A stretch of 45,266 nucleotides of DNA, taken from the NCBI RefSeq assembly GCF_023715895.1, contig NZ_JAMBOO010000032.1, positions 1 through 45,266 on the forward strand. Reading direction: 5' to 3'. Position numbers and translations under genes: made by a program. This stretch comes from Domibacillus indicus. GTDB lineage: Bacteria > Bacillota > Bacilli > Bacillales > Domibacillaceae. The notes beneath the pieces are model-generated. The model was not told where the DNA came from. It was given only the letters and a program-made list of their open reading frames with translations, and made no database searches. Below are positions 1 through 45,266 of the stretch, in pieces (within the stretch, counting starts at the first letter, position 1; each line of letters opens with the position of its first letter).

Positions 1-50
1 ATTTGCTTTTTAAACTCAGGCGTGAATGTGCGGCGTTCTCGCTTTGTCAT
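1..50 (-). CDS. IS3-family transposase OrfA, N-terminal fragment (cut by window edge)
   Basis: The minus strand from position 50 opens with ATG and reads MTKRERRTFTPEFKKQ, the usual first residues of the helix-turn-helix OrfA subunit of IS3-family transposases (IS150-like group). Only these 16 or so residues lie in the window. OrfA binds the element's terminal repeats and normally combines with OrfB by programmed frameshifting, but neither the frameshift site nor OrfB is visible. The short start matches well, so the family call is fairly safe; the exact element is not named. Confidence 0.75.
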   Translation of the reverse strand, partial: MTKRERRTFTPEFKKQ

Positions 51-108
51 AGTTGGAGCTCCTCATCTGTTTTAGGTCAAGTGTACGTGACCTTAATTTT
101 TCTGTCCA
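1..108 (-). mobile_element. End of an IS3-type insertion sequence
   Basis: The OrfA start is followed, on the element's upstream side, by about 58 bases ending in TCTGTCCA near position 108. Read from the outside this starts with TGGACAGAAAAATTAAGG, and TG at the tip is typical of IS3-family ends. The exact boundary is inferred. The other end and any target duplication are outside the window. Confidence 0.55.
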
Positions 109-323
109 GATAAGTGTAGACGCTCCATAATCGGTCAAGTGGCATTTGTGTTAAATTACTCCATTGCATTTAAGCGGAGCTAGTAAATAGTTCTTGCTTA
201 AATACAATTGGCGGTATTTTTTAGGATTAGTTCAATTGTTTTATGCCAAACCGATAGACTGATATTACCAATGTATTAGTAAGTACTCTTGGACCTTGTC
301 TAGATGTACTGTTGCTTTTGTTT
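109..323. other. Intergenic spacer between IS end and VOC gene
   Basis: AT-rich sequence without a convincing reading frame, ribosome binding site or terminator. It may hold old insertion debris, but I see no recognisable repeat. Confidence 0.4.
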
Positions 324-353
324 TTGTAAATAGCGATCCCGAAAAGCTATAAT
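324..353 (+). promoter_or_regulatory. Putative SigmaA promoter of the VOC gene
   Basis: TTGTAA at 324-329 and a perfect TATAAT at 348-353 are separated by 18 bases, about 38 bases upstream of the start codon at 392. Confidence 0.5.
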
Positions 354-391
354 AACAATGGTATTTCTCTTCATAAGTAAAGGATGATCCT

Positions 392-781
392 ATGAATATT
401 AATAAAATTCATCATGCAGCAATTATTTGTTCGAACTATAAACGATCAAAAAAGTTTTATACGGAAATATTGGGTTTGGATATTATTGCAGAAACATACA
501 GAGAGGAGCGAGGTTCCTTTAAATTAGATTTACGTGTGGGAACGGCTGACCAAATTGAGTTATTTTCTTTTCCAGGAGCTCCTAAGCGACCAAGCTACCC
601 AGAAGCACAAGGGCTGCGTCATCTGGCGTTTGAGGTGGGAGATATTGATGAAGCTATTTGCAAACTGGAGAAGCAGGGGGTAACGGTAGAGCCGGTTCGC
701 ATCGACAAAGGAACAGGTCAACGCTTTACGTTTTTTCATGACCCGGATGGCCTTCCGCTTGAATTGTATGAAAAAATCTGA
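392..781 (+). CDS. VOC family (glyoxalase-like) protein, YaeR type
   Basis: A 129-residue single-module vicinal-oxygen-chelate protein. It begins with the beta-strand motif IHHAAI (His 7/8). Further candidate metal ligands follow at QIELF (Glu 56), LRHLAF (His 77) and LELYE (Glu 124), giving the His/Glu/His/Glu pattern of metal-binding VOC enzymes. FFHDPDGLPLELYE is the standard C-terminal signature. Two such modules would dimerise to form the active site. The family includes glyoxalase I-like and dioxygenase enzymes, and the substrate cannot be read from sequence. The start at 392 follows AAAGGATG with suitable spacing. It is the first host gene next to the left IS. Confidence 0.85.
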   Translation: MNINKIHHAAIICSNYKRSKKFYTEILGLDIIAETYREERGSFKLDLRVGTADQIELFSFPGAPKRPSYPEAQGLRHLAFEVGDIDEAICKLEKQGVTVEPVRIDKGTGQRFTFFHDPDGLPLELYEKI

Positions 782-845
782 CTTTCATTTCATTTTCGTT
801 CTTTCTGGATATACTATTGCAAGGATATCTAGAGAGGTGATGAAA

Positions 846-980
846 ATGAATCGTCAGCAAGAAGAAGGATCCATTTTAAAAGGATTGCAATGGAGTATCG
901 GGCTCAGCATTCCGCTTTGGATTTCCTTTTTTGGATGGTTAAAACTTTTTAGTGTTTTTATAAAAAGAGCACTTTCCTAA
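846..980 (+). CDS. Small single-pass membrane protein, 44 residues
   Basis: An unrecognised short protein. GAGAGGTG (832-839) sits six bases before the ATG at 846; an in-frame ATG at 840 abuts the ribosome binding site and is less likely. The N-terminus is hydrophilic (MNRQQEEGS). One hydrophobic segment follows (about residues 16-35, rich in Leu, Ile, Trp and Phe) and a basic tail ends in KRALS. It is followed directly by a rho-independent terminator, which supports a real transcript ending here. Function unknown. Confidence 0.5.
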   Translation: MNRQQEEGSILKGLQWSIGLSIPLWISFFGWLKLFSVFIKRALS

Positions 981-1014
981 TAGGATATTAATGGTAAAAT
1001 AAAATGAAAGTAAG

Positions 1015-1045
1015 ACAGAGCTTCTATAAAGAGGCTCTGTTTTTG
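1015..1045 (+). terminator. Rho-independent terminator
   Basis: The stem ACAGAGC...GCTCTGT is followed by a run of T, just after the small membrane protein gene. Confidence 0.8.
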
Positions 1046-1209
1046 GTTTAGAGAAAAAGAAGTGTGTCTCTTTATAAGGGTCCGATAAGGGAATTAGCCA
1101 GGAAGTAGTGACCGGTATTTATAAGTGATATATAGTCTTTAAGATGAAATGTATCCACAACTTATCGTTTAACGGAACAGCTCGATAAATAATGAGAGAA
1201 AGGCAGCTT

Positions 1210-1773
1210 ATGCGAAAGATCATAAAGTATACTTTTTACATAGTGATAGGTTTTCTGCTCCTTCTTCCGCTGGCACGAATGTTTCTTGTCGTTGATGAAC
1301 AGCCAACGGAAGCGGAGGTCATTATCACACTTAGTGGAGACACAGGACGATTAAGAAAAGCAGTCGAGTTATACAATAAAGGCTATAGCAGTAAAATAAT
1401 GCTGTCTAATGCGGCTGAACCAGGAACAACGCCAGAGGAAGCTGTAACGCTTGGCGTGCCAGAGCAGGATCTTCTATTAGAAACAGAAGCAACCAGTACA
1501 TACACCAATGCGCTTTATACAAAAACACTTATGGTTGAGCAAGGATTTGATTCAGCCATTGTCGTTTCATCTGACTATCACATGAGGAGGGTAAAGCTCA
1601 TTTTTGACCAGGTTTACAAGAACAGCGGGATTGAGCTGACTTATGTATCGTCACTGAGGAATGATGAGGCATGGTATCGAGACAAGAAAAACATTCGTCT
1701 TACGCTAAAAGAGTTTATCAAGCTGCCAGCTTATGAGCTGCGGCTGTATAAATGGATTGATATGGAGGGTTAG
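1210..1773 (+). CDS. YdcF-like (DUF218/SanA-ElyC superfamily) membrane-anchored protein
   Basis: A 187-residue protein with one N-terminal membrane segment (about residues 7-26). A DUF218 domain follows: the VIITLSGDTGRLRKAVELY strand-helix (about 37-55), the TEATSTYTNA motif (about 92-101) and SSDYHMRR (about 120-127). These conserved Asp, Ser/Thr and His positions define the YdcF/SanA/ElyC family, whose members are linked to envelope and polysaccharide-carrier metabolism; no reaction can be assigned here. The start at 1210 was chosen because AGAAAGG lies at good spacing; an ATG at 1192 adds six residues without a clear ribosome binding site. The stop codon lies six bases before the next start, so the pair is probably co-transcribed. 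Confidence 0.8.
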   Translation: MRKIIKYTFYIVIGFLLLLPLARMFLVVDEQPTEAEVIITLSGDTGRLRKAVELYNKGYSSKIMLSNAAEPGTTPEEAVTLGVPEQDLLLETEATSTYTNALYTKTLMVEQGFDSAIVVSSDYHMRRVKLIFDQVYKNSGIELTYVSSLRNDEAWYRDKKNIRLTLKEFIKLPAYELRLYKWIDMEG

Positions 1774-1778
1774 TGAAG

Positions 1779-2342
1779 ATGAAAAAATGGATCAGTGTAA
1801 TAGGGTTTGTTGTGCTCCTTGGGGCTTTGGCGGCTATTTGGTCGCCAGGCAAAGAAAAACAGGAGCAGACAGAGCAGGCTGCCCAGGAAAACAAGCCAGT
1901 GGCTGAACAAATTGACTCTGTTAAAGAGCATGTTGAGGAAAAGGAAGTTAAAAGCAAGGAAACAACGTCTGAAGAAACGTCTGAAGCAGCAGCTACCAAA
2001 CCAGTGGAGGAGACGGCTCCTCAAGTCACAGAAATTCCGGCGGAAGCCAATGAGCTGCTGAAGGAAGCGGAAAAATCAGGGACGGCTTCCGAGCAAACGC
2101 CAGCACCAAAAGCGGAAACAGGTTCAACGAGCGCAGATGTCGAAACCGGCGGTCTGTATTTTGCGTCCCAAGAAGAAGCGATGCAGTTTGTCTTTAGCCG
2201 CTTCTCTCAACAGGAAATTGCGCTTTATAACAAGGTTTCTGCCAACGGATTGACGGCGGAGCAGCAGCAAATGGCTCTTCAAATTGCTTATTCCCGTTTT
2301 AGTGCGGAAGAAATTGCGGCGATTGAGGCAGCACTAAAGTAA
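1779..2342 (+). CDS. Secreted or membrane-anchored acidic protein with a duplicated C-terminal motif
   Basis: No family recognised. The 187-residue product starts with a hydrophobic segment (about 4-20) resembling a signal anchor. A long Glu/Lys/Gln/Thr-rich low-complexity stretch (about 24-120) follows, then a compact helical C-terminus. This contains two related 10-residue units, FSRFSQQEIA and YSRFSAEEIA, about 35 residues apart, suggesting an internal duplication. GGAGGG at 1764-1769 supports the ATG at 1779; an in-frame GTG at 1773 is too close. It is probably co-expressed with the YdcF-like gene. The low-complexity linker may span the cell wall, leaving the duplicated domain outside; this is inference. 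Confidence 0.65.
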   Translation: MKKWISVIGFVVLLGALAAIWSPGKEKQEQTEQAAQENKPVAEQIDSVKEHVEEKEVKSKETTSEETSEAAATKPVEETAPQVTEIPAEANELLKEAEKSGTASEQTPAPKAETGSTSADVETGGLYFASQEEAMQFVFSRFSQQEIALYNKVSANGLTAEQQQMALQIAYSRFSAEEIAAIEAALK

Positions 2343-2361
2343 GGTTAACAGGTAAAGAAAC

Positions 2362-2412
2362 GGAATTTGTCGAACGAATAACCTTACGTCAATGAAAGTT
2401 AGGTTTTATAAT
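2362..2412 (+). promoter_or_regulatory. Putative Spo0A-box promoter upstream of the SGNH hydrolase
   Basis: TTTGTCGAAC at 2366-2375 contains the Spo0A-box core TGTCGAA. A perfect TATAAT lies at 2407-2412 with only a weak -35 (TTACGT, 2384-2389). The 19-base string GGAATTTGTCGAACGAATA (2362-2380) recurs exactly at 11084-11102, where the distance to TATAAT differs by one base. A weak -35 with an upstream box fits activator-dependent transcription. Confidence 0.5.
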
Positions 2413-2447
2413 GGTATTATCATCCATTAAAGGAAAAGGAGAAGAAG

Positions 2448-3278
2448 ATGTCTAAACACTTTTCGTTAATCCTGGCTATCGTTTCAACCATTTCCGTCTT
2501 GCTTGCAGGCAAGTGGCACTATGACAACAAAATCGAAGTGCAGGGCCAGACAGCTTATGCGGCTTACAAACAGAAAGAGGAGCAAAAAGCGCTGCTTGAT
2601 TCTTTAGATCCTGAATTGAATCCAAGTCAGCCTCTTGTCGATTATCTTCAGTATAAGTCCCTGACACAGGATCAGGTGATAATCTCGCTGCTTGGCAGCA
2701 GCGGAACTGCCGGTATCGGAGCGAGTGGCCCGCAATACACCTGGGGAAACCGTCTCGAAGCACAGCTTCACTCTTTAGGGAAAGATTTTCAAAAAATACA
2801 CATACATACGCATGGATTTCCCGAATACTCCACAGCCCGGTTAGTGAAAGAAGCAAAAGTAAAAAGCGTCATTGGCGACAACCCAGACCTGGTTATTGTT
2901 GAAGCTGCCCTTTTTCAAAATTACGACCAGCATGTATCGATGGACGAAACAAAAGAGAATGTCGAGGCGATCGTTCGTTCTATACAAAAAAACGCACCTG
3001 AAGCCAAAATCCTTCTCACGTCATCTAACCCGATATCAATCGTTTCAGAAGAAAGAACAGAAAATCATGCAGGCTACACCTATAACGATTATACGAGAGA
3101 ACTTACTCGGCTTACGAAGGAGAAAAGGTGGGCTTACGTGAATATCCACAACGAAATGGAGGCTCGTCTGGCTGCTGAGAACAAAAAGCTGTCGACGATT
3201 TTAACGCAAGGCATGTATCCAAATGATAATGGGTACTTGCTATGGTCAGAAACGATATTTGCCCATATGACAAAATAG
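2448..3278 (+). CDS. SGNH/GDSL-hydrolase-like exported protein with a degenerate catalytic His block
   Basis: A 276-residue protein with an N-terminal signal or anchor segment (about 5-21). The SGNH fold is suggested by LLGSSGTAG (block I; nucleophile would be Ser 85), the following PDLVIVEAALFQN strand, ILLTSSNP, and the block-V-like YPNDNGYLLW near the C-terminus. In active GDSL enzymes block V carries a catalytic His (DGxHPN); here the matching position is Tyr (GMYPN), and block III lacks the usual GxND. It may therefore be inactive, use another His, or bind a ligand. GGAAAAGGAGAAG precedes the ATG, and a terminator follows. The promoter resembles that of the c-di-GMP riboswitch transcript near 11.1 kb. 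Confidence 0.7.
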   Translation: MSKHFSLILAIVSTISVLLAGKWHYDNKIEVQGQTAYAAYKQKEEQKALLDSLDPELNPSQPLVDYLQYKSLTQDQVIISLLGSSGTAGIGASGPQYTWGNRLEAQLHSLGKDFQKIHIHTHGFPEYSTARLVKEAKVKSVIGDNPDLVIVEAALFQNYDQHVSMDETKENVEAIVRSIQKNAPEAKILLTSSNPISIVSEERTENHAGYTYNDYTRELTRLTKEKRWAYVNIHNEMEARLAAENKKLSTILTQGMYPNDNGYLLWSETIFAHMTK

Positions 3279-3350
3279 GTGAGCCGTGCAGAAGGGTGAA
3301 TAAAGGACAAATTTACTGAGGCTTGAATGGGAAAAACTCATAGGAAATAA

Positions 3351-3386
3351 AGCATCTGGAGCATGTTAGTTCCGGGTGTTTTTTTT
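3351..3386 (+). terminator. Rho-independent terminator
   Basis: AGCATCTGGA pairs with TCCGGGTGTT (some G-U pairs) and is followed by eight T residues. Confidence 0.7.
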
Positions 3387-3420
3387 GTATGTAAGAGCTT
3401 ATGTTTAAAAAGTTAGGTTT

Positions 3421-3543
3421 TCATTGAATTAAAAAATAGCCTGGGAAATGCCTGCTGAAGAGAAAAAGAGATTGTTGAAACCATTCTAAGATCTCCTCTG
3501 TAAAATGATAGGGGTAAATTTTATAATTCAATCTTTTGATCAT
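3421..3543 (-). CDS. Possible small protein, 40 residues
   Basis: On the minus strand AAAAAAAGGAGC lies five bases before an ATG at 3543, an excellent ribosome binding site. The product begins MIKRLNYKIYPYHF and is rich in aromatic residues, with an amphipathic or hydrophobic middle (EWFQQSLFLFSRHF). I do not recognise it. It is divergent from the deoR-type gene. The strong Shine-Dalgarno sequence is the main support; conservation is needed to confirm it. Confidence 0.35.
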   Translation of the reverse strand: MIKRLNYKIYPYHFTEEILEWFQQSLFLFSRHFPGYFLIQ

Positions 3544-3574
3544 GATATGCTCCTTTTTTTCGAAATCAGTAACA

Positions 3575-3622
3575 TTTTGATCAAAAAAATACATGTACAA
3601 AGGAGAAACGATCAACTATAAT
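3575..3622 (+). promoter_or_regulatory. Putative promoter and operator of the sugar operon
   Basis: TGTACA (3594-3599) and TATAAT (3617-3622) have 17-base spacing. The perfect palindrome TTTTGATCAAAA (3575-3586) lies just upstream of the -35 and is a candidate operator for the adjacent DeoR-type regulator or another protein. Confidence 0.5.
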
Positions 3623-3678
3623 AAAAAAAAGTAAAAAACGAATCAATATTCTGAAAATTTAATCGTAGGTGAGCGACT

Positions 3679-4467
3679 ATGATCACAAAGCAAAGACATA
3701 ACCTGATGCTTGAAATGATCAGGGACAAAAAAACCGTCAGTATTTCACAGCTGGCAAAGGAGCTGGGCATCTCTAATGTAACGGCCCGGCGCGATGTCGA
3801 GTTTCTGGAAAAGCAGTCCAAGAACGTGATTCGAATCAGGGGAGGAGCTGAATGGAAAGCGGACCTGCCGGATTATTCAACAAAGGATTTGAACGATCGT
3901 TTTCAGCAGCAATACGAAAAAAACAGGCTTGAAAAGCAGCAAATTGCCCGGAAAGCGTCATCTCTTATCGAACAAAATGAAAGCGTTATCATCGATGCAG
4001 GATCGACCACCTTTCATCTCGCTCAAAGCCTCGATTCGCAAAAAAGAATCACCGCTTTTTTAACGGCAGTGAATATTGCCGAGGCGCTTGAAGAAAAAGA
4101 GAACATTACAAAGGTATTGATGGGCGGCATATTTCGTTCGCGGACGACAACGATTGTCAGCTCCGTTTTAAAAGACAGCTTGAGCACCTTGTATGCGGAT
4201 AAAGTATTTATCGGTGTATCAGGCGTGTCGCTGGAAAAAGGCTTTACGTGCCATGATTTATTAGAAGTAGAGGTAAAGAGAATGCTTGCCCGCTCTGCTC
4301 GGGAAGTCTACTGGCTGGCGGATTCTTCAAAAATAAATACGATTGCCTCATTTCAGGTTCTAGACTTGGAATCTCATCATACCATTATTACGGATGACAA
4401 GATTGAGTCTTCTATTCTCGAACAATTGCGGCAAAGAGTGAATGTGATGATTGCAGAAAGGAGGTGA
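3679..4467 (+). CDS. DeoR/GlpR-family transcriptional regulator
   Basis: A 262-residue regulator. The N-terminal winged helix (about residues 5-58) contains VSISQLAKELGISNVTARRD followed by IRIRGGAEW, the classic DeoR signature. The C-terminal sugar-phosphate sensor domain (about 75-250) has DAGSTTFHLA (107-116) and a later LADSSK element, as in GlpR, FruR and DeoR. Such proteins usually repress sugar operons until a phosphorylated intermediate binds. It is the first gene of a same-strand group with a phosphofructokinase-family enzyme and a sugar ABC importer, so those are its likely targets. The ribosome binding site AGGTGAG precedes the ATG; the next gene begins four bases after the stop. 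Confidence 0.9.
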   Translation: MITKQRHNLMLEMIRDKKTVSISQLAKELGISNVTARRDVEFLEKQSKNVIRIRGGAEWKADLPDYSTKDLNDRFQQQYEKNRLEKQQIARKASSLIEQNESVIIDAGSTTFHLAQSLDSQKRITAFLTAVNIAEALEEKENITKVLMGGIFRSRTTTIVSSVLKDSLSTLYADKVFIGVSGVSLEKGFTCHDLLEVEVKRMLARSAREVYWLADSSKINTIASFQVLDLESHHTIITDDKIESSILEQLRQRVNVMIAERR

Positions 4468-4471
4468 GAAC

Positions 4472-5641
4472 GTGACGAATATGCTGATCGCACAATCGGG
4501 CGGTCCGACATCGGTTATTAATCAATCATTGTATGGAGCTGTTTTGGCTGCTGTGGCAAATCCAGCGATCCATCATGTGTACGGCTCCTTGAATGGAGTG
4601 GAAGGCCTGGTGCGTGACCGGATGGTGCTGCTGGACGGTGAGCTGAGTACGCTGGAGAAAGCGGCCCATCAGCCGGGAGCTCTTCTCGGCGGATCAAGAT
4701 ACGAATTAATCGAAGGGGACATGGAGCGGATTATCCGTAAAATGGATGAACGGGATATTCGTATTTTCTGCTACATAGGCGGAAACGGCTCATCCAGAAC
4801 TGTTCAGGCGCTTCATGATTATGTACAATCTATCCGGAAAGACATGGTGTTCGTGCATATCCCAAAAACCATTGATAACGATTTGTTTGGCACAGATCAC
4901 ACGCCCGGCTACGGCAGTGCCGCCAAGTTTTTCATTCAGTCGATTCAATGGATTGGGGCGGATATGGACTCTTTAGGCAGTTATGATCAAGTTGAATTGA
5001 TTGAAGTGATGGGAGGAAATTCAGGCTGGCTGGCGGCTGCGAGTGCTTTTGGCAAAGAGAGGCCGGATCAATTTCCACAGCTGATTTACCTGCCGGAAAA
5101 AACGCGGACACTTGACCAATTTCTGCAGGAGATTGAAAGCTATTATCGGAAGTTCAAAAAGCTGATGGTCATTGTGCCCGACCATTTTCAAGTGGACGGT
5201 ATCCGCTCTCCGTCCTCGTCTAACAAAAAAAGAAAAGGCTACAATGGCGGCATCAGCCATATGCTGTCGAGTGAGATTGTCGATAAGCTCGGCTACAAAA
5301 CAAGGCTGACTAGCCCTGGCTCCTTATATAGAAGCGCTTTTGGCCTGGCCTCCCAAACGGATCTTCAGGAAGCAAAGCTTTTAGGAGAAAGGGCCGTTGA
5401 AGCAGCACTGAGCGGTTCGTCCGGTGTAATGATGAGCTTAAAGCGGCTGCAGGATGACCCGTACTGTTGCGCGGTCGAAGCGGTGCCACTGAACGATATT
5501 GCCGGAAAAGAACGAACGCTTCCTTCTTTTTATTGGGATGACCAAGCTCAAATGGCCACTCCAGCCTTTCAAAATTATTTACGGCCTTTAATCGATTTCA
5601 ACATAATGAAACCGCTTACTATTTTGCGTAAATCATTTTAA
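4472..5641 (+). CDS. 6-phosphofructokinase-family enzyme (PPi-type features)
   Basis: A 389-residue protein of the phosphofructokinase fold, longer than the bacterial ATP enzyme (about 320). The N-terminus has AQSGGPTSVIN. The phosphoryl-donor motif reads GGNGS (about 103-107) where ATP enzymes have GGDGS. The catalytic loop is PKTIDND (about 131-137), whose Lys is typical of PPi-dependent enzymes; ATP enzymes have Gly there (PGTIDND). Further motifs are the substrate-binding MGGNSGWLAA and a GYNGGISH segment. It should phosphorylate fructose 6-phosphate or a related sugar phosphate, but the donor is uncertain because the two diagnostic sites disagree and the metal-binding Asp is Asn. GTG at 4472 is preferred since AAAGGAGG precedes it by seven bases. 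Confidence 0.8.
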   Translation: MTNMLIAQSGGPTSVINQSLYGAVLAAVANPAIHHVYGSLNGVEGLVRDRMVLLDGELSTLEKAAHQPGALLGGSRYELIEGDMERIIRKMDERDIRIFCYIGGNGSSRTVQALHDYVQSIRKDMVFVHIPKTIDNDLFGTDHTPGYGSAAKFFIQSIQWIGADMDSLGSYDQVELIEVMGGNSGWLAAASAFGKERPDQFPQLIYLPEKTRTLDQFLQEIESYYRKFKKLMVIVPDHFQVDGIRSPSSSNKKRKGYNGGISHMLSSEIVDKLGYKTRLTSPGSLYRSAFGLASQTDLQEAKLLGERAVEAALSGSSGVMMSLKRLQDDPYCCAVEAVPLNDIAGKERTLPSFYWDDQAQMATPAFQNYLRPLIDFNIMKPLTILRKSF

Positions 5642-5661
5642 CATTGAGGGAGATGAACCTT

Positions 5662-6975
5662 TTGAAGAAAAAATGGTTTTCAACACTCTTTGCTGTTTCG
5701 TTATTCATGACTGCATGCTCCCCCCCTTCAACATCAAACACAGCCGGTTCTGAACCAGAGCAGGAAGCATCCAAAAGCGACGATGGAAGAACGCAGGTGC
5801 GCTGGATGCAGCACTGGGTAAATGAACAAGGTCCCGACAAAATCAACGAAGTAAAAGCCGCTTTTGAAAAAAAACACCCAGATATTGAACTCATCATTGA
5901 AGATATTCCTTTTGCACAAGAGCATGACAAGCTCTTATCCCTGGATTTAGCGGGTATGCCGCCGGATGTCATTACAGCTTCAGGCGCCTGGGTAACAGAA
6001 TTTGCGGATGCGGGTATGATTGACCCGATTGATTCTTATATCGAGAAGCTGCCGGAAGATTACCAGGCGGCCATTGAAGGCCCGATGACACAGCCGTGGA
6101 AAGGCAAGCGCTACGGCATTCCGATTACGAACGGAAATATTGCCCTGTTTTACAATAAGAAGCTTCTCGAAGAAGCAGGCGTCGAGCCGCCAAAAACATG
6201 GGACGAGTTTTTAGCCGCTTCGATTAAATTAACCGACACAAGCAAAAACCAATATGCACTGACAGGCAACCTGGCTGCTGAGCCGCCAACCGTTATTTCT
6301 TACGAGATCTTCCCGTTTATTCTTCAAGCCGGAGGTAAAATTATTGAAAATAACCGGGCTGCCTTCAACACGCCAGAAGGCGTAAAAGCATTGGAGTTTT
6401 ACAAGTCGTTAGTGAAAGAACACAAAGTCACAACGCCTGGGGAATTGAGTGCAGGTGAAAAAGAAAAACGGGCGAACTTCTCAGCAGGAAATGTCGCTTT
6501 TATGTTTGAAGGCCCGTGGGGCGTTAAAATTCAGGAAGGTTTGAATCCTGATTTAGAATTTGGTGTCGTGCCTCTACCAGCTGGTGAACAAACAGGCACG
6601 ATTGCGCAGGGATCTGTCCTGACTCTGGCCTCAAAAGGGAAAAACAAAGAAGCAGCCTGGAAGTTTATTGAGTTTATGGGCAGTGCAGAAGGACAGCTGC
6701 TGTGGGATAAAGCGACAAACTTCTTCCCGTACAACAAACAAACAATGCAAGACCCTTATTTCCAGGAAGATCCGTATTTAAAGGTGTTTATTGACCAAGC
6801 GGAAACGGCAGACCGGGTAGAAGTCATTGATAACTTCCTGCCGCAGGCGAATGATTTAAGAAAGCAGTTTACGATTGAAGTGCAAAATTATTTAACGGAT
6901 AAAAAGACAGCAAAGGAGGCTTTGGACGATGCAGCGACCTATTGGAATGCAGCGTTTGAAAAAGCTGAGCAGTGA
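5662..6975 (+). CDS. Sugar ABC transporter substrate-binding lipoprotein (family 1)
   Basis: About 437 residues. The signal peptide ends in a lipobox FMTAC, placing the modified Cys near residue 19, so the mature protein is tethered outside the membrane. The remainder is a MalE-like family 1 solute-binding protein: VRWMQHW strand, GMPPDVITASGAW, the RYGIPITNGNIALFYNKKLLEEAGV hinge segment read as separate motifs, NVAFMFEGPWG, and a C-terminal NYLTDKKTAKEALDD helix. The sugar is not predictable. TTG at 5662 is chosen because AGGGAG lies nine bases upstream; upstream in-frame TTG and ATG codons sit on or before that site. It overlaps the first permease by 47 bases. Confidence 0.88.
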   Translation: MKKKWFSTLFAVSLFMTACSPPSTSNTAGSEPEQEASKSDDGRTQVRWMQHWVNEQGPDKINEVKAAFEKKHPDIELIIEDIPFAQEHDKLLSLDLAGMPPDVITASGAWVTEFADAGMIDPIDSYIEKLPEDYQAAIEGPMTQPWKGKRYGIPITNGNIALFYNKKLLEEAGVEPPKTWDEFLAASIKLTDTSKNQYALTGNLAAEPPTVISYEIFPFILQAGGKIIENNRAAFNTPEGVKALEFYKSLVKEHKVTTPGELSAGEKEKRANFSAGNVAFMFEGPWGVKIQEGLNPDLEFGVVPLPAGEQTGTIAQGSVLTLASKGKNKEAAWKFIEFMGSAEGQLLWDKATNFFPYNKQTMQDPYFQEDPYLKVFIDQAETADRVEVIDNFLPQANDLRKQFTIEVQNYLTDKKTAKEALDDAATYWNAAFEKAEQ

Positions 6976-7924
6976 TGGTCTGCGGGGGCTCTCAAAGAGC
7001 CTCCCCTTTCTGAAAAACAGTGAGGAGCCGGCAGGGAATCAAGCAAAGAACCTGCAGCAATTCTTCGTAAAAGTTTCCTTTATTATGCCGGCGATGACGG
7101 TTTTGATCCTGTTAACAGGCTACCCGCTTTTCCAGGTGATTCAAATGAGCTTTTATGATTACACGGACAAAGCGAATCCGGTTTTTGCCGGTCTGGCGAA
7201 TTACAGCCACTTTATTGTCGACCCGCTGTTTTGGAACGCCTTGAAAAATACGGTCATTTTTACTTTTACGAGCGTGCTTCTTGGACTGGCGGCCGGCATG
7301 ACCTTCGCCCTTTTATTAAACCAGCCGATCAATTCGAAGTTTCGGGGCGTGTTCCGGGCGCTGCTCATGTTTCCATGGCTGACGTCTTCTACCGTCGTAG
7401 CCGCCATCTTCATGCTCATGTTTAATCCGTTCGGGCTCGTCAACTACCTGCTGAAAGGCATTGGGCTGGAGACCATTTCGCAGACAGCGTGGCTGAGCAA
7501 TGAAACAACGGCTCTTTTTGCCGTTATTATCGCCAATGTATGGCGCGGTTTTCCGTTTATGATGCTGATGATTTTAGCGAGCCTGCAAACCATTTCTCAT
7601 GATTTATATGAAGCAGCCGATATTGACGGCGCCGGCTTTTTTCAAAAGCTGTTCTACATTACCATTCCCCAGATTAAAAACATCATCTTAACCGTAGCGG
7701 TTTTAGAATTTATTTGGAATTTCCGCTCTTTTGATCTTGTGTTTCTCATGACAGGAGGAGGCCCGGTAAACTCAACCGAAATTCTATCCACGTATGTGTA
7801 CCATTATGCATTTAGAACGCTTGACTTTGGTTATGCATCTGCGACTGCCATTTTCATGCTGATGATCATGATTGTCATTTCCTCATTGTACATTCGGGCA
7901 TCGATTCGAAAGGAGAGAGCGTAA
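6929..7924 (+). CDS. Carbohydrate ABC transporter permease, MalF/UgpA type
   Basis: A 331-residue inner-membrane permease of the CUT1 family with about six membrane segments from residue 47 onward, and a cytoplasmic N-terminal extension of some 45 residues. The EAA loop, EAADIDGAGFFQKLFYITIP (228-247), docks with the ATPase. AAAGGAGG is nine bases before the ATG, inside the end of the binding-protein gene, so translation is probably coupled. No ATPase gene is present in the group, as is common for Bacillus CUT1 importers that share a multitask ATPase such as MsmX; the sharing is inferred. Confidence 0.9.
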   Translation: MQRPIGMQRLKKLSSDGLRGLSKSLPFLKNSEEPAGNQAKNLQQFFVKVSFIMPAMTVLILLTGYPLFQVIQMSFYDYTDKANPVFAGLANYSHFIVDPLFWNALKNTVIFTFTSVLLGLAAGMTFALLLNQPINSKFRGVFRALLMFPWLTSSTVVAAIFMLMFNPFGLVNYLLKGIGLETISQTAWLSNETTALFAVIIANVWRGFPFMMLMILASLQTISHDLYEAADIDGAGFFQKLFYITIPQIKNIILTVAVLEFIWNFRSFDLVFLMTGGGPVNSTEILSTYVYHYAFRTLDFGYASATAIFMLMIMIVISSLYIRASIRKERA

Positions 7925-7925
7925 G

Positions 7926-8747
7926 ATGACAAGCAGGCCGCAATACACAACGTATGCTGCTTTAATCGTACTGGGAAGCATCGCGCTTCTTCCGATTTTT
8001 TGGATGGTCAGTGTGTCTTTCAGGGCCAACACTGAGGTATTCTCCATGCCTTTGTCGATTCTGCCGCAAAATTGGACGTTAGAGGCGTTCGGAAAAGTGT
8101 TTGAAAATGCAGAGCTGATGAAGCTGTTTATGAACAGCTATATGATCGCCCTGTCCGTCACGTTCGTTTGTCTTTTGTTCGCTGCGCTAGCGGGCTACGG
8201 ATTTTCCAGGTTTCAATTTAAAGGGAAGAGAGCAGCCATTACATACATTTTGGTGACACAAATGTTCCCGATGGTGCTTCTCGTCATCCCGTATTTTCTG
8301 TTTATTACCCGTGTTGGTCTTTACAACAGTTATTTTGCTCTTATTCTCGCCTATACATCGTTTGCGCTGCCGTTTTCCATTATGATGATGCGTGATTTTA
8401 TCACCACCATTCCATATGAACTGGACGAAGCGGCCAAAATCGACGGCTGCGGACCTTTCCGGACATTCTTTTATATTATTCTCCCGCCCAGCCTGCCAGG
8501 GTTAATTGCCACGGGTGTGTATACCTTTATCCTGGCCTGGAATGAATTTTTATTTGCGATCGTGCTCACGAATTCGATTAGTGTCCGACCGCTTACGATC
8601 GGGATCGGCATGTTAATTGGGGAATTTACAACCGAATGGAATGCACTGATGGCGCTATCCTTTATGGCCAGCGCACCGCTTATCGTTGTATTCCTTTTCG
8701 TTCAAAAGTATTTCCTGCAAGGTTTAACAGCTGGAAGTGTAAAGTAA
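7926..8747 (+). CDS. Carbohydrate ABC transporter permease, MalG/UgpE type
   Basis: A 273-residue CUT1 permease with six predicted membrane segments. The EAA motif is EAAKIDGCGPFRTFFYIILP (168-187). The C-terminus FLQGLTAGSVKG-like ending (here GLTAGSVK) is characteristic of MalG-type subunits. Start at 7926, one base after the previous stop, with AAAGGAGAG upstream. With the MalF-type partner it forms the translocation pore for the sugar bound by the lipoprotein. Last gene of the operon, followed by a strong terminator. Confidence 0.9.
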   Translation: MTSRPQYTTYAALIVLGSIALLPIFWMVSVSFRANTEVFSMPLSILPQNWTLEAFGKVFENAELMKLFMNSYMIALSVTFVCLLFAALAGYGFSRFQFKGKRAAITYILVTQMFPMVLLVIPYFLFITRVGLYNSYFALILAYTSFALPFSIMMMRDFITTIPYELDEAAKIDGCGPFRTFFYIILPPSLPGLIATGVYTFILAWNEFLFAIVLTNSISVRPLTIGIGMLIGEFTTEWNALMALSFMASAPLIVVFLFVQKYFLQGLTAGSVK

Positions 8748-8775
8748 GTGAATGACTTATCATCTTTATAAAAGG

Positions 8776-8815
8776 AAGAACTGGGTGTTTAGAGAAACAT
8801 CCCAGTTCTTTTTTT
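8776..8815 (+). terminator. Terminator of the sugar operon
   Basis: AAGAACTGGG and CCCAGTTCTT form a perfect 10-bp stem followed by a T run. Confidence 0.9.
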
Positions 8816-9117
8816 GTTGGTTTGAGCTATGGATAAATGGAAAGTGATGATTCGAATATGCTGAATGCTTTATGCCTATTTGAATAGCCTTGCCGTCGTA
8901 GTAGACAGGGGTGTCACAATTTGTCGATAGAAAAATGTGGATTTTTTTAGAATTTGTAGGATAATAGGCTTATAGGTTGTCTCGATATCAAACTAAATGC
9001 TACAGCGTTTCAAGCGGGTTTTATAAGAAGCAATAATTGGATTTTTAGATTCAAAAAAAAGTTTCAATGACCTTACTTTCTCATAAAAGGCCATCCATCT
9101 CATTTTTCGCTTATTTC
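8816..9117 (+). other. Non-coding gap with a weak Spo0A-box-like promoter
   Basis: No convincing gene. TTTGTCGATA (8920-8929) resembles a Spo0A box, with GATAAT at 8960-8965; the 40-base offset resembles the better examples near 2.37 and 11.09 kb. No gene clearly follows within a short distance, so this remains weak. Confidence 0.25.
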
Positions 9118-9146
9118 GTTCTTTATAAAGAACTATTTTGCTATAA
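9118..9146 (+). promoter_or_regulatory. Predicted SinR operator overlapping a promoter
   Basis: GTTCTTTATAAAGAAC (9118-9133) is a perfect palindrome made of two GTTCTTT half sites with a 2-base centre. This matches the GTTCTYT SinR consensus and the inverted-repeat geometry known for SinR. TATAAT (9141-9146) lies eight bases downstream, so bound protein would cover the -35 region. SinR-like proteins are encoded at 28.7 and 32.7 kb. Confidence 0.5.
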
Positions 9147-9396
9147 TAAAAGCACGCTACAGAACAAAAGGCTGAAAGGTGCTTCTGCTTGCAGAGGAAA
9201 GGGAGAAATGAGGGCCTCAGAAAACTGGATCAGCAGTGGGAAAGGGATGTAACTAAAGTTATCACATTTTGTATGTATTTGACTGGTTTATTTACTTTTT
9301 TTGTTCGTTAACTATGATAAAAGTACTATATTTCCGTATACTTTTAAACATGTACAATTAATACATTTTTCATTCAAAGAAAGTAGAGGGATAGCG
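9147..9396 (+). other. Long leader between predicted SinR operator and first rok gene
   Basis: About 245 bases. AAGCAC (near 9150) can pair with GGTGCTT (near 9178), giving a loose stem. A 14-codon frame MRASENWISSGKGM (9208-9252) follows a purine-rich AGAGGAAAGGGAG; it could be a leader peptide or chance. A second promoter nearer the gene is possible. Confidence 0.25.
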
Positions 9397-9801
9397 ATGA
9401 AAGCAGTGTTTGGAGAACGGGAAGCGATTCAGAATCGGCTTCATCAAATTGACCAAACAGAAAGGGAGATTAGACGCCATTTTGACCAGGAACGAAAGCA
9501 ATTGGAACTCAGGCTGGCGATGATGGAGCTGCCGAATGCCAGAAAGAGAGCCGGCAGTGTAAAAGAACGGCGGCGGTCAGCGTATGTAGAATATTTGCAG
9601 GAAGTGATTGTGGCGTATTTAAAAGAGGAAAAGCGTCCTGTCCGCGGCTTTGCGGTTCAGCAGTTTGTGAAGGATCAGACCGGCCACCATATTGGCAATA
9701 TGAGTGCCTTTATGAATGCGCTGATGCCAAAACATGAAGAAGTCCGCAAGCTCGGGCGCGGTATGTATGTATACGAGAAAAAAGTACTGTCGCACGTGTA
9801 A
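9397..9801 (+). CDS. rok: Rok-like nucleoid-associated transcriptional repressor, short form (paralog 1)
   Basis: A 134-residue protein resembling Bacillus subtilis Rok at both ends. The N-terminal coiled-coil FGEREAIQNRLHQIDQ...ERKQLELRL (about 5-45) matches Rok's oligomerisation region (FNEREALRLRLEQLNE). The C-terminal winged-helix-like domain has YLKEEKRPVRGFAVQQFV, IGNMSAFMNALM and KLGRGMYVYE (about 74-127), equivalent to Rok's IPNMTTFMQSLI and RGQYILE. Rok silences AT-rich, often foreign, DNA and represses comK. This version lacks most of the long neutral linker of the 191-residue B. subtilis protein, as in plasmid-borne sRok. The ATG at 9397 has TAGAGGGAT upstream. A paralog follows about 200 bases later. 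Confidence 0.75.
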   Translation: MKAVFGEREAIQNRLHQIDQTEREIRRHFDQERKQLELRLAMMELPNARKRAGSVKERRRSAYVEYLQEVIVAYLKEEKRPVRGFAVQQFVKDQTGHHIGNMSAFMNALMPKHEEVRKLGRGMYVYEKKVLSHV

Positions 9802-9998
9802 GATAAACAAAAGTAATGGTTTAAATGGAGAGAAAGCACACAAAATGAGTTCTTATAGTTGAGAAATAATGCAAAGAAATTTATTGTTTTTTAGCAACTT
9901 GAATAGACCAAAAGTTACTCATTTTTAATATAACATGGAATGATTTGAAACGTTAGAAAGTGCCATCTGTCACTTCCTAGGAGGGAACGGGATCCATT

Positions 9999-10391
9999 TT
10001 GAGAGGAAGATTTACTGAACAACAAGCAATTAAAACGAGATTAAGCCAAATTGGTCAAGCGGAAGCACAGATGCTGGAAGCACTCGAGGAAGAGCGGGAC
10101 CTGCTTTTAAAAAGACTGCACGAGCTGGAAAACGGTGAAGGCAGGGAGAAGGAGCATGCCGTAAGCCGCCGCCCGAGAGAAAATGTACATGAGCTGCGCG
10201 AGGTGACCGTTGCCTATTTAAAAGAACGAAAGGAACCGGTTCGTGCAGTTGAAATTCAAGAGTTTGTCGAACAAGCAACCGGAAAGCGCATTTCAAACAT
10301 GAGTTCCTTTATGAAAGTATTAGAGCCCGAGTATGACCGTGTTGTACGGCTGGGCCGCGGCTTATATATTTATGAGTATGGAGTAAAATAA
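9999..10391 (+). CDS. rok: Rok-like nucleoid-associated transcriptional repressor, short form (paralog 2)
   Basis: A 130-residue tandem paralog of the preceding gene: FTEQQAIKTRLSQIGQAE (5-22) in the coiled coil, then VAYLKERKEPVRAVEIQEFV, ISNMSSFMKVLEP and RLGRGLYIYE (about 71-126). The linker between the domains is charged and different from paralog 1, while the C-terminal domain is well kept, as expected if both bind DNA. No ATG exists: the start is probably TTG at 9999 (or ATT at 9996), after AGGAGGG at 9979-9985. Such a weak start may keep the level low. A strong bidirectional terminator follows. Confidence 0.75.
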   Translation: MRGRFTEQQAIKTRLSQIGQAEAQMLEALEEERDLLLKRLHELENGEGREKEHAVSRRPRENVHELREVTVAYLKERKEPVRAVEIQEFVEQATGKRISNMSSFMKVLEPEYDRVVRLGRGLYIYEYGVK

Positions 10392-10392
10392 G

Positions 10393-10424
10393 AAAAAGCC
10401 GCCTCTAGATGAGGCGGCTTTTTT
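10393..10424. terminator. Bidirectional terminator
   Basis: AAAAAGCCGCCTC and GAGGCGGCTTTTT form a perfect stem with A and T runs on both sides. It serves the rok pair and the convergent kinase remnant. Confidence 0.9.
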
Positions 10425-10740
10425 CGTGCTGGGCATCCAGCGGAATCGAGATCGTGACATGGGTGCCATGGTCCAGCTGGCTTTTCACTCCAATAGCCCA
10501 GCTGTGCTGCTGCATGATTTTGAAAGTAAGCATCAGCTCGAGGCCGATACCTTTTTCTTTATTGGAATAAAACGGCTCGCCAAGCTTTGGAAGCCGCTCT
10601 TCAGCAATACCTACCCCTTCATCGATCACTTCGATACAAATCGTGCTGTCCTGTTTTTTTAAATGAATGGACAGAAGCCCTCCTGCCGGCATTGACCCAA
10701 TTCCGTTATGAAGAGTGTTAAACAGCGCTTTTTTAATAAC
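10405..10740 (-). pseudogene. Decayed sporulation-type sensor histidine kinase, ATPase-domain remnant
   Basis: Minus-strand translation shows only the C-terminal ATP-binding part of a histidine kinase: N box ALFNTLHNGIGSMPAGG, G1 box DEGVGI, then LGEPFYSNKEKGIGLELM and a final GTHVTISIPL. The pattern matches sporulation-kinase-like enzymes (KinA/KinE type: GEPFYTTKEKGTGLGL). No dimerisation domain with a phospho-acceptor His is found upstream. The frame meets a stop at 10756-10758, and the sequence beyond is AT-rich and unrelated. The G2 box is altered (GIGLEL instead of GTGLGL) and the N-box Glu is Gly, showing decay. ATG at 10692 could start a 95-residue protein, but it would begin inside the domain. 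Truncated pseudogene. Confidence 0.75.
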
Positions 10741-11083
10741 TAGCAGAATGGGCTGTTATAGATATATAGCATTAAGCCTTCAATTAATGGAACTAGTGCT
10801 AATTACACCCTTCGTTAAGAAAATAGACTGTTTATTATTTCCTTTTTGGATATGTACCTTTTTTGTTTATATTTTTTCGTTCCTTTCTATAAGCGGGTTC
10901 TGAAATTCCTATTCCGGTGAAATCCTATATCTACAGTGTGTGTAGTGTATTCATCGCACGGCGGCAGAAAATTAAATTACTTTAAATGAATATCATTCAA
11001 AATATAAGAGATTTTTTGGCGGTATAGGTCAAAAGTGTGTTTTTGGAAAGGACACAAAAAACCTTATAACGACGCGGTTTGTT
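10741..11083. other. Non-coding AT-rich gap next to the kinase remnant
   Basis: No supported gene. A hydrophobic open frame on the plus strand (about 10715-10903) lacks a ribosome binding site and overlaps the remnant. The abrupt loss of kinase homology suggests a deletion or replacement here, but no IS end or target duplication is visible. Confidence 0.4.
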
Positions 11084-11135
11084 GGAATTTGTCGAACGAA
11101 TATACCTATATTATCAGGGTTTTTTGCTTTATAAT
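11084..11135 (+). promoter_or_regulatory. Putative Spo0A-box promoter of the first c-di-GMP riboswitch transcript
   Basis: GGAATTTGTCGAACGAATA (11084-11102) is identical to 2362-2380. Its TTTGTCGAAC box starts 42 bases before TATAAT (11130-11135); the other copy has 41. There is no good -35 hexamer. Confidence 0.5.
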
Positions 11136-11154
11136 AAAGACACCACGAACATTG

Positions 11155-11236
11155 TGCGAAAGGGCAAAATCGCTGAAAAGCGATGACGCAAAACTATAGG
11201 GGCTAAAGGGAATCCATGCCAGCCAGTTGTCGAATA
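11155..11236 (+). promoter_or_regulatory. Cyclic-di-GMP-I (GEMM-I) riboswitch
   Basis: Conserved GEMM-I blocks occur in order: AGGGCAAAA, a short hairpin TCGCTGAAAAGCGA whose GAAA loop is the tetraloop of P2, GACGCAAAACTATAGGGGC, CTAAAGGG, then ATGCCAGCCAGTTG. It lies about 37 bases before the start of a 42-residue ORF. No long terminator lies between aptamer and ORF, so control is more likely at translation. Direction of control is not evident. Binding of c-di-GMP is known for the class, not tested here. Confidence 0.88.
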
Positions 11237-11272
11237 CGGTCTCGGACACTCATCTAAAGGAGGGCATCTATT

Positions 11273-11401
11273 ATGCCGTTATACAGTATGAAGGAGATCT
11301 GGACGCCGCTAAAATGGGTAGGCATCAAATTCTTTAAAACACTGGATGAAGGAAGCTTCTATATGAAGGTCGGAAGCCGTCCAAGAAAAAGAATCAACTA
11401 A
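11273..11401 (+). CDS. c-di-GMP-riboswitch-controlled small basic protein, 42 residues
   Basis: ATG at 11273 is preceded by AAAGGAGGG with eight-base spacing. The product starts MPLYSMKEIWTPLKW, continues with VGIKFFKTLDEGSFYMKVG and ends SRPRKRIN. It has three aromatic/hydrophobic clusters, no clear membrane helix and a strongly basic tail. I know no family for it. Its position directly behind a c-di-GMP-I aptamer makes it the probable regulated product. It is convergent with a chemoreceptor gene and shares its terminator. An RNA-, phosphate- or protein-binding role would be a guess. The excellent ribosome binding site and riboswitch context are the main support. Confidence 0.7.
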   Translation: MPLYSMKEIWTPLKWVGIKFFKTLDEGSFYMKVGSRPRKRIN

Positions 11402-11476
11402 CCGGCAGGCGTTGACGGCTAAGAGAGTTAGTTAGCCACGAAAACGTAGAATGGGTCATGAAAACAAGAAAATGGT

Positions 11477-11516
11477 CAAGAAAAAACCGCCCCGGCATAC
11501 AGGGCGGTTTTTCTTG
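11477..11516. terminator. Bidirectional terminator
   Basis: CAAGAAAAAACCGCCC pairs with GGGCGGTTTTTCTTG; it ends both the small-protein transcript and the convergent chemoreceptor gene. Confidence 0.9.
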
Positions 11517-13571
11517 TTACACTTTAAAGGTACTCGTTAGAGCTTGCAGCTCTTCGGCCATGGAAGCAAGGGATGCGGAAGACGATGAAATCTCCTGCAT
11601 CGCGGCCATTTGGTCTTCAGTTGAAGAAGAGACCTGCTGGGTGCTGGCGGCCGTTTCATGCGAATGGGAGGTTACCAGGCGAATGACTTCTTGAACCTGC
11701 TCGGTGCCCGACTGAAGCTGTTTCACAGAGGCGGAGACCGCTTCGATATGGTCCGATACTTCCCGGGCCGCTGTGTGAATGCTTTGAAAAGACTCACCGG
11801 AATGATGAACGGATTCGATGCCTGCCGCGACTTCGCCGATCACTCGTTTCATCGATTGAACCGAGCGGGTGATCTCAGACTGGGTAGCGGCAATCAGCCC
11901 ATTGATCCGGGCAGCCGATTCGGATGACTGCTCGGCTAACGTCCGCACTTCTTCGGCGACAACCGCGAAGCCTTTGCCGTGCTCGCCGGCCCGGGCCGCT
12001 TCAATCGCTGCATTTAGTGCTAGCATGTTCGTCTGGCCGGCAATGGTTGTAATAACCTCTGTGAACGTGCCAATTTCCCGTGAGCGCCTGCCGAGCTCTT
12101 CAATCACAGAAGCCGTTTCATGTACGGTTTCCTGGATCGTATTCATCTGGGTAACCGCTGTTTGAATCGACATGCTTCCTTCTTCAGACTTAGCCAGGGA
12201 CTCGCCGGCGCTCAGCAGCATTTGTCCGGAGCGTTCGGCGATTTTCCCTACGCCGGCTGACATGTCTTTAACTGTCCGCGACATATCCTCAACGCTTTGC
12301 CGCTGCTCATCGGCAGTTGCTGCTACACTCGCAACTGTTGAGAAAATTTGTTCAGACGCGCTACTCATTTCCTCGGCGTTTGCCGTCAGCTCCTCGGAGG
12401 AAGCCGCTACTTGCTCGGTATGTGTAGAGATCTGGGTAATCACATGGCGCAGCTGCCCGGTCATTTTGCTGAATGCAGCGGACAGGCGCCCGATTTCATC
12501 CTCACTGTACAGAACCGTGCCTTTTGTCCGTAAATCTCCTGCGGCAATTCTTTCAGATTGATCCGCCATATCGCGGAGCGGCTGTAACGTCCGTTTCACG
12601 AGCCAGATGAAAACGGCAGAAAACAGTGAAGCAACTAAAAGAGTGCTGACGATCGATTGAACAATATTATCCCTCAGCGACTGCTCGACTTCACTGAGCG
12701 TTTTTTGGGCTATAGAAGCATTGGCGAAATAAGGAACGGTATCGATTTGTGCAGACAGCACGTAAACGGCTTTTCCATTTTTCATCACAGGATAAAAAAT
12801 ATCCGCTTTTTGCTGGTTCACATGCATCTGCGGCTTTCCGCTTTTCAGCACGGCTCCAATATTGTCGTTTTGGATGATGTCTCCTTGTTTCCAAAGCGGT
12901 TTTTCCCCCTCTGCCGTATTTCCTGTTAAAACAAGCCCGTCCGGACTGAGCATGTAAATGCCTTTTATCCCATTTCCTTTATGAATATAGGTTTTTAAGG
13001 ATGACTCAAAAATATCGGCATTCATTGCGGCTTCGAGTACGCCACGTCCATCCGCTCTTGGAACAATCATAAACTTAAAGATTTCCATTGTTTCTTGCTT
13101 TAAAATAAGCGGCTCCGCAATAACCGGCGTTTTTCCGTCGAGAACCGAGCGGTAGGCTTCGTTAAACGAAAATAAATTCAGCCCGAGTGAAGCTTCCTCC
13201 GTAGATTGCGTAAACACGCCCTGCCGGTTCGCCAGGTAAAGATCCGTCATGCCGGTTTGTTTGGCTATTGCTTCAAGATCCGCGTTTGTCAGCTGGCGTG
13301 CAGTATCTATCTGCTGAAGGGTATAGGCCGCGTTTAACATCGTTTTATCCACCTGTTCTTCAAGCGAGACAAGATGGTTTGAAATATTGGCCGTTAATTC
13401 GGTCAGTTCTTCTTCAACACTTTTTTGGGCGTTTTCATTCATGTGTACAGCGGCGGCATTCATTTCTTTTTTCAAGGACCGGGATTCGATCCATTGAAGG
13501 AAACTGGAACACGCGAGAAGTAAAACAATCAGCACAACAAGCAAACTAATAATCTTTCTTTGAATGGACAA
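11517..13571 (-). CDS. Methyl-accepting chemotaxis protein
   Basis: A 684-residue transmembrane chemoreceptor. Order: membrane segment (about 7-22), extracellular sensor of about 270 residues with Cache-like features ([20 protein letters not shown]), second membrane segment (about 299-318), HAMP ([20 protein letters not shown]), then the coiled-coil signalling domain. The hairpin tip is intact with [20 protein letters not shown] followed by [15 protein letters not shown]. It would signal through CheW/CheA to flagella; the ligand is unknown. The start is TTG at 13571 with AGAAGG eight bases upstream. A SigmaD-like promoter lies upstream, in keeping with flagellar-regulon control. Confidence 0.93.
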
Positions 13572-13599
13572 ACATGAAACCTTCTTTCTAAAAATGTAT

Positions 13600-13625
13600 G
13601 TATAGGCAAAATGACCCTCATTTTA
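13600..13625 (-). promoter_or_regulatory. SigmaD-like promoter of the chemoreceptor gene
   Basis: On the minus strand TAAA (13625-13622) is followed after 14 bases by GCCTATAC (13607-13600), six of eight matches to the SigmaD -10 GCCGATAT. Location and gene function agree with SigmaD. Confidence 0.4.
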
Positions 13626-13790
13626 CCTTGAAATTGAGACATGCCTTTAAAATAATAGTTGAATTTTCCTGGTCAAGCAATACTTTCTTTTGAGTTTCTC
13701 TTTTTTAACTTTTTACATTCTCTTCTAGAAGACCGCTATTCTCTTAATCTGCTTATGCTATACTAGTTTCAAAAAGCAGGGAGGTTTTCC

Positions 13791-16145
13791 ATGAAAAGGG
13801 TAAGAGCAGGACTGCTCGCACTGATGCTGCTGTTTCCAACGTGGGCACAGGCGGCAGTTACAGATGAGTTTGATGTTTCGAATGGGGTAACGTACACCGA
13901 AATTGTAGAGGAAGGAACTGTTCCTCAGTCGGTCCGCGTAATGGAAATCGACACGACAGACCCGTATACAAAAGTTGAGGCGGGGGCGCCGAATCCGCTT
14001 AATAAGCTGGTGCAGACGTCCAAGCAGGCACTTGCGGCAAGCGGGGAAGGGCATGAAGTAATCGGGGCGATTAACGGTTCGTTTTTTAACCGGGAGCCGA
14101 TGCCGCTTTATTTTGTCGCGATCGACAATTACTTGGTGAATGGCGGCATGATTGAAACGAGCAAAGATGAGTTTGTCAGCGAGAAAATCGCCTTTGGTAT
14201 CAACAAAGAAGGAAAAGGCCAGATTGACTCTTATTCTACGACTTTTACATACGCGCACAATGGAACGACCGGAACGATGGCGGGCCATAACGGGCAGCGC
14301 TATCCAGATACGACGATGGTGTATACACCTAATTTTTCATCCGGTGTAACGACGACCAATCCGTACGGTTATGAAGTCATCGTATCCGGAGCCGGTGACC
14401 CGTCGCTTCAGTTTGGCGGCACGTTAACCGGTAAAGTGACGGGCTTCCGCCCATACGGACAAACGGCAGGAGCAGTGATTCCGAAGGACGGCTTTGTCCT
14501 GTCCGCGCATGGAACCGAAACGGAAGCACTCCGCAGCATGAAAGTCGGTGATACCGTATCCGTGTCGGTCGATGTGGATGCGAAATGGCAGGGAGCCGAT
14601 TTTATGATAGGCAGCGGGCCGCTGCTTGTGAAAGACGGGAAAGTAGCGCTGACGATGAACCCGAACAGCCCGAAAGCACGCGAGCGAGCGCCGCGTACGG
14701 CTGTGGCCATTGATCAAACAGGCGAAAAAGTAGCGTTTATTACCGTCGATGGACGCCAGCCGGGCTACAGCACCGGTATGAGTTTATCAGAATTTGCGGC
14801 CTACATTCAGTCACTCGGCTATGATCGAGCGCTTAATATGGACGGCGGCGGTTCCACTACGATGCTGGCACGCGAGCCGGGTGATTTTACGGCAACGATT
14901 CAAAACAAGCCGTCTGACCCATGGGGTGAGCGGCCGGTATCAACCTTTTTAATGGCGATTACGACTGCGCCAAAGGGTGTGCCAACGACGATCAATGCGA
15001 GCTTGTCGTCGGATGCACCGCTTGCCGTTGGGGAAACGGTTGGCGTAAATATTCACTCGATTATGGATGAATACGGAAATCCGATTAAAGTGGAAAACGT
15101 GACGATTACCTCCGATCTGGGAACGGTATCCGGCACAACCTTTACCGCTGTTAAATCAGGTTCAGGTTTTATATCAGTCAAAAAAGGGACGGCTGAAGTG
15201 AAGCTGCCGGTCACCGTTAAAGCGGCGCCGGAAAATAAAGCGAGTTTGTTAGATTCATTTGAGAGCACAGGCTGGTCAGTTTCTCCTGTAAGTACGGTCT
15301 CTTATGACGGCAGCCGCTCCTTGAAAGTAGACAGTACGGTTCGGCCGGTTCAGCCGATCGCGCTGTCCGACAGTCCGTCCTTTGTCAGCCTGCGTGTATA
15401 CGGTCAGGCAGACGGGGCGGAAATAACCGGCACGTTCCTTGATGCAAAGGGAACGGCTCATCAAGCGTCTTTCGGAAGCGTAATATGGAACGGCTGGAAG
15501 AACGTGCGCGTACCGGTGCAGGCAGGCTGGACGAAGCTGTCCGCTCTTTCTTCCTCGAAGCCGGGCGTTTATGTGGATTCCTTAAAAGCGGTCTACGGCG
15601 CTTCGTACAAAGAAGAATTATTCCGCGATGTGCCGGTGGACTTCCGGGCGGAAAGTGATATTGCGTCACTTGTAGACCGGGCCGTCATCAGCGGCTTTCC
15701 GAACGGCACGTTTGGACCACAGGAAACCTTAACACGCGTGCAGGCGGCGATTATGCTGCAGCGTGCGATGAAGCTGCCGACAGATGGTGTAAAAGATCCA
15801 GGCTTTTCTGATGTGCCAAAGACGTATGCATTTTATGGAAGTATTGCTGCTGTCACACAGGCTGGCATTATGTTTGGCCGGACAGACGGCACGTTTGATG
15901 CACAGGCCAAGCTGACACGGGCCGAAATGGCTGCCGTTTTAGCACGGGCGCTTAAGCTTCCAGAAGCAGACCGGAATTATTTCCCGGACAATAATGCCGG
16001 CACCTTTGCATACAGCTCCGTGAATGCACTGGCTGCATCCGGTATTACGCAGGGATTCCCGGATGGCACGTTCCGGCCAGGGGAACCGATCAAGCGCGCT
16101 GATTTCAGCATTTTCTTGAATCGGGGACTGGAAAAAACAAATTAA
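13791..16145 (+). CDS. Secreted phosphodiester glycosidase (NAGPA) domain protein with three SLH domains
   Basis: A 784-residue exported protein. Signal peptide residues 1-21 end AQA. The NAGPA-type domain (about 45-395) includes VIGAINGSFFN, FMIGSGPLLVKDG, RTAVAIDQ and the signature NMDGGGSTTM (about 349-358). The family removes GlcNAc in phosphodiester linkage and in bacteria is tied to cell-wall glycopolymers. An Ig/Big-like segment (about 400-480) and a beta-sandwich (about 485-605) follow. Three SLH repeats (about 613-660, 677-725, 735-784) have FPNGTFGP, FGRTDGTF and FPDGTFRP motifs, for binding pyruvylated wall polymers. Extended -10 TGCTATACT and GGGAGG lie upstream of the ATG. Confidence 0.9.
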   Translation: MKRVRAGLLALMLLFPTWAQAAVTDEFDVSNGVTYTEIVEEGTVPQSVRVMEIDTTDPYTKVEAGAPNPLNKLVQTSKQALAASGEGHEVIGAINGSFFNREPMPLYFVAIDNYLVNGGMIETSKDEFVSEKIAFGINKEGKGQIDSYSTTFTYAHNGTTGTMAGHNGQRYPDTTMVYTPNFSSGVTTTNPYGYEVIVSGAGDPSLQFGGTLTGKVTGFRPYGQTAGAVIPKDGFVLSAHGTETEALRSMKVGDTVSVSVDVDAKWQGADFMIGSGPLLVKDGKVALTMNPNSPKARERAPRTAVAIDQTGEKVAFITVDGRQPGYSTGMSLSEFAAYIQSLGYDRALNMDGGGSTTMLAREPGDFTATIQNKPSDPWGERPVSTFLMAITTAPKGVPTTINASLSSDAPLAVGETVGVNIHSIMDEYGNPIKVENVTITSDLGTVSGTTFTAVKSGSGFISVKKGTAEVKLPVTVKAAPENKASLLDSFESTGWSVSPVSTVSYDGSRSLKVDSTVRPVQPIALSDSPSFVSLRVYGQADGAEITGTFLDAKGTAHQASFGSVIWNGWKNVRVPVQAGWTKLSALSSSKPGVYVDSLKAVYGASYKEELFRDVPVDFRAESDIASLVDRAVISGFPNGTFGPQETLTRVQAAIMLQRAMKLPTDGVKDPGFSDVPKTYAFYGSIAAVTQAGIMFGRTDGTFDAQAKLTRAEMAAVLARALKLPEADRNYFPDNNAGTFAYSSVNALAASGITQGFPDGTFRPGEPIKRADFSIFLNRGLEKTN

Positions 16146-16153
16146 CATTGTGC

Positions 16154-16263
16154 TGGGCCGGAATCTTTTATTTTGGGCCGGTATATCGGACGCTTCGGCC
16201 GGAAAATACTTTTTCCGGCCCAGGCGAAGCAGATTCCGGCCCAAATTTAATAATTCCGGCCCA
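16154..16263. repeat. Cluster of six short GGCCGG repeats in inverted arrangement
   Basis: Three copies of a TGGGCCGGAA-like unit (16154, 16174 and 16194) are followed by three reverse-complement TTCCGGCCCA-like units (about 16212, 16234 and 16254). The central pair makes a hairpin, GGCCGGAAAA/TTTTTCCGGCC, and GGGCCGGAATC (16155-16165) matches GATTCCGGCCC (16233-16243) exactly. A second cluster is at 19405-19472. Confidence 0.8.
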
Positions 16264-16281
16264 GGAAGCGGCTTATCATTT

Positions 16282-16320
16282 AAAAAACGGGCTTATCCAA
16301 CTGGATAAGCCCGTTTTTTT
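16282..16320. terminator. Bidirectional terminator
   Basis: AAAAAACGGGCTTATCCA and TGGATAAGCCCGTTTTTT form a perfect stem between convergent genes. Confidence 0.92.
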
Positions 16321-16322
16321 CG

Positions 16323-17645
16323 TCATTCAAACCGAAGCGCATGGCTCGGCTTCATTCGTGCTGCTTTGAGGGCTGGATAAATGCCGAACAAACCGCCAAT
16401 CACAATCGTAGAACCGAGAGCCAGCTGAATGGCCCATAGGGGAAGAGTCAGTGTAAACGCATCAACGTAGTGATTCCATAGTTCAATAAACGCATAGCCG
16501 AGGCCAATGCCAAACAATCCGCCGATCACACAAAGAAGGAGGGTTTCAAAGAAAAACTGGGCCATAATTTCAAAGGTGGTGGCACCAATCGCTTTGCGAA
16601 TACCAATTTCCCGGGTGCGTTCCCTCACAGACATTACCATGACGTTCATAATGCCGGTACCGCTGATAAACAGCGCAACAGCGGTAATACCGAGCAGCAT
16701 CACTTGTAAAATCACGGTTACGTTATCAATAGCACCAAGCATTTGATCTTGTTTCACGACGCTGAAATCCAGTTCTTTATGATTTTGTTTGATCGCGGAG
16801 GACACAGCATTGTCGACTTCATCAATCACATCGGTGCTGTTTGCTTCAACGATCATTTTGTTTAAATACTTCATATCCGTGTTGGTCAGCGCCGTTTCAA
16901 TCGGCATAACGATGTTGTTATCAGTGCTTGAACCGAGTGTGGCATTCGGCTTGAGTATACCAATGACGGTATATTCTTTTTCGCCGATTTTCAGCTTTTG
17001 GCCGACCATCGTCTTTTCTTCGGCAAACACGACGGTACCTGCCATGAACGAATCGAGGGCGCGCTGCCACCACGTTTTTTCTTCAGAAGCCGGGGTGCCT
17101 GTGCTTCCCGACTGGGCTTCGGCTGTTTTTCCGAGCAACGCGTCGTGAATGTTGCTGCCAAGGACAATCACATTTTTCTTCGACTGCTGTTCTTCCTCTG
17201 TAAAAAAGCGCCCCTCTGCTAAAGCAGCATGCTGAACACGGTTGTATTGATGAGTGCTGCCGACCAGAACGGCCTGGACGTTTTGCTCTCCATATGCTGC
17301 GTTCGATACCGTTTCAAGCTGCGGTGTCACCGACTTAACATTGGGCACCGCTTCTACTGCTTTGGCATCTTCATACGTTAACGTGCTGGGCACGCTTGTA
17401 ATGCCGCTTAAAAAGTCTTTCTGCCCATTCGCGGAATCCAGGACGCGGCCCGGCATCACCAGAATTTGCTCGGCACCGAGGCTTCCCATCTGTTTCAGCA
17501 AGGTATCTTTTACGCCTACTGCAATGGCAATAAGGACAATCACCGCAAAAAGACCAATGACAATGCCCATCATGGCGGACAGGACACGAAATTTGTTCGA
17601 CCAAAGACCGAAGCAGGCGAGCTTTAATGCATTTCCAAGCCTCAT
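16323..17645 (-). CDS. MacB/FtsX-type ABC transporter permease
   Basis: A 440-residue permease of the type VII (MacB) ABC family. First membrane helix about 20-45 (MMGIVIGLFAVIVLIAIAVG), large extracellular MacB_PCD domain (about 46-310), and three C-terminal helices with the FtsX signature VMVMSVRERTREIGIRKAIG (about 340-360). It lacks the soluble LolD-like ATPase, which is the next gene upstream and overlaps by four bases. A Trp-rich insert SEEKTWWQRALDSFM (near 200) interrupts the periplasmic-type domain. Such pairs act mechanically, exporting peptides or lipoproteins or sensing antibiotics; a MacA-like adaptor gene is not adjacent. Confidence 0.87.
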   Translation of the reverse strand: MRLGNALKLACFGLWSNKFRVLSAMMGIVIGLFAVIVLIAIAVGVKDTLLKQMGSLGAEQILVMPGRVLDSANGQKDFLSGITSVPSTLTYEDAKAVEAVPNVKSVTPQLETVSNAAYGEQNVQAVLVGSTHQYNRVQHAALAEGRFFTEEEQQSKKNVIVLGSNIHDALLGKTAEAQSGSTGTPASEEKTWWQRALDSFMAGTVVFAEEKTMVGQKLKIGEKEYTVIGILKPNATLGSSTDNNIVMPIETALTNTDMKYLNKMIVEANSTDVIDEVDNAVSSAIKQNHKELDFSVVKQDQMLGAIDNVTVILQVMLLGITAVALFISGTGIMNVMVMSVRERTREIGIRKAIGATTFEIMAQFFFETLLLCVIGGLFGIGLGYAFIELWNHYVDAFTLTLPLWAIQLALGSTIVIGGLFGIYPALKAARMKPSHALRFE

Positions 17646-18301
17646 GCGAGCACACCATCCTTTAAATGAATGACCCGCTGCGCACGGTCTGCCACTTCCT
17701 GATCATGGGTAATGACCACAATCGTCGTGCCCTGCTGATGAACGCGGTCAAACAGCTGTAAAATCGTTTCAGTTGTTGCTTCATCCAGGCTTCCTGTTGG
17801 TTCATCTGCCAGCAGAATCGACGGTTCATTCACGAGCGCCCGTGCGATCGCAGCCCGCTGCTTTTCTCCTCCGGACAGCCGGGAAGGCTTTTGCTTTCTT
17901 TTATCGGCTAGTCCTACTTCTTCTAACAACTGCAGAACCCGCGCTTTTTTTCTTCCCAGTTTTTTTCGTCCGTATGTAAGGGGGAGAAGCACATTTTGAT
18001 AAACAGATAGATTCGGAATAAGCTGAAATTGCTGAAAAACGAATCCGATTTCGGTGTTTCGAAGAGCAGTCCGTTTCGACTGCCGCATTTTATGGACGGG
18101 TTTGCCGGCTAGTATGTATTCACCTGAGTCAGTGGAGTCGAGCGCACCGAGTATGTTCAGCAGTGTGCTTTTTCCAGAGCCTGATTTTCCCATGATTGCG
18201 ACATATTCTCCTGGATCGATCTGTAAGTCCACACTGCGCAAAATATCTTGCCTGCTGCTGCCGGTTTGAAATGCTTTTTGAACACGGCGAAGCGTAATCA
18301 T
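17642..18301 (-). CDS. MacB/LolD-type ABC transporter ATP-binding protein
   Basis: A 219-residue ATPase with Walker A GKSGSGKST (about 38-46), signature LSGGEKQRAAIARAL, Walker B ILLADEPTGSLD and a switch His in VVITHD. Size and the QRAAIA/EPTGSLD motifs place it in the LolD/MacB/SalX group. It powers the permease encoded next, whose ATG overlaps this gene's stop. The start at 18301 follows GGGAGG with seven bases; an in-frame ATG at 18316 falls before the ribosome binding site. A perfect palindrome lies 24 bases upstream of the start. Confidence 0.9.
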   Translation of the reverse strand: MITLRRVQKAFQTGSSRQDILRSVDLQIDPGEYVAIMGKSGSGKSTLLNILGALDSTDSGEYILAGKPVHKMRQSKRTALRNTEIGFVFQQFQLIPNLSVYQNVLLPLTYGRKKLGRKKARVLQLLEEVGLADKRKQKPSRLSGGEKQRAAIARALVNEPSILLADEPTGSLDEATTETILQLFDRVHQQGTTIVVITHDQEVADRAQRVIHLKDGVLA

Positions 18302-18324
18302 CGTATAACCTCCCATAGATTCTG

Positions 18325-18346
18325 TTATGCTAGCATGCTAGCATAA
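18325..18346. promoter_or_regulatory. Perfect 22-bp palindrome, candidate operator
   Basis: The centre reads GCTAGCATGCTAGC with matching TTAT/ATAA flanks. It also contains two tandem ATGCTAGC units. It lies between the ABC exporter ATPase gene and a divergent SGNH gene, where a dimeric repressor could control either. No regulator gene is adjacent. Confidence 0.55.
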
Positions 18347-18442
18347 GTGTTATAAATTTCCCAGTCCTATCCATACTAATTCATAAAATATGGTATAATC
18401 GTTTGTTGGAGACTATTATACTAGTAAGTGGGGGAAGTTGTT

Positions 18443-19351
18443 TTGAAGAAATATCATGTACTAGCTGCTGTACTGTTGTTTTTCACACTCGCAGCAGTGT
18501 TTAGCAATACAGCCAAAGCAGCCGAGCCGATGCCGGCAAAGGTCATTGCTTCTTCTTTATCGGTACGGGAGAATGCAAGCCCGCGTGCGAAAGTGATCGG
18601 GTCACTGTCCAGATATACTGCTTTATCTGTTTATGGGCAGGCGCCGGGCGGATGGTCGGAGATCCGGTTTCAAAACCGCAGGGCATACGTCCCGTCCAGC
18701 CAGCTGAAAACGGCGAAATCGACGATCGTGGTTACGTTCGGCGACAGCAATACGCAGGGAACAAACTGGAAGCAGAATCCGTCTTATCCGCAGGCGGCAA
18801 AATGGGCCGTAAAGCTCGGACAGACGTATACCGTTGTAAATTCAGGCATCGGAGGCGATACGTCCGTCATGGGGCGTGACCGTTTTCAGCAGGATGTGTT
18901 AAACAAGCGTCCGGACGTAGTCACCATTATGTTTGGGACAAATGATGCCGTGATCCGGTCCAACGGGCAGGCGCGCGTTTCCAAGGCAAAGTTTGAGCAG
19001 AATATCCGCTACTTTACCGATACGCTGAAAGCGAAGAAAATTCGTGTTGTGTTGATGACGACACCGCCTGTTGTTCAAGGGGTGTTTTATAAACGCTATG
19101 ACGAAAAGCTGTACCAAAAATACAGCGGCGCCCGGCAGTGGAATGATTCTTACAATGCCATCATCCGTAAGGTGGCTAAGGAAGAAAGGGTGACGTTGAT
19201 CGATAACTACCAAAATATGAATCTGGCAGCCGGCGGCGCGACCGATCAGAAGTTGATCCTATCGGGGTTAATCGACTCTTCGGGCACGCATTTAACGCCA
19301 AAAGGCGCGGATATGATTTATCAGTCTGTGAATCGGGTGTTAAGCCGTTAA
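18443..19351 (+). CDS. Secreted SH3b-SGNH/GDSL hydrolase
   Basis: About 302 residues. Signal peptide about 1-27, ending AKA. A bacterial SH3 domain (about 33-88, VIASSLSVRENASPRAKVIG) probably binds cell wall. An SGNH hydrolase follows: block I VVTFGDSNTQG (Ser about 102), block II NSGIGGDT, block III FGTND, and block V SSGTHLTPKGADM with the catalytic His. All four blocks are present, so activity is likely, for example deacetylation or esterase action on a surface polymer. TTG at 18443 is preferred because GGGGGAAG precedes it; GTG at 18428 has no ribosome binding site. Confidence 0.88.
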   Translation: MKKYHVLAAVLLFFTLAAVFSNTAKAAEPMPAKVIASSLSVRENASPRAKVIGSLSRYTALSVYGQAPGGWSEIRFQNRRAYVPSSQLKTAKSTIVVTFGDSNTQGTNWKQNPSYPQAAKWAVKLGQTYTVVNSGIGGDTSVMGRDRFQQDVLNKRPDVVTIMFGTNDAVIRSNGQARVSKAKFEQNIRYFTDTLKAKKIRVVLMTTPPVVQGVFYKRYDEKLYQKYSGARQWNDSYNAIIRKVAKEERVTLIDNYQNMNLAAGGATDQKLILSGLIDSSGTHLTPKGADMIYQSVNRVLSR

Positions 19352-19353
19352 AA

Positions 19354-19403
19354 AAGGGGTGTCTCTAAGCTAGGAAACTGGCTGATGAGACAGTCCTTCT
19401 TTT
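19354..19403 (+). terminator. Probable terminator
   Basis: AAGGGGTGTCTC pairs with GAGACAGTCCTT across a long loop and is followed by CTTTTT. Confidence 0.6.
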
Positions 19404-19404
19404 T

Positions 19405-19472
19405 ATGGCCGGAAAACAGAGAATCCGGCCCGGCTGCAGCACTTTCCGGCCCTGATTCTTATTTTTCGGCCT
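19405..19472. repeat. Second cluster of GGCCGG repeats
   Basis: ATGGCCGGAAAA (about 19405), AATCCGGCCC (about 19422), TTTCCGGCCC (about 19443) and TTCGGCCTA (about 19465). Same unit family as 16154-16263, again just downstream of an exported-protein gene. Confidence 0.7.
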
Positions 19473-19540
19473 AAAAAAGAACTAAGCCTTTACTTATAGT
19501 TACATTTTCATGTAAATGCAAAAAAAGATAGAAAACGAGC

Positions 19541-19567
19541 TTAAGTTCGGTGAGAATCCTCCGATAT
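19541..19567 (+). promoter_or_regulatory. SigmaD-like promoter of the protease riboswitch transcript
   Basis: TTAA (19541-19544), a 15-base spacer and TCCGATAT (19560-19567) closely match SigmaD (TAAA-N15-GCCGATAT). Transcription would start just before the aptamer. Confidence 0.5.
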
Positions 19568-19574
19568 AAAGATA

Positions 19575-19678
19575 GGCAGTTAGACTGCTTTAATTTGAAA
19601 AGGCAAATCTGTAGAAATGCAGAGACGCAAAGCTATAGGGGCTAAGCCGTTTTGGTATGCCAGCCAGCTGCCAGGGAG
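19575..19678 (+). promoter_or_regulatory. Cyclic-di-GMP-I (GEMM-I) riboswitch controlling the subtilisin-like protease
   Basis: Core blocks AGGCAAATCTG, a GTAGAAATGC hairpin loop, GAGACGCAAAGCTATAGGGG, CTAAGCC and GGTATGCCAGCCAGCTGCC are near consensus. GGCAG (19575-19579) can pair with CTGCC (19668-19672) to close the aptamer or alternatively with nearby CTGCTT. The ribosome binding site GGGAGG begins one base after CTGCC-A, so ligand-dependent folding could control its access. Translational control is inferred. Confidence 0.92.
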
Positions 19679-19688
19679 GAAATTCATC

Positions 19689-21581
19689 ATGAAGAAAGCT
19701 GCAGCTAGTTTGTTAGCCACTGGGTTGCTTGTTGCTTCTTTTGGTCCTAATGCTGCGTTTGCGGCGCAGGAAGAGGAACAAAATGTCATTGTCATTTTTG
19801 ATGAGAAAGTAGATAAAAAGGCGATTGCACAGGCGGAAGGGGAAATTGACCAGACGTTTAAGCAGCTGCCGATCGCTTCTGTGACACTTCCAGCAGATGA
19901 AGTGAAAGAGCTGAAGCAAGATAAAGATGTGGTCCGTGTAGAAAAAGATATTACCGTTCACGCATCAGCCGACACACTGGATTGGGGTATTGGCGCCACC
20001 AATGTACCGGTTTCCTGGAATGCAGGGTTTACGGGCAGGGGTGTAAAAATAGCTGTTGTAGATACAGGAGTGGCCGCACATTCGGATTTAGCAATTGCAG
20101 GCGGGGCATCTTTTGTTTCATATACAACGTCCTATCAGGATGATAACGGGCACGGCACACACGTAGCCGGCATTATTGGAGCTGAGAACAACGGCTTTGG
20201 CACAAAAGGGGTTGCACCGGATGCAGATGTGTATGCGGTTAAATCATTAGAAAAAAGCGGTTCAGGCAGTTTGTCGAGCATTTTAGCCGGCATTGACTGG
20301 GCCATTACAAATAAAATGGATATTATCAACTTAAGTCTTGGCACGCAAACTAATTCGGCCGCTTTCCAGGCACTGGTCGATAAAGCATATGCGAGCGGCA
20401 TTTTGGTCGTAGCAGCGGCAGGAAATGATGGATCGGTTTCTGGAACAGATGACACCGTTGATTATCCGGCACGTTATGACTCGGCGATTGCTGTTGGCGC
20501 TGTAGACTCTTCTTTGAAACGTGCGTCCTTTTCTTCCACTGGAAGCACGGTTGAAATTGCTGCGCCGGGACAAAGCATTGTTTCTACTTATCTGAATAAC
20601 GGATATGCGCGCATGAGCGGTACATCGATGGCCGCACCGTACGTATCCGGTGAGCTTGCGCTGTTAAAGCAGGCAAATCCGACATCCGATGCAGTGCGCC
20701 TTCGGGCGATTTTAAAAGATACAAGCAAGGATTTGGGCACAGCGGGAAGAGATCCGTGGTTTGGCTATGGATTAATGCAGGCGCCAGCGAGTGCCGCCGC
20801 GCAAACCGTTCAATCCGCTCCAGCTGTAAGCCCGACAGTTTCCAGCCTCACAGTCAGTACTACTTCGGTTTCAGCGCTGCCAGGTGAAACAAAAGCAGTT
20901 ACGCTTACAGCTTCTTATACGGATGGGGCGAAAGCGGACCGTACAAAAGAGGCCGAGTGGACATCAAGCAATCCAGCTGTCGCCACCGTTGAAGGCGGCG
21001 TTATTACGGTCCGCCAGTTCGGTAAAGCAGTGATCAGTTCAACGGACGGCGGTAAAACGGCAAAGGTATCCGTTGATGCGACGGTACGGTCTCTTACAGC
21101 CAGCACAACGCTTATTGCAGGAAAGCCTCAGGACACAAAAGCGGTTCGGTTAACGGCTATACGTGCAGATGGAAGCAAAGTGGATATTACGGAAGCGGCG
21201 CAGTGGAAAACGGCTAATAGTAAAGTAGCGACCGTTAACCGTGGAATCATCACGATTCAAAACTATGGCAAAACAACCGTTTCCGGACTATACGGAGGCA
21301 AAACGGTGAATATCACGGTAGACGCCAGCGTGCGCAGCTTAAGTGTCAGCACAAAACGTGTAGCCGGAAAACCGGGAACGGTGCAAAAAGTAGCCGTTAC
21401 GGCTCTTCTGTCCAGCGGGCAGCGTGTAGATGTAACGCCGCTTGTTACATGGAAGGTACTGAATCAAAAAGTTGCAAACGTATCAGGCGGAGTGGTTTCC
21501 ATTTCGCAGTATGGCAGAACGTATGCCGCGCCCGTTTTTATGGGGAAAACGGTGAATATTTTAATTGAAAGCAAAAAATAA
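19689..21581 (+). CDS. Secreted subtilisin-family serine protease with Big2-like C-terminal repeats
   Basis: A 630-residue S8 protease. Signal peptide about 1-26 (AFA-AQ), inhibitor I9 propeptide about 31-92, catalytic domain about 95-385. Catalytic residues: Asp 125 (VVDTG), His 155 (NGHGTHVAG), Ser 313 (SGTSMAAP), oxyanion Asn 246 (AAGN). Three related Ig-like repeats follow (about 400-475, 478-553, 556-630), each with the WxxxNxxVA-type core (WTSSNPAVATV, WKTANSKVATV, WKVLNQKVANV), probably for wall or substrate contact. The ATG at 19689 follows GGGAGG; longer starts run into the riboswitch. High c-di-GMP would alter its synthesis, suggesting a role in release from or remodelling of a matrix. 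Confidence 0.93.
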   Translation: MKKAAASLLATGLLVASFGPNAAFAAQEEEQNVIVIFDEKVDKKAIAQAEGEIDQTFKQLPIASVTLPADEVKELKQDKDVVRVEKDITVHASADTLDWGIGATNVPVSWNAGFTGRGVKIAVVDTGVAAHSDLAIAGGASFVSYTTSYQDDNGHGTHVAGIIGAENNGFGTKGVAPDADVYAVKSLEKSGSGSLSSILAGIDWAITNKMDIINLSLGTQTNSAAFQALVDKAYASGILVVAAAGNDGSVSGTDDTVDYPARYDSAIAVGAVDSSLKRASFSSTGSTVEIAAPGQSIVSTYLNNGYARMSGTSMAAPYVSGELALLKQANPTSDAVRLRAILKDTSKDLGTAGRDPWFGYGLMQAPASAAAQTVQSAPAVSPTVSSLTVSTTSVSALPGETKAVTLTASYTDGAKADRTKEAEWTSSNPAVATVEGGVITVRQFGKAVISSTDGGKTAKVSVDATVRSLTASTTLIAGKPQDTKAVRLTAIRADGSKVDITEAAQWKTANSKVATVNRGIITIQNYGKTTVSGLYGGKTVNITVDASVRSLSVSTKRVAGKPGTVQKVAVTALLSSGQRVDVTPLVTWKVLNQKVANVSGGVVSISQYGRTYAAPVFMGKTVNILIESKK

Positions 21582-21611
21582 ACCATCATCGCTGTTGTGA
21601 AGAAAGCAGTG

Positions 21612-21642
21612 GAAGCCCGGCCGCCAAGTGCCGGGTTTTTTT
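21612..21642 (+). terminator. Terminator after the protease gene
   Basis: CCCGGC (21616-21621) pairs with GCCGGG (21630-21635), followed by T7. Confidence 0.85.
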
Positions 21643-21723
21643 ATTGAAAGCAAATTTCTTTTTAAATGAATATGTCAACTGAACGGTCATAAAATCTGAC
21701 AATATACATTTTTCAGAAAATGC

Positions 21724-21752
21724 TTGTAAAAGGTGTTTCGATTAATTTAAGA
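21724..21752 (+). promoter_or_regulatory. Putative promoter of the gcv operon
   Basis: TTGTAA (21724-21729) and TTAAGA (21747-21752) with 17-base spacing, about 35 bases upstream of the riboswitch. Confidence 0.4.
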
Positions 21753-21787
21753 TGGAAGTGTCAAATAAATATACGCGGATGACGGCT

Positions 21788-21992
21788 GAGGGAGAGTGCA
21801 TACATGCCGCCGACGGAGCAAGTTTCAAAAGCCTTGAAACGAATCTCTCAGGTACAAGGACCTCAATCGGACGCAGCTCTGGAGAGAGCATGGCGCATAG
21901 TCATGCCACCAAAGGGGAAAATCCAGCTTGGATTAAGCTCTCAGGTAAACGGACAGAGAAAAGGATCATACCTTTTCTCTGTCTTTTTTTTG
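21788..21992 (+). promoter_or_regulatory. Tandem glycine riboswitch with terminator
   Basis: Two aptamers are visible: about 21788-21875 (GGGAGAGTGC ... GCCGACGGAGCAAG ... AATCTCTCAGGTACAAGGACC) and about 21878-21952 (CTCTGGAGAGAGC ... CCACCAAAGGGG ... AAGCTCTCAGGTAAACGGACAG). A terminator, ACAGAGAAAAGG/CCTTTTCTCTGT plus T8, lies at 21953-21992. This is the usual Bacillus arrangement ahead of gcvT: glycine binding prevents termination and turns on glycine cleavage. Confidence 0.95.
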
Positions 21993-22023
21993 GACCAAAA
22001 CGATCAACGGGGGTGCTGGAAGG

Positions 22024-23121
22024 ATGGAATGGAAGAAAACACCGCTTTTTGCTGAATACGAAAAATACGGCGCCAAAGTCATTGATTTTGGCGGCTGGGC
22101 ACTGCCAGTGCAGTTTTCAGGTATATTGGCCGAGCATAAGGCGGTAAGAAGCCATGCCGGGCTGTTCGATGTATCGCACATGGGAGAAGTGCTGGTAGAA
22201 GGCCGAGGAGCGGAAAAGTACTTAAACCGCCTTCTCACCAATGATGTGACGCTGCTTCAGGCAGGAGGCGCCCAATATACCGCCATGTGCTATGAAGACG
22301 GCGGGACAGTCGATGATTTGCTTGTGTATAAGAAGTCAGATGATGCCTTTATGCTTGTGATAAACGCCGCCAATATCGAGAAAGACATTGAATGGATGAA
22401 ACAGCATCTCGCAGAAGAAGTGACCATCACCAATCTATCAGATGAAACGGCGCTTTTGGCTGTGCAGGGGCCGGCTTCAGCCCAAATGCTTCAGCCGCTT
22501 ACGGACACGGATCTTTCCGCTATCCGCCCGTTTCGTTTTGTAGACTCTGCTTTTGTCGGTGGTGTGGAAGGCGTGCTTATCTCCCGCACCGGCTATACAG
22601 GGGAAGACGGGTTTGAATTGTATGTGCCGGCGGAAGGAGCCGTTTCCCTCTGGCAGCGGCTGGCCAGTGAAGGGATTCCTTTATGCGGCCTTGGTGCGCG
22701 GGATACGCTACGCTTAGAAGCACGGCTTCCGCTTTATGGCCAGGAGCTGACAAAAGAAATCAGCCCGCTTGAAGCAGGTATTGGCTTTGCTGTTAAAACA
22801 GCGAAAGAAGCGGCCTTTATCGGACAGGAAGCATTGAAAAAACAAAAAGAAACGGGACTTTCGCGCAAAACGGTCGGGATTGAAATGATCGACCGGGGCA
22901 TCCCGAGAACCGGGTACCGCATTTTATCTGAAATGGGCGAGCCAATAGGGGTGGTGACATCCGGCACCCATTCGCCAACGCTCCAAAAGCCGATCGGCCT
23001 CGCGCTTGTTCAAACAGATTTCTCAGGTGCTGGCACTAAATTTTTCGTAGAGATCCGCGGGAAAAGGGCAGAAGCCATCGTTGTCCAAACGCCATTTTAT
23101 AAAAGGGAGAGAAACGCATGA
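22024..23121 (+). CDS. gcvT: Glycine cleavage system T protein (aminomethyltransferase)
   Basis: A 365-residue full-length GcvT. It transfers the one-carbon unit from aminomethyl-lipoyl-GcvH to tetrahydrofolate, releasing ammonia. Visible motifs: N-terminal [47 protein letters not shown], the conserved Asp-containing [15 protein letters not shown], and [17 protein letters not shown]; the C-terminal barrel holds [12 protein letters not shown]. First gene of an operon; its stop overlaps the gcvPA start (ATGA). No gcvH or lpd is adjacent, as is usual in Bacillus. Confidence 0.97.
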
Positions 23122-24458
23122 CATCCACATTCCGCTACTTGCCTGATACAGACCAGGATAGAAAAGAGATGCTGTCGTTTTTAAACGTTTCATCTATAGA
23201 CGAACTGTTTTCTGATATGCCAGCGTCCATCCGCCTTGACGGGGAGCTTGCCATTCCGGATGCACTGCCGGAGCCGGCTCTATGGAAAAAGATGAAAAAC
23301 ATGGCGCGCCAAAATATAGAGCTGCCTTTGTTTCTTGGAGCCGGCACCTATGATCATTACATTCCGAGTGTGGTCGGCCATATGATCTCCCGTTCGGAAT
23401 TTTACACTGCATACACGCCATACCAGCCGGAAATTTCCCAGGGTGAGCTGCAGGCTATTTTTGAATTTCAAACAATGGTGTGTGAGCTGACAGGAATGGA
23501 TGTAGCCAATTCATCGATGTATGACGGCTTTACCGCTCTTGCAGAAGCCGCATCGCTCGCAGTCGGGCATACGAAAAGAGGGAAAGTGGTTGTGTCCTGC
23601 GCTGTTCATCCGGAATCCCGCGCTATTTTGCAAACGGTGGCAGCCGGTCCGGGCTATGTGGTAGAGGAAGCCGCTCTTTCCAAAGACATAACGGATCTTG
23701 ATGCGCTGGGCGAACAAGTGGATGGCGACACAGCGGCGGTTATTGTACAATACCCAAACTTTTTCGGATCGATTGAGGATTTACAGGAAGTAAAAAGAAT
23801 CGCAAAAGCGCACGGTGCCCTTCTGATTGTGAGCGCCAACCCGCTGGCACTTGGCCTGCTCCAGTCACCGGGCCGGCTTGGGGCCGATATTGTCGTCGGC
23901 GATATGCAGCCGCTTGGTATTCCGATGGCGTTCGGCGGACCGCATTGCGGCTACTTTGCCGTCACAAAGCCATTGATGCGCAAAGTGCCGGGCCGGATCG
24001 TCGGCCAGACAACCGATGAAAATGGAAACCGGGGCTTTGTCCTGACGCTGCAGGCTCGCGAGCAGCATATTCGCCGTGAAAAAGCGATGTCCAACATTTG
24101 CTCGAACCAGGCGCTGAACGCGCTGGCCTCGGCTGTTTGTATGGCAGCCCTTGGCAAAAACGGCCTGCGGGAGATGGCTGTCTTGAATCTGGAAAAAGCC
24201 GATTATGCCTGTAAGCTGCTGCAGCAAAAAGGTTTTTCCATACTTAATCAGTCACCCTTTTTCAATGAATTTGTCGTCCAGCTGCCGAAGCCCGTTGCGG
24301 ACGTTCAAGACGCACTGATTGACGCGGGATTTATTGGCGGCTTTGATTTAGGACCGGACTATGGAGAACCGAATGGGATGCTGGTCGCAGTGACCGAGCA
24401 GCGGACAAAGGAAGAGATTGAGGCATTTATTCATGCACTGGAGGGGATTGTGCAATGA
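23118..24458 (+). CDS. gcvPA: Glycine dehydrogenase (decarboxylating) subunit 1
   Basis: A 446-residue N-terminal half of the P protein, the pyridoxal-phosphate enzyme that decarboxylates glycine and loads the aminomethyl group on lipoyl-GcvH. Motifs: [38 protein letters not shown], the [20 protein letters not shown] segment (as overlapping motifs) and the [12 protein letters not shown] loop. This half lacks the PLP lysine, which is in the partner. Start and stop both overlap neighbouring genes by four bases, so subunits are made in a coupled fashion. Confidence 0.97.
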
Positions 24459-25921
24459 CTACCTACACAGATCTTATTTTCGAAATCAGCCGACCGGGAC
24501 GCATCGGCTGCAGCCTGCCGGAACGAGACGTAGACGCGGTAAACCTATCGGAGAAGCTGCCCGCACATCTTATCCGCGGGGAAGCACCGGAACTGCCGGA
24601 AGTTTCAGAACTGCAGCTCGTTCGCCATTACACGGCCCTGTCGAATAAAAACCATGGTGTGGACAACGGCTTTTACCCGCTGGGCTCCTGTACGATGAAG
24701 TACAATCCGAAAATCAACGAAGATGTAGCAAAGCTTGACGGCTTCAGCCGCATTCATCCATACCAGCCGGAAGCAACCGTGCAGGGAGCGCTTGAGCTTT
24801 TGTATGAGCTGCAGGAGGATCTGGCGGTGATCACCGGCATGGATGCTGTCACGCTCCAGCCGTCTGCCGGTGCCCAGGGAGAATGGGCCGGACTGATGAT
24901 GGTAAAAGCGTACCATAAGCAAAGAGGAGAAAAGCGGACGAAGGTGCTTGTGCCGGATTCCGCTCACGGTACGAACCCGGCCAGCGCAACGGTTGCCGGC
25001 TTCCGTACGGTGACCATTCCGTCTAACGAACATGGCCTTGTTGATGTGGAAGAGCTGAAAAAGCATGTGGATGATGACACGGCAGCTCTGATGCTCACGA
25101 ACCCGAACACACTCGGCTTGTTTGAAAAGGACATTGTCGAAATTGCCCGTGTGATTCATGAAGCGGGCGGTCTGCTTTATTATGACGGAGCCAATGCAAA
25201 TGCGATTTTAGGCAAGACGACGCCCGGGAAAATGGGATTCGATATCGTCCACTTAAATCTTCATAAAACCTTTACGACACCGCACGGCGGAGGAGGACCG
25301 GGTGCAGGACCGGTCGGCGTGAAAGAAAAGCTTATTCCTTTCCTCCCGGTACCGCGTGTGGAGAAAACAAACGGCCGCTTTCTGTTAAATAGGGAGGAGC
25401 CTTTGTCCATTGGGCGGGTGAAAGGCTATTATGGCAACTTCGGCATTCTCGTGCGTGCTTATACGTATATTCGGACGATGGGGCCTGATGGGCTGCGCCA
25501 GGTATCGGAAAGTGCGGTGCTGCATGCAAACTACTTGCGAAAAAAGCTGGAACCATACTTTGTGTCGCCGTACGAGCAGGTCAGCAAGCATGAGTTTGTC
25601 TTATCGGGTTCCAAGCAGAAAAAGCTTGGTGTCCGGACACTCGATATAGCGAAACGGCTGCTTGATTTCGGCTATCATCCACCGACTATTTATTTCCCGC
25701 TTAATGTAGAGGAATGCTTGATGATTGAACCGACTGAAACAGAATCAAAAGAAACGCTGGATGCTTTTGCGGACGTGATGATCCGCATAGCCCGTGAGGT
25801 AGAAGAAGATCCGGAAACAGTGCTGAATGCACCGCATACAACGGTTATCGGCCGGCTTGATGAAGTGAAAGCAGCGCGGAAGCCGGTCGTCCGCTACGAG
25901 CGGGAAACGGTTCAGTCATGA
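24455..25921 (+). CDS. gcvPB: Glycine dehydrogenase (decarboxylating) subunit 2
   Basis: A 488-residue C-terminal half of the P protein, carrying the PLP-binding lysine in [18 protein letters not shown] (about residue 270). Other motifs: [40 protein letters not shown] and the phosphate/carboxylate region near the C-terminus. It pairs with GcvPA as a heterotetramer, as in B. subtilis. Translationally coupled to gcvPA and to the following small HesB-like gene. Confidence 0.97.
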
Positions 25922-26214
25922 ACATCGTGCTGACGGATGCCGCCCGCCGGCAGCTGCTCGCCTCCTCACCAGCTGAAGGACATGTGCCAAGAATTGATGC
26001 GGAGATGTCTGGCGGATGCGGCGTCTCCGTCCGCTTTTCTCTTGTCTGGGAGGAACCGCGGCGCGGGGATACGGTTATTCCGCTTGGCGATGATTTGTTT
26101 CTTCATCTGGACCGCTTTACAGAAAGATATTTAGAAGAACATACTTTAGTAGATTACCGCGAGACGGACGGATTTATTTTTGGAGATAGATTTGATTCAA
26201 GCTGTACAACATAA
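25918..26214 (+). CDS. HesB/IscA-like fold protein of the Fe-S biosynthesis superfamily
   Basis: A 98-residue protein with the pattern [12 protein letters not shown]...[11 protein letters not shown]...[11 protein letters not shown], characteristic of the HesB-like branch that includes Bacillus YneR and YqkB. Only one conserved Cys (in GGCG) is in a HesB-like position; a second Cys is at the extreme C-terminus (SSCTT), not in the classic CGCG of IscA. A real Fe-S scaffold role is therefore uncertain. The start overlaps the gcvPB stop by four bases, so it is expressed with the glycine cleavage genes under the glycine riboswitch, an unusual partner worth noting. A terminator follows. Confidence 0.75.
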
Positions 26215-26242
26215 GAGATGGCATAAGCTATCTCTTTTTTTT
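26213..26242 (+). terminator. Terminator of the gcv operon
   Basis: AGAGATGGC and GCTATCTCT pair (one G-U) and are followed by T8. Confidence 0.85.
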
Positions 26243-26330
26243 ATACCGATTACAGAATGTCAGGTTGTTAATCTTGCTGCAAATGCCCGATTATTTGTAG
26301 GTCTATCTTCCTCTTTTTTATTTTTTGAGA

Positions 26331-26359
26331 TTGAAAACGCTTTCTATTGGATATATATA
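26331..26359 (+). promoter_or_regulatory. cre site (CcpA) overlapping the ATP-grasp promoter
   Basis: TTGAAAACGCTTTCTA (26331-26346) fits the cre consensus WTGNAANCGNWNNCW. TTGAAA itself is the likely -35, with TATATA at 26354-26359 after 17 bases. Binding of CcpA here would block polymerase, giving catabolite repression. Confidence 0.7.
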
Positions 26360-26394
26360 TGTAGTTAACATCCTTATGAAAGAAGGTGGCTTTA

Positions 26395-27615
26395 ATGGGG
26401 GAAAGAGCATGGCCGTTTCATTCATTTACAAGCGTTATTCAACCAAAGCAAAGTTCAGAAGATATTTACGGGAAAGAATATGTCTATTCGCCGAAACTGT
26501 TTTCGCATGATTATGAGCACTTTGGCGGCGATTTGCTTAGTTTAGAAGCGTTAACTGGACGAGAATTGAGCGTGGCTGGAGAAATGCCGGTCATCTGCCA
26601 TGAAGGTGCTGTAACCCCTGGAGCCGTCCGTCTGCTTGAAAAAGCAGGACTAAGGCTGCCATCTGTTCGTTATACGTATCGTAATGATCAAGAATATGTA
26701 TCTATTTTAAATAAATTATCTTTACAAGGAAAAAAAGTCATTTTCCAATATCCACATCCACCAGAGGACGCCCCCGCTTCTCTTTACTGGGTAGATCCGT
26801 CTGTTATTGCGTATTTAAGCGATAAACGAAGTATTCCGGCACTTGTACCAGCCGAGCATGTTCCGCCAAGACGGATGGTCAGCTTAGAGGAGCTGCTTGA
26901 GGACACACCGACTATGCCATTTGTTTTGAAAACAGGAGATGGACGCCCAACCTCCGGCGGCTGCGGTGTGCTTTTAATTGAAGAAAAGCAGCAGCTTTAC
27001 GAGATTAGTGAAGATTTTGGGGATTTATCTACGATCATTTTAGAAGAGTTCATTGATTATGACCGTAATTTCGGTTTTCATTACGTGGCCGACCAGGACG
27101 GGCGCGTGCGTTTTTTAGGCAAATCTGAGCAGGTGGTCAATGAGGATAATTGCTTCCGTGGCAGCTGGGTCAGCACAAACGCTGAACCGTTCGAGCGTGT
27201 GGTGGAAGCAGGTCTTCGGGTAATGGAAAACATTGCAGCAACAGGCTACGTTGGAGTTGCCGGCTTTGATGTGCTGATGCGCGGTGATGACTTTTATTTT
27301 ATAGACTTAAATGTTCGTTTTAACGCTTCCTCGTGTGCCCTTATGCTGCATGAAGAGGTGTTGAATGTATATGGGAAACCGACGATTCGTTTGTCTTCTC
27401 TGGAATGGGATGGGCCATTCAATGAAGGGCTTGCTGTCGTGGAAAAATACATGGATCTTGAACAGTTTGTGCCGCTCAGCCTGCTTGATGCCGCTTATGT
27501 AGAAGGCGCTGTCGGATCTTCTAAAGTGATTGGCCTTGTCATGGGCCGTGATGAAAGAGAAGTAGAATCGATTTTAATGCATATGGAAAAGGACCGTTTA
27601 ACAAGACGGGAATAA
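26395..27615 (+). CDS. ATP-grasp domain protein of unknown substrate
   Basis: About 406 residues. The C-terminal two-thirds is an ATP-grasp ligase fold: FVLKTGDGRPTSGGCGV (nucleotide-binding Gly loop, about 178-194), IILEEFIDYDRNFGFHYV (hinge, about 218-235), and the Mg-binding GVAGFDVLM...YFIDLNVRFNASS (about 285-310). The N-terminal third (about 1-120) is a pre-grasp domain without a recognised signature. Such enzymes join a carboxylate to an amine or thiol through an acyl phosphate; the substrates are unknown. GAAGG precedes the ATG at 26395 by eight or so bases; a GTG at 26386 is too close. It stands alone, with a cre-controlled promoter and its own terminator, suggesting a product wanted when preferred sugars run out. 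Confidence 0.8.
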   Translation: MGERAWPFHSFTSVIQPKQSSEDIYGKEYVYSPKLFSHDYEHFGGDLLSLEALTGRELSVAGEMPVICHEGAVTPGAVRLLEKAGLRLPSVRYTYRNDQEYVSILNKLSLQGKKVIFQYPHPPEDAPASLYWVDPSVIAYLSDKRSIPALVPAEHVPPRRMVSLEELLEDTPTMPFVLKTGDGRPTSGGCGVLLIEEKQQLYEISEDFGDLSTIILEEFIDYDRNFGFHYVADQDGRVRFLGKSEQVVNEDNCFRGSWVSTNAEPFERVVEAGLRVMENIAATGYVGVAGFDVLMRGDDFYFIDLNVRFNASSCALMLHEEVLNVYGKPTIRLSSLEWDGPFNEGLAVVEKYMDLEQFVPLSLLDAAYVEGAVGSSKVIGLVMGRDEREVESILMHMEKDRLTRRE

Positions 27616-27650
27616 CTTAAAAAGCTGCTCCGAAAGGGGCAGCTTTTTAA
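27616..27650 (+). terminator. Terminator after the ATP-grasp gene
   Basis: TTAAAAAGCTGC and GCAGCTTTTTAA form a near-perfect stem with a CGAAAG loop. Confidence 0.9.
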
Positions 27651-27830
27651 GCAAAATAGCTAGTTGATAAATGAGTTTGTATGTAGTTAAAGAAAAAATT
27701 GTGTAATGTTTAGAAATACTCATTAATATGATGAAAATCTAGCTAGCAGATGATCAAATAGCTGTAATAAAAAGAGAAATAAGCTCATATACTATTTTGC
27801 ATGATTGAAAGAGGAAGGAGAAAGCAGCTA

Positions 27831-27896
27831 GTGTTTACAGGTTATTTTCGCAACGGAAATAGTAGAGAGGAGCAGACAGATGGAATGGGAAGCTGA
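27831..27896 (+). CDS. Possible 21-residue leader peptide overlapping sinI
   Basis: GAGGAAGGAG precedes a GTG at 27831 opening a frame MFTGYFRNGNSREEQTDGMGS. It ends at 27896, 17 bases inside sinI in another frame. If translated it would couple to sinI. Support is only the ribosome binding site and position. Confidence 0.2.
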   Translation: MFTGYFRNGNSREEQTDGMGS

Positions 27897-28065
27897 CATA
27901 GACCAGGATTGGATGGAATTAATGCAGAAAGCAAAAGACATTGACCTTGAGGTGAAAGAAGTCCAGCTTTTTTTATGGTCTCAATCGAAAAAAGGGCCAT
28001 TTCAACGCAGCAGCAAAAAGCAGCAGATCATTTTAAATATTCTTAGTCATTCATTGTCTCTTTAA
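27880..28065 (+). CDS. sinI: SinI-family antirepressor
   Basis: A 61-residue protein. Residues about 8-38, DQDWMELMQKAKDIDLEVKE then VQLFLWSQSKKG, align with B. subtilis SinI (DQEWVELMVEAKEANISPEE, IRKYLLLNKKS), keeping the DQ-W-ELM core and the amphipathic helix that pairs with SinR. SinI binds SinR and frees matrix genes from repression. GAGAGGAG lies seven bases before the ATG. Unlike B. subtilis, no sinR follows directly: two SinR-like genes lie on the opposite strand at 28658 and 32747. A basic C-terminal tail (SSKKQQ) is extra. Confidence 0.82.
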   Translation: MEWEADIDQDWMELMQKAKDIDLEVKEVQLFLWSQSKKGPFQRSSKKQQIILNILSHSLSL

Positions 28066-28396
28066 TAAATTATATACGATCAAACTCATTATAAAGAACA
28101 AACAAAAGGAAGCAATATTGCCCGTTAACTACATTTTTTTGCCTAATACATATAGTACAAAATCGTTCTTTTGAAAGAGCGAAAAAAGAAGAGGGTCCTT
28201 TTATATTTTGCTCAAAACTACCTTAATGTTTGCGGGTTAAAAGGTTGTAAACAAAGCATAAGTAATAAAAGACAAAAGAAACAAAGAAGATTTAATCAGC
28301 CTGCCAGCCACCTCATCTATTGTTTATTAAGTATAGGTATGTAGAAATATTGGTATATTGCTTGATTTAAGAATGGATCAACAAAAAAATTAGCTA
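28066..28396. other. AT-rich spacer with two SinR-type half sites
   Basis: No gene seen. AAAGAAC at 28093-28099 and GTTCTTT at 28165-28171 are single matches, in opposite orientation 65 bases apart, to the SinR site GTTCTYT. In AT-rich sequence such matches can be chance. No terminator directly follows sinI. Confidence 0.3.
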
Positions 28397-28570
28397 ATGG
28401 GAGACAAAGGACACTTATCGAGTGGGAAGGACAAAGTTACAGATCCTAAAACGATTTCGCTCGGATGTCTGTACTGCCGGATGCGGGAAGTAAAACAGTT
28501 GGGCTTATCAATTCAAGAAATTCATAGATTTCTGCAAGCAGCACAGCAGCAAGAAACGAAAGAAAGTTAA
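28397..28570 (+). CDS. Possible second SinI-like small protein, 57 residues
   Basis: A short frame beginning MGDKGHLSSGKDK. Its C-terminal half, MREVKQLGLSIQEIHRFLQ (about 29-47), resembles the SinI helix pair (EAKEANISPEEIRKYL; many homologues read AKKLGLSIEEIREFL). The region that should carry the DQEW core reads SLGCLYCR instead, with two Cys. No good ribosome binding site precedes the ATG. It may be a diverged or decaying SinI-like antirepressor, or part of a MerR-like helix; the position between sinI and sinR favours the first. Confidence 0.4.
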   Translation: MGDKGHLSSGKDKVTDPKTISLGCLYCRMREVKQLGLSIQEIHRFLQAAQQQETKES

Positions 28571-28600
28571 CACATACAATTCCAGGCCCGCACATATGAT

Positions 28601-28637
28601 AAAAGCAGCTGCTCTATAAAGAGTCAGCTGCTTTTTT
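28601..28637. terminator. Bidirectional terminator
   Basis: AAAAGCAGCTG and CAGCTGCTTTTTT pair around TCTATAAAGA; it serves sinI-side genes and the convergent sinR paralog. Confidence 0.88.
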
Positions 28638-28657
28638 ATCGGACAAGCAAGCGCACA

Positions 28658-28984
28658 CTAGTTCATTTTCTGCCGTTTTCGAAACGCAAGAAACTCTTTG
28701 AACTGCTCCTTGCTGACACCCGATTGCATGGCTTCCCGGGCCAGCATTCTCCATTCTTCGTTTAGTTCTTCTTCAATCGGCAGGCCGTGATGGTTGATTA
28801 GCTGGTGAACGGACACGTCAAGCTCTTTGGCTATTTTTTGCAAAATCCCAATCGACGGGTTTGTTTGGATCCCCCGTTCAACAGATGAAATATAAGATGT
28901 TGTGATGCCACAGCGGCTGGCCAGTTCAGTTAAAGACCATTCTTTTTTTAAACGAAAAGAGCGAATGCTCTCGCCAATCGACAT
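28658..28984 (-). CDS. SinR-family transcriptional repressor (paralog 1)
   Basis: A 108-residue protein with both SinR domains. The N-terminal Cro/CI helix-turn-helix (about 6-62) reads LTELASRCGITTSYISSVER and QTNPSIGILQKIAKELDVSV. The C-terminal SinI-like oligomerisation domain (about 74-104) reads EEWRMLAREAMQSGVSKEQF and KEFLAFRKRQK, close to SinR (SEWEKLVRDAMTSGVSKKQFREFL). It should bind DNA, self-associate and pair with SinI-type proteins, as SinR or SlrR do. Its recognition helix (TTSYISSVERG) differs slightly from the SinR-like AKSYLSSVERG of paralog 2, so it may be the SlrR counterpart; that is inference. It is convergent with the sinI region. Confidence 0.85.
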   Translation of the reverse strand: MSIGESIRSFRLKKEWSLTELASRCGITTSYISSVERGIQTNPSIGILQKIAKELDVSVHQLINHHGLPIEEELNEEWRMLAREAMQSGVSKEQFKEFLAFRKRQKMN

Positions 28985-29188
28985 GTGTATCTCCTGCCTT
29001 CTTTCATATTTTTAAGTTTGATCTGTATAAAAAATGAATACAGAATCAGTTGCTAAATTCATTTTACCATATATGGATATAATTGTATAATTGTCCGGGT
29101 TATAGTTAGACATTTCTTTCCTACTCATGTATTCTATTCATTTATCAATGGTTTCCACAGCTGGACATGTTCACAACGAGGTGGTTTA

Positions 29189-29692
29189 GTGAAAAAAGTA
29201 ATGCGTGTTGCCGTTTTAATTGTGATTGGCGCTATTATTTTTAATTTTTCATCCCAGACCTATGAGGAGCAGTCGCTCGTACCATTGCTTGAACGGCTGC
29301 TTCCGGGAGAGCCATTTGCCGGGATTCTTGCGCCTATCGAAGTATCATACTGGGGAACTCCTATTTCTATTGAAGCGAAAGGGTATTATTACTTTCTTGA
29401 ATTTTTTATTCGGAAATTTGCACACCTTTTCTTGTTTGGCTGCTTAGCCGCGGCGCTGTTTCATGTACTGGCGCTGGCCCGTCCAAGACGAATTTGGCCC
29501 GTGTTCTGCCTGTCTCTTGCCGGAACGGCTTTGTACGCGCTACTCGATGAGTATCATCAGCTGTTAACAGGAGGACGGACGCCGATGTTAAAAGATGTAG
29601 GGCTTGATATGGTCGGCGCGTTCTTTGCGCTTGTTTTATCAGCATTTTTTTATAAAATCCGAAAACGAAAAGAAAAAAACCGGCTCCCTTAA
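29189..29692 (+). CDS. VanZ-family membrane protein
   Basis: A 167-residue protein with about four membrane segments. The VanZ signature is RKFAHLFLFGCLAAALF (about 75-91) and the loop DEYHQLLTGGRTPMLKDVGLD (about 120-140) read as two adjoining motifs. VanZ proteins are linked to teicoplanin resistance and other envelope traits, though most have no known role. The start is GTG with CGAGGTGG upstream. Its stop codon lies inside the terminator stem that forms the left arm of a large inverted repeat. Confidence 0.88.
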   Translation: MKKVMRVAVLIVIGAIIFNFSSQTYEEQSLVPLLERLLPGEPFAGILAPIEVSYWGTPISIEAKGYYYFLEFFIRKFAHLFLFGCLAAALFHVLALARPRRIWPVFCLSLAGTALYALLDEYHQLLTGGRTPMLKDVGLDMVGAFFALVLSAFFYKIRKRKEKNRLP

Positions 29693-30173
29693 CGGAGCCG
29701 GTTTTAGAATGTAGACAAGTTATATTGATGACCGTGCACATGAATGGGATGGATCGGCGGCGTCCAGGCAGCTCCGCTTTCCATGGGGCAGGCGCTGAGC
29801 CCGACTTTGCCTGGCGGCTTCACCGGTCTCAGCTTCCCGCTAGTCCCATAGGAGTCTGCGCTGCCCTCCCGCCGCCAAGTGGCTTGCAACGAGATTGTAA
29901 AGAGCTAATAAGGTCGTATTCTTCCGTTTGAAAAAGAGAAAATGTCTATTCGACCCTTACTTATTGGTCTTCCACAACACTCAGTGAAGTCTGCCGGACG
30001 AAGACTCCTGCGGGAAGTACAGTGAGTCGAGAGACCCCGCAGGCGCAGCCGAGGAGGCTCCCGCACTGCCCGTGGAAAGCGCAGTCCGGGAGGCTTCACT
30101 TATCGGCCCTTTTTTAAAAGCGAAAGACTTTGTCTACAAGCTAAAACCGGCTCTTTTAACAGAGCCGGTTTTT
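29674..30173. repeat. 500-bp inverted composite: terminator arms enclosing two GC-rich repeat elements
   Basis: Left arm 29674-29720 and right arm 30127-30173 are inverted copies of about 46 bases (about 85% alike), each containing an ACCGGCTC/GAGCCGGTTTT terminator hairpin followed by TGTAGACAA. Between them lie two diverged copies of a GC-rich element in opposite orientation: about 29755-29890 (read on the minus strand) and about 29978-30107 (plus strand). They share AGACTCCT, a GAGAC block, GGCTC, CTGCCC and TGGAAAGCG in the same order. This resembles a dispersed non-coding repeat common in Bacillaceae genomes. No coding capacity is credible. Confidence 0.75.
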
Positions 30174-30186
30174 AAAATGCGGTTTT

Positions 30187-30813
30187 TTAAAATGAGTTTT
30201 TTTCTTCGTACTCTGCACGGAGTGTATTGTAAAAGTGAGCATATGTGACGCTTATATAGGGAGCGATCCATAAAAAGCCGATAAAAAGTGTGACAATACC
30301 GAGCAAAATCCAGCCGATAAAGGAAAGGCCAAGAACCAATGCTTCGGCTTTATGGCCATCCATCATCCGGCGTGATTTTGTGATCGCCTGAAGAGGAGAC
30401 AGCCCCGGTTCATCACGCAAAATATAATAGGTCAGCATATAAGAAAAAGATTTAATAATGCCAGGCACAATGAATAGAAGAGTCCATAAAAATAAGAACA
30501 GTCCCTGAAGAATCACGACAAGAATGCTTTTGCCAAACATCGTTTTGTATGGCTCAATTAAATGCCCGAAGCCAATTTTTTTGCCGCGTGACAGATCCAC
30601 CCATGCCCATACCAGGCCAATGGAAACAGGAAGGAGAAGAACAGAAAGCAAAAGGATCAACGGATCTTTCCATGTAAACTCATACTCGTCAGGATTTAAG
30701 ACCAGATCAGGCGCACTGAACAAAAGAGTGGCCACCACAAAAAGACCTATCGCTATCAGCCAGTTCCCGCGAAGAGAGTCACGTGCTTTTGCCCTTAATT
30801 TACTGTAATACAT
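30187..30813 (-). CDS. DUF975 family integral membrane protein
   Basis: A 208-residue protein with about five membrane segments. The N-terminal RAKARDSLRGNW followed by a membrane helix, the LFIVPGIIKSFSYMLTYYIL segment (about 116-135) and DEPGLSPLQAITKSRRMMDGHK are the hallmarks of DUF975. Function unknown; members often sit near envelope genes. AAAGGTGG precedes the ATG. The downstream hairpin at 30146-30170 is its probable terminator. It is divergent from the M48 gene. Confidence 0.85.
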   Translation of the reverse strand: MYYSKLRAKARDSLRGNWLIAIGLFVVATLLFSAPDLVLNPDEYEFTWKDPLILLLSVLLLPVSIGLVWAWVDLSRGKKIGFGHLIEPYKTMFGKSILVVILQGLFLFLWTLLFIVPGIIKSFSYMLTYYILRDEPGLSPLQAITKSRRMMDGHKAEALVLGLSFIGWILLGIVTLFIGFLWIAPYISVTYAHFYNTLRAEYEEKNSF

Positions 30814-30895
30814 TGAGATTCCACCTTTCTTCTTTTCCTACGTACAACCATGCAAAAAGTTTCACGTTGTTTGAAAAATAAGCCATTTTTTCATC

Positions 30896-30924
30896 TTGAC
30901 CCTTATAAAAATGTGTCGTATGTT
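30896..30924 (+). promoter_or_regulatory. Putative promoter of the M48-ankyrin gene
   Basis: TTGACC (30896-30901), 17-base spacer, TATGTT (30919-30924). Its location argues against a translation start upstream of about 30930. Confidence 0.5.
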
Positions 30925-30961
30925 GGAAAGCATGAAAGAAAAATCAAAAGGAGAATGTGGA

Positions 30962-32287
30962 TTGGAAAATCGAAATTTAGTGTATCCGAAAGAAACTCTT
31001 TACTTTATTATATGCTGCTTGGTGAGTATAGGATTTTATGTGGCATTATTTTTTTCTCTCATTCTAATTCCGATTGCGGCCGGCTTGTTTTTGCTGTCTT
31101 TATTTTTTCACGCTGTGATGATCGGTTCTATTCGGGGGAATGGCGTAAAAGTAAGCAAAGAGCAATTTCCGGACGTATATGAGCGGATTGATGCACTGTC
31201 GCTTGAAATGCGGCTGCCAAGAACTCCGGATGTGTATATTATCCAGTCGGAAGGGGCGTTAAATGCCTTTGCCACACGCTTTTTCGGCCGGGACGTCGTT
31301 GTTCTTTATTCAGAAGTGTTTGAATTGGCCCGCCAGCAGGGAGAAAAAGAGCTGGACTTTATCATTGCGCATGAGCTGGCCCATATTAAACGGCGTCATT
31401 TGTGGAAAAGCTGGCTGACCCTGCCGGCTGCGTGGGTTCCCTTTTTAAGCAATGCCTACTCGCGTGCAGCGGAATATACGTGTGACCGCTACGCTGCTCA
31501 TTTTATTGAAGACGGTGAAGCGGCCAAGCGCGCCTTAACGATTTTAGGTGTTGGAAAAATACTGTACACTGAAGTAAATGAAGAAGCGTACGTGAAACAA
31601 ATCAAACAGGAAACAAATCCATTCGTCTGGCTGGCCGAGAAGCTTTCTACGCACCCGGCACTGCCGAAAAGAATCCAGCAGGTCGGCCAGTTTTTGCGCC
31701 TGCCGACAGCCACGGATTACCGTACCCCAAAAGGAAAAGTTGTTGTCGGTGCTGGTGTGCTCACAGTTGCCAGTATTGCTTTAGCGGCTGGAGGAGCGTA
31801 TGCGGTTGAGAAAATGGACACATCGGGCTGGTTTTCCGACCTGGCAGAAGAAGCTCTTATGGAAGAAGACATAGCAGCGGATGAAGAAATTACGGGTGAG
31901 ACGGATGTGATGCTTGCAGCCCTGTCAGGGGATACCTCTTCTCTCGAGCGCTTGATCGACGAAGGAGCGGATATTCACGCGTTAAACAGTAATGGCGAAA
32001 CAGCACTTCATTATGCCACTGGCAACGGGCAGCTTGAAACGGCTGAAATGCTTTTAGAAGCAGGAGCAGACCCGAACCTAGAGGATGATGCAGCCTATAC
32101 ACCGCTTTGGAATGCCTATGAAATGGGGAATCCGGACATGGCCCGCCTGCTGATCCGATATGGAGCAGATCCAAACCAGGAAGACATGTTTGGAGAAACG
32201 GTGCGGGAAGTGGCGGAAAGTGAAGGGGACAACGCCTTTTTAACCATCTTTAACGAGGAGAAGCCGGATGCCAGCCTTGTTAATTGA
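30962..32287 (+). CDS. M48-family membrane metalloprotease fused to ankyrin repeats
   Basis: A 441-residue protein. Two membrane segments near the N-terminus (about 13-55) precede an M48 (HtpX/Ste24-type) zinc protease domain. HELAH (137-141) supplies two His ligands and the catalytic Glu, and EYTCDRYA (about 171-178) supplies the third ligand. A further hydrophobic helix (about 260-280) leads to an acidic linker and about three ankyrin repeats (about 305-425): GETALHYATGNGQLETAEML, YTPLWNAYEMGNPDMARLLI. Ankyrin repeats probably recruit or sense protein partners. TTG at 30962 is chosen since AAAGGAG is eight bases upstream. It overlaps the next gene by 20 bases. Confidence 0.85.
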   Translation: MENRNLVYPKETLYFIICCLVSIGFYVALFFSLILIPIAAGLFLLSLFFHAVMIGSIRGNGVKVSKEQFPDVYERIDALSLEMRLPRTPDVYIIQSEGALNAFATRFFGRDVVVLYSEVFELARQQGEKELDFIIAHELAHIKRRHLWKSWLTLPAAWVPFLSNAYSRAAEYTCDRYAAHFIEDGEAAKRALTILGVGKILYTEVNEEAYVKQIKQETNPFVWLAEKLSTHPALPKRIQQVGQFLRLPTATDYRTPKGKVVVGAGVLTVASIALAAGGAYAVEKMDTSGWFSDLAEEALMEEDIAADEEITGETDVMLAALSGDTSSLERLIDEGADIHALNSNGETALHYATGNGQLETAEMLLEAGADPNLEDDAAYTPLWNAYEMGNPDMARLLIRYGADPNQEDMFGETVREVAESEGDNAFLTIFNEEKPDASLVN

Positions 32288-32714
32288 TGCAGACGGCTGT
32301 CCAGTTGTAGACCGGGCCTGCCAGGCAGCAAAAGAATACGGCCTGCCGGTTGTGTTGATTTGCGACACCTCTCACGAAATGACCCGGCCCGGCGCAGAAA
32401 CGATTATCGTTTCAAAGGGAGCAGACGCCGTTGATTTTGTGCTGGTGAACCGGGTTCAAAAGGGAGATGTGGTTGTCACACAGGATTATGGCCTGGCTGC
32501 CATGGTACTGGCCCGCCAAGGATATGCGATCGACCAGAACGGCCGTGAATATACGCCGGAGAACATCGACCAGCTTTTGCTTAGCCGCCATACAGCAAAA
32601 AAAATCCGTCAGGCAGGCGGGCGGTTAAAAGGTCCGTCCAAAAGACAGGAAAAAGACAATGAACGCTTTTCGAACGAATTAGCCGTTCTTCTTCATCGTA
32701 TTATGAATAAATAA
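32268..32714 (+). CDS. YaiI/YqxD family (UPF0178) protein
   Basis: A 148-residue cytoplasmic protein of the UPF0178 family. Its PIN-like N-terminus ALLIDADGCPVVD carries an acidic cluster; VVTQDYGLAAMVLARQGYAI and the LLLSRHTAKKIRQAGGRLKGPSK tail (two adjoining motifs) complete the family pattern. Possibly a nuclease-fold protein, but no activity is established to my knowledge. GAGGAG precedes the ATG, within the end of the M48-ankyrin gene, so the pair is translationally coupled. Confidence 0.9.
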   Translation: MPALLIDADGCPVVDRACQAAKEYGLPVVLICDTSHEMTRPGAETIIVSKGADAVDFVLVNRVQKGDVVVTQDYGLAAMVLARQGYAIDQNGREYTPENIDQLLLSRHTAKKIRQAGGRLKGPSKRQEKDNERFSNELAVLLHRIMNK

Positions 32715-32748
32715 AAAGCAGCGGGCCTCTGAACCGCTGCTTTTATTT
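32713..32748. terminator. Bidirectional terminator
   Basis: AAAAAGCAGCGG and CCGCTGCTTTTA pair between convergent yqxD-like and sinR genes. Confidence 0.88.
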
Positions 32749-33076
32749 ATTCATCCGCTTGTTTTTTCCACTTTTGAAAAGCTAAAAATTCCCGGAATTG
32801 CTCTTTGCTGATGCCCGATTCCATTGCTTCTTTCACCAGGTGAACCCATTCCTCATCGATCGAACCCAGGGACTGGTGCGGCTCAGTGATCAGAGACTCC
32901 ACGGATACGTCCAGAACCGCCGCAATTTTTGACAAAAATTGAATAGAAGGATTTATTTGCAAGCCCCGCTCTACCGAAGAAAGATATGATTTTGCTACGG
33001 CTGCCCGCAAAGCCAGTTCGGTCAGGGAAAGCTTTTTTTCCATGCGCAACTTTCGGATACGTTCTCCAATCGACAT
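32747..33076 (-). CDS. sinR: SinR-family transcriptional repressor (paralog 2, closest to SinR)
   Basis: A 109-residue protein very similar to B. subtilis SinR through its length: SLTELALRAAVAKSYLSSVE, RGLQINPSIQFLSKIAAVLD, VSVESLITE, then EEWVHLVKEAMESGISKEQF and REFLAFQKWKK. The recognition helix AKSYLSSVER is nearly identical to SinR (AKSYLSSIER), so it should bind GTTCTYT sites. In B. subtilis SinR represses matrix operons and is antagonised by SinI. The gene stands alone, far from sinI (27880). The ATG at 33076 has AAGGGTG upstream; in-frame upstream sequence has no initiation site. Its N-terminal half shares most residues with paralog 1. Confidence 0.9.
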   Translation of the reverse strand: MSIGERIRKLRMEKKLSLTELALRAAVAKSYLSSVERGLQINPSIQFLSKIAAVLDVSVESLITEPHQSLGSIDEEWVHLVKEAMESGISKEQFREFLAFQKWKKQADE

Positions 33077-33218
33077 CCTATCACCCTTATTCGTGTTTTC
33101 CTCTTTATTTTTAAATAGTATCAAAGAATCCGCTTCAATAATACAGATGAACAAAAAAAGCACAAAATTTAGTAACCGGGAAGGGAAGTGCTGTTCATCA
33201 GAAGCGGAGAATACCCAC

Positions 33219-33249
33219 AAAAAGAGCCGCGCCGGTTTAGTCTGCGGCT
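33219..33249 (-). terminator. Terminator after tatC
   Basis: On the minus strand AGCCGC...GCGGCT is followed by CTTTTTG. Confidence 0.6.
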
Positions 33250-33956
33250 GCGGCTAGTTTTCGCTTATAGACCATTTTGGACAGGGACACGCTTACTTCG
33301 TACAGCAGGATAAGCGGAATTATGACCAGAACGTCTGATAAAAAGTCAGGCGGCGTAATTAAAATCGAGACGACAATCAGGGCAAAGTACGCGAATTTAC
33401 GCGTTTTTTGCAGGTTATATGGATTTAAAATGCCAAGACTTGTTAAAAACATCATAACGACCGGCATTTCAAATAAAACGCCAAATGGCAATGTCATATG
33501 AAGCAGAAATTTAAAATATTTTTCAGTTGTAAAAAAAGTAGCAAACAAGTCGCCTGACAGTGACATTAAAAACGACAGGACAATAGGAAACAGGACGAAA
33601 TAACCGAAGGAAAGGCCGGCTATAAACAAGAAAAACAGCGCCGGAACATAGGTAACAGTCACTTTTCTCTCGGTTGGTGACAGGGCTGGCCGAACGAACA
33701 GCCATGTTTGGTGGGCTGCGACCGGTATGGTTGCCGCACCGGCTATAACTGCCGCGATCATCACATACACCATAATAATGTCGCTTGGACCGAGCAGCGC
33801 AAGCTTAAACGGGAGATCTTTTACGATGTACGCGTAGATATCCTGCACGAATGTAAAGGATACAATGAAAAAAACGAGAAATGAGGCAACGGTAATAATA
33901 AGCCGTTTACGCATTTCTTCAAAATGCTCAAGTGCTTTCATATTTTGATCTTCCAC
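33237..33956 (-). CDS. tatC: Sec-independent protein translocase TatC
   Basis: A 239-residue six-helix membrane protein, the signal-peptide receptor of the twin-arginine translocase. Motifs: N-terminal HFEEMRKRL (TatC hallmark HLxELRxR), FVRPALSPTERK, FGVLFEMPVV, and TRKFAYFALIVVSILITPPD (about 185-204). Start is GTG at 33956 with GGAGGT six bases upstream. Together with TatA and the Tat substrate PhoX, encoded upstream on the same strand, it makes a dedicated export module comparable to B. subtilis phoD-tatAd-tatCd. A terminator-like hairpin separates it from tatA. Confidence 0.97.
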   Translation of the reverse strand: MEDQNMKALEHFEEMRKRLIITVASFLVFFIVSFTFVQDIYAYIVKDLPFKLALLGPSDIIMVYVMIAAVIAGAATIPVAAHQTWLFVRPALSPTERKVTVTYVPALFFLFIAGLSFGYFVLFPIVLSFLMSLSGDLFATFFTTEKYFKFLLHMTLPFGVLFEMPVVMMFLTSLGILNPYNLQKTRKFAYFALIVVSILITPPDFLSDVLVIIPLILLYEVSVSLSKMVYKRKLAAAAD

Positions 33957-33968
33957 GATAGGACCTCC

Positions 33969-34003
33969 AAAAAAAGCCGCCCCGCAGCAGGCGGGGACAG
34001 CCG
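33969..34003 (-). terminator. Intra-operon terminator-like hairpin between tatA and tatC
   Basis: On the minus strand, GCTG-T-CCCCGC pairs with GCGGGGCGGC (one bulged T), followed by T7, immediately before the tatC ribosome binding site. Incomplete termination would give more TatA than TatC. Confidence 0.75.
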
Positions 34004-34009
34004 AAATGG

Positions 34010-34204
34010 TTAAACCAATGTTTTTTCTTTTTTCTTTTCCGTTTTTTCTTCGTCATCCGAGACAAGTTCACGGGTGGATTTTTTAAATTCTTTCAGTGTC
34101 GAGCCGAATGCACGGCCGATTTCCGGCAGCTTAGACGGTCCAAAAATAATTAATGCGATGACGAGGATTAAAACTAATCCGGGTACTCCGATATTTTGCA
34201 GCAT
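34010..34204 (-). CDS. tatA: Twin-arginine translocase subunit TatA
   Basis: A 64-residue protein with a short N-terminal membrane helix (about 5-20, [20 protein letters not shown]), the [14 protein letters not shown] hinge and amphipathic helix, and a charged Lys/Glu tail. This is the standard TatA/E layout, the pore-forming or membrane-weakening subunit. GGAGGA lies upstream of the ATG. It lies between phoX and tatC. Confidence 0.97.
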
Positions 34205-34216
34205 AAAACATCCTCC

Positions 34217-35860
34217 TTAATATTTAAATCCAGTAATCGCCACAACAGAAGGGCGAGGCTGGTTGTCGCCTTTACGGTGCGGCCACATGCTCGTTGGATT
34301 GTTGATATCTTCTGTTTCTTCGCCCGGGTGCTGAACGGCAAGGAACAGCGTTGTTTCATCGTCTGTAAAGCAAGGTCCTGTTAATTCCGCGTCAATTGGC
34401 GCAGATGCAAACTGGTAGGCTTCACCCATTGCTGCCCCGCTTGTTGGAATAACGAAGACGCCGTTGTTTTTAAATGTTTCAAAAACACCTTTGTTCATTG
34501 AACCTGAAGACATATCTGTTACAGTCCAAAGGTTGCCTTCGCTGTCGAATGTTAAGTTATCCGGTGCGCTGAATCCGCTTTGGCGTCCGCCGCAGGCGAA
34601 AATTTCAAAGTCGAATGTTAATGAACCAAGGTCATCGTTTGTTTCAAGGAAACGGGTAATGTGACCGTGAATATTGCCGTGTTTTGCATTGTTTGTGTGT
34701 GCAATAAATACAGACTTGTCAAACGGACTGATTTCCACGTCTTCTGGACGGTCTGTTGGTGTTGCTCCTAAAAGAATCGCTGCATCATGAGCGTGAACAA
34801 GGACATCAGCCTGCGTCTGGAATTTAGCAAGAATATCTGCATTTCCTTTTGCAGCCGCCCGGACTGCTTCAATGGTTAAAGCAACCCAAGTTCCTTTGCC
34901 CAAGTTTGCTGCATACAGTGTACCTTCTTCAAGCAAGTCGGAATTCGCTTGCTTGCGAGATTCAACATATTTGTTTTTGCTAATGAATTTGTAAACACAT
35001 GCATCTTGTTTGTCGTCACCCATATAAACAGCGATACGTCCGTCATTTGTTAAGCCCATTGCCGCGTTTTCATGGTGGAAACGGCCAAGCGCAGTGTGCT
35101 TGCGCGGTGCGAAGTTCGGATCAAATGGGTCTACCTCAAGGATCCAGCCGTAATGCGTTTCATTTAAAGAAGCGGCCTCTGATGTGGATTCATAGTTTTC
35201 TTCTGCAGACAAAACCGTGTTCCAAAGTGTTTTTCCGCCGGAGCAGTTTGCAAACGTACCCTGAACAATATCTACACTGCCGACTGCTTTTGATCCGCGA
35301 GCAGGACCTGTTAAACGGAATGGTGTCAATCCGGAAATCCGGCGGGCATATTTTGATGACGTATCCATTTTCCATACGCCTTCTTCATCCTGACGAATTT
35401 CAATAATGGAACCGCCTTGGTTATATAGAAGCTTTTGAATTTGAGAAGCGGAATATTTACCGTTTACCGGAGCGCCTGTTACCCACAGGTCACTTGTATA
35501 TTCATGGTTAACCCAGAGAAGACCATGCTGATTCGATCCATCAATTGGGAAAAACATGGTGAAGTCATTGTTGTAACCAAATGTGTCGCCAGATTTATTA
35601 ATAACGTCTCCGTAAGATGCAATTACATCGTATTTATAGCCGCGCGGCAGAACAAGCTCGTCTTTTCCGGATGCTTCAATTGGCGTGAACTTTACGCCCG
35701 ATACTTTTTTCTTGCGTCCGAACAAATGAGAAGCAGCTTTTGTCCCTTCTGCCTGTGTTTTCGGCGCGAATGCACCCAGCCCAGCAGATGCAACGGTTAA
35801 AGCGGTAACCCCTGTACCGACATAAGTTAAAAATTTTCGTCTGTTTAAGTCTTGCGACAT
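34217..35860 (-). CDS. phoX: PhoX-family alkaline phosphatase with Tat signal peptide
   Basis: A 547-residue exported phosphatase (PhoX, formerly DUF839). The N-terminus MSQDLNRRKFLTYVG has the twin-arginine RRKFL motif, then a hydrophobic core and a cleavage-like TQAEG (about 34-38). PhoX motifs: LLWVNHEYTSD, NCSGGKTLWNTVLSAEENYE, GRFHHENAAMG, CFTDDETTLFLAVQHPGEE. PhoX enzymes are metal-containing (Fe/Ca) phosphomonoesterases folded before export, which explains the Tat signal and linked tat genes. ATG at 35860 has AAAGGTGGG seven bases upstream; GTG at 35872 overlaps that site. PhoP-box-like repeats upstream suggest induction by phosphate starvation. Confidence 0.93.
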   Translation of the reverse strand: MSQDLNRRKFLTYVGTGVTALTVASAGLGAFAPKTQAEGTKAASHLFGRKKKVSGVKFTPIEASGKDELVLPRGYKYDVIASYGDVINKSGDTFGYNNDFTMFFPIDGSNQHGLLWVNHEYTSDLWVTGAPVNGKYSASQIQKLLYNQGGSIIEIRQDEEGVWKMDTSSKYARRISGLTPFRLTGPARGSKAVGSVDIVQGTFANCSGGKTLWNTVLSAEENYESTSEAASLNETHYGWILEVDPFDPNFAPRKHTALGRFHHENAAMGLTNDGRIAVYMGDDKQDACVYKFISKNKYVESRKQANSDLLEEGTLYAANLGKGTWVALTIEAVRAAAKGNADILAKFQTQADVLVHAHDAAILLGATPTDRPEDVEISPFDKSVFIAHTNNAKHGNIHGHITRFLETNDDLGSLTFDFEIFACGGRQSGFSAPDNLTFDSEGNLWTVTDMSSGSMNKGVFETFKNNGVFVIPTSGAAMGEAYQFASAPIDAELTGPCFTDDETTLFLAVQHPGEETEDINNPTSMWPHRKGDNQPRPSVVAITGFKY

Positions 35861-35925
35861 TACTGAACCCACCTTTATGTATTTTTGTTCCCCAGAGCTA
35901 TGGTAGTAAAAAAGTATGAAGTGAA

Positions 35926-35972
35926 TGTAGAAAATTTGTGTGAATTATGTAAAAGATTATTAAGTTTGTAAA
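35926..35972 (-). promoter_or_regulatory. PhoP-box-like repeats upstream of phoX
   Basis: On the minus strand the hexamers TTTACA (35972-35967), TTTACA (35953-35948), TTCACA (35944-35939) and TCTACA (35931-35926) resemble the PhoP repeat TTHACA. Spacing is irregular (19, 9 and 13) rather than a clean 11 bp. CATACT near 35913 could be the -10. Confidence 0.35.
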
Positions 35973-36030
35973 AAAATTTGAAACTATTTCCTTTTTGTTT
36001 CGTAGAAAGAAGCAAAGAGGTGATCGATAA

Positions 36031-36195
36031 ATGAAAGTATTTATTGGATCTATTATAGTGCTTCTTCTGATTGGGGCAGGCATTTGGCTTATGTTGTCGC
36101 CTATGTTTAACAAAGTGGGGGAGACAGCAGACAAAGTAAAGAACAGGTTGAAGGAGGAAGAACATGGAGAAACTGATACCGAAAAAGAAAAGTAA
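36031..36195 (+). CDS. Small single-pass membrane protein (54 residues) coupled to an SPFH protein
   Basis: ATG at 36031 follows AAAGAGGTG. The N-terminus MKVFIGSIIVLLLIGAGIWL is a membrane helix, followed by a charged, helical tail rich in Lys and Glu (KVKNRLKEEEHGETDTEKEK). No family recognised. It overlaps the next gene by 32 bases, so the two are translationally coupled and may form one membrane complex. Confidence 0.65.
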   Translation: MKVFIGSIIVLLLIGAGIWLMLSPMFNKVGETADKVKNRLKEEEHGETDTEKEK

Positions 36196-37015
36196 GGGCC
36201 CAAACAAGAAGGTATTGGGCGGTTCGCTTGTTGCTTTGGCACTTATTCTCGGTTTAGCTCTTTTATCGATGTTTATTGAAAAAATTCCAAATGGCTACGT
36301 AGGGGTCGTGTACAGCCCGAACGGCGGTGTGCAGGAGGATACACTGGGGCAGGGATGGCATGTTGTCGGCTTATTTGATAAAGTGACGATTTATCCGGTC
36401 CGCATGCAGACCGTAAACTATAAAGATATACAAGTGGCCACATCTGACGGTAAAAGCGTAACCGTTGATTTCGCCTATAACTACAGCATCCAGCCGGATA
36501 AAGTAGTAGATGTGTTTAACCAGTTCGGCCCGATTGAAGTAGAGCAGATTGAAGATTCGTATTTGCGTACGCGCTTATGGGATGCAGGCCGAAAAGGCAT
36601 TGCCAAATACTCGGTTATTGACACATATGGAGAAAAGTCATCGGAAGCGGCAGTCGATGTACAAACGCTGTTTGCGGAGGATATTAAAGATTTAGGATTT
36701 GTTGTTGATAATATGACATTAGGTGTACCAAAGCCGGATAAATCCACCCAGGCAGCGATTGACAAACGGGTAGAAGCCGCCCAGGAGCTTGAAAGAAAAC
36801 AAATTGAGCTAAAGATAGCGGAAGCGGAAGCGCAGAAAAAGAAAATTGAAGCGCAGGGTATTGCCGAGTACAACCAGATTATTAAAGAGTCCATTTCACA
36901 GGAAGTCATTCAAAACAAATGGATTGAAAAATGGGATGGTGTGATGCCGAAAGCAACCGGATCAAACCAGTTAATTTCCATCCCGCTGGACGAAGGAGCC
37001 TCCAGCCAGCCATAA
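36164..37015 (+). CDS. SPFH/Band 7 (prohibitin-like) membrane protein
   Basis: A 283-residue protein. A basic N-terminus (PKKKSKGPNKK) precedes one membrane helix (about 18-38). A Band 7 domain (about 40-205) includes GYVGVVYSPNGGVQEDTLGQ, GWHVV and MQTVNYKDIQVATSDGKSVT. A long charged coiled coil follows (about 205-245; ELERKQIELKIAEAEAQKKK) and a short tail. SPFH proteins form large oligomeric rings or scaffolds at membranes. GAAGGAGGAAG precedes the ATG inside the small upstream gene. Divergent from phoX. The partner process is unknown. Confidence 0.88.
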   Translation: MEKLIPKKKSKGPNKKVLGGSLVALALILGLALLSMFIEKIPNGYVGVVYSPNGGVQEDTLGQGWHVVGLFDKVTIYPVRMQTVNYKDIQVATSDGKSVTVDFAYNYSIQPDKVVDVFNQFGPIEVEQIEDSYLRTRLWDAGRKGIAKYSVIDTYGEKSSEAAVDVQTLFAEDIKDLGFVVDNMTLGVPKPDKSTQAAIDKRVEAAQELERKQIELKIAEAEAQKKKIEAQGIAEYNQIIKESISQEVIQNKWIEKWDGVMPKATGSNQLISIPLDEGASSQP

Positions 37016-37017
37016 GC

Positions 37018-37057
37018 CAAAAGGGTCTTACTGTTTACAGTAAGACCCTTTTTTTTT
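37018..37057 (+). terminator. Terminator after the SPFH gene
   Basis: AAAAGGGTCTTACTG and CAGTAAGACCCTTTT form a perfect stem followed by more T residues. Confidence 0.93.
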
Positions 37058-37140
37058 GAAAAATCGTTCATGGTTTTTGTTTTCTTTTATGGTAAAATTG
37101 CCTAGTAACGATAAGTGAAGAGAGCTGGAGGAAAGAAAAA

Positions 37141-38586
37141 ATGAAAAAATGGTTAATGCTGCTCACGGCGTTGTTTGTAGTCATTGGTATCATGCAGCCT
37201 GCCCAGGCCGCGGCAGAAACAGCTTTTTATACAAAATCCGCGGTTGCACACACAGATGGAACCACTACACCGGTTTATGCATTGAATGAACCGATGACCC
37301 TTCAAATTGACTGGGTGTACAGTGGAAAAGAGCCTGCTCTGTATAAAGTGCCGACTCCTTTTTACATTAGTAAGGACGGAGAAGAGCCGCTGAAAACATC
37401 GTCTGGGGAAACGATTGGAACATTAAAGATGAACGCTGCGGACAATACGGCTATCGCTGTGCTGGAGGAAGATGTACAGTCAGGTGTAAAAGGAACTGCC
37501 AACGTTCCAGTGGTATTCAAGGAAGACAAGCTGGCGAAAATAGGCGCCTACGGTGTAGCTTTTCCGACCGGCGAACAGCTTTCCTTTACGATTACGGAGG
37601 AAGCAGCGGGAGCCATCAAAATGGTGGCACTGGATGCCAAGTCAAAAGAAAAGCTGGCTGGTGCTTCGTTCACGATTGTAAATGAGGGAGGAAAAGTAGT
37701 CGCTTCGCTCAAGACGAATGCAGAGGGAGAAGCATCGGTGCCTAACCTGCCGTTCGGTACATACACGGTCACTCAAACAGCAGCGCCTGATGGCTACGCG
37801 GTTCCGCTGGAGCCCTGGAAGCTGGATTTGAACACCGTCCTTGTGACAAAAGAAATTATGCATGAAAAGTCTACAGGATTAACGGGAGCTTTAAACATTA
37901 CAGCTGTTGAGAAAGGAACGGCTGTACCGATTGCCGGAGCTGAATTTGAGCTCAAAACAGAAAATGGCCTTTATTCAAAAAAAGTAGTGACGGATGCGAA
38001 AGGAAAAGCTTCGCTAACCGGTCTTTCCTATGGCACTTACGAGCTGACTCAAACAAAAACAGACAGTGACTATGTGCTGCCGACGGAGTCCTGGACAGTG
38101 ACGATCGGCCGTCAGACGCCGGTGGAACAAAAAGTGGAAAACAGCCTTGTGAATGCCTATGGCACCTTAAAGGTTACGCTGACAGATGCTTCATCCGGGG
38201 CGGAGCTTAAGGGAGCGGAATTTTCTCTTTATGATGAAGAAAAGGAGCTCGTTTCCAAGGTTGTAACAGATGACAACGGAGTTGCTTCTTTTACAAGTTT
38301 AAAGGCCGGAAGCTATAAATTGGAAGAAACCGATGCACCAGATGGTTATACACGCTCAACGGGCCAAACAGATGTCACGATCAAAAGCGGTGAAACAGTG
38401 GATATAGAAATGGAGAATACAAAAACGGCGGAGGCTTCTTCCACAACAACCTCTGTGAAAACAAAAGCAGCTGGAACCGAAACGCTTCCACAAACCGGAG
38501 ATGAATCGGATGCTCTGTATCTGTTTGCTGGTGTGCTGCTTGCAGCGGGTGCCTGGCTGCTGATGAGAAAAGGAAAACGTGCGTGA
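37141..38586 (+). CDS. LPXTG-anchored surface protein with Cna-B/SpaA-like repeats
   Basis: A 481-residue secreted protein. Signal peptide about 1-24 (AQAAA); N-terminal beta domain (about 25-155); three SpaA/Cna-B domains (about 158-245, 248-338, 342-430), each opening with a K-L/T-GA-F/E motif (EKLAGASFTI, VPIAGAEFEL, AELKGAEFSL) and closing with an E-box-like strand (YTVTQTAAPDGY, YELTQTKTDSDY, YKLEETDAPDGY). The C-terminal sorting signal is LPQTG, a hydrophobic helix and the tail RKGKRA. Such domains often form internal isopeptide bonds, as in pilins and adhesins. A pilin Lys motif is not evident. The following gene is a sortase, overlapping by four bases. Confidence 0.9.
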   Translation: MKKWLMLLTALFVVIGIMQPAQAAAETAFYTKSAVAHTDGTTTPVYALNEPMTLQIDWVYSGKEPALYKVPTPFYISKDGEEPLKTSSGETIGTLKMNAADNTAIAVLEEDVQSGVKGTANVPVVFKEDKLAKIGAYGVAFPTGEQLSFTITEEAAGAIKMVALDAKSKEKLAGASFTIVNEGGKVVASLKTNAEGEASVPNLPFGTYTVTQTAAPDGYAVPLEPWKLDLNTVLVTKEIMHEKSTGLTGALNITAVEKGTAVPIAGAEFELKTENGLYSKKVVTDAKGKASLTGLSYGTYELTQTKTDSDYVLPTESWTVTIGRQTPVEQKVENSLVNAYGTLKVTLTDASSGAELKGAEFSLYDEEKELVSKVVTDDNGVASFTSLKAGSYKLEETDAPDGYTRSTGQTDVTIKSGETVDIEMENTKTAEASSTTTSVKTKAAGTETLPQTGDESDALYLFAGVLLAAGAWLLMRKGKRA

Positions 38587-39224
38587 AGATAAGACAGGTT
38601 ATCGGTGTGCTTTGTATTCTGACAGCGATTGTGCTGATCGGGGCTCCTTTTTTAAAGTATGAACTGCTTGAAGCCAAATCGAGCCATGTAACGGCGCAAT
38701 CACTGACACCGGAAAAAATCGAGCAAAACAACAAGAAGCCTGCAGAGTTTGATATGGAATCTATTGAACCGCCCTCTGTTATGGATACAGTCGTAAAGGA
38801 AGCCAAAGCAGACGAAGAATCGGTTGTCGGCCAAATCCGGATTCCCTCGGTAAACTTGGATCTGCCCATTTTAAAAGGGACGACGAACGAAAATTTAATG
38901 GCCGGCGCCACAACAATGCGGGAAAATCAATGGATGGGTGTTGGCAATTATCCGCTTGCCGGGCATCACATGAACCGGGAAGATCTCCTGTTTAGCCCCG
39001 TTTTGAAGGTGAAAAAAGGCGACCTCATTTATGTAACGGATTTAACGTATGAATATACGTACAGCGTCACTAAAACAGAAGTAGTGCATGAAAGCCGAAC
39101 AGATGTGATAGAGAATACAATTGAACCGAACATCACACTGGTCACTTGCTATAATTCTGACGATCGTACAAAGCGGTTTATTGTAACCGGAGAATTAAAG
39201 GAAACACATGAATATAAAAAATAA
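38583..39224 (+). CDS. srtA: Class A sortase
   Basis: A 213-residue membrane-anchored transpeptidase. N-terminal helix about 4-24, linker to about 78, sortase domain about 80-210. Catalytic residues: His 128 (LAGHHM), Cys 189 (TLVTCY) and Arg 198 (TKRF). ENLMAGATTMRENQWMGVGN and SPVLKVKKGD closely resemble class A sortases of the B. anthracis type. It should cleave LPXTG, such as LPQTG in the adjacent protein, and join it to cell-wall peptide. GTG start overlaps the upstream stop. Confidence 0.92.
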   Translation: MKIRQVIGVLCILTAIVLIGAPFLKYELLEAKSSHVTAQSLTPEKIEQNNKKPAEFDMESIEPPSVMDTVVKEAKADEESVVGQIRIPSVNLDLPILKGTTNENLMAGATTMRENQWMGVGNYPLAGHHMNREDLLFSPVLKVKKGDLIYVTDLTYEYTYSVTKTEVVHESRTDVIENTIEPNITLVTCYNSDDRTKRFIVTGELKETHEYKK

Positions 39225-39257
39225 AGGCGCCTTTTATAGGTGCCTTTATTTTTTTTT
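39222..39257 (+). terminator. Terminator after the sortase gene
   Basis: AAAGGCGCC and GGTGCCTTT pair and are followed by a long T run. Confidence 0.88.
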
Positions 39258-39297
39258 GAACAAAAAAGAATGTAATAGTAAATTTTATGATTACATG

Positions 39298-39339
39298 TTG
39301 CATTTTTCCAGTAGTTCTGTATTATTTATGTTAGTACAG
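39298..39339 (+). promoter_or_regulatory. Putative promoter and operator of the YtrA-type operon
   Basis: TTGCAT (39298-39303) and TATTAT (39320-39325) are 16 bases apart. The inverted repeat CTGTATTA (39317-39324) and TAGTACAG (39332-39339), with one mismatch, overlaps the -10 and suits autorepression by the dimeric regulator. Confidence 0.45.
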
Positions 39340-39371
39340 TTAATACGGTTTGGGGAAAAAGGAGGACGGCG

Positions 39372-39761
39372 ATGTTTACGATTGACACGAGAAGCCGTGT
39401 GCCGATATACGAGCAGCTCACAGAAAAAATAAAAGAATTAATCATTCGCGATGTCATGAAGGCAGACGAGCAGCTGCCATCAGTCCGTACGCTGGCGCAG
39501 GAATTAACCATTAATCCAAATACAATCCAAAAAGCGTATCGGGAGCTTGAGCGGGAAGGGTTTATTTACTCTATTCCGGGCAAAGGAAGCTTCGTGTCGC
39601 CGGTTAAAAACGAAATCAATAAGGAGCGGGTGGAGATGCTGAAACACGAACTTGAACGGATCGTCGGGGAGATTTTGTACCTCGGCGTGCCGAAGGATGA
39701 AGTGATCAAGCTGATTGAAACGATACAGGAGCCGGAAAGGGGAGCAGACAAAAATGATTAA
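39372..39761 (+). CDS. GntR-family regulator, YtrA subfamily
   Basis: A 129-residue regulator: winged helix-turn-helix of GntR type (about 10-75) with PIYEQLTEKIKELI, LPSVRTLAQELTINPNTIQKAYRELEREGFIY (adjoining motifs) and GKGSFV. A short helical tail (about 76-125) follows in place of a ligand domain, which defines the YtrA subfamily. These usually repress a linked ABC transporter and respond to envelope stress or antibiotics. AAAGGAGG precedes the ATG. Its end overlaps the ATPase gene by eight bases. Confidence 0.93.
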   Translation: MFTIDTRSRVPIYEQLTEKIKELIIRDVMKADEQLPSVRTLAQELTINPNTIQKAYRELEREGFIYSIPGKGSFVSPVKNEINKERVEMLKHELERIVGEILYLGVPKDEVIKLIETIQEPERGADKND

Positions 39762-40653
39762 AGCGGATCATCTGTCAAAGCGGTTTGGCCGTTTTGAAGC
39801 CGTAAAGGATGTACAGATGCATGTGAAAAAAGGATCGATTTATGGGCTGCTTGGCTCCAATGGTGCCGGAAAAACGACACTGCTCAAAATGCTGTCCGGT
39901 ATTATGAGAGCTGATCAGGGCAGCGCTGTAATCGAAGAAAAATCGATTTTTGAACAGCCGGAAGTAAAAAAACGGATCCTGTTTATCCCGGACCAGCCAT
40001 ACTTCTTTCATCAAACTTCTCTGCTTCAAATGGCTCACTTTTATGCAGCGGTTTATGACCGGTGGAATGAAGAACGATTTCAACAGCTGTATCATCATTT
40101 TAATCTCAACCCAAAAGCAAAGCTTTCACGTATGTCTAAAGGGATGCAGCGCCAGGCCGCTTTTATTTTAACGCTCTCGGCCATGCCGGATGCGCTTATT
40201 TTGGACGAGCCTTTTGATGGGCTGGACCCAGTTGTGCGCCAGCAGGTTAAAAATCTTTTGATTCAAGATGTCAGCAGCCGTTCTATGACGGTTCTTGTTT
40301 CCTCACACAACCTGCGGGAAATGGAAGACTTTTGTGATGCCGTCGGTGTTATGCATAAAGGAAGCCTTTTGTATGAGCGTGATTTAGAGGAACTGAAAAC
40401 CGATGTGAGCAAGCTGCAGGTGGCATTTAAAAAGATGCCGGACGAGTCGTTCATTAAAGGCATGGATGTGATGCATTATGAGAAACGGGGCCGGGTGCTG
40501 ACCTGTATTGTTCGCGGAAATGAGGGAGACATTGACCGGCACGTACGATCTTATGAACCAGCTATTTACGACGTGCTGCCGTTAACACTTGAAGAAATTT
40601 TTACGTACGAAATGGGGAGTGTCGGCTATGAAATCCGGAATCTTATCGTTTAA
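39754..40653 (+). CDS. ABC-2-type transporter ATP-binding protein
   Basis: A 299-residue ATPase: Walker A GLLGSNGAGKTTLLK (about 31-45), signature LSRMSKGMQRQAAF, Walker B ALILDEPFDGLD, switch His in SSHNLREME. The C-terminal ~90 residues are an extra regulatory domain. The signature is SKGMQ rather than LSGGQ, common in the YtrB/BcrA-like group. The ATG at 39754 lies within the end of the regulator gene with GGGGAG upstream. It should power the permease encoded next, whose start overlaps. Confidence 0.92.
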   Translation: MIKADHLSKRFGRFEAVKDVQMHVKKGSIYGLLGSNGAGKTTLLKMLSGIMRADQGSAVIEEKSIFEQPEVKKRILFIPDQPYFFHQTSLLQMAHFYAAVYDRWNEERFQQLYHHFNLNPKAKLSRMSKGMQRQAAFILTLSAMPDALILDEPFDGLDPVVRQQVKNLLIQDVSSRSMTVLVSSHNLREMEDFCDAVGVMHKGSLLYERDLEELKTDVSKLQVAFKKMPDESFIKGMDVMHYEKRGRVLTCIVRGNEGDIDRHVRSYEPAIYDVLPLTLEEIFTYEMGSVGYEIRNLIV

Positions 40654-42616
40654 TAAAGGGCTGTTTCTGCAGCATGTGCGCTCTGTGTTATGGATCGGCC
40701 TGTTTTTTCTTTTGTCACAGGTTGTCCTGCTGCCGCTTGGCATCTTTGTCATTCTTCGGGATGAATGGAGCGTCAAATCGTTTTTAGAAACAAGCAACGG
40801 CAATGTCCTGCTTACAATTTCTTTTTCGATTCAATATATAACGTATATGGTGTTCCCGGTTTTAGCGGGTATTGTGTTAACGAGCTATATGACCAAAAAA
40901 AGCTCGTCCGATTTTATGCACGGCCTGCCGTTTAAGCGCGAAACGCTGCTGACACACGTATATGCAGCAGGGGCTGCCGCTCTTGGCCTGCCTATTCTGG
41001 TGAACGCTGTGATTTTGCTGGCGATACGGCCGATGGTAAAGCCGATTGATTATACAGTGGCAAACATTGCGGAATGGGCGGGTGTTTCCCTGTTTGTCGT
41101 TTTGTTTATGTTTATGACCACTGTTTTAATTGGCTTGTTTATTGGTCCGGCAATTTTACAGGGGGTCATGGCTTACGGCGTATTTGTATTGCCGGCTGCG
41201 CTTGTTTACATGACGCTGACCAATGCCCGGTATTTTATCAACGGGCTGGCCGTGGATGCTTATGCGTCTAAAATTATGGAAGACGGCATTTTCTTAGTCC
41301 GGGCTGCGAGCTACGAAACCCGCCCGTTTACCGGCACAGAGTGGGCGGTCTACCTGGTCATTGGAGTGGTCATGGTGGCCGTTTCTTACTATGTATATAA
41401 AGTGCGGCCTGCCGAAGCGGTAGATGAAACGATCGTATTTCCGTTTTTTAGATGGGCATTTATTTTCGTTTTAACGTTTGCAGCGACGCTGATTGGCGGT
41501 ATGTATTTTGCGGAGCTTCTTGGTGCCACATCCGGATGGATGATTGCCGGTTATGTGATTGGGGCTGCTGCCGGTTATACACTGCTGCAGATGATTGTGC
41601 AAAAGTCGCTGCGGCTTACATGGCCCTGGAAGGGATTTGTTTTCTATGCCCTGCTCGTTTTAATTTTGCTGCTGCCGGGAGCACTGTTTGCCCGGTCATA
41701 CGAAAAAGCGATTCCAAATGTGAATGATATTGAAAAGGTGTATATTGGCGATCAGGCAGAGCCGTTTTCAGGCCTGTTTTATGAGGAAGTGCAGAACAAG
41801 CTGAAAAAAGCGGATGCTGGATTTATGACAGACGGGTATTCTATTGAGCAGGGGCGACAGGTGCACCAAAAACTGATCGATGTTCAAAGTGAACACCCTG
41901 GTTTAAATGGCTACTCTATCTATATTACGTATAAGATGAAAGACGGGAGCCGGGTACTGCGTCAGTATTCTGTATCAGCAACTGAAGCAGACAAAGCGAC
42001 AAAGGAACTGCGAAAAAATGTCGAGTTTATTAAAGCATCGACGCCTATTTTTGCCCTGGCGCCAGAAGCTGCGATCAATTACCTAACGGTTTTTAACGAC
42101 GTAACCCAAATTCAAATGGCAAATGTCGCGGAAAAGAAAGCCGTTGAAGCGATTCGCGCAGCGATTGAAAGCGATCTGTTGTCAGGAGAAGCGGATATGT
42201 TCAGCGCGAACCGCAATGCAATTGCCGGATCGATCGATTTTTGGGCAGGGAAAGAAAATGGCGTCAGTTTGTACAGCAACGTTCATTTGGATGATGAGCA
42301 TACGATTGCTGCCATCCGGAAATATGTTCCAAACGGTGAGGCATTCGCTTCTGCTTCAAATGTCGATAAAGCGTTCGTCGTGAACGCAGCAAGCGAGGAA
42401 GAAAAGGAAAAGCTGAGTCAATTTATTTGGAACAATGAAGGTCAGGAGCCGGACTGGAGTAAAATGCCGCTGAAGTACAAACAGGTAACAAGTAAGGAGG
42501 AAATCCAGCAGCTGCTGAACCCGGCCTCTCTGACTAGAGATGGAGATCAGATGCTTGTGATTAAATGGAAGGGCGGAACTGAGCACACCATTATTTCAGC
42601 AGCTGGTTTAAAATAA
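40628..42616 (+). CDS. Large ABC-2-type permease with C-terminal DUF6449-like domain
   Basis: A 662-residue protein. The N-terminal ~370 residues contain about eight hydrophobic segments typical of ABC-2 exporters (LLPLGIFVILRDEWSVKSFL, HGLPFKRETLLTHVY, ILQGVMAYGVFVLPAALVY). A helix (about 338-358) then leads to a soluble C-terminal region of about 300 residues, probably extracytoplasmic, similar to the DUF6449 region of Bacillus ABC permeases. Substrate unknown; the YtrA-type regulator suggests cell-envelope stress. ATG at 40628 has GGGGAG upstream; a TTG at 40589 would add 13 residues within the ATPase gene. Confidence 0.82.
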   Translation: MKSGILSFNKGLFLQHVRSVLWIGLFFLLSQVVLLPLGIFVILRDEWSVKSFLETSNGNVLLTISFSIQYITYMVFPVLAGIVLTSYMTKKSSSDFMHGLPFKRETLLTHVYAAGAAALGLPILVNAVILLAIRPMVKPIDYTVANIAEWAGVSLFVVLFMFMTTVLIGLFIGPAILQGVMAYGVFVLPAALVYMTLTNARYFINGLAVDAYASKIMEDGIFLVRAASYETRPFTGTEWAVYLVIGVVMVAVSYYVYKVRPAEAVDETIVFPFFRWAFIFVLTFAATLIGGMYFAELLGATSGWMIAGYVIGAAAGYTLLQMIVQKSLRLTWPWKGFVFYALLVLILLLPGALFARSYEKAIPNVNDIEKVYIGDQAEPFSGLFYEEVQNKLKKADAGFMTDGYSIEQGRQVHQKLIDVQSEHPGLNGYSIYITYKMKDGSRVLRQYSVSATEADKATKELRKNVEFIKASTPIFALAPEAAINYLTVFNDVTQIQMANVAEKKAVEAIRAAIESDLLSGEADMFSANRNAIAGSIDFWAGKENGVSLYSNVHLDDEHTIAAIRKYVPNGEAFASASNVDKAFVVNAASEEEKEKLSQFIWNNEGQEPDWSKMPLKYKQVTSKEEIQQLLNPASLTRDGDQMLVIKWKGGTEHTIISAAGLK

Positions 42617-42623
42617 GAACGAT

Positions 42624-42658
42624 AAAAGCAGCCGCGCGTTATGCGGCTGCTTTCCTTT
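42624..42658. terminator. Bidirectional terminator
   Basis: AAAGCAGCCGC and GCGGCTGCTTT pair between convergent genes. Confidence 0.88.
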
Positions 42659-43448
42659 ATTGGTTTAATAGAGTTTTCCAGGATTCAGCGTGATGAACAG
42701 CAACCTGGCAGCCGCATTCATTTTCGAGTGTTTCCAGCTCTTTCTCGAAGTAGGCGGCGCTTTTTCCGAAAAACGAAATGCCTCCTGCTTCCGGGTTTGC
42801 AATCGTCTCCACAGCAATCGATACGTTCTTTTCGAGCAAACGACCAAGCGCACGCTCTTTGGCCGAAACATCCATAACTTTCTCGGCACTGTCGCGGTAC
42901 GCCATAATCACTGTATAATCCGTATGCTGAATCACAAACTCTGCTAACGTTCCTCCGGTAGAAGCGGACACTTCATCGTACCAAAAAGGAATATCAGCTC
43001 CGAGTGTCCAGCCGCTGTCTGCTGCCCGCTTAATCAGCCTTTCGTACCGATAAACCGCCTTTTTCTGATCAGTTTTCCATTCACTGGACAAATATGGTTC
43101 AATATCAAGGTGAATACCGTCCCAATCCAGCGGACGTATCCGGCGCAAAAAGGTGTCCAGATCTTTCTCCGTATATTCGGGTGATCCATCGAGCGCGTGA
43201 ACCCGCATACCCTGCTCGTGCGCTTTCTCAATAAAAGATTGATAGACGAAATCTGAAACAGAAGCATCGATTTGCACATATACATCTTTCACACTTTGTT
43301 TCTCAAAGAAGGACAGCATTTCTGTTGAATCTTTGAGCGTATGGGCATCCCATATCCATGTGGCTCTTTCTTTTTTCGACAATTCGTACCCTCCCCATAA
43401 AAGTAGAAGGAAGGCCAGGAGTATTCCGCCAAACACGAACATGCGCAT
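42657..43448 (-). CDS. Membrane-anchored GH18-like TIM-barrel protein
   Basis: A 263-residue protein with an N-terminal membrane anchor (about 4-21) and an extracellular domain. DGIHLDIEPY (about 109-118) resembles the DxxDxDxE catalytic strand of GH18-type glycosidases, with His in place of one Asp. Other barrel strands: VKDVYVQID, MRVHALDG, TLGADIPFWYDE, YTVIMAYRD and VSIAVETI. The pattern supports a glycoside-hydrolase-like barrel; chitinase activity should not be assumed. Probably acts on, or binds, wall polysaccharide. Convergent with the ABC permease. Confidence 0.65.
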   Translation of the reverse strand: MRMFVFGGILLAFLLLLWGGYELSKKERATWIWDAHTLKDSTEMLSFFEKQSVKDVYVQIDASVSDFVYQSFIEKAHEQGMRVHALDGSPEYTEKDLDTFLRRIRPLDWDGIHLDIEPYLSSEWKTDQKKAVYRYERLIKRAADSGWTLGADIPFWYDEVSASTGGTLAEFVIQHTDYTVIMAYRDSAEKVMDVSAKERALGRLLEKNVSIAVETIANPEAGGISFFGKSAAYFEKELETLENECGCQVAVHHAESWKTLLNQ

Positions 43449-43663
43449 GAAAAATCCGCCACCCTATCATGAATGTAGTTGCAATGAGTATAACAAACAG
43501 TGAACTTCTTTTTCATTTGAAGGAACGATTCATTTTCCGCTGGATTCTCAACACTTTTCCGATATAATAGAAAAGATGCATTTTCAGGTTTACACAATTC
43601 TTTTACTATAAAATATGATAGTATAAAAATCTACGAAATTGGAAGGAAAGAGGACTTTTCAAC

Positions 43664-45055
43664 ATGAAGAATGAGAAGACATTTTGGCTGCTGGCCCTGG
43701 CTTTTATTATTTGGCAGCCGGTTATTGATGTGCTCACAAGCGCATCGCTGCTGCTGCTTAACATTAGTTTAACTGTCGGTGTAATTGTTCGCGTGCTGTT
43801 TATGGCCGCTATCGTATTGATGCTGTTATGGAAAGCGCGGCGAAGCGGGCTGGCAAGGAAGTACATTCTTTATTTACTAGCCGTTGCGGCCGTCATTGCT
43901 ATTAACATTGTGCTGAATATGAACGTAAAAGATCCTTACTACCTTGGGAGCGAATTAAAGTTTTTCAATAAGATTGTGTACTTCCCAATCCTGTTTACGG
44001 GCTTTAGCGTTCTGTACCTTTATTTAAAGCGGGAGCAAGTGCCGTTTAAAGAAAAAACCACTTCTTATTTCTTGTACGCCTCGCTGATCATCAGTGCCGT
44101 GTTTCTTGTTTCCTTTGCAACAGGAACAAGCCTGTCCAATTACTCCCATACGAAAATCGGCTTTACCGGCTGGTTTTATGCCGGAAATGAAATTGGTGCC
44201 ATCATGGCGATCATTCTTCCGGTGACGGCCCTTTACGCAATTGAGAAAACAAATCGTGTAAAAGAGTGGCGTTATTGGATTCCATTTGTGCTGCTGGCTG
44301 TTTCGATGCAGTTTCTTGGAACGAAAGTTGGGTACGGCGGTATCGTCGTTGTGCTGCTGGCTGCTTTTTTCTCTATGCTCATTTTGTATTTCACCAAAGA
44401 GCGTTCAGGAAAAACGCGTTCTAATATGCTCATTTCGCTAGTGCTCATTGCTGTGCTCGCTGTGACAACACCGGTTACGCCTGTGTTTCATAACATGTTT
44501 GCACACTTAAGTTTATTAAACATCGACTTTAGCAAAGAAAAAGAAAAAGAGATTGATCCAGATACAGGCGAAGAACTGCCAGAAGATGAGCAGGAGGAAG
44601 AAGAGCCTGAGATTACAAATGAACAAGTGCAGAATCTTGTATTCAGCAGCCGGGAAAAATATTTAGCTGAGATGAAAGACCAGTTTGCCGAAGCGCCGGT
44701 TTCACAAAAGCTTTTCGGTATGGGATTTGCCGGAAACTATGAAGAACCGGAACCAGGCAAAACACCGAGAATGATTGAGATGGACTTTTTTGATCTCTTT
44801 TTCTCACTCGGTATCGTCGGCTTCCTGACCATGATGTCATTGCCGCTTTACTATGCGATCCGTTTTGTGATTCACTTTATCCGAAACATTAAACAAACCT
44901 TCACGCCGGTTAACATTATGTATGGAGTTGCCTTTATCCTTGGAATTGGGATTAGTGCAACGGCAGGGCATGTGTTAACGGCTCCTGCCGTCTCTATCTA
45001 TGTAGCAGCCGTTATGGCACTGCTTATGGTGCAAGAAGGCATTATAAAAGAATAA
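43664..45055 (+). CDS. O-antigen-ligase-like polytopic membrane protein
   Basis: A 463-residue protein with about 11 membrane segments and one large extracellular loop (about 285-365). The loop has an acidic stretch (DPDTGEELPEDEQEEEEPE) followed by SSREKYLAEMKDQF, LFGMGFAGNY and EMDFFDLFFSLGIVG, the pattern of Wzy/WaaL-like proteins in Gram-positive bacteria. These polymerise or ligate glycan chains from lipid carriers; the glycan is unknown. GGAAGGAAAGAGG precedes the ATG. No other glycan genes lie beside it in this window. Its downstream terminator is interrupted by an insertion sequence. Confidence 0.82.
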   Translation: MKNEKTFWLLALAFIIWQPVIDVLTSASLLLLNISLTVGVIVRVLFMAAIVLMLLWKARRSGLARKYILYLLAVAAVIAINIVLNMNVKDPYYLGSELKFFNKIVYFPILFTGFSVLYLYLKREQVPFKEKTTSYFLYASLIISAVFLVSFATGTSLSNYSHTKIGFTGWFYAGNEIGAIMAIILPVTALYAIEKTNRVKEWRYWIPFVLLAVSMQFLGTKVGYGGIVVVLLAAFFSMLILYFTKERSGKTRSNMLISLVLIAVLAVTTPVTPVFHNMFAHLSLLNIDFSKEKEKEIDPDTGEELPEDEQEEEEPEITNEQVQNLVFSSREKYLAEMKDQFAEAPVSQKLFGMGFAGNYEEPEPGKTPRMIEMDFFDLFFSLGIVGFLTMMSLPLYYAIRFVIHFIRNIKQTFTPVNIMYGVAFILGIGISATAGHVLTAPAVSIYVAAVMALLMVQEGIIKE

Positions 45056-45063
45056 AAGAGCAA

Positions 45064-45087
45064 GAAAACCGCCCCGGCTGATGTCGA
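45064..45087 (+). terminator. Host terminator split by IS1182-type insertion
   Basis: GAAAACCGCCCCGGC looks like the left half of a terminator (compare 11481-11495) but its right half is absent, because IS sequence begins at about 45088. The missing half should lie beyond the element's other end. Confidence 0.5.
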
Positions 45088-45118
45088 GGGCACTGAAAAA
45101 GTCTAGATAGTTTTAACC

Positions 45119-45159
45119 AAACCAGGTATTCGACGATTCAATCGTCGAATACCTGGTTT
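45119..45159 (+). terminator. 41-base palindromic hairpin inside the IS, upstream of its transposase
   Basis: Two 20-base arms (AAACCAGGTATTCGACGATT and its exact complement) surround a single C and are followed by T residues. It may stop transcription entering from the host, protecting the element from impinging transcripts. Confidence 0.75.
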
Positions 45160-45202
45160 TTTTCATTTATAATAAATTCAATACATACAGGTGGTGCTTC
45201 CA

Positions 45203-45266
45203 ATGATTTCAAATCAAGAAACACTTATACTAAGCCCGTTTGCGGCGATTTACGATATCGTTGTGC
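45203..45266 (+). CDS. IS1182-family transposase, N-terminal fragment (cut by window edge)
   Basis: ATG at 45203 follows CAGGTGG. The visible residues MISNQETLILSPFAAIYDIV match the conserved start of IS1182-family DDE transposases. Only 21 residues are seen. Confidence 0.85.
   Translation, partial: MISNQETLILSPFAAIYDIVV

Follow-up and report, generated by a model that had tools for sequence, protein, structure and literature searches.

Riboswitches for c-di-GMP show the strongest tendency to be classed as antisense-acting, with 152 such cases according to the accessible part of PMC9943018, which also states that only two 3'-located antisense riboswitches had been described earlier. In the window analysed here, a stretch of 45,266 nt from Domibacillus indicus (contig NZ_JAMBOO010000032.1), a c-di-GMP-I aptamer resembles that class, as far as the accessible text describes it, in its position on the 3' side of an annotated gene that runs towards it, here a chemoreceptor gene. 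Unlike members of the class, which have no sense gene of their own, it is separated from the convergent gene by a conserved sense ORF of 42 codons and a terminator at 11484-11510. With the 42-codon gene unannotated, this site could look antisense-acting.

The c-di-GMP-I riboswitch (RF01051, GEMM-I) usually occupies a 5' leader, and the aptamer in the window conforms to the class in being full-length, scoring above the curated threshold and lying in a presumed 5' leader. It differs in its output, which is an unnamed family of about 41-residue proteins, and in the arrangement found among relatives, where the aptamer follows the stop codon at some ORF places. The unit also resembles genes of the Spo0A regulon. 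The heptamer TGTCGAA is given as the core of the Spo0A box in the accessible part of PMC3485338, and this exact core precedes the presumed transcription start in the window by about 50 nt; unlike the sites of that regulon, the box in the window is a predicted site. Text searches, which covered titles and the beginnings of abstracts and left most subscription papers outside their scope, found nothing on the small-protein family, and the accessible part of PMC5670726, on riboswitches of Paenibacillus riograndensis, does not mention it. A text search for a 3'-UTR c-di-GMP-I riboswitch likewise found no paper. The gene family, the two aptamer positions and the promoter sequence appear to be new.

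A predicted c-di-GMP-responsive transcription unit in Domibacillus indicus

Read from its parts, the interval 11142-11516 on the + strand forms one short transcription unit, and the features on and around it are as follows.

11088..11096, + strand: TTTGTCGAA, which includes TGTCGAA, the core of a Spo0A (0A) box, some 50 nt upstream of where transcription presumably begins (sequence)
11130..11135, + strand: TATAAT, presumed -10 element (sequence)
11153..11234, + strand: c-di-GMP-I (GEMM-I) riboswitch aptamer (Rfam RF01051, 70.5 bits, full length)
11256..11264, + strand: strong Shine-Dalgarno sequence AAAGGAGGG (sequence)
11273..11401, + strand: 42-codon ORF for a basic small protein of 42 amino acids, pI 10.2, member of a conserved family (homology and sequence)
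11484..11510, + strand: hairpin of an intrinsic terminator, with a T-rich run after it (hairpin scan and sequence)
11517..13571, - strand: chemoreceptor gene, convergent with the small ORF (Pfam MCPsignal 4.7e-42, HAMP 1.9e-12)

We infer that transcription starts near 11142, and the transcript, presumed to carry this single gene, would be about 375 nt long and end at the terminator. The proposed unit would run from a Spo0A-box promoter through the c-di-GMP-I aptamer and the 42-codon gene to the terminator. The RF01051 model matched the window over all of its positions (1-87 of 87) with 70.5 bits against a gathering score of 35 (E 6.2e-12), and the aptamer ends 38 nt before the ATG on the same strand. 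All four of our loose patterns for the conserved core are present, and at least one of these same patterns is absent in 6 of the 13 aptamers that lie downstream of the ORF and in 6 of the 14 that lie upstream of it. The aptamer is an ordinary member of RF01051, and its binding of c-di-GMP is predicted on that basis. The initial annotation had placed a c-di-GMP riboswitch before a small protein of no recognised family, and this description stands, with a full-length aptamer match and a conserved family that has no match in Pfam or NCBIfam.

The genome to which the window belongs contains 20 GEMM-I aptamers. A second c-di-GMP-I aptamer in the window (19592-19675, + strand, 76.1 bits) overlaps the start of an S8 peptidase-like ORF at 19617-21581, the true start codon of which probably lies after the aptamer. 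Multiple copies occur elsewhere: three tandem c-di-GMP-I aptamers lie within about 520 nt of a genome of the same genus (G011:C44:133830-134350), and tandem pairs are found in Paenibacillus genomes (e.g., G404:C6:305789-306024). The window also contains a tandem glycine riboswitch (21779-21958, + strand, 61.1 and 47.4 bits), two adjacent ORFs with a Rok winged-helix domain (Pfam WH_Rok; 9301-9801 and 9999-10391, + strand) and, adjoining the riboswitch gene, a 95-codon ORF (10405-10692, - strand) with a histidine-kinase ATPase domain as its sole match, which looks like the remnant of a kinase gene.

The small protein belongs to a conserved family under purifying selection

A sequence search with the window protein gave matches of E<=0.1 in 27 of the 101 relatives. 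Across 397 genomes of the order, a profile built from 22 members had matches of E<=0.01 in 82, spread over 29 of 135 genera, with a few of the matches fused or partial. In named genomes, 73 loci were identified, from Domibacillus, Rossellomorea, other Bacillaceae, many Paenibacillus and two other Firmicutes metagenome-assembled genomes (L084 and L092). Other Bacillaceae had been named as the place to look for homologues behind GEMM-I aptamers, and the family reaches further, into Paenibacillus and the two other Firmicutes assemblies. Between the window and D. robiginosus, 12 of the 16 base differences fall at third codon positions (dN 0.051, dS 0.70, dN/dS 0.07), and across Domibacillus the ratio was 0.04-0.18 in the 5 of 15 pairs with an estimable dS, with dS being saturated in the other 10. 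The small ORF is under purifying selection and is a real gene. A chance ORF was set aside in view of the homologues in relatives, the profile matches across the order and the third-position bias.

A Shine-Dalgarno core precedes 70 of the 73 named homologues, compared with 223 of 2920 random ATGs, and the start codons are ATG in 60, TTG in 9 and GTG in 4. Among 71 aligned members, M1, Y4, K7, W10, P12 and L13 are invariant and every protein is basic (pI 8.9-11.3), with a family median of 10.1. The window protein had no match in Pfam or NCBIfam at E<=1 and none in PHROGs at E<=0.1. An AlphaFold2 model has a strand-helix-strand-strand arrangement (pLDDT 79.9, pTM 0.47). A relative in the PDB was set aside both by sequence, where the best match of the family profile had a non-credible E of 0.72, and by fold, where a Foldseek comparison of the model gave a best E of 2.4 and nothing at E<=0.001. 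A plasmid-borne family was likewise set aside after one query of 72,556 plasmid records gave no match at E<=0.01. Diverged forms were seen at three loci: a genome of the same genus (L045, G001) carries a copy of the small ORF whose protein has diverged strongly and which nevertheless lies behind an aptamer of 85.4 bits, and two diverged frames of 60-64 codons (L152, L153) with a related KKWTKxWRPLSIIGFKYF stretch possibly represent a sister family.

Linkage of the aptamer to the small gene

Linkage was counted at 88 of the 94 listed ORF places, the six weakest or partial ones (E 1.9e-5 to 0.006) having been excluded, and about 2.5-10 kb was searched around each place. At 18 places (gaps of 18-40 nt), one of which is weak (L027, 22 bits, E 0.013), a same-strand GEMM-I immediately precedes the ORF, and at 10 places (gaps of 16-35 nt) it immediately follows the stop codon, again on the same strand. 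It occurs elsewhere nearby at 6 places, and none was found in the stretch searched at 54. The chance expectation of such contacts, assuming 20 aptamers per 4.3 Mb, is 0.016. Among the 73 named loci the aptamer is directly upstream in 13 and directly downstream in 13. As the model used for these searches (R1) was built from 20 aptamers that mostly lie near the ORF, their R1 scores are a product of how the model was built; Rfam's own model, independently of R1, places the aptamer at 12 + 5 linked sites besides the window. The linkage of aptamer and ORF is tight and non-random (28 of 88 places), and the ORF that follows the aptamer proved to be conserved, which had been named at the outset as one of the points on which the gene would stand or fall. 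The small protein is also independent of GEMM-I, as seen from the 54 of 88 places with no aptamer in the stretch searched. In one scan, all 23 ORF-bearing genomes had GEMM-I somewhere in the genome.

In Paenibacillus alkaliterrae, the gene is preceded at 245 nt by a c-di-GMP-II aptamer (RF01786; Rfam, 63.5 bits), in a genome with two c-di-GMP-II matches in 5.6 Mb. By our own reckoning, the 17 listed c-di-GMP-II matches taken together would be expected to fall within the 300 nt before an ORF by chance about 0.0004 times. This riboswitch shares its ligand with c-di-GMP-I by family name and differs in being an unrelated aptamer, seen in 1 of the 30 named loci (of 73) that were covered by all-family Rfam scans and in 0 of 25 shorter loci. 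Because the gene is preceded by RNAs of two unrelated classes that share the name of one ligand, c-di-GMP control appears to be the point of the arrangement.

Aptamers behind the gene

In 13 named loci the order of elements is a TATAAT-like box, the ORF, a gap of 16-32 nt and then the aptamer. Six of these loci are Rossellomorea by name (L078, L093, L097, L099, L101, L112) and the rest are Bacillus sp. or [Bacillus] enclensis; in the order-wide set, a single genus code covers 9 of the 10 downstream cases, and the tenth (G052) comes from another family. We read the downstream aptamer, from its position in these loci, as a part of the small gene's 3' UTR. The next gene of at least 100 codons is convergent in 5 of the 13 (L087, L091, L097, L099, L102), and the aptamer there is therefore without an adjoining sense gene of at least 100 codons. 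In the other eight, the aptamer is followed at 99-476 nt by a gene of that minimum length on its own strand, so that a leader role for that gene is possible at these loci.

The downstream aptamers could accordingly belong to something other than the small gene, acting as leaders of the next gene or, where the gene that follows is convergent, as antisense regulators of it, a reading in keeping with the high share of c-di-GMP riboswitches in the antisense-acting class (PMC9943018, accessible part). We consider this unlikely, if still a serious contender, because several observations run against a leader of the next gene. The follower changes in cluster and strand (scanned cluster members include CWB2, histidine kinase, sigma factor and GGDEF proteins) while the distance from ORF to aptamer stays at 16-32 nt. 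In a seven-locus alignment, L104 and L108 have no aptamer, and even so their sequence immediately ahead of the next gene agrees with that of L101, where this gene belongs to a CWB2 cluster; the best aptamer score in L104 was 3.3 bits, on which account a decayed aptamer was set aside there, and L108 gave no match. In addition, the downstream aptamer is followed by a weak AAACC..GGTTT hairpin and a T-run in 3 of 13 loci by scan and in 7 of 13 by eye. Returning to the 3' UTR reading, we tentatively propose a true 3'-UTR riboswitch, in Rossellomorea-type bacilli and one further family, that would control the gene ahead of it through mRNA decay, terminator use or back-pairing with the Shine-Dalgarno sequence. 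The 5' and 3' positions would then be interchangeable across lineages, and part of the excess of 'antisense-acting' c-di-GMP riboswitches would consist of leaders or 3' tails of unannotated genes for proteins of about 41 amino acids.

Predicted switching and promoter

Binding of c-di-GMP would very probably set the amount of small protein that is made; the direction of the switch is a more even question. In 5 of 14 folded upstream loci (L125, L096, L123, L163, L175), the predicted partner of the Shine-Dalgarno sequence is the last bases of the aptamer. Because ligand binding would hold this 3' end in P1, an ON switch is predicted: in the ligand-free state the aptamer 3' end (CCUCC/CCCC) would pair with the Shine-Dalgarno sequence, and c-di-GMP would turn translation on. 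We give this polarity an even chance at the level of the family, and it is unclear in the window. Forcing P1, at a cost of 2.4 to 11.7 kcal/mol in the folding model, raised Shine-Dalgarno accessibility in 9 of 14 loci, including 4 of the 5 pairing loci. No rise was seen in the remaining 5 of 14, the window included, where accessibility went from 0.49 when free to 0.43, and folding thus found no clear ligand-driven change in the window.

In the 170 nt before the aptamer or ORF, examined with no prior motif, TGTCGA was the top 6-mer, present in 18 of 50 loci compared with 1.85 in shuffles, and the leading 7-mers were TTTGTCG and TGTCGAA; the 50 loci were dereplicated from 74 upstream regions by common 12-mers, and some kinship remains among them. 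Against 230 upstream regions of other ORFs, with the motif having been chosen on the same loci that were tested, TGTCGA was enriched (18 of 50 loci versus 27 of 230, p 1e-4), TGTCGAA more weakly so (10 of 50 versus 16 of 230, p 0.0075), and TTTGTCGAA with one mismatch occurred in 16 of 50 loci versus 38 of 230 (p 0.013). The degenerate form TG(A/C/T)CGA(A/T) was found in 26 of 74 upstream regions versus 14% of background windows. A Spo0A-box variant, TTGTCGATAAGTA, is unchanged in all seven of the aligned loci, and L097, L099 and L102 have TTTGTCTAT in place of the core. The core is present in a minority of loci (18 of 50). Co-occurrence with Spo0A was uninformative as a test, with Spo0A being above the cut-off in 391 of 397 genomes. 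We lean slightly towards Spo0A~P acting at this promoter, which would tie the gene to the biofilm and sporulation decision.

Fusions, neighbours and possible function

In four genomes (L143-L146), the small domain forms the N-terminus of a 265-289-codon frame with one apparent membrane span, as read from the sequence. These fusion ORFs, at about 2980-3830 of their loci (on the - strand in L146), have a Ser-rich stretch and a C-terminal part with no convincing Pfam family. Three of the four (L144, L145, L146) directly follow genes for a Wzz-like chain-length protein and a BY-kinase-type ATPase, an EpsA/EpsB-like pair that was identified by NCBIfam in L144 and L145 (TIGR01007 above and TIGR01006 below the curated cut-off) and by Pfam in L145 and L146. 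In L143, the gene just before the fusion, the only one scanned there, had no Pfam match. A weaker match (L150) places the domain C-terminally in a frame of 117 codons that contains hydrophobic stretches. Because the fused, apparently membrane-anchored form follows EpsA/EpsB-like genes, a role as polysaccharide accessory is suggested, and the protein may, as a tentative proposal, be a soluble cytoplasmic accessory docking onto a membrane complex that synthesises surface polysaccharide. The likeness to EpsA/EpsB-type Wzz and BY-kinase exopolysaccharide systems (TIGR01006/TIGR01007) lies in the fused domain being the next gene in three loci; the small protein of the window differs in having no such neighbour, and its role would follow by analogy.

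Other neighbours, noted as raw occurrences, weigh little, namely the nucleotide-sugar enzymes (epimerase, UDP-sugar dehydrogenase) or glycosyltransferase just upstream in several Paenibacillus loci and the GGDEF cluster, of which one member was scanned, found no more than 5 kb away in 20 of 73 loci. SLH and CWB2 neighbours were discarded as functional evidence for being too abundant, with 108 SLH matches in the window genome and 39-48 CWB2 matches in three Rossellomorea-type genomes; cluster 1 of the neighbouring proteins also chains subtilases together with CWB2 proteins.

Three other accounts of the protein bear on this proposal. The convergent chemoreceptor gene had suggested an effector of motility or attachment, and 4 of 73 loci (L070, L075, L117, L124) have a member of the chemoreceptor cluster (cluster 33, in which the domain scan covered the window's member) as their next gene. 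Such a neighbour was not seen beside the other 69, and the promoter sequence and the context of the fusions, in a polysaccharide operon in 3 of 4 cases, point elsewhere; we therefore regard a motility or chemotaxis effector as improbable and find little support for the original suggestion. That the RNA is what matters, with the ORF as a mere leader peptide or coding decoration of it, would fit an ORF and aptamer that lie tens of bases apart in an order that can flip, and a protein with no recognised fold. It is more improbable still, given that changes fall mostly at third codon positions, that 54 of 88 ORF places have no nearby GEMM-I and that the domain also exists as part of fused frames 265-289 codons long. 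A shade less probable again is a small basic protein that binds c-di-GMP-I RNAs and acts on the many riboswitches of its genome. The high pI (median 10.1), the linkage to the aptamer at either end of the gene and the 20 aptamers of the window genome would suit such a protein. Against it stand a genome (G107) that has the ORF (1e-18) and no GEMM-I match under strict filters, and the fused form, with its apparent membrane anchor and, in 3 of 4 loci, its place in a polysaccharide operon.

Discussion

We consider it probable, at roughly 0.72, that the small basic protein is under the control of a promoter with a Spo0A box and of a c-di-GMP switch and that it possibly serves the surface-polysaccharide or biofilm machinery, with the polarity of the switch and the function of the protein being the inferred parts of this reading. 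The level of the small protein would go up when c-di-GMP and Spo0A~P signal a sessile lifestyle. If functional, an aptamer placed after its gene would add a new mode of action to those of bacterial riboswitches, and tiny genes missing from annotation are a possible reason for the frequent 'antisense' look of c-di-GMP riboswitches. The promoter sequence suggests a link of the small gene to the Spo0A decision, and the family adds a widespread, conserved and apparently unnamed group of small proteins to the c-di-GMP network of Gram-positive bacilli.
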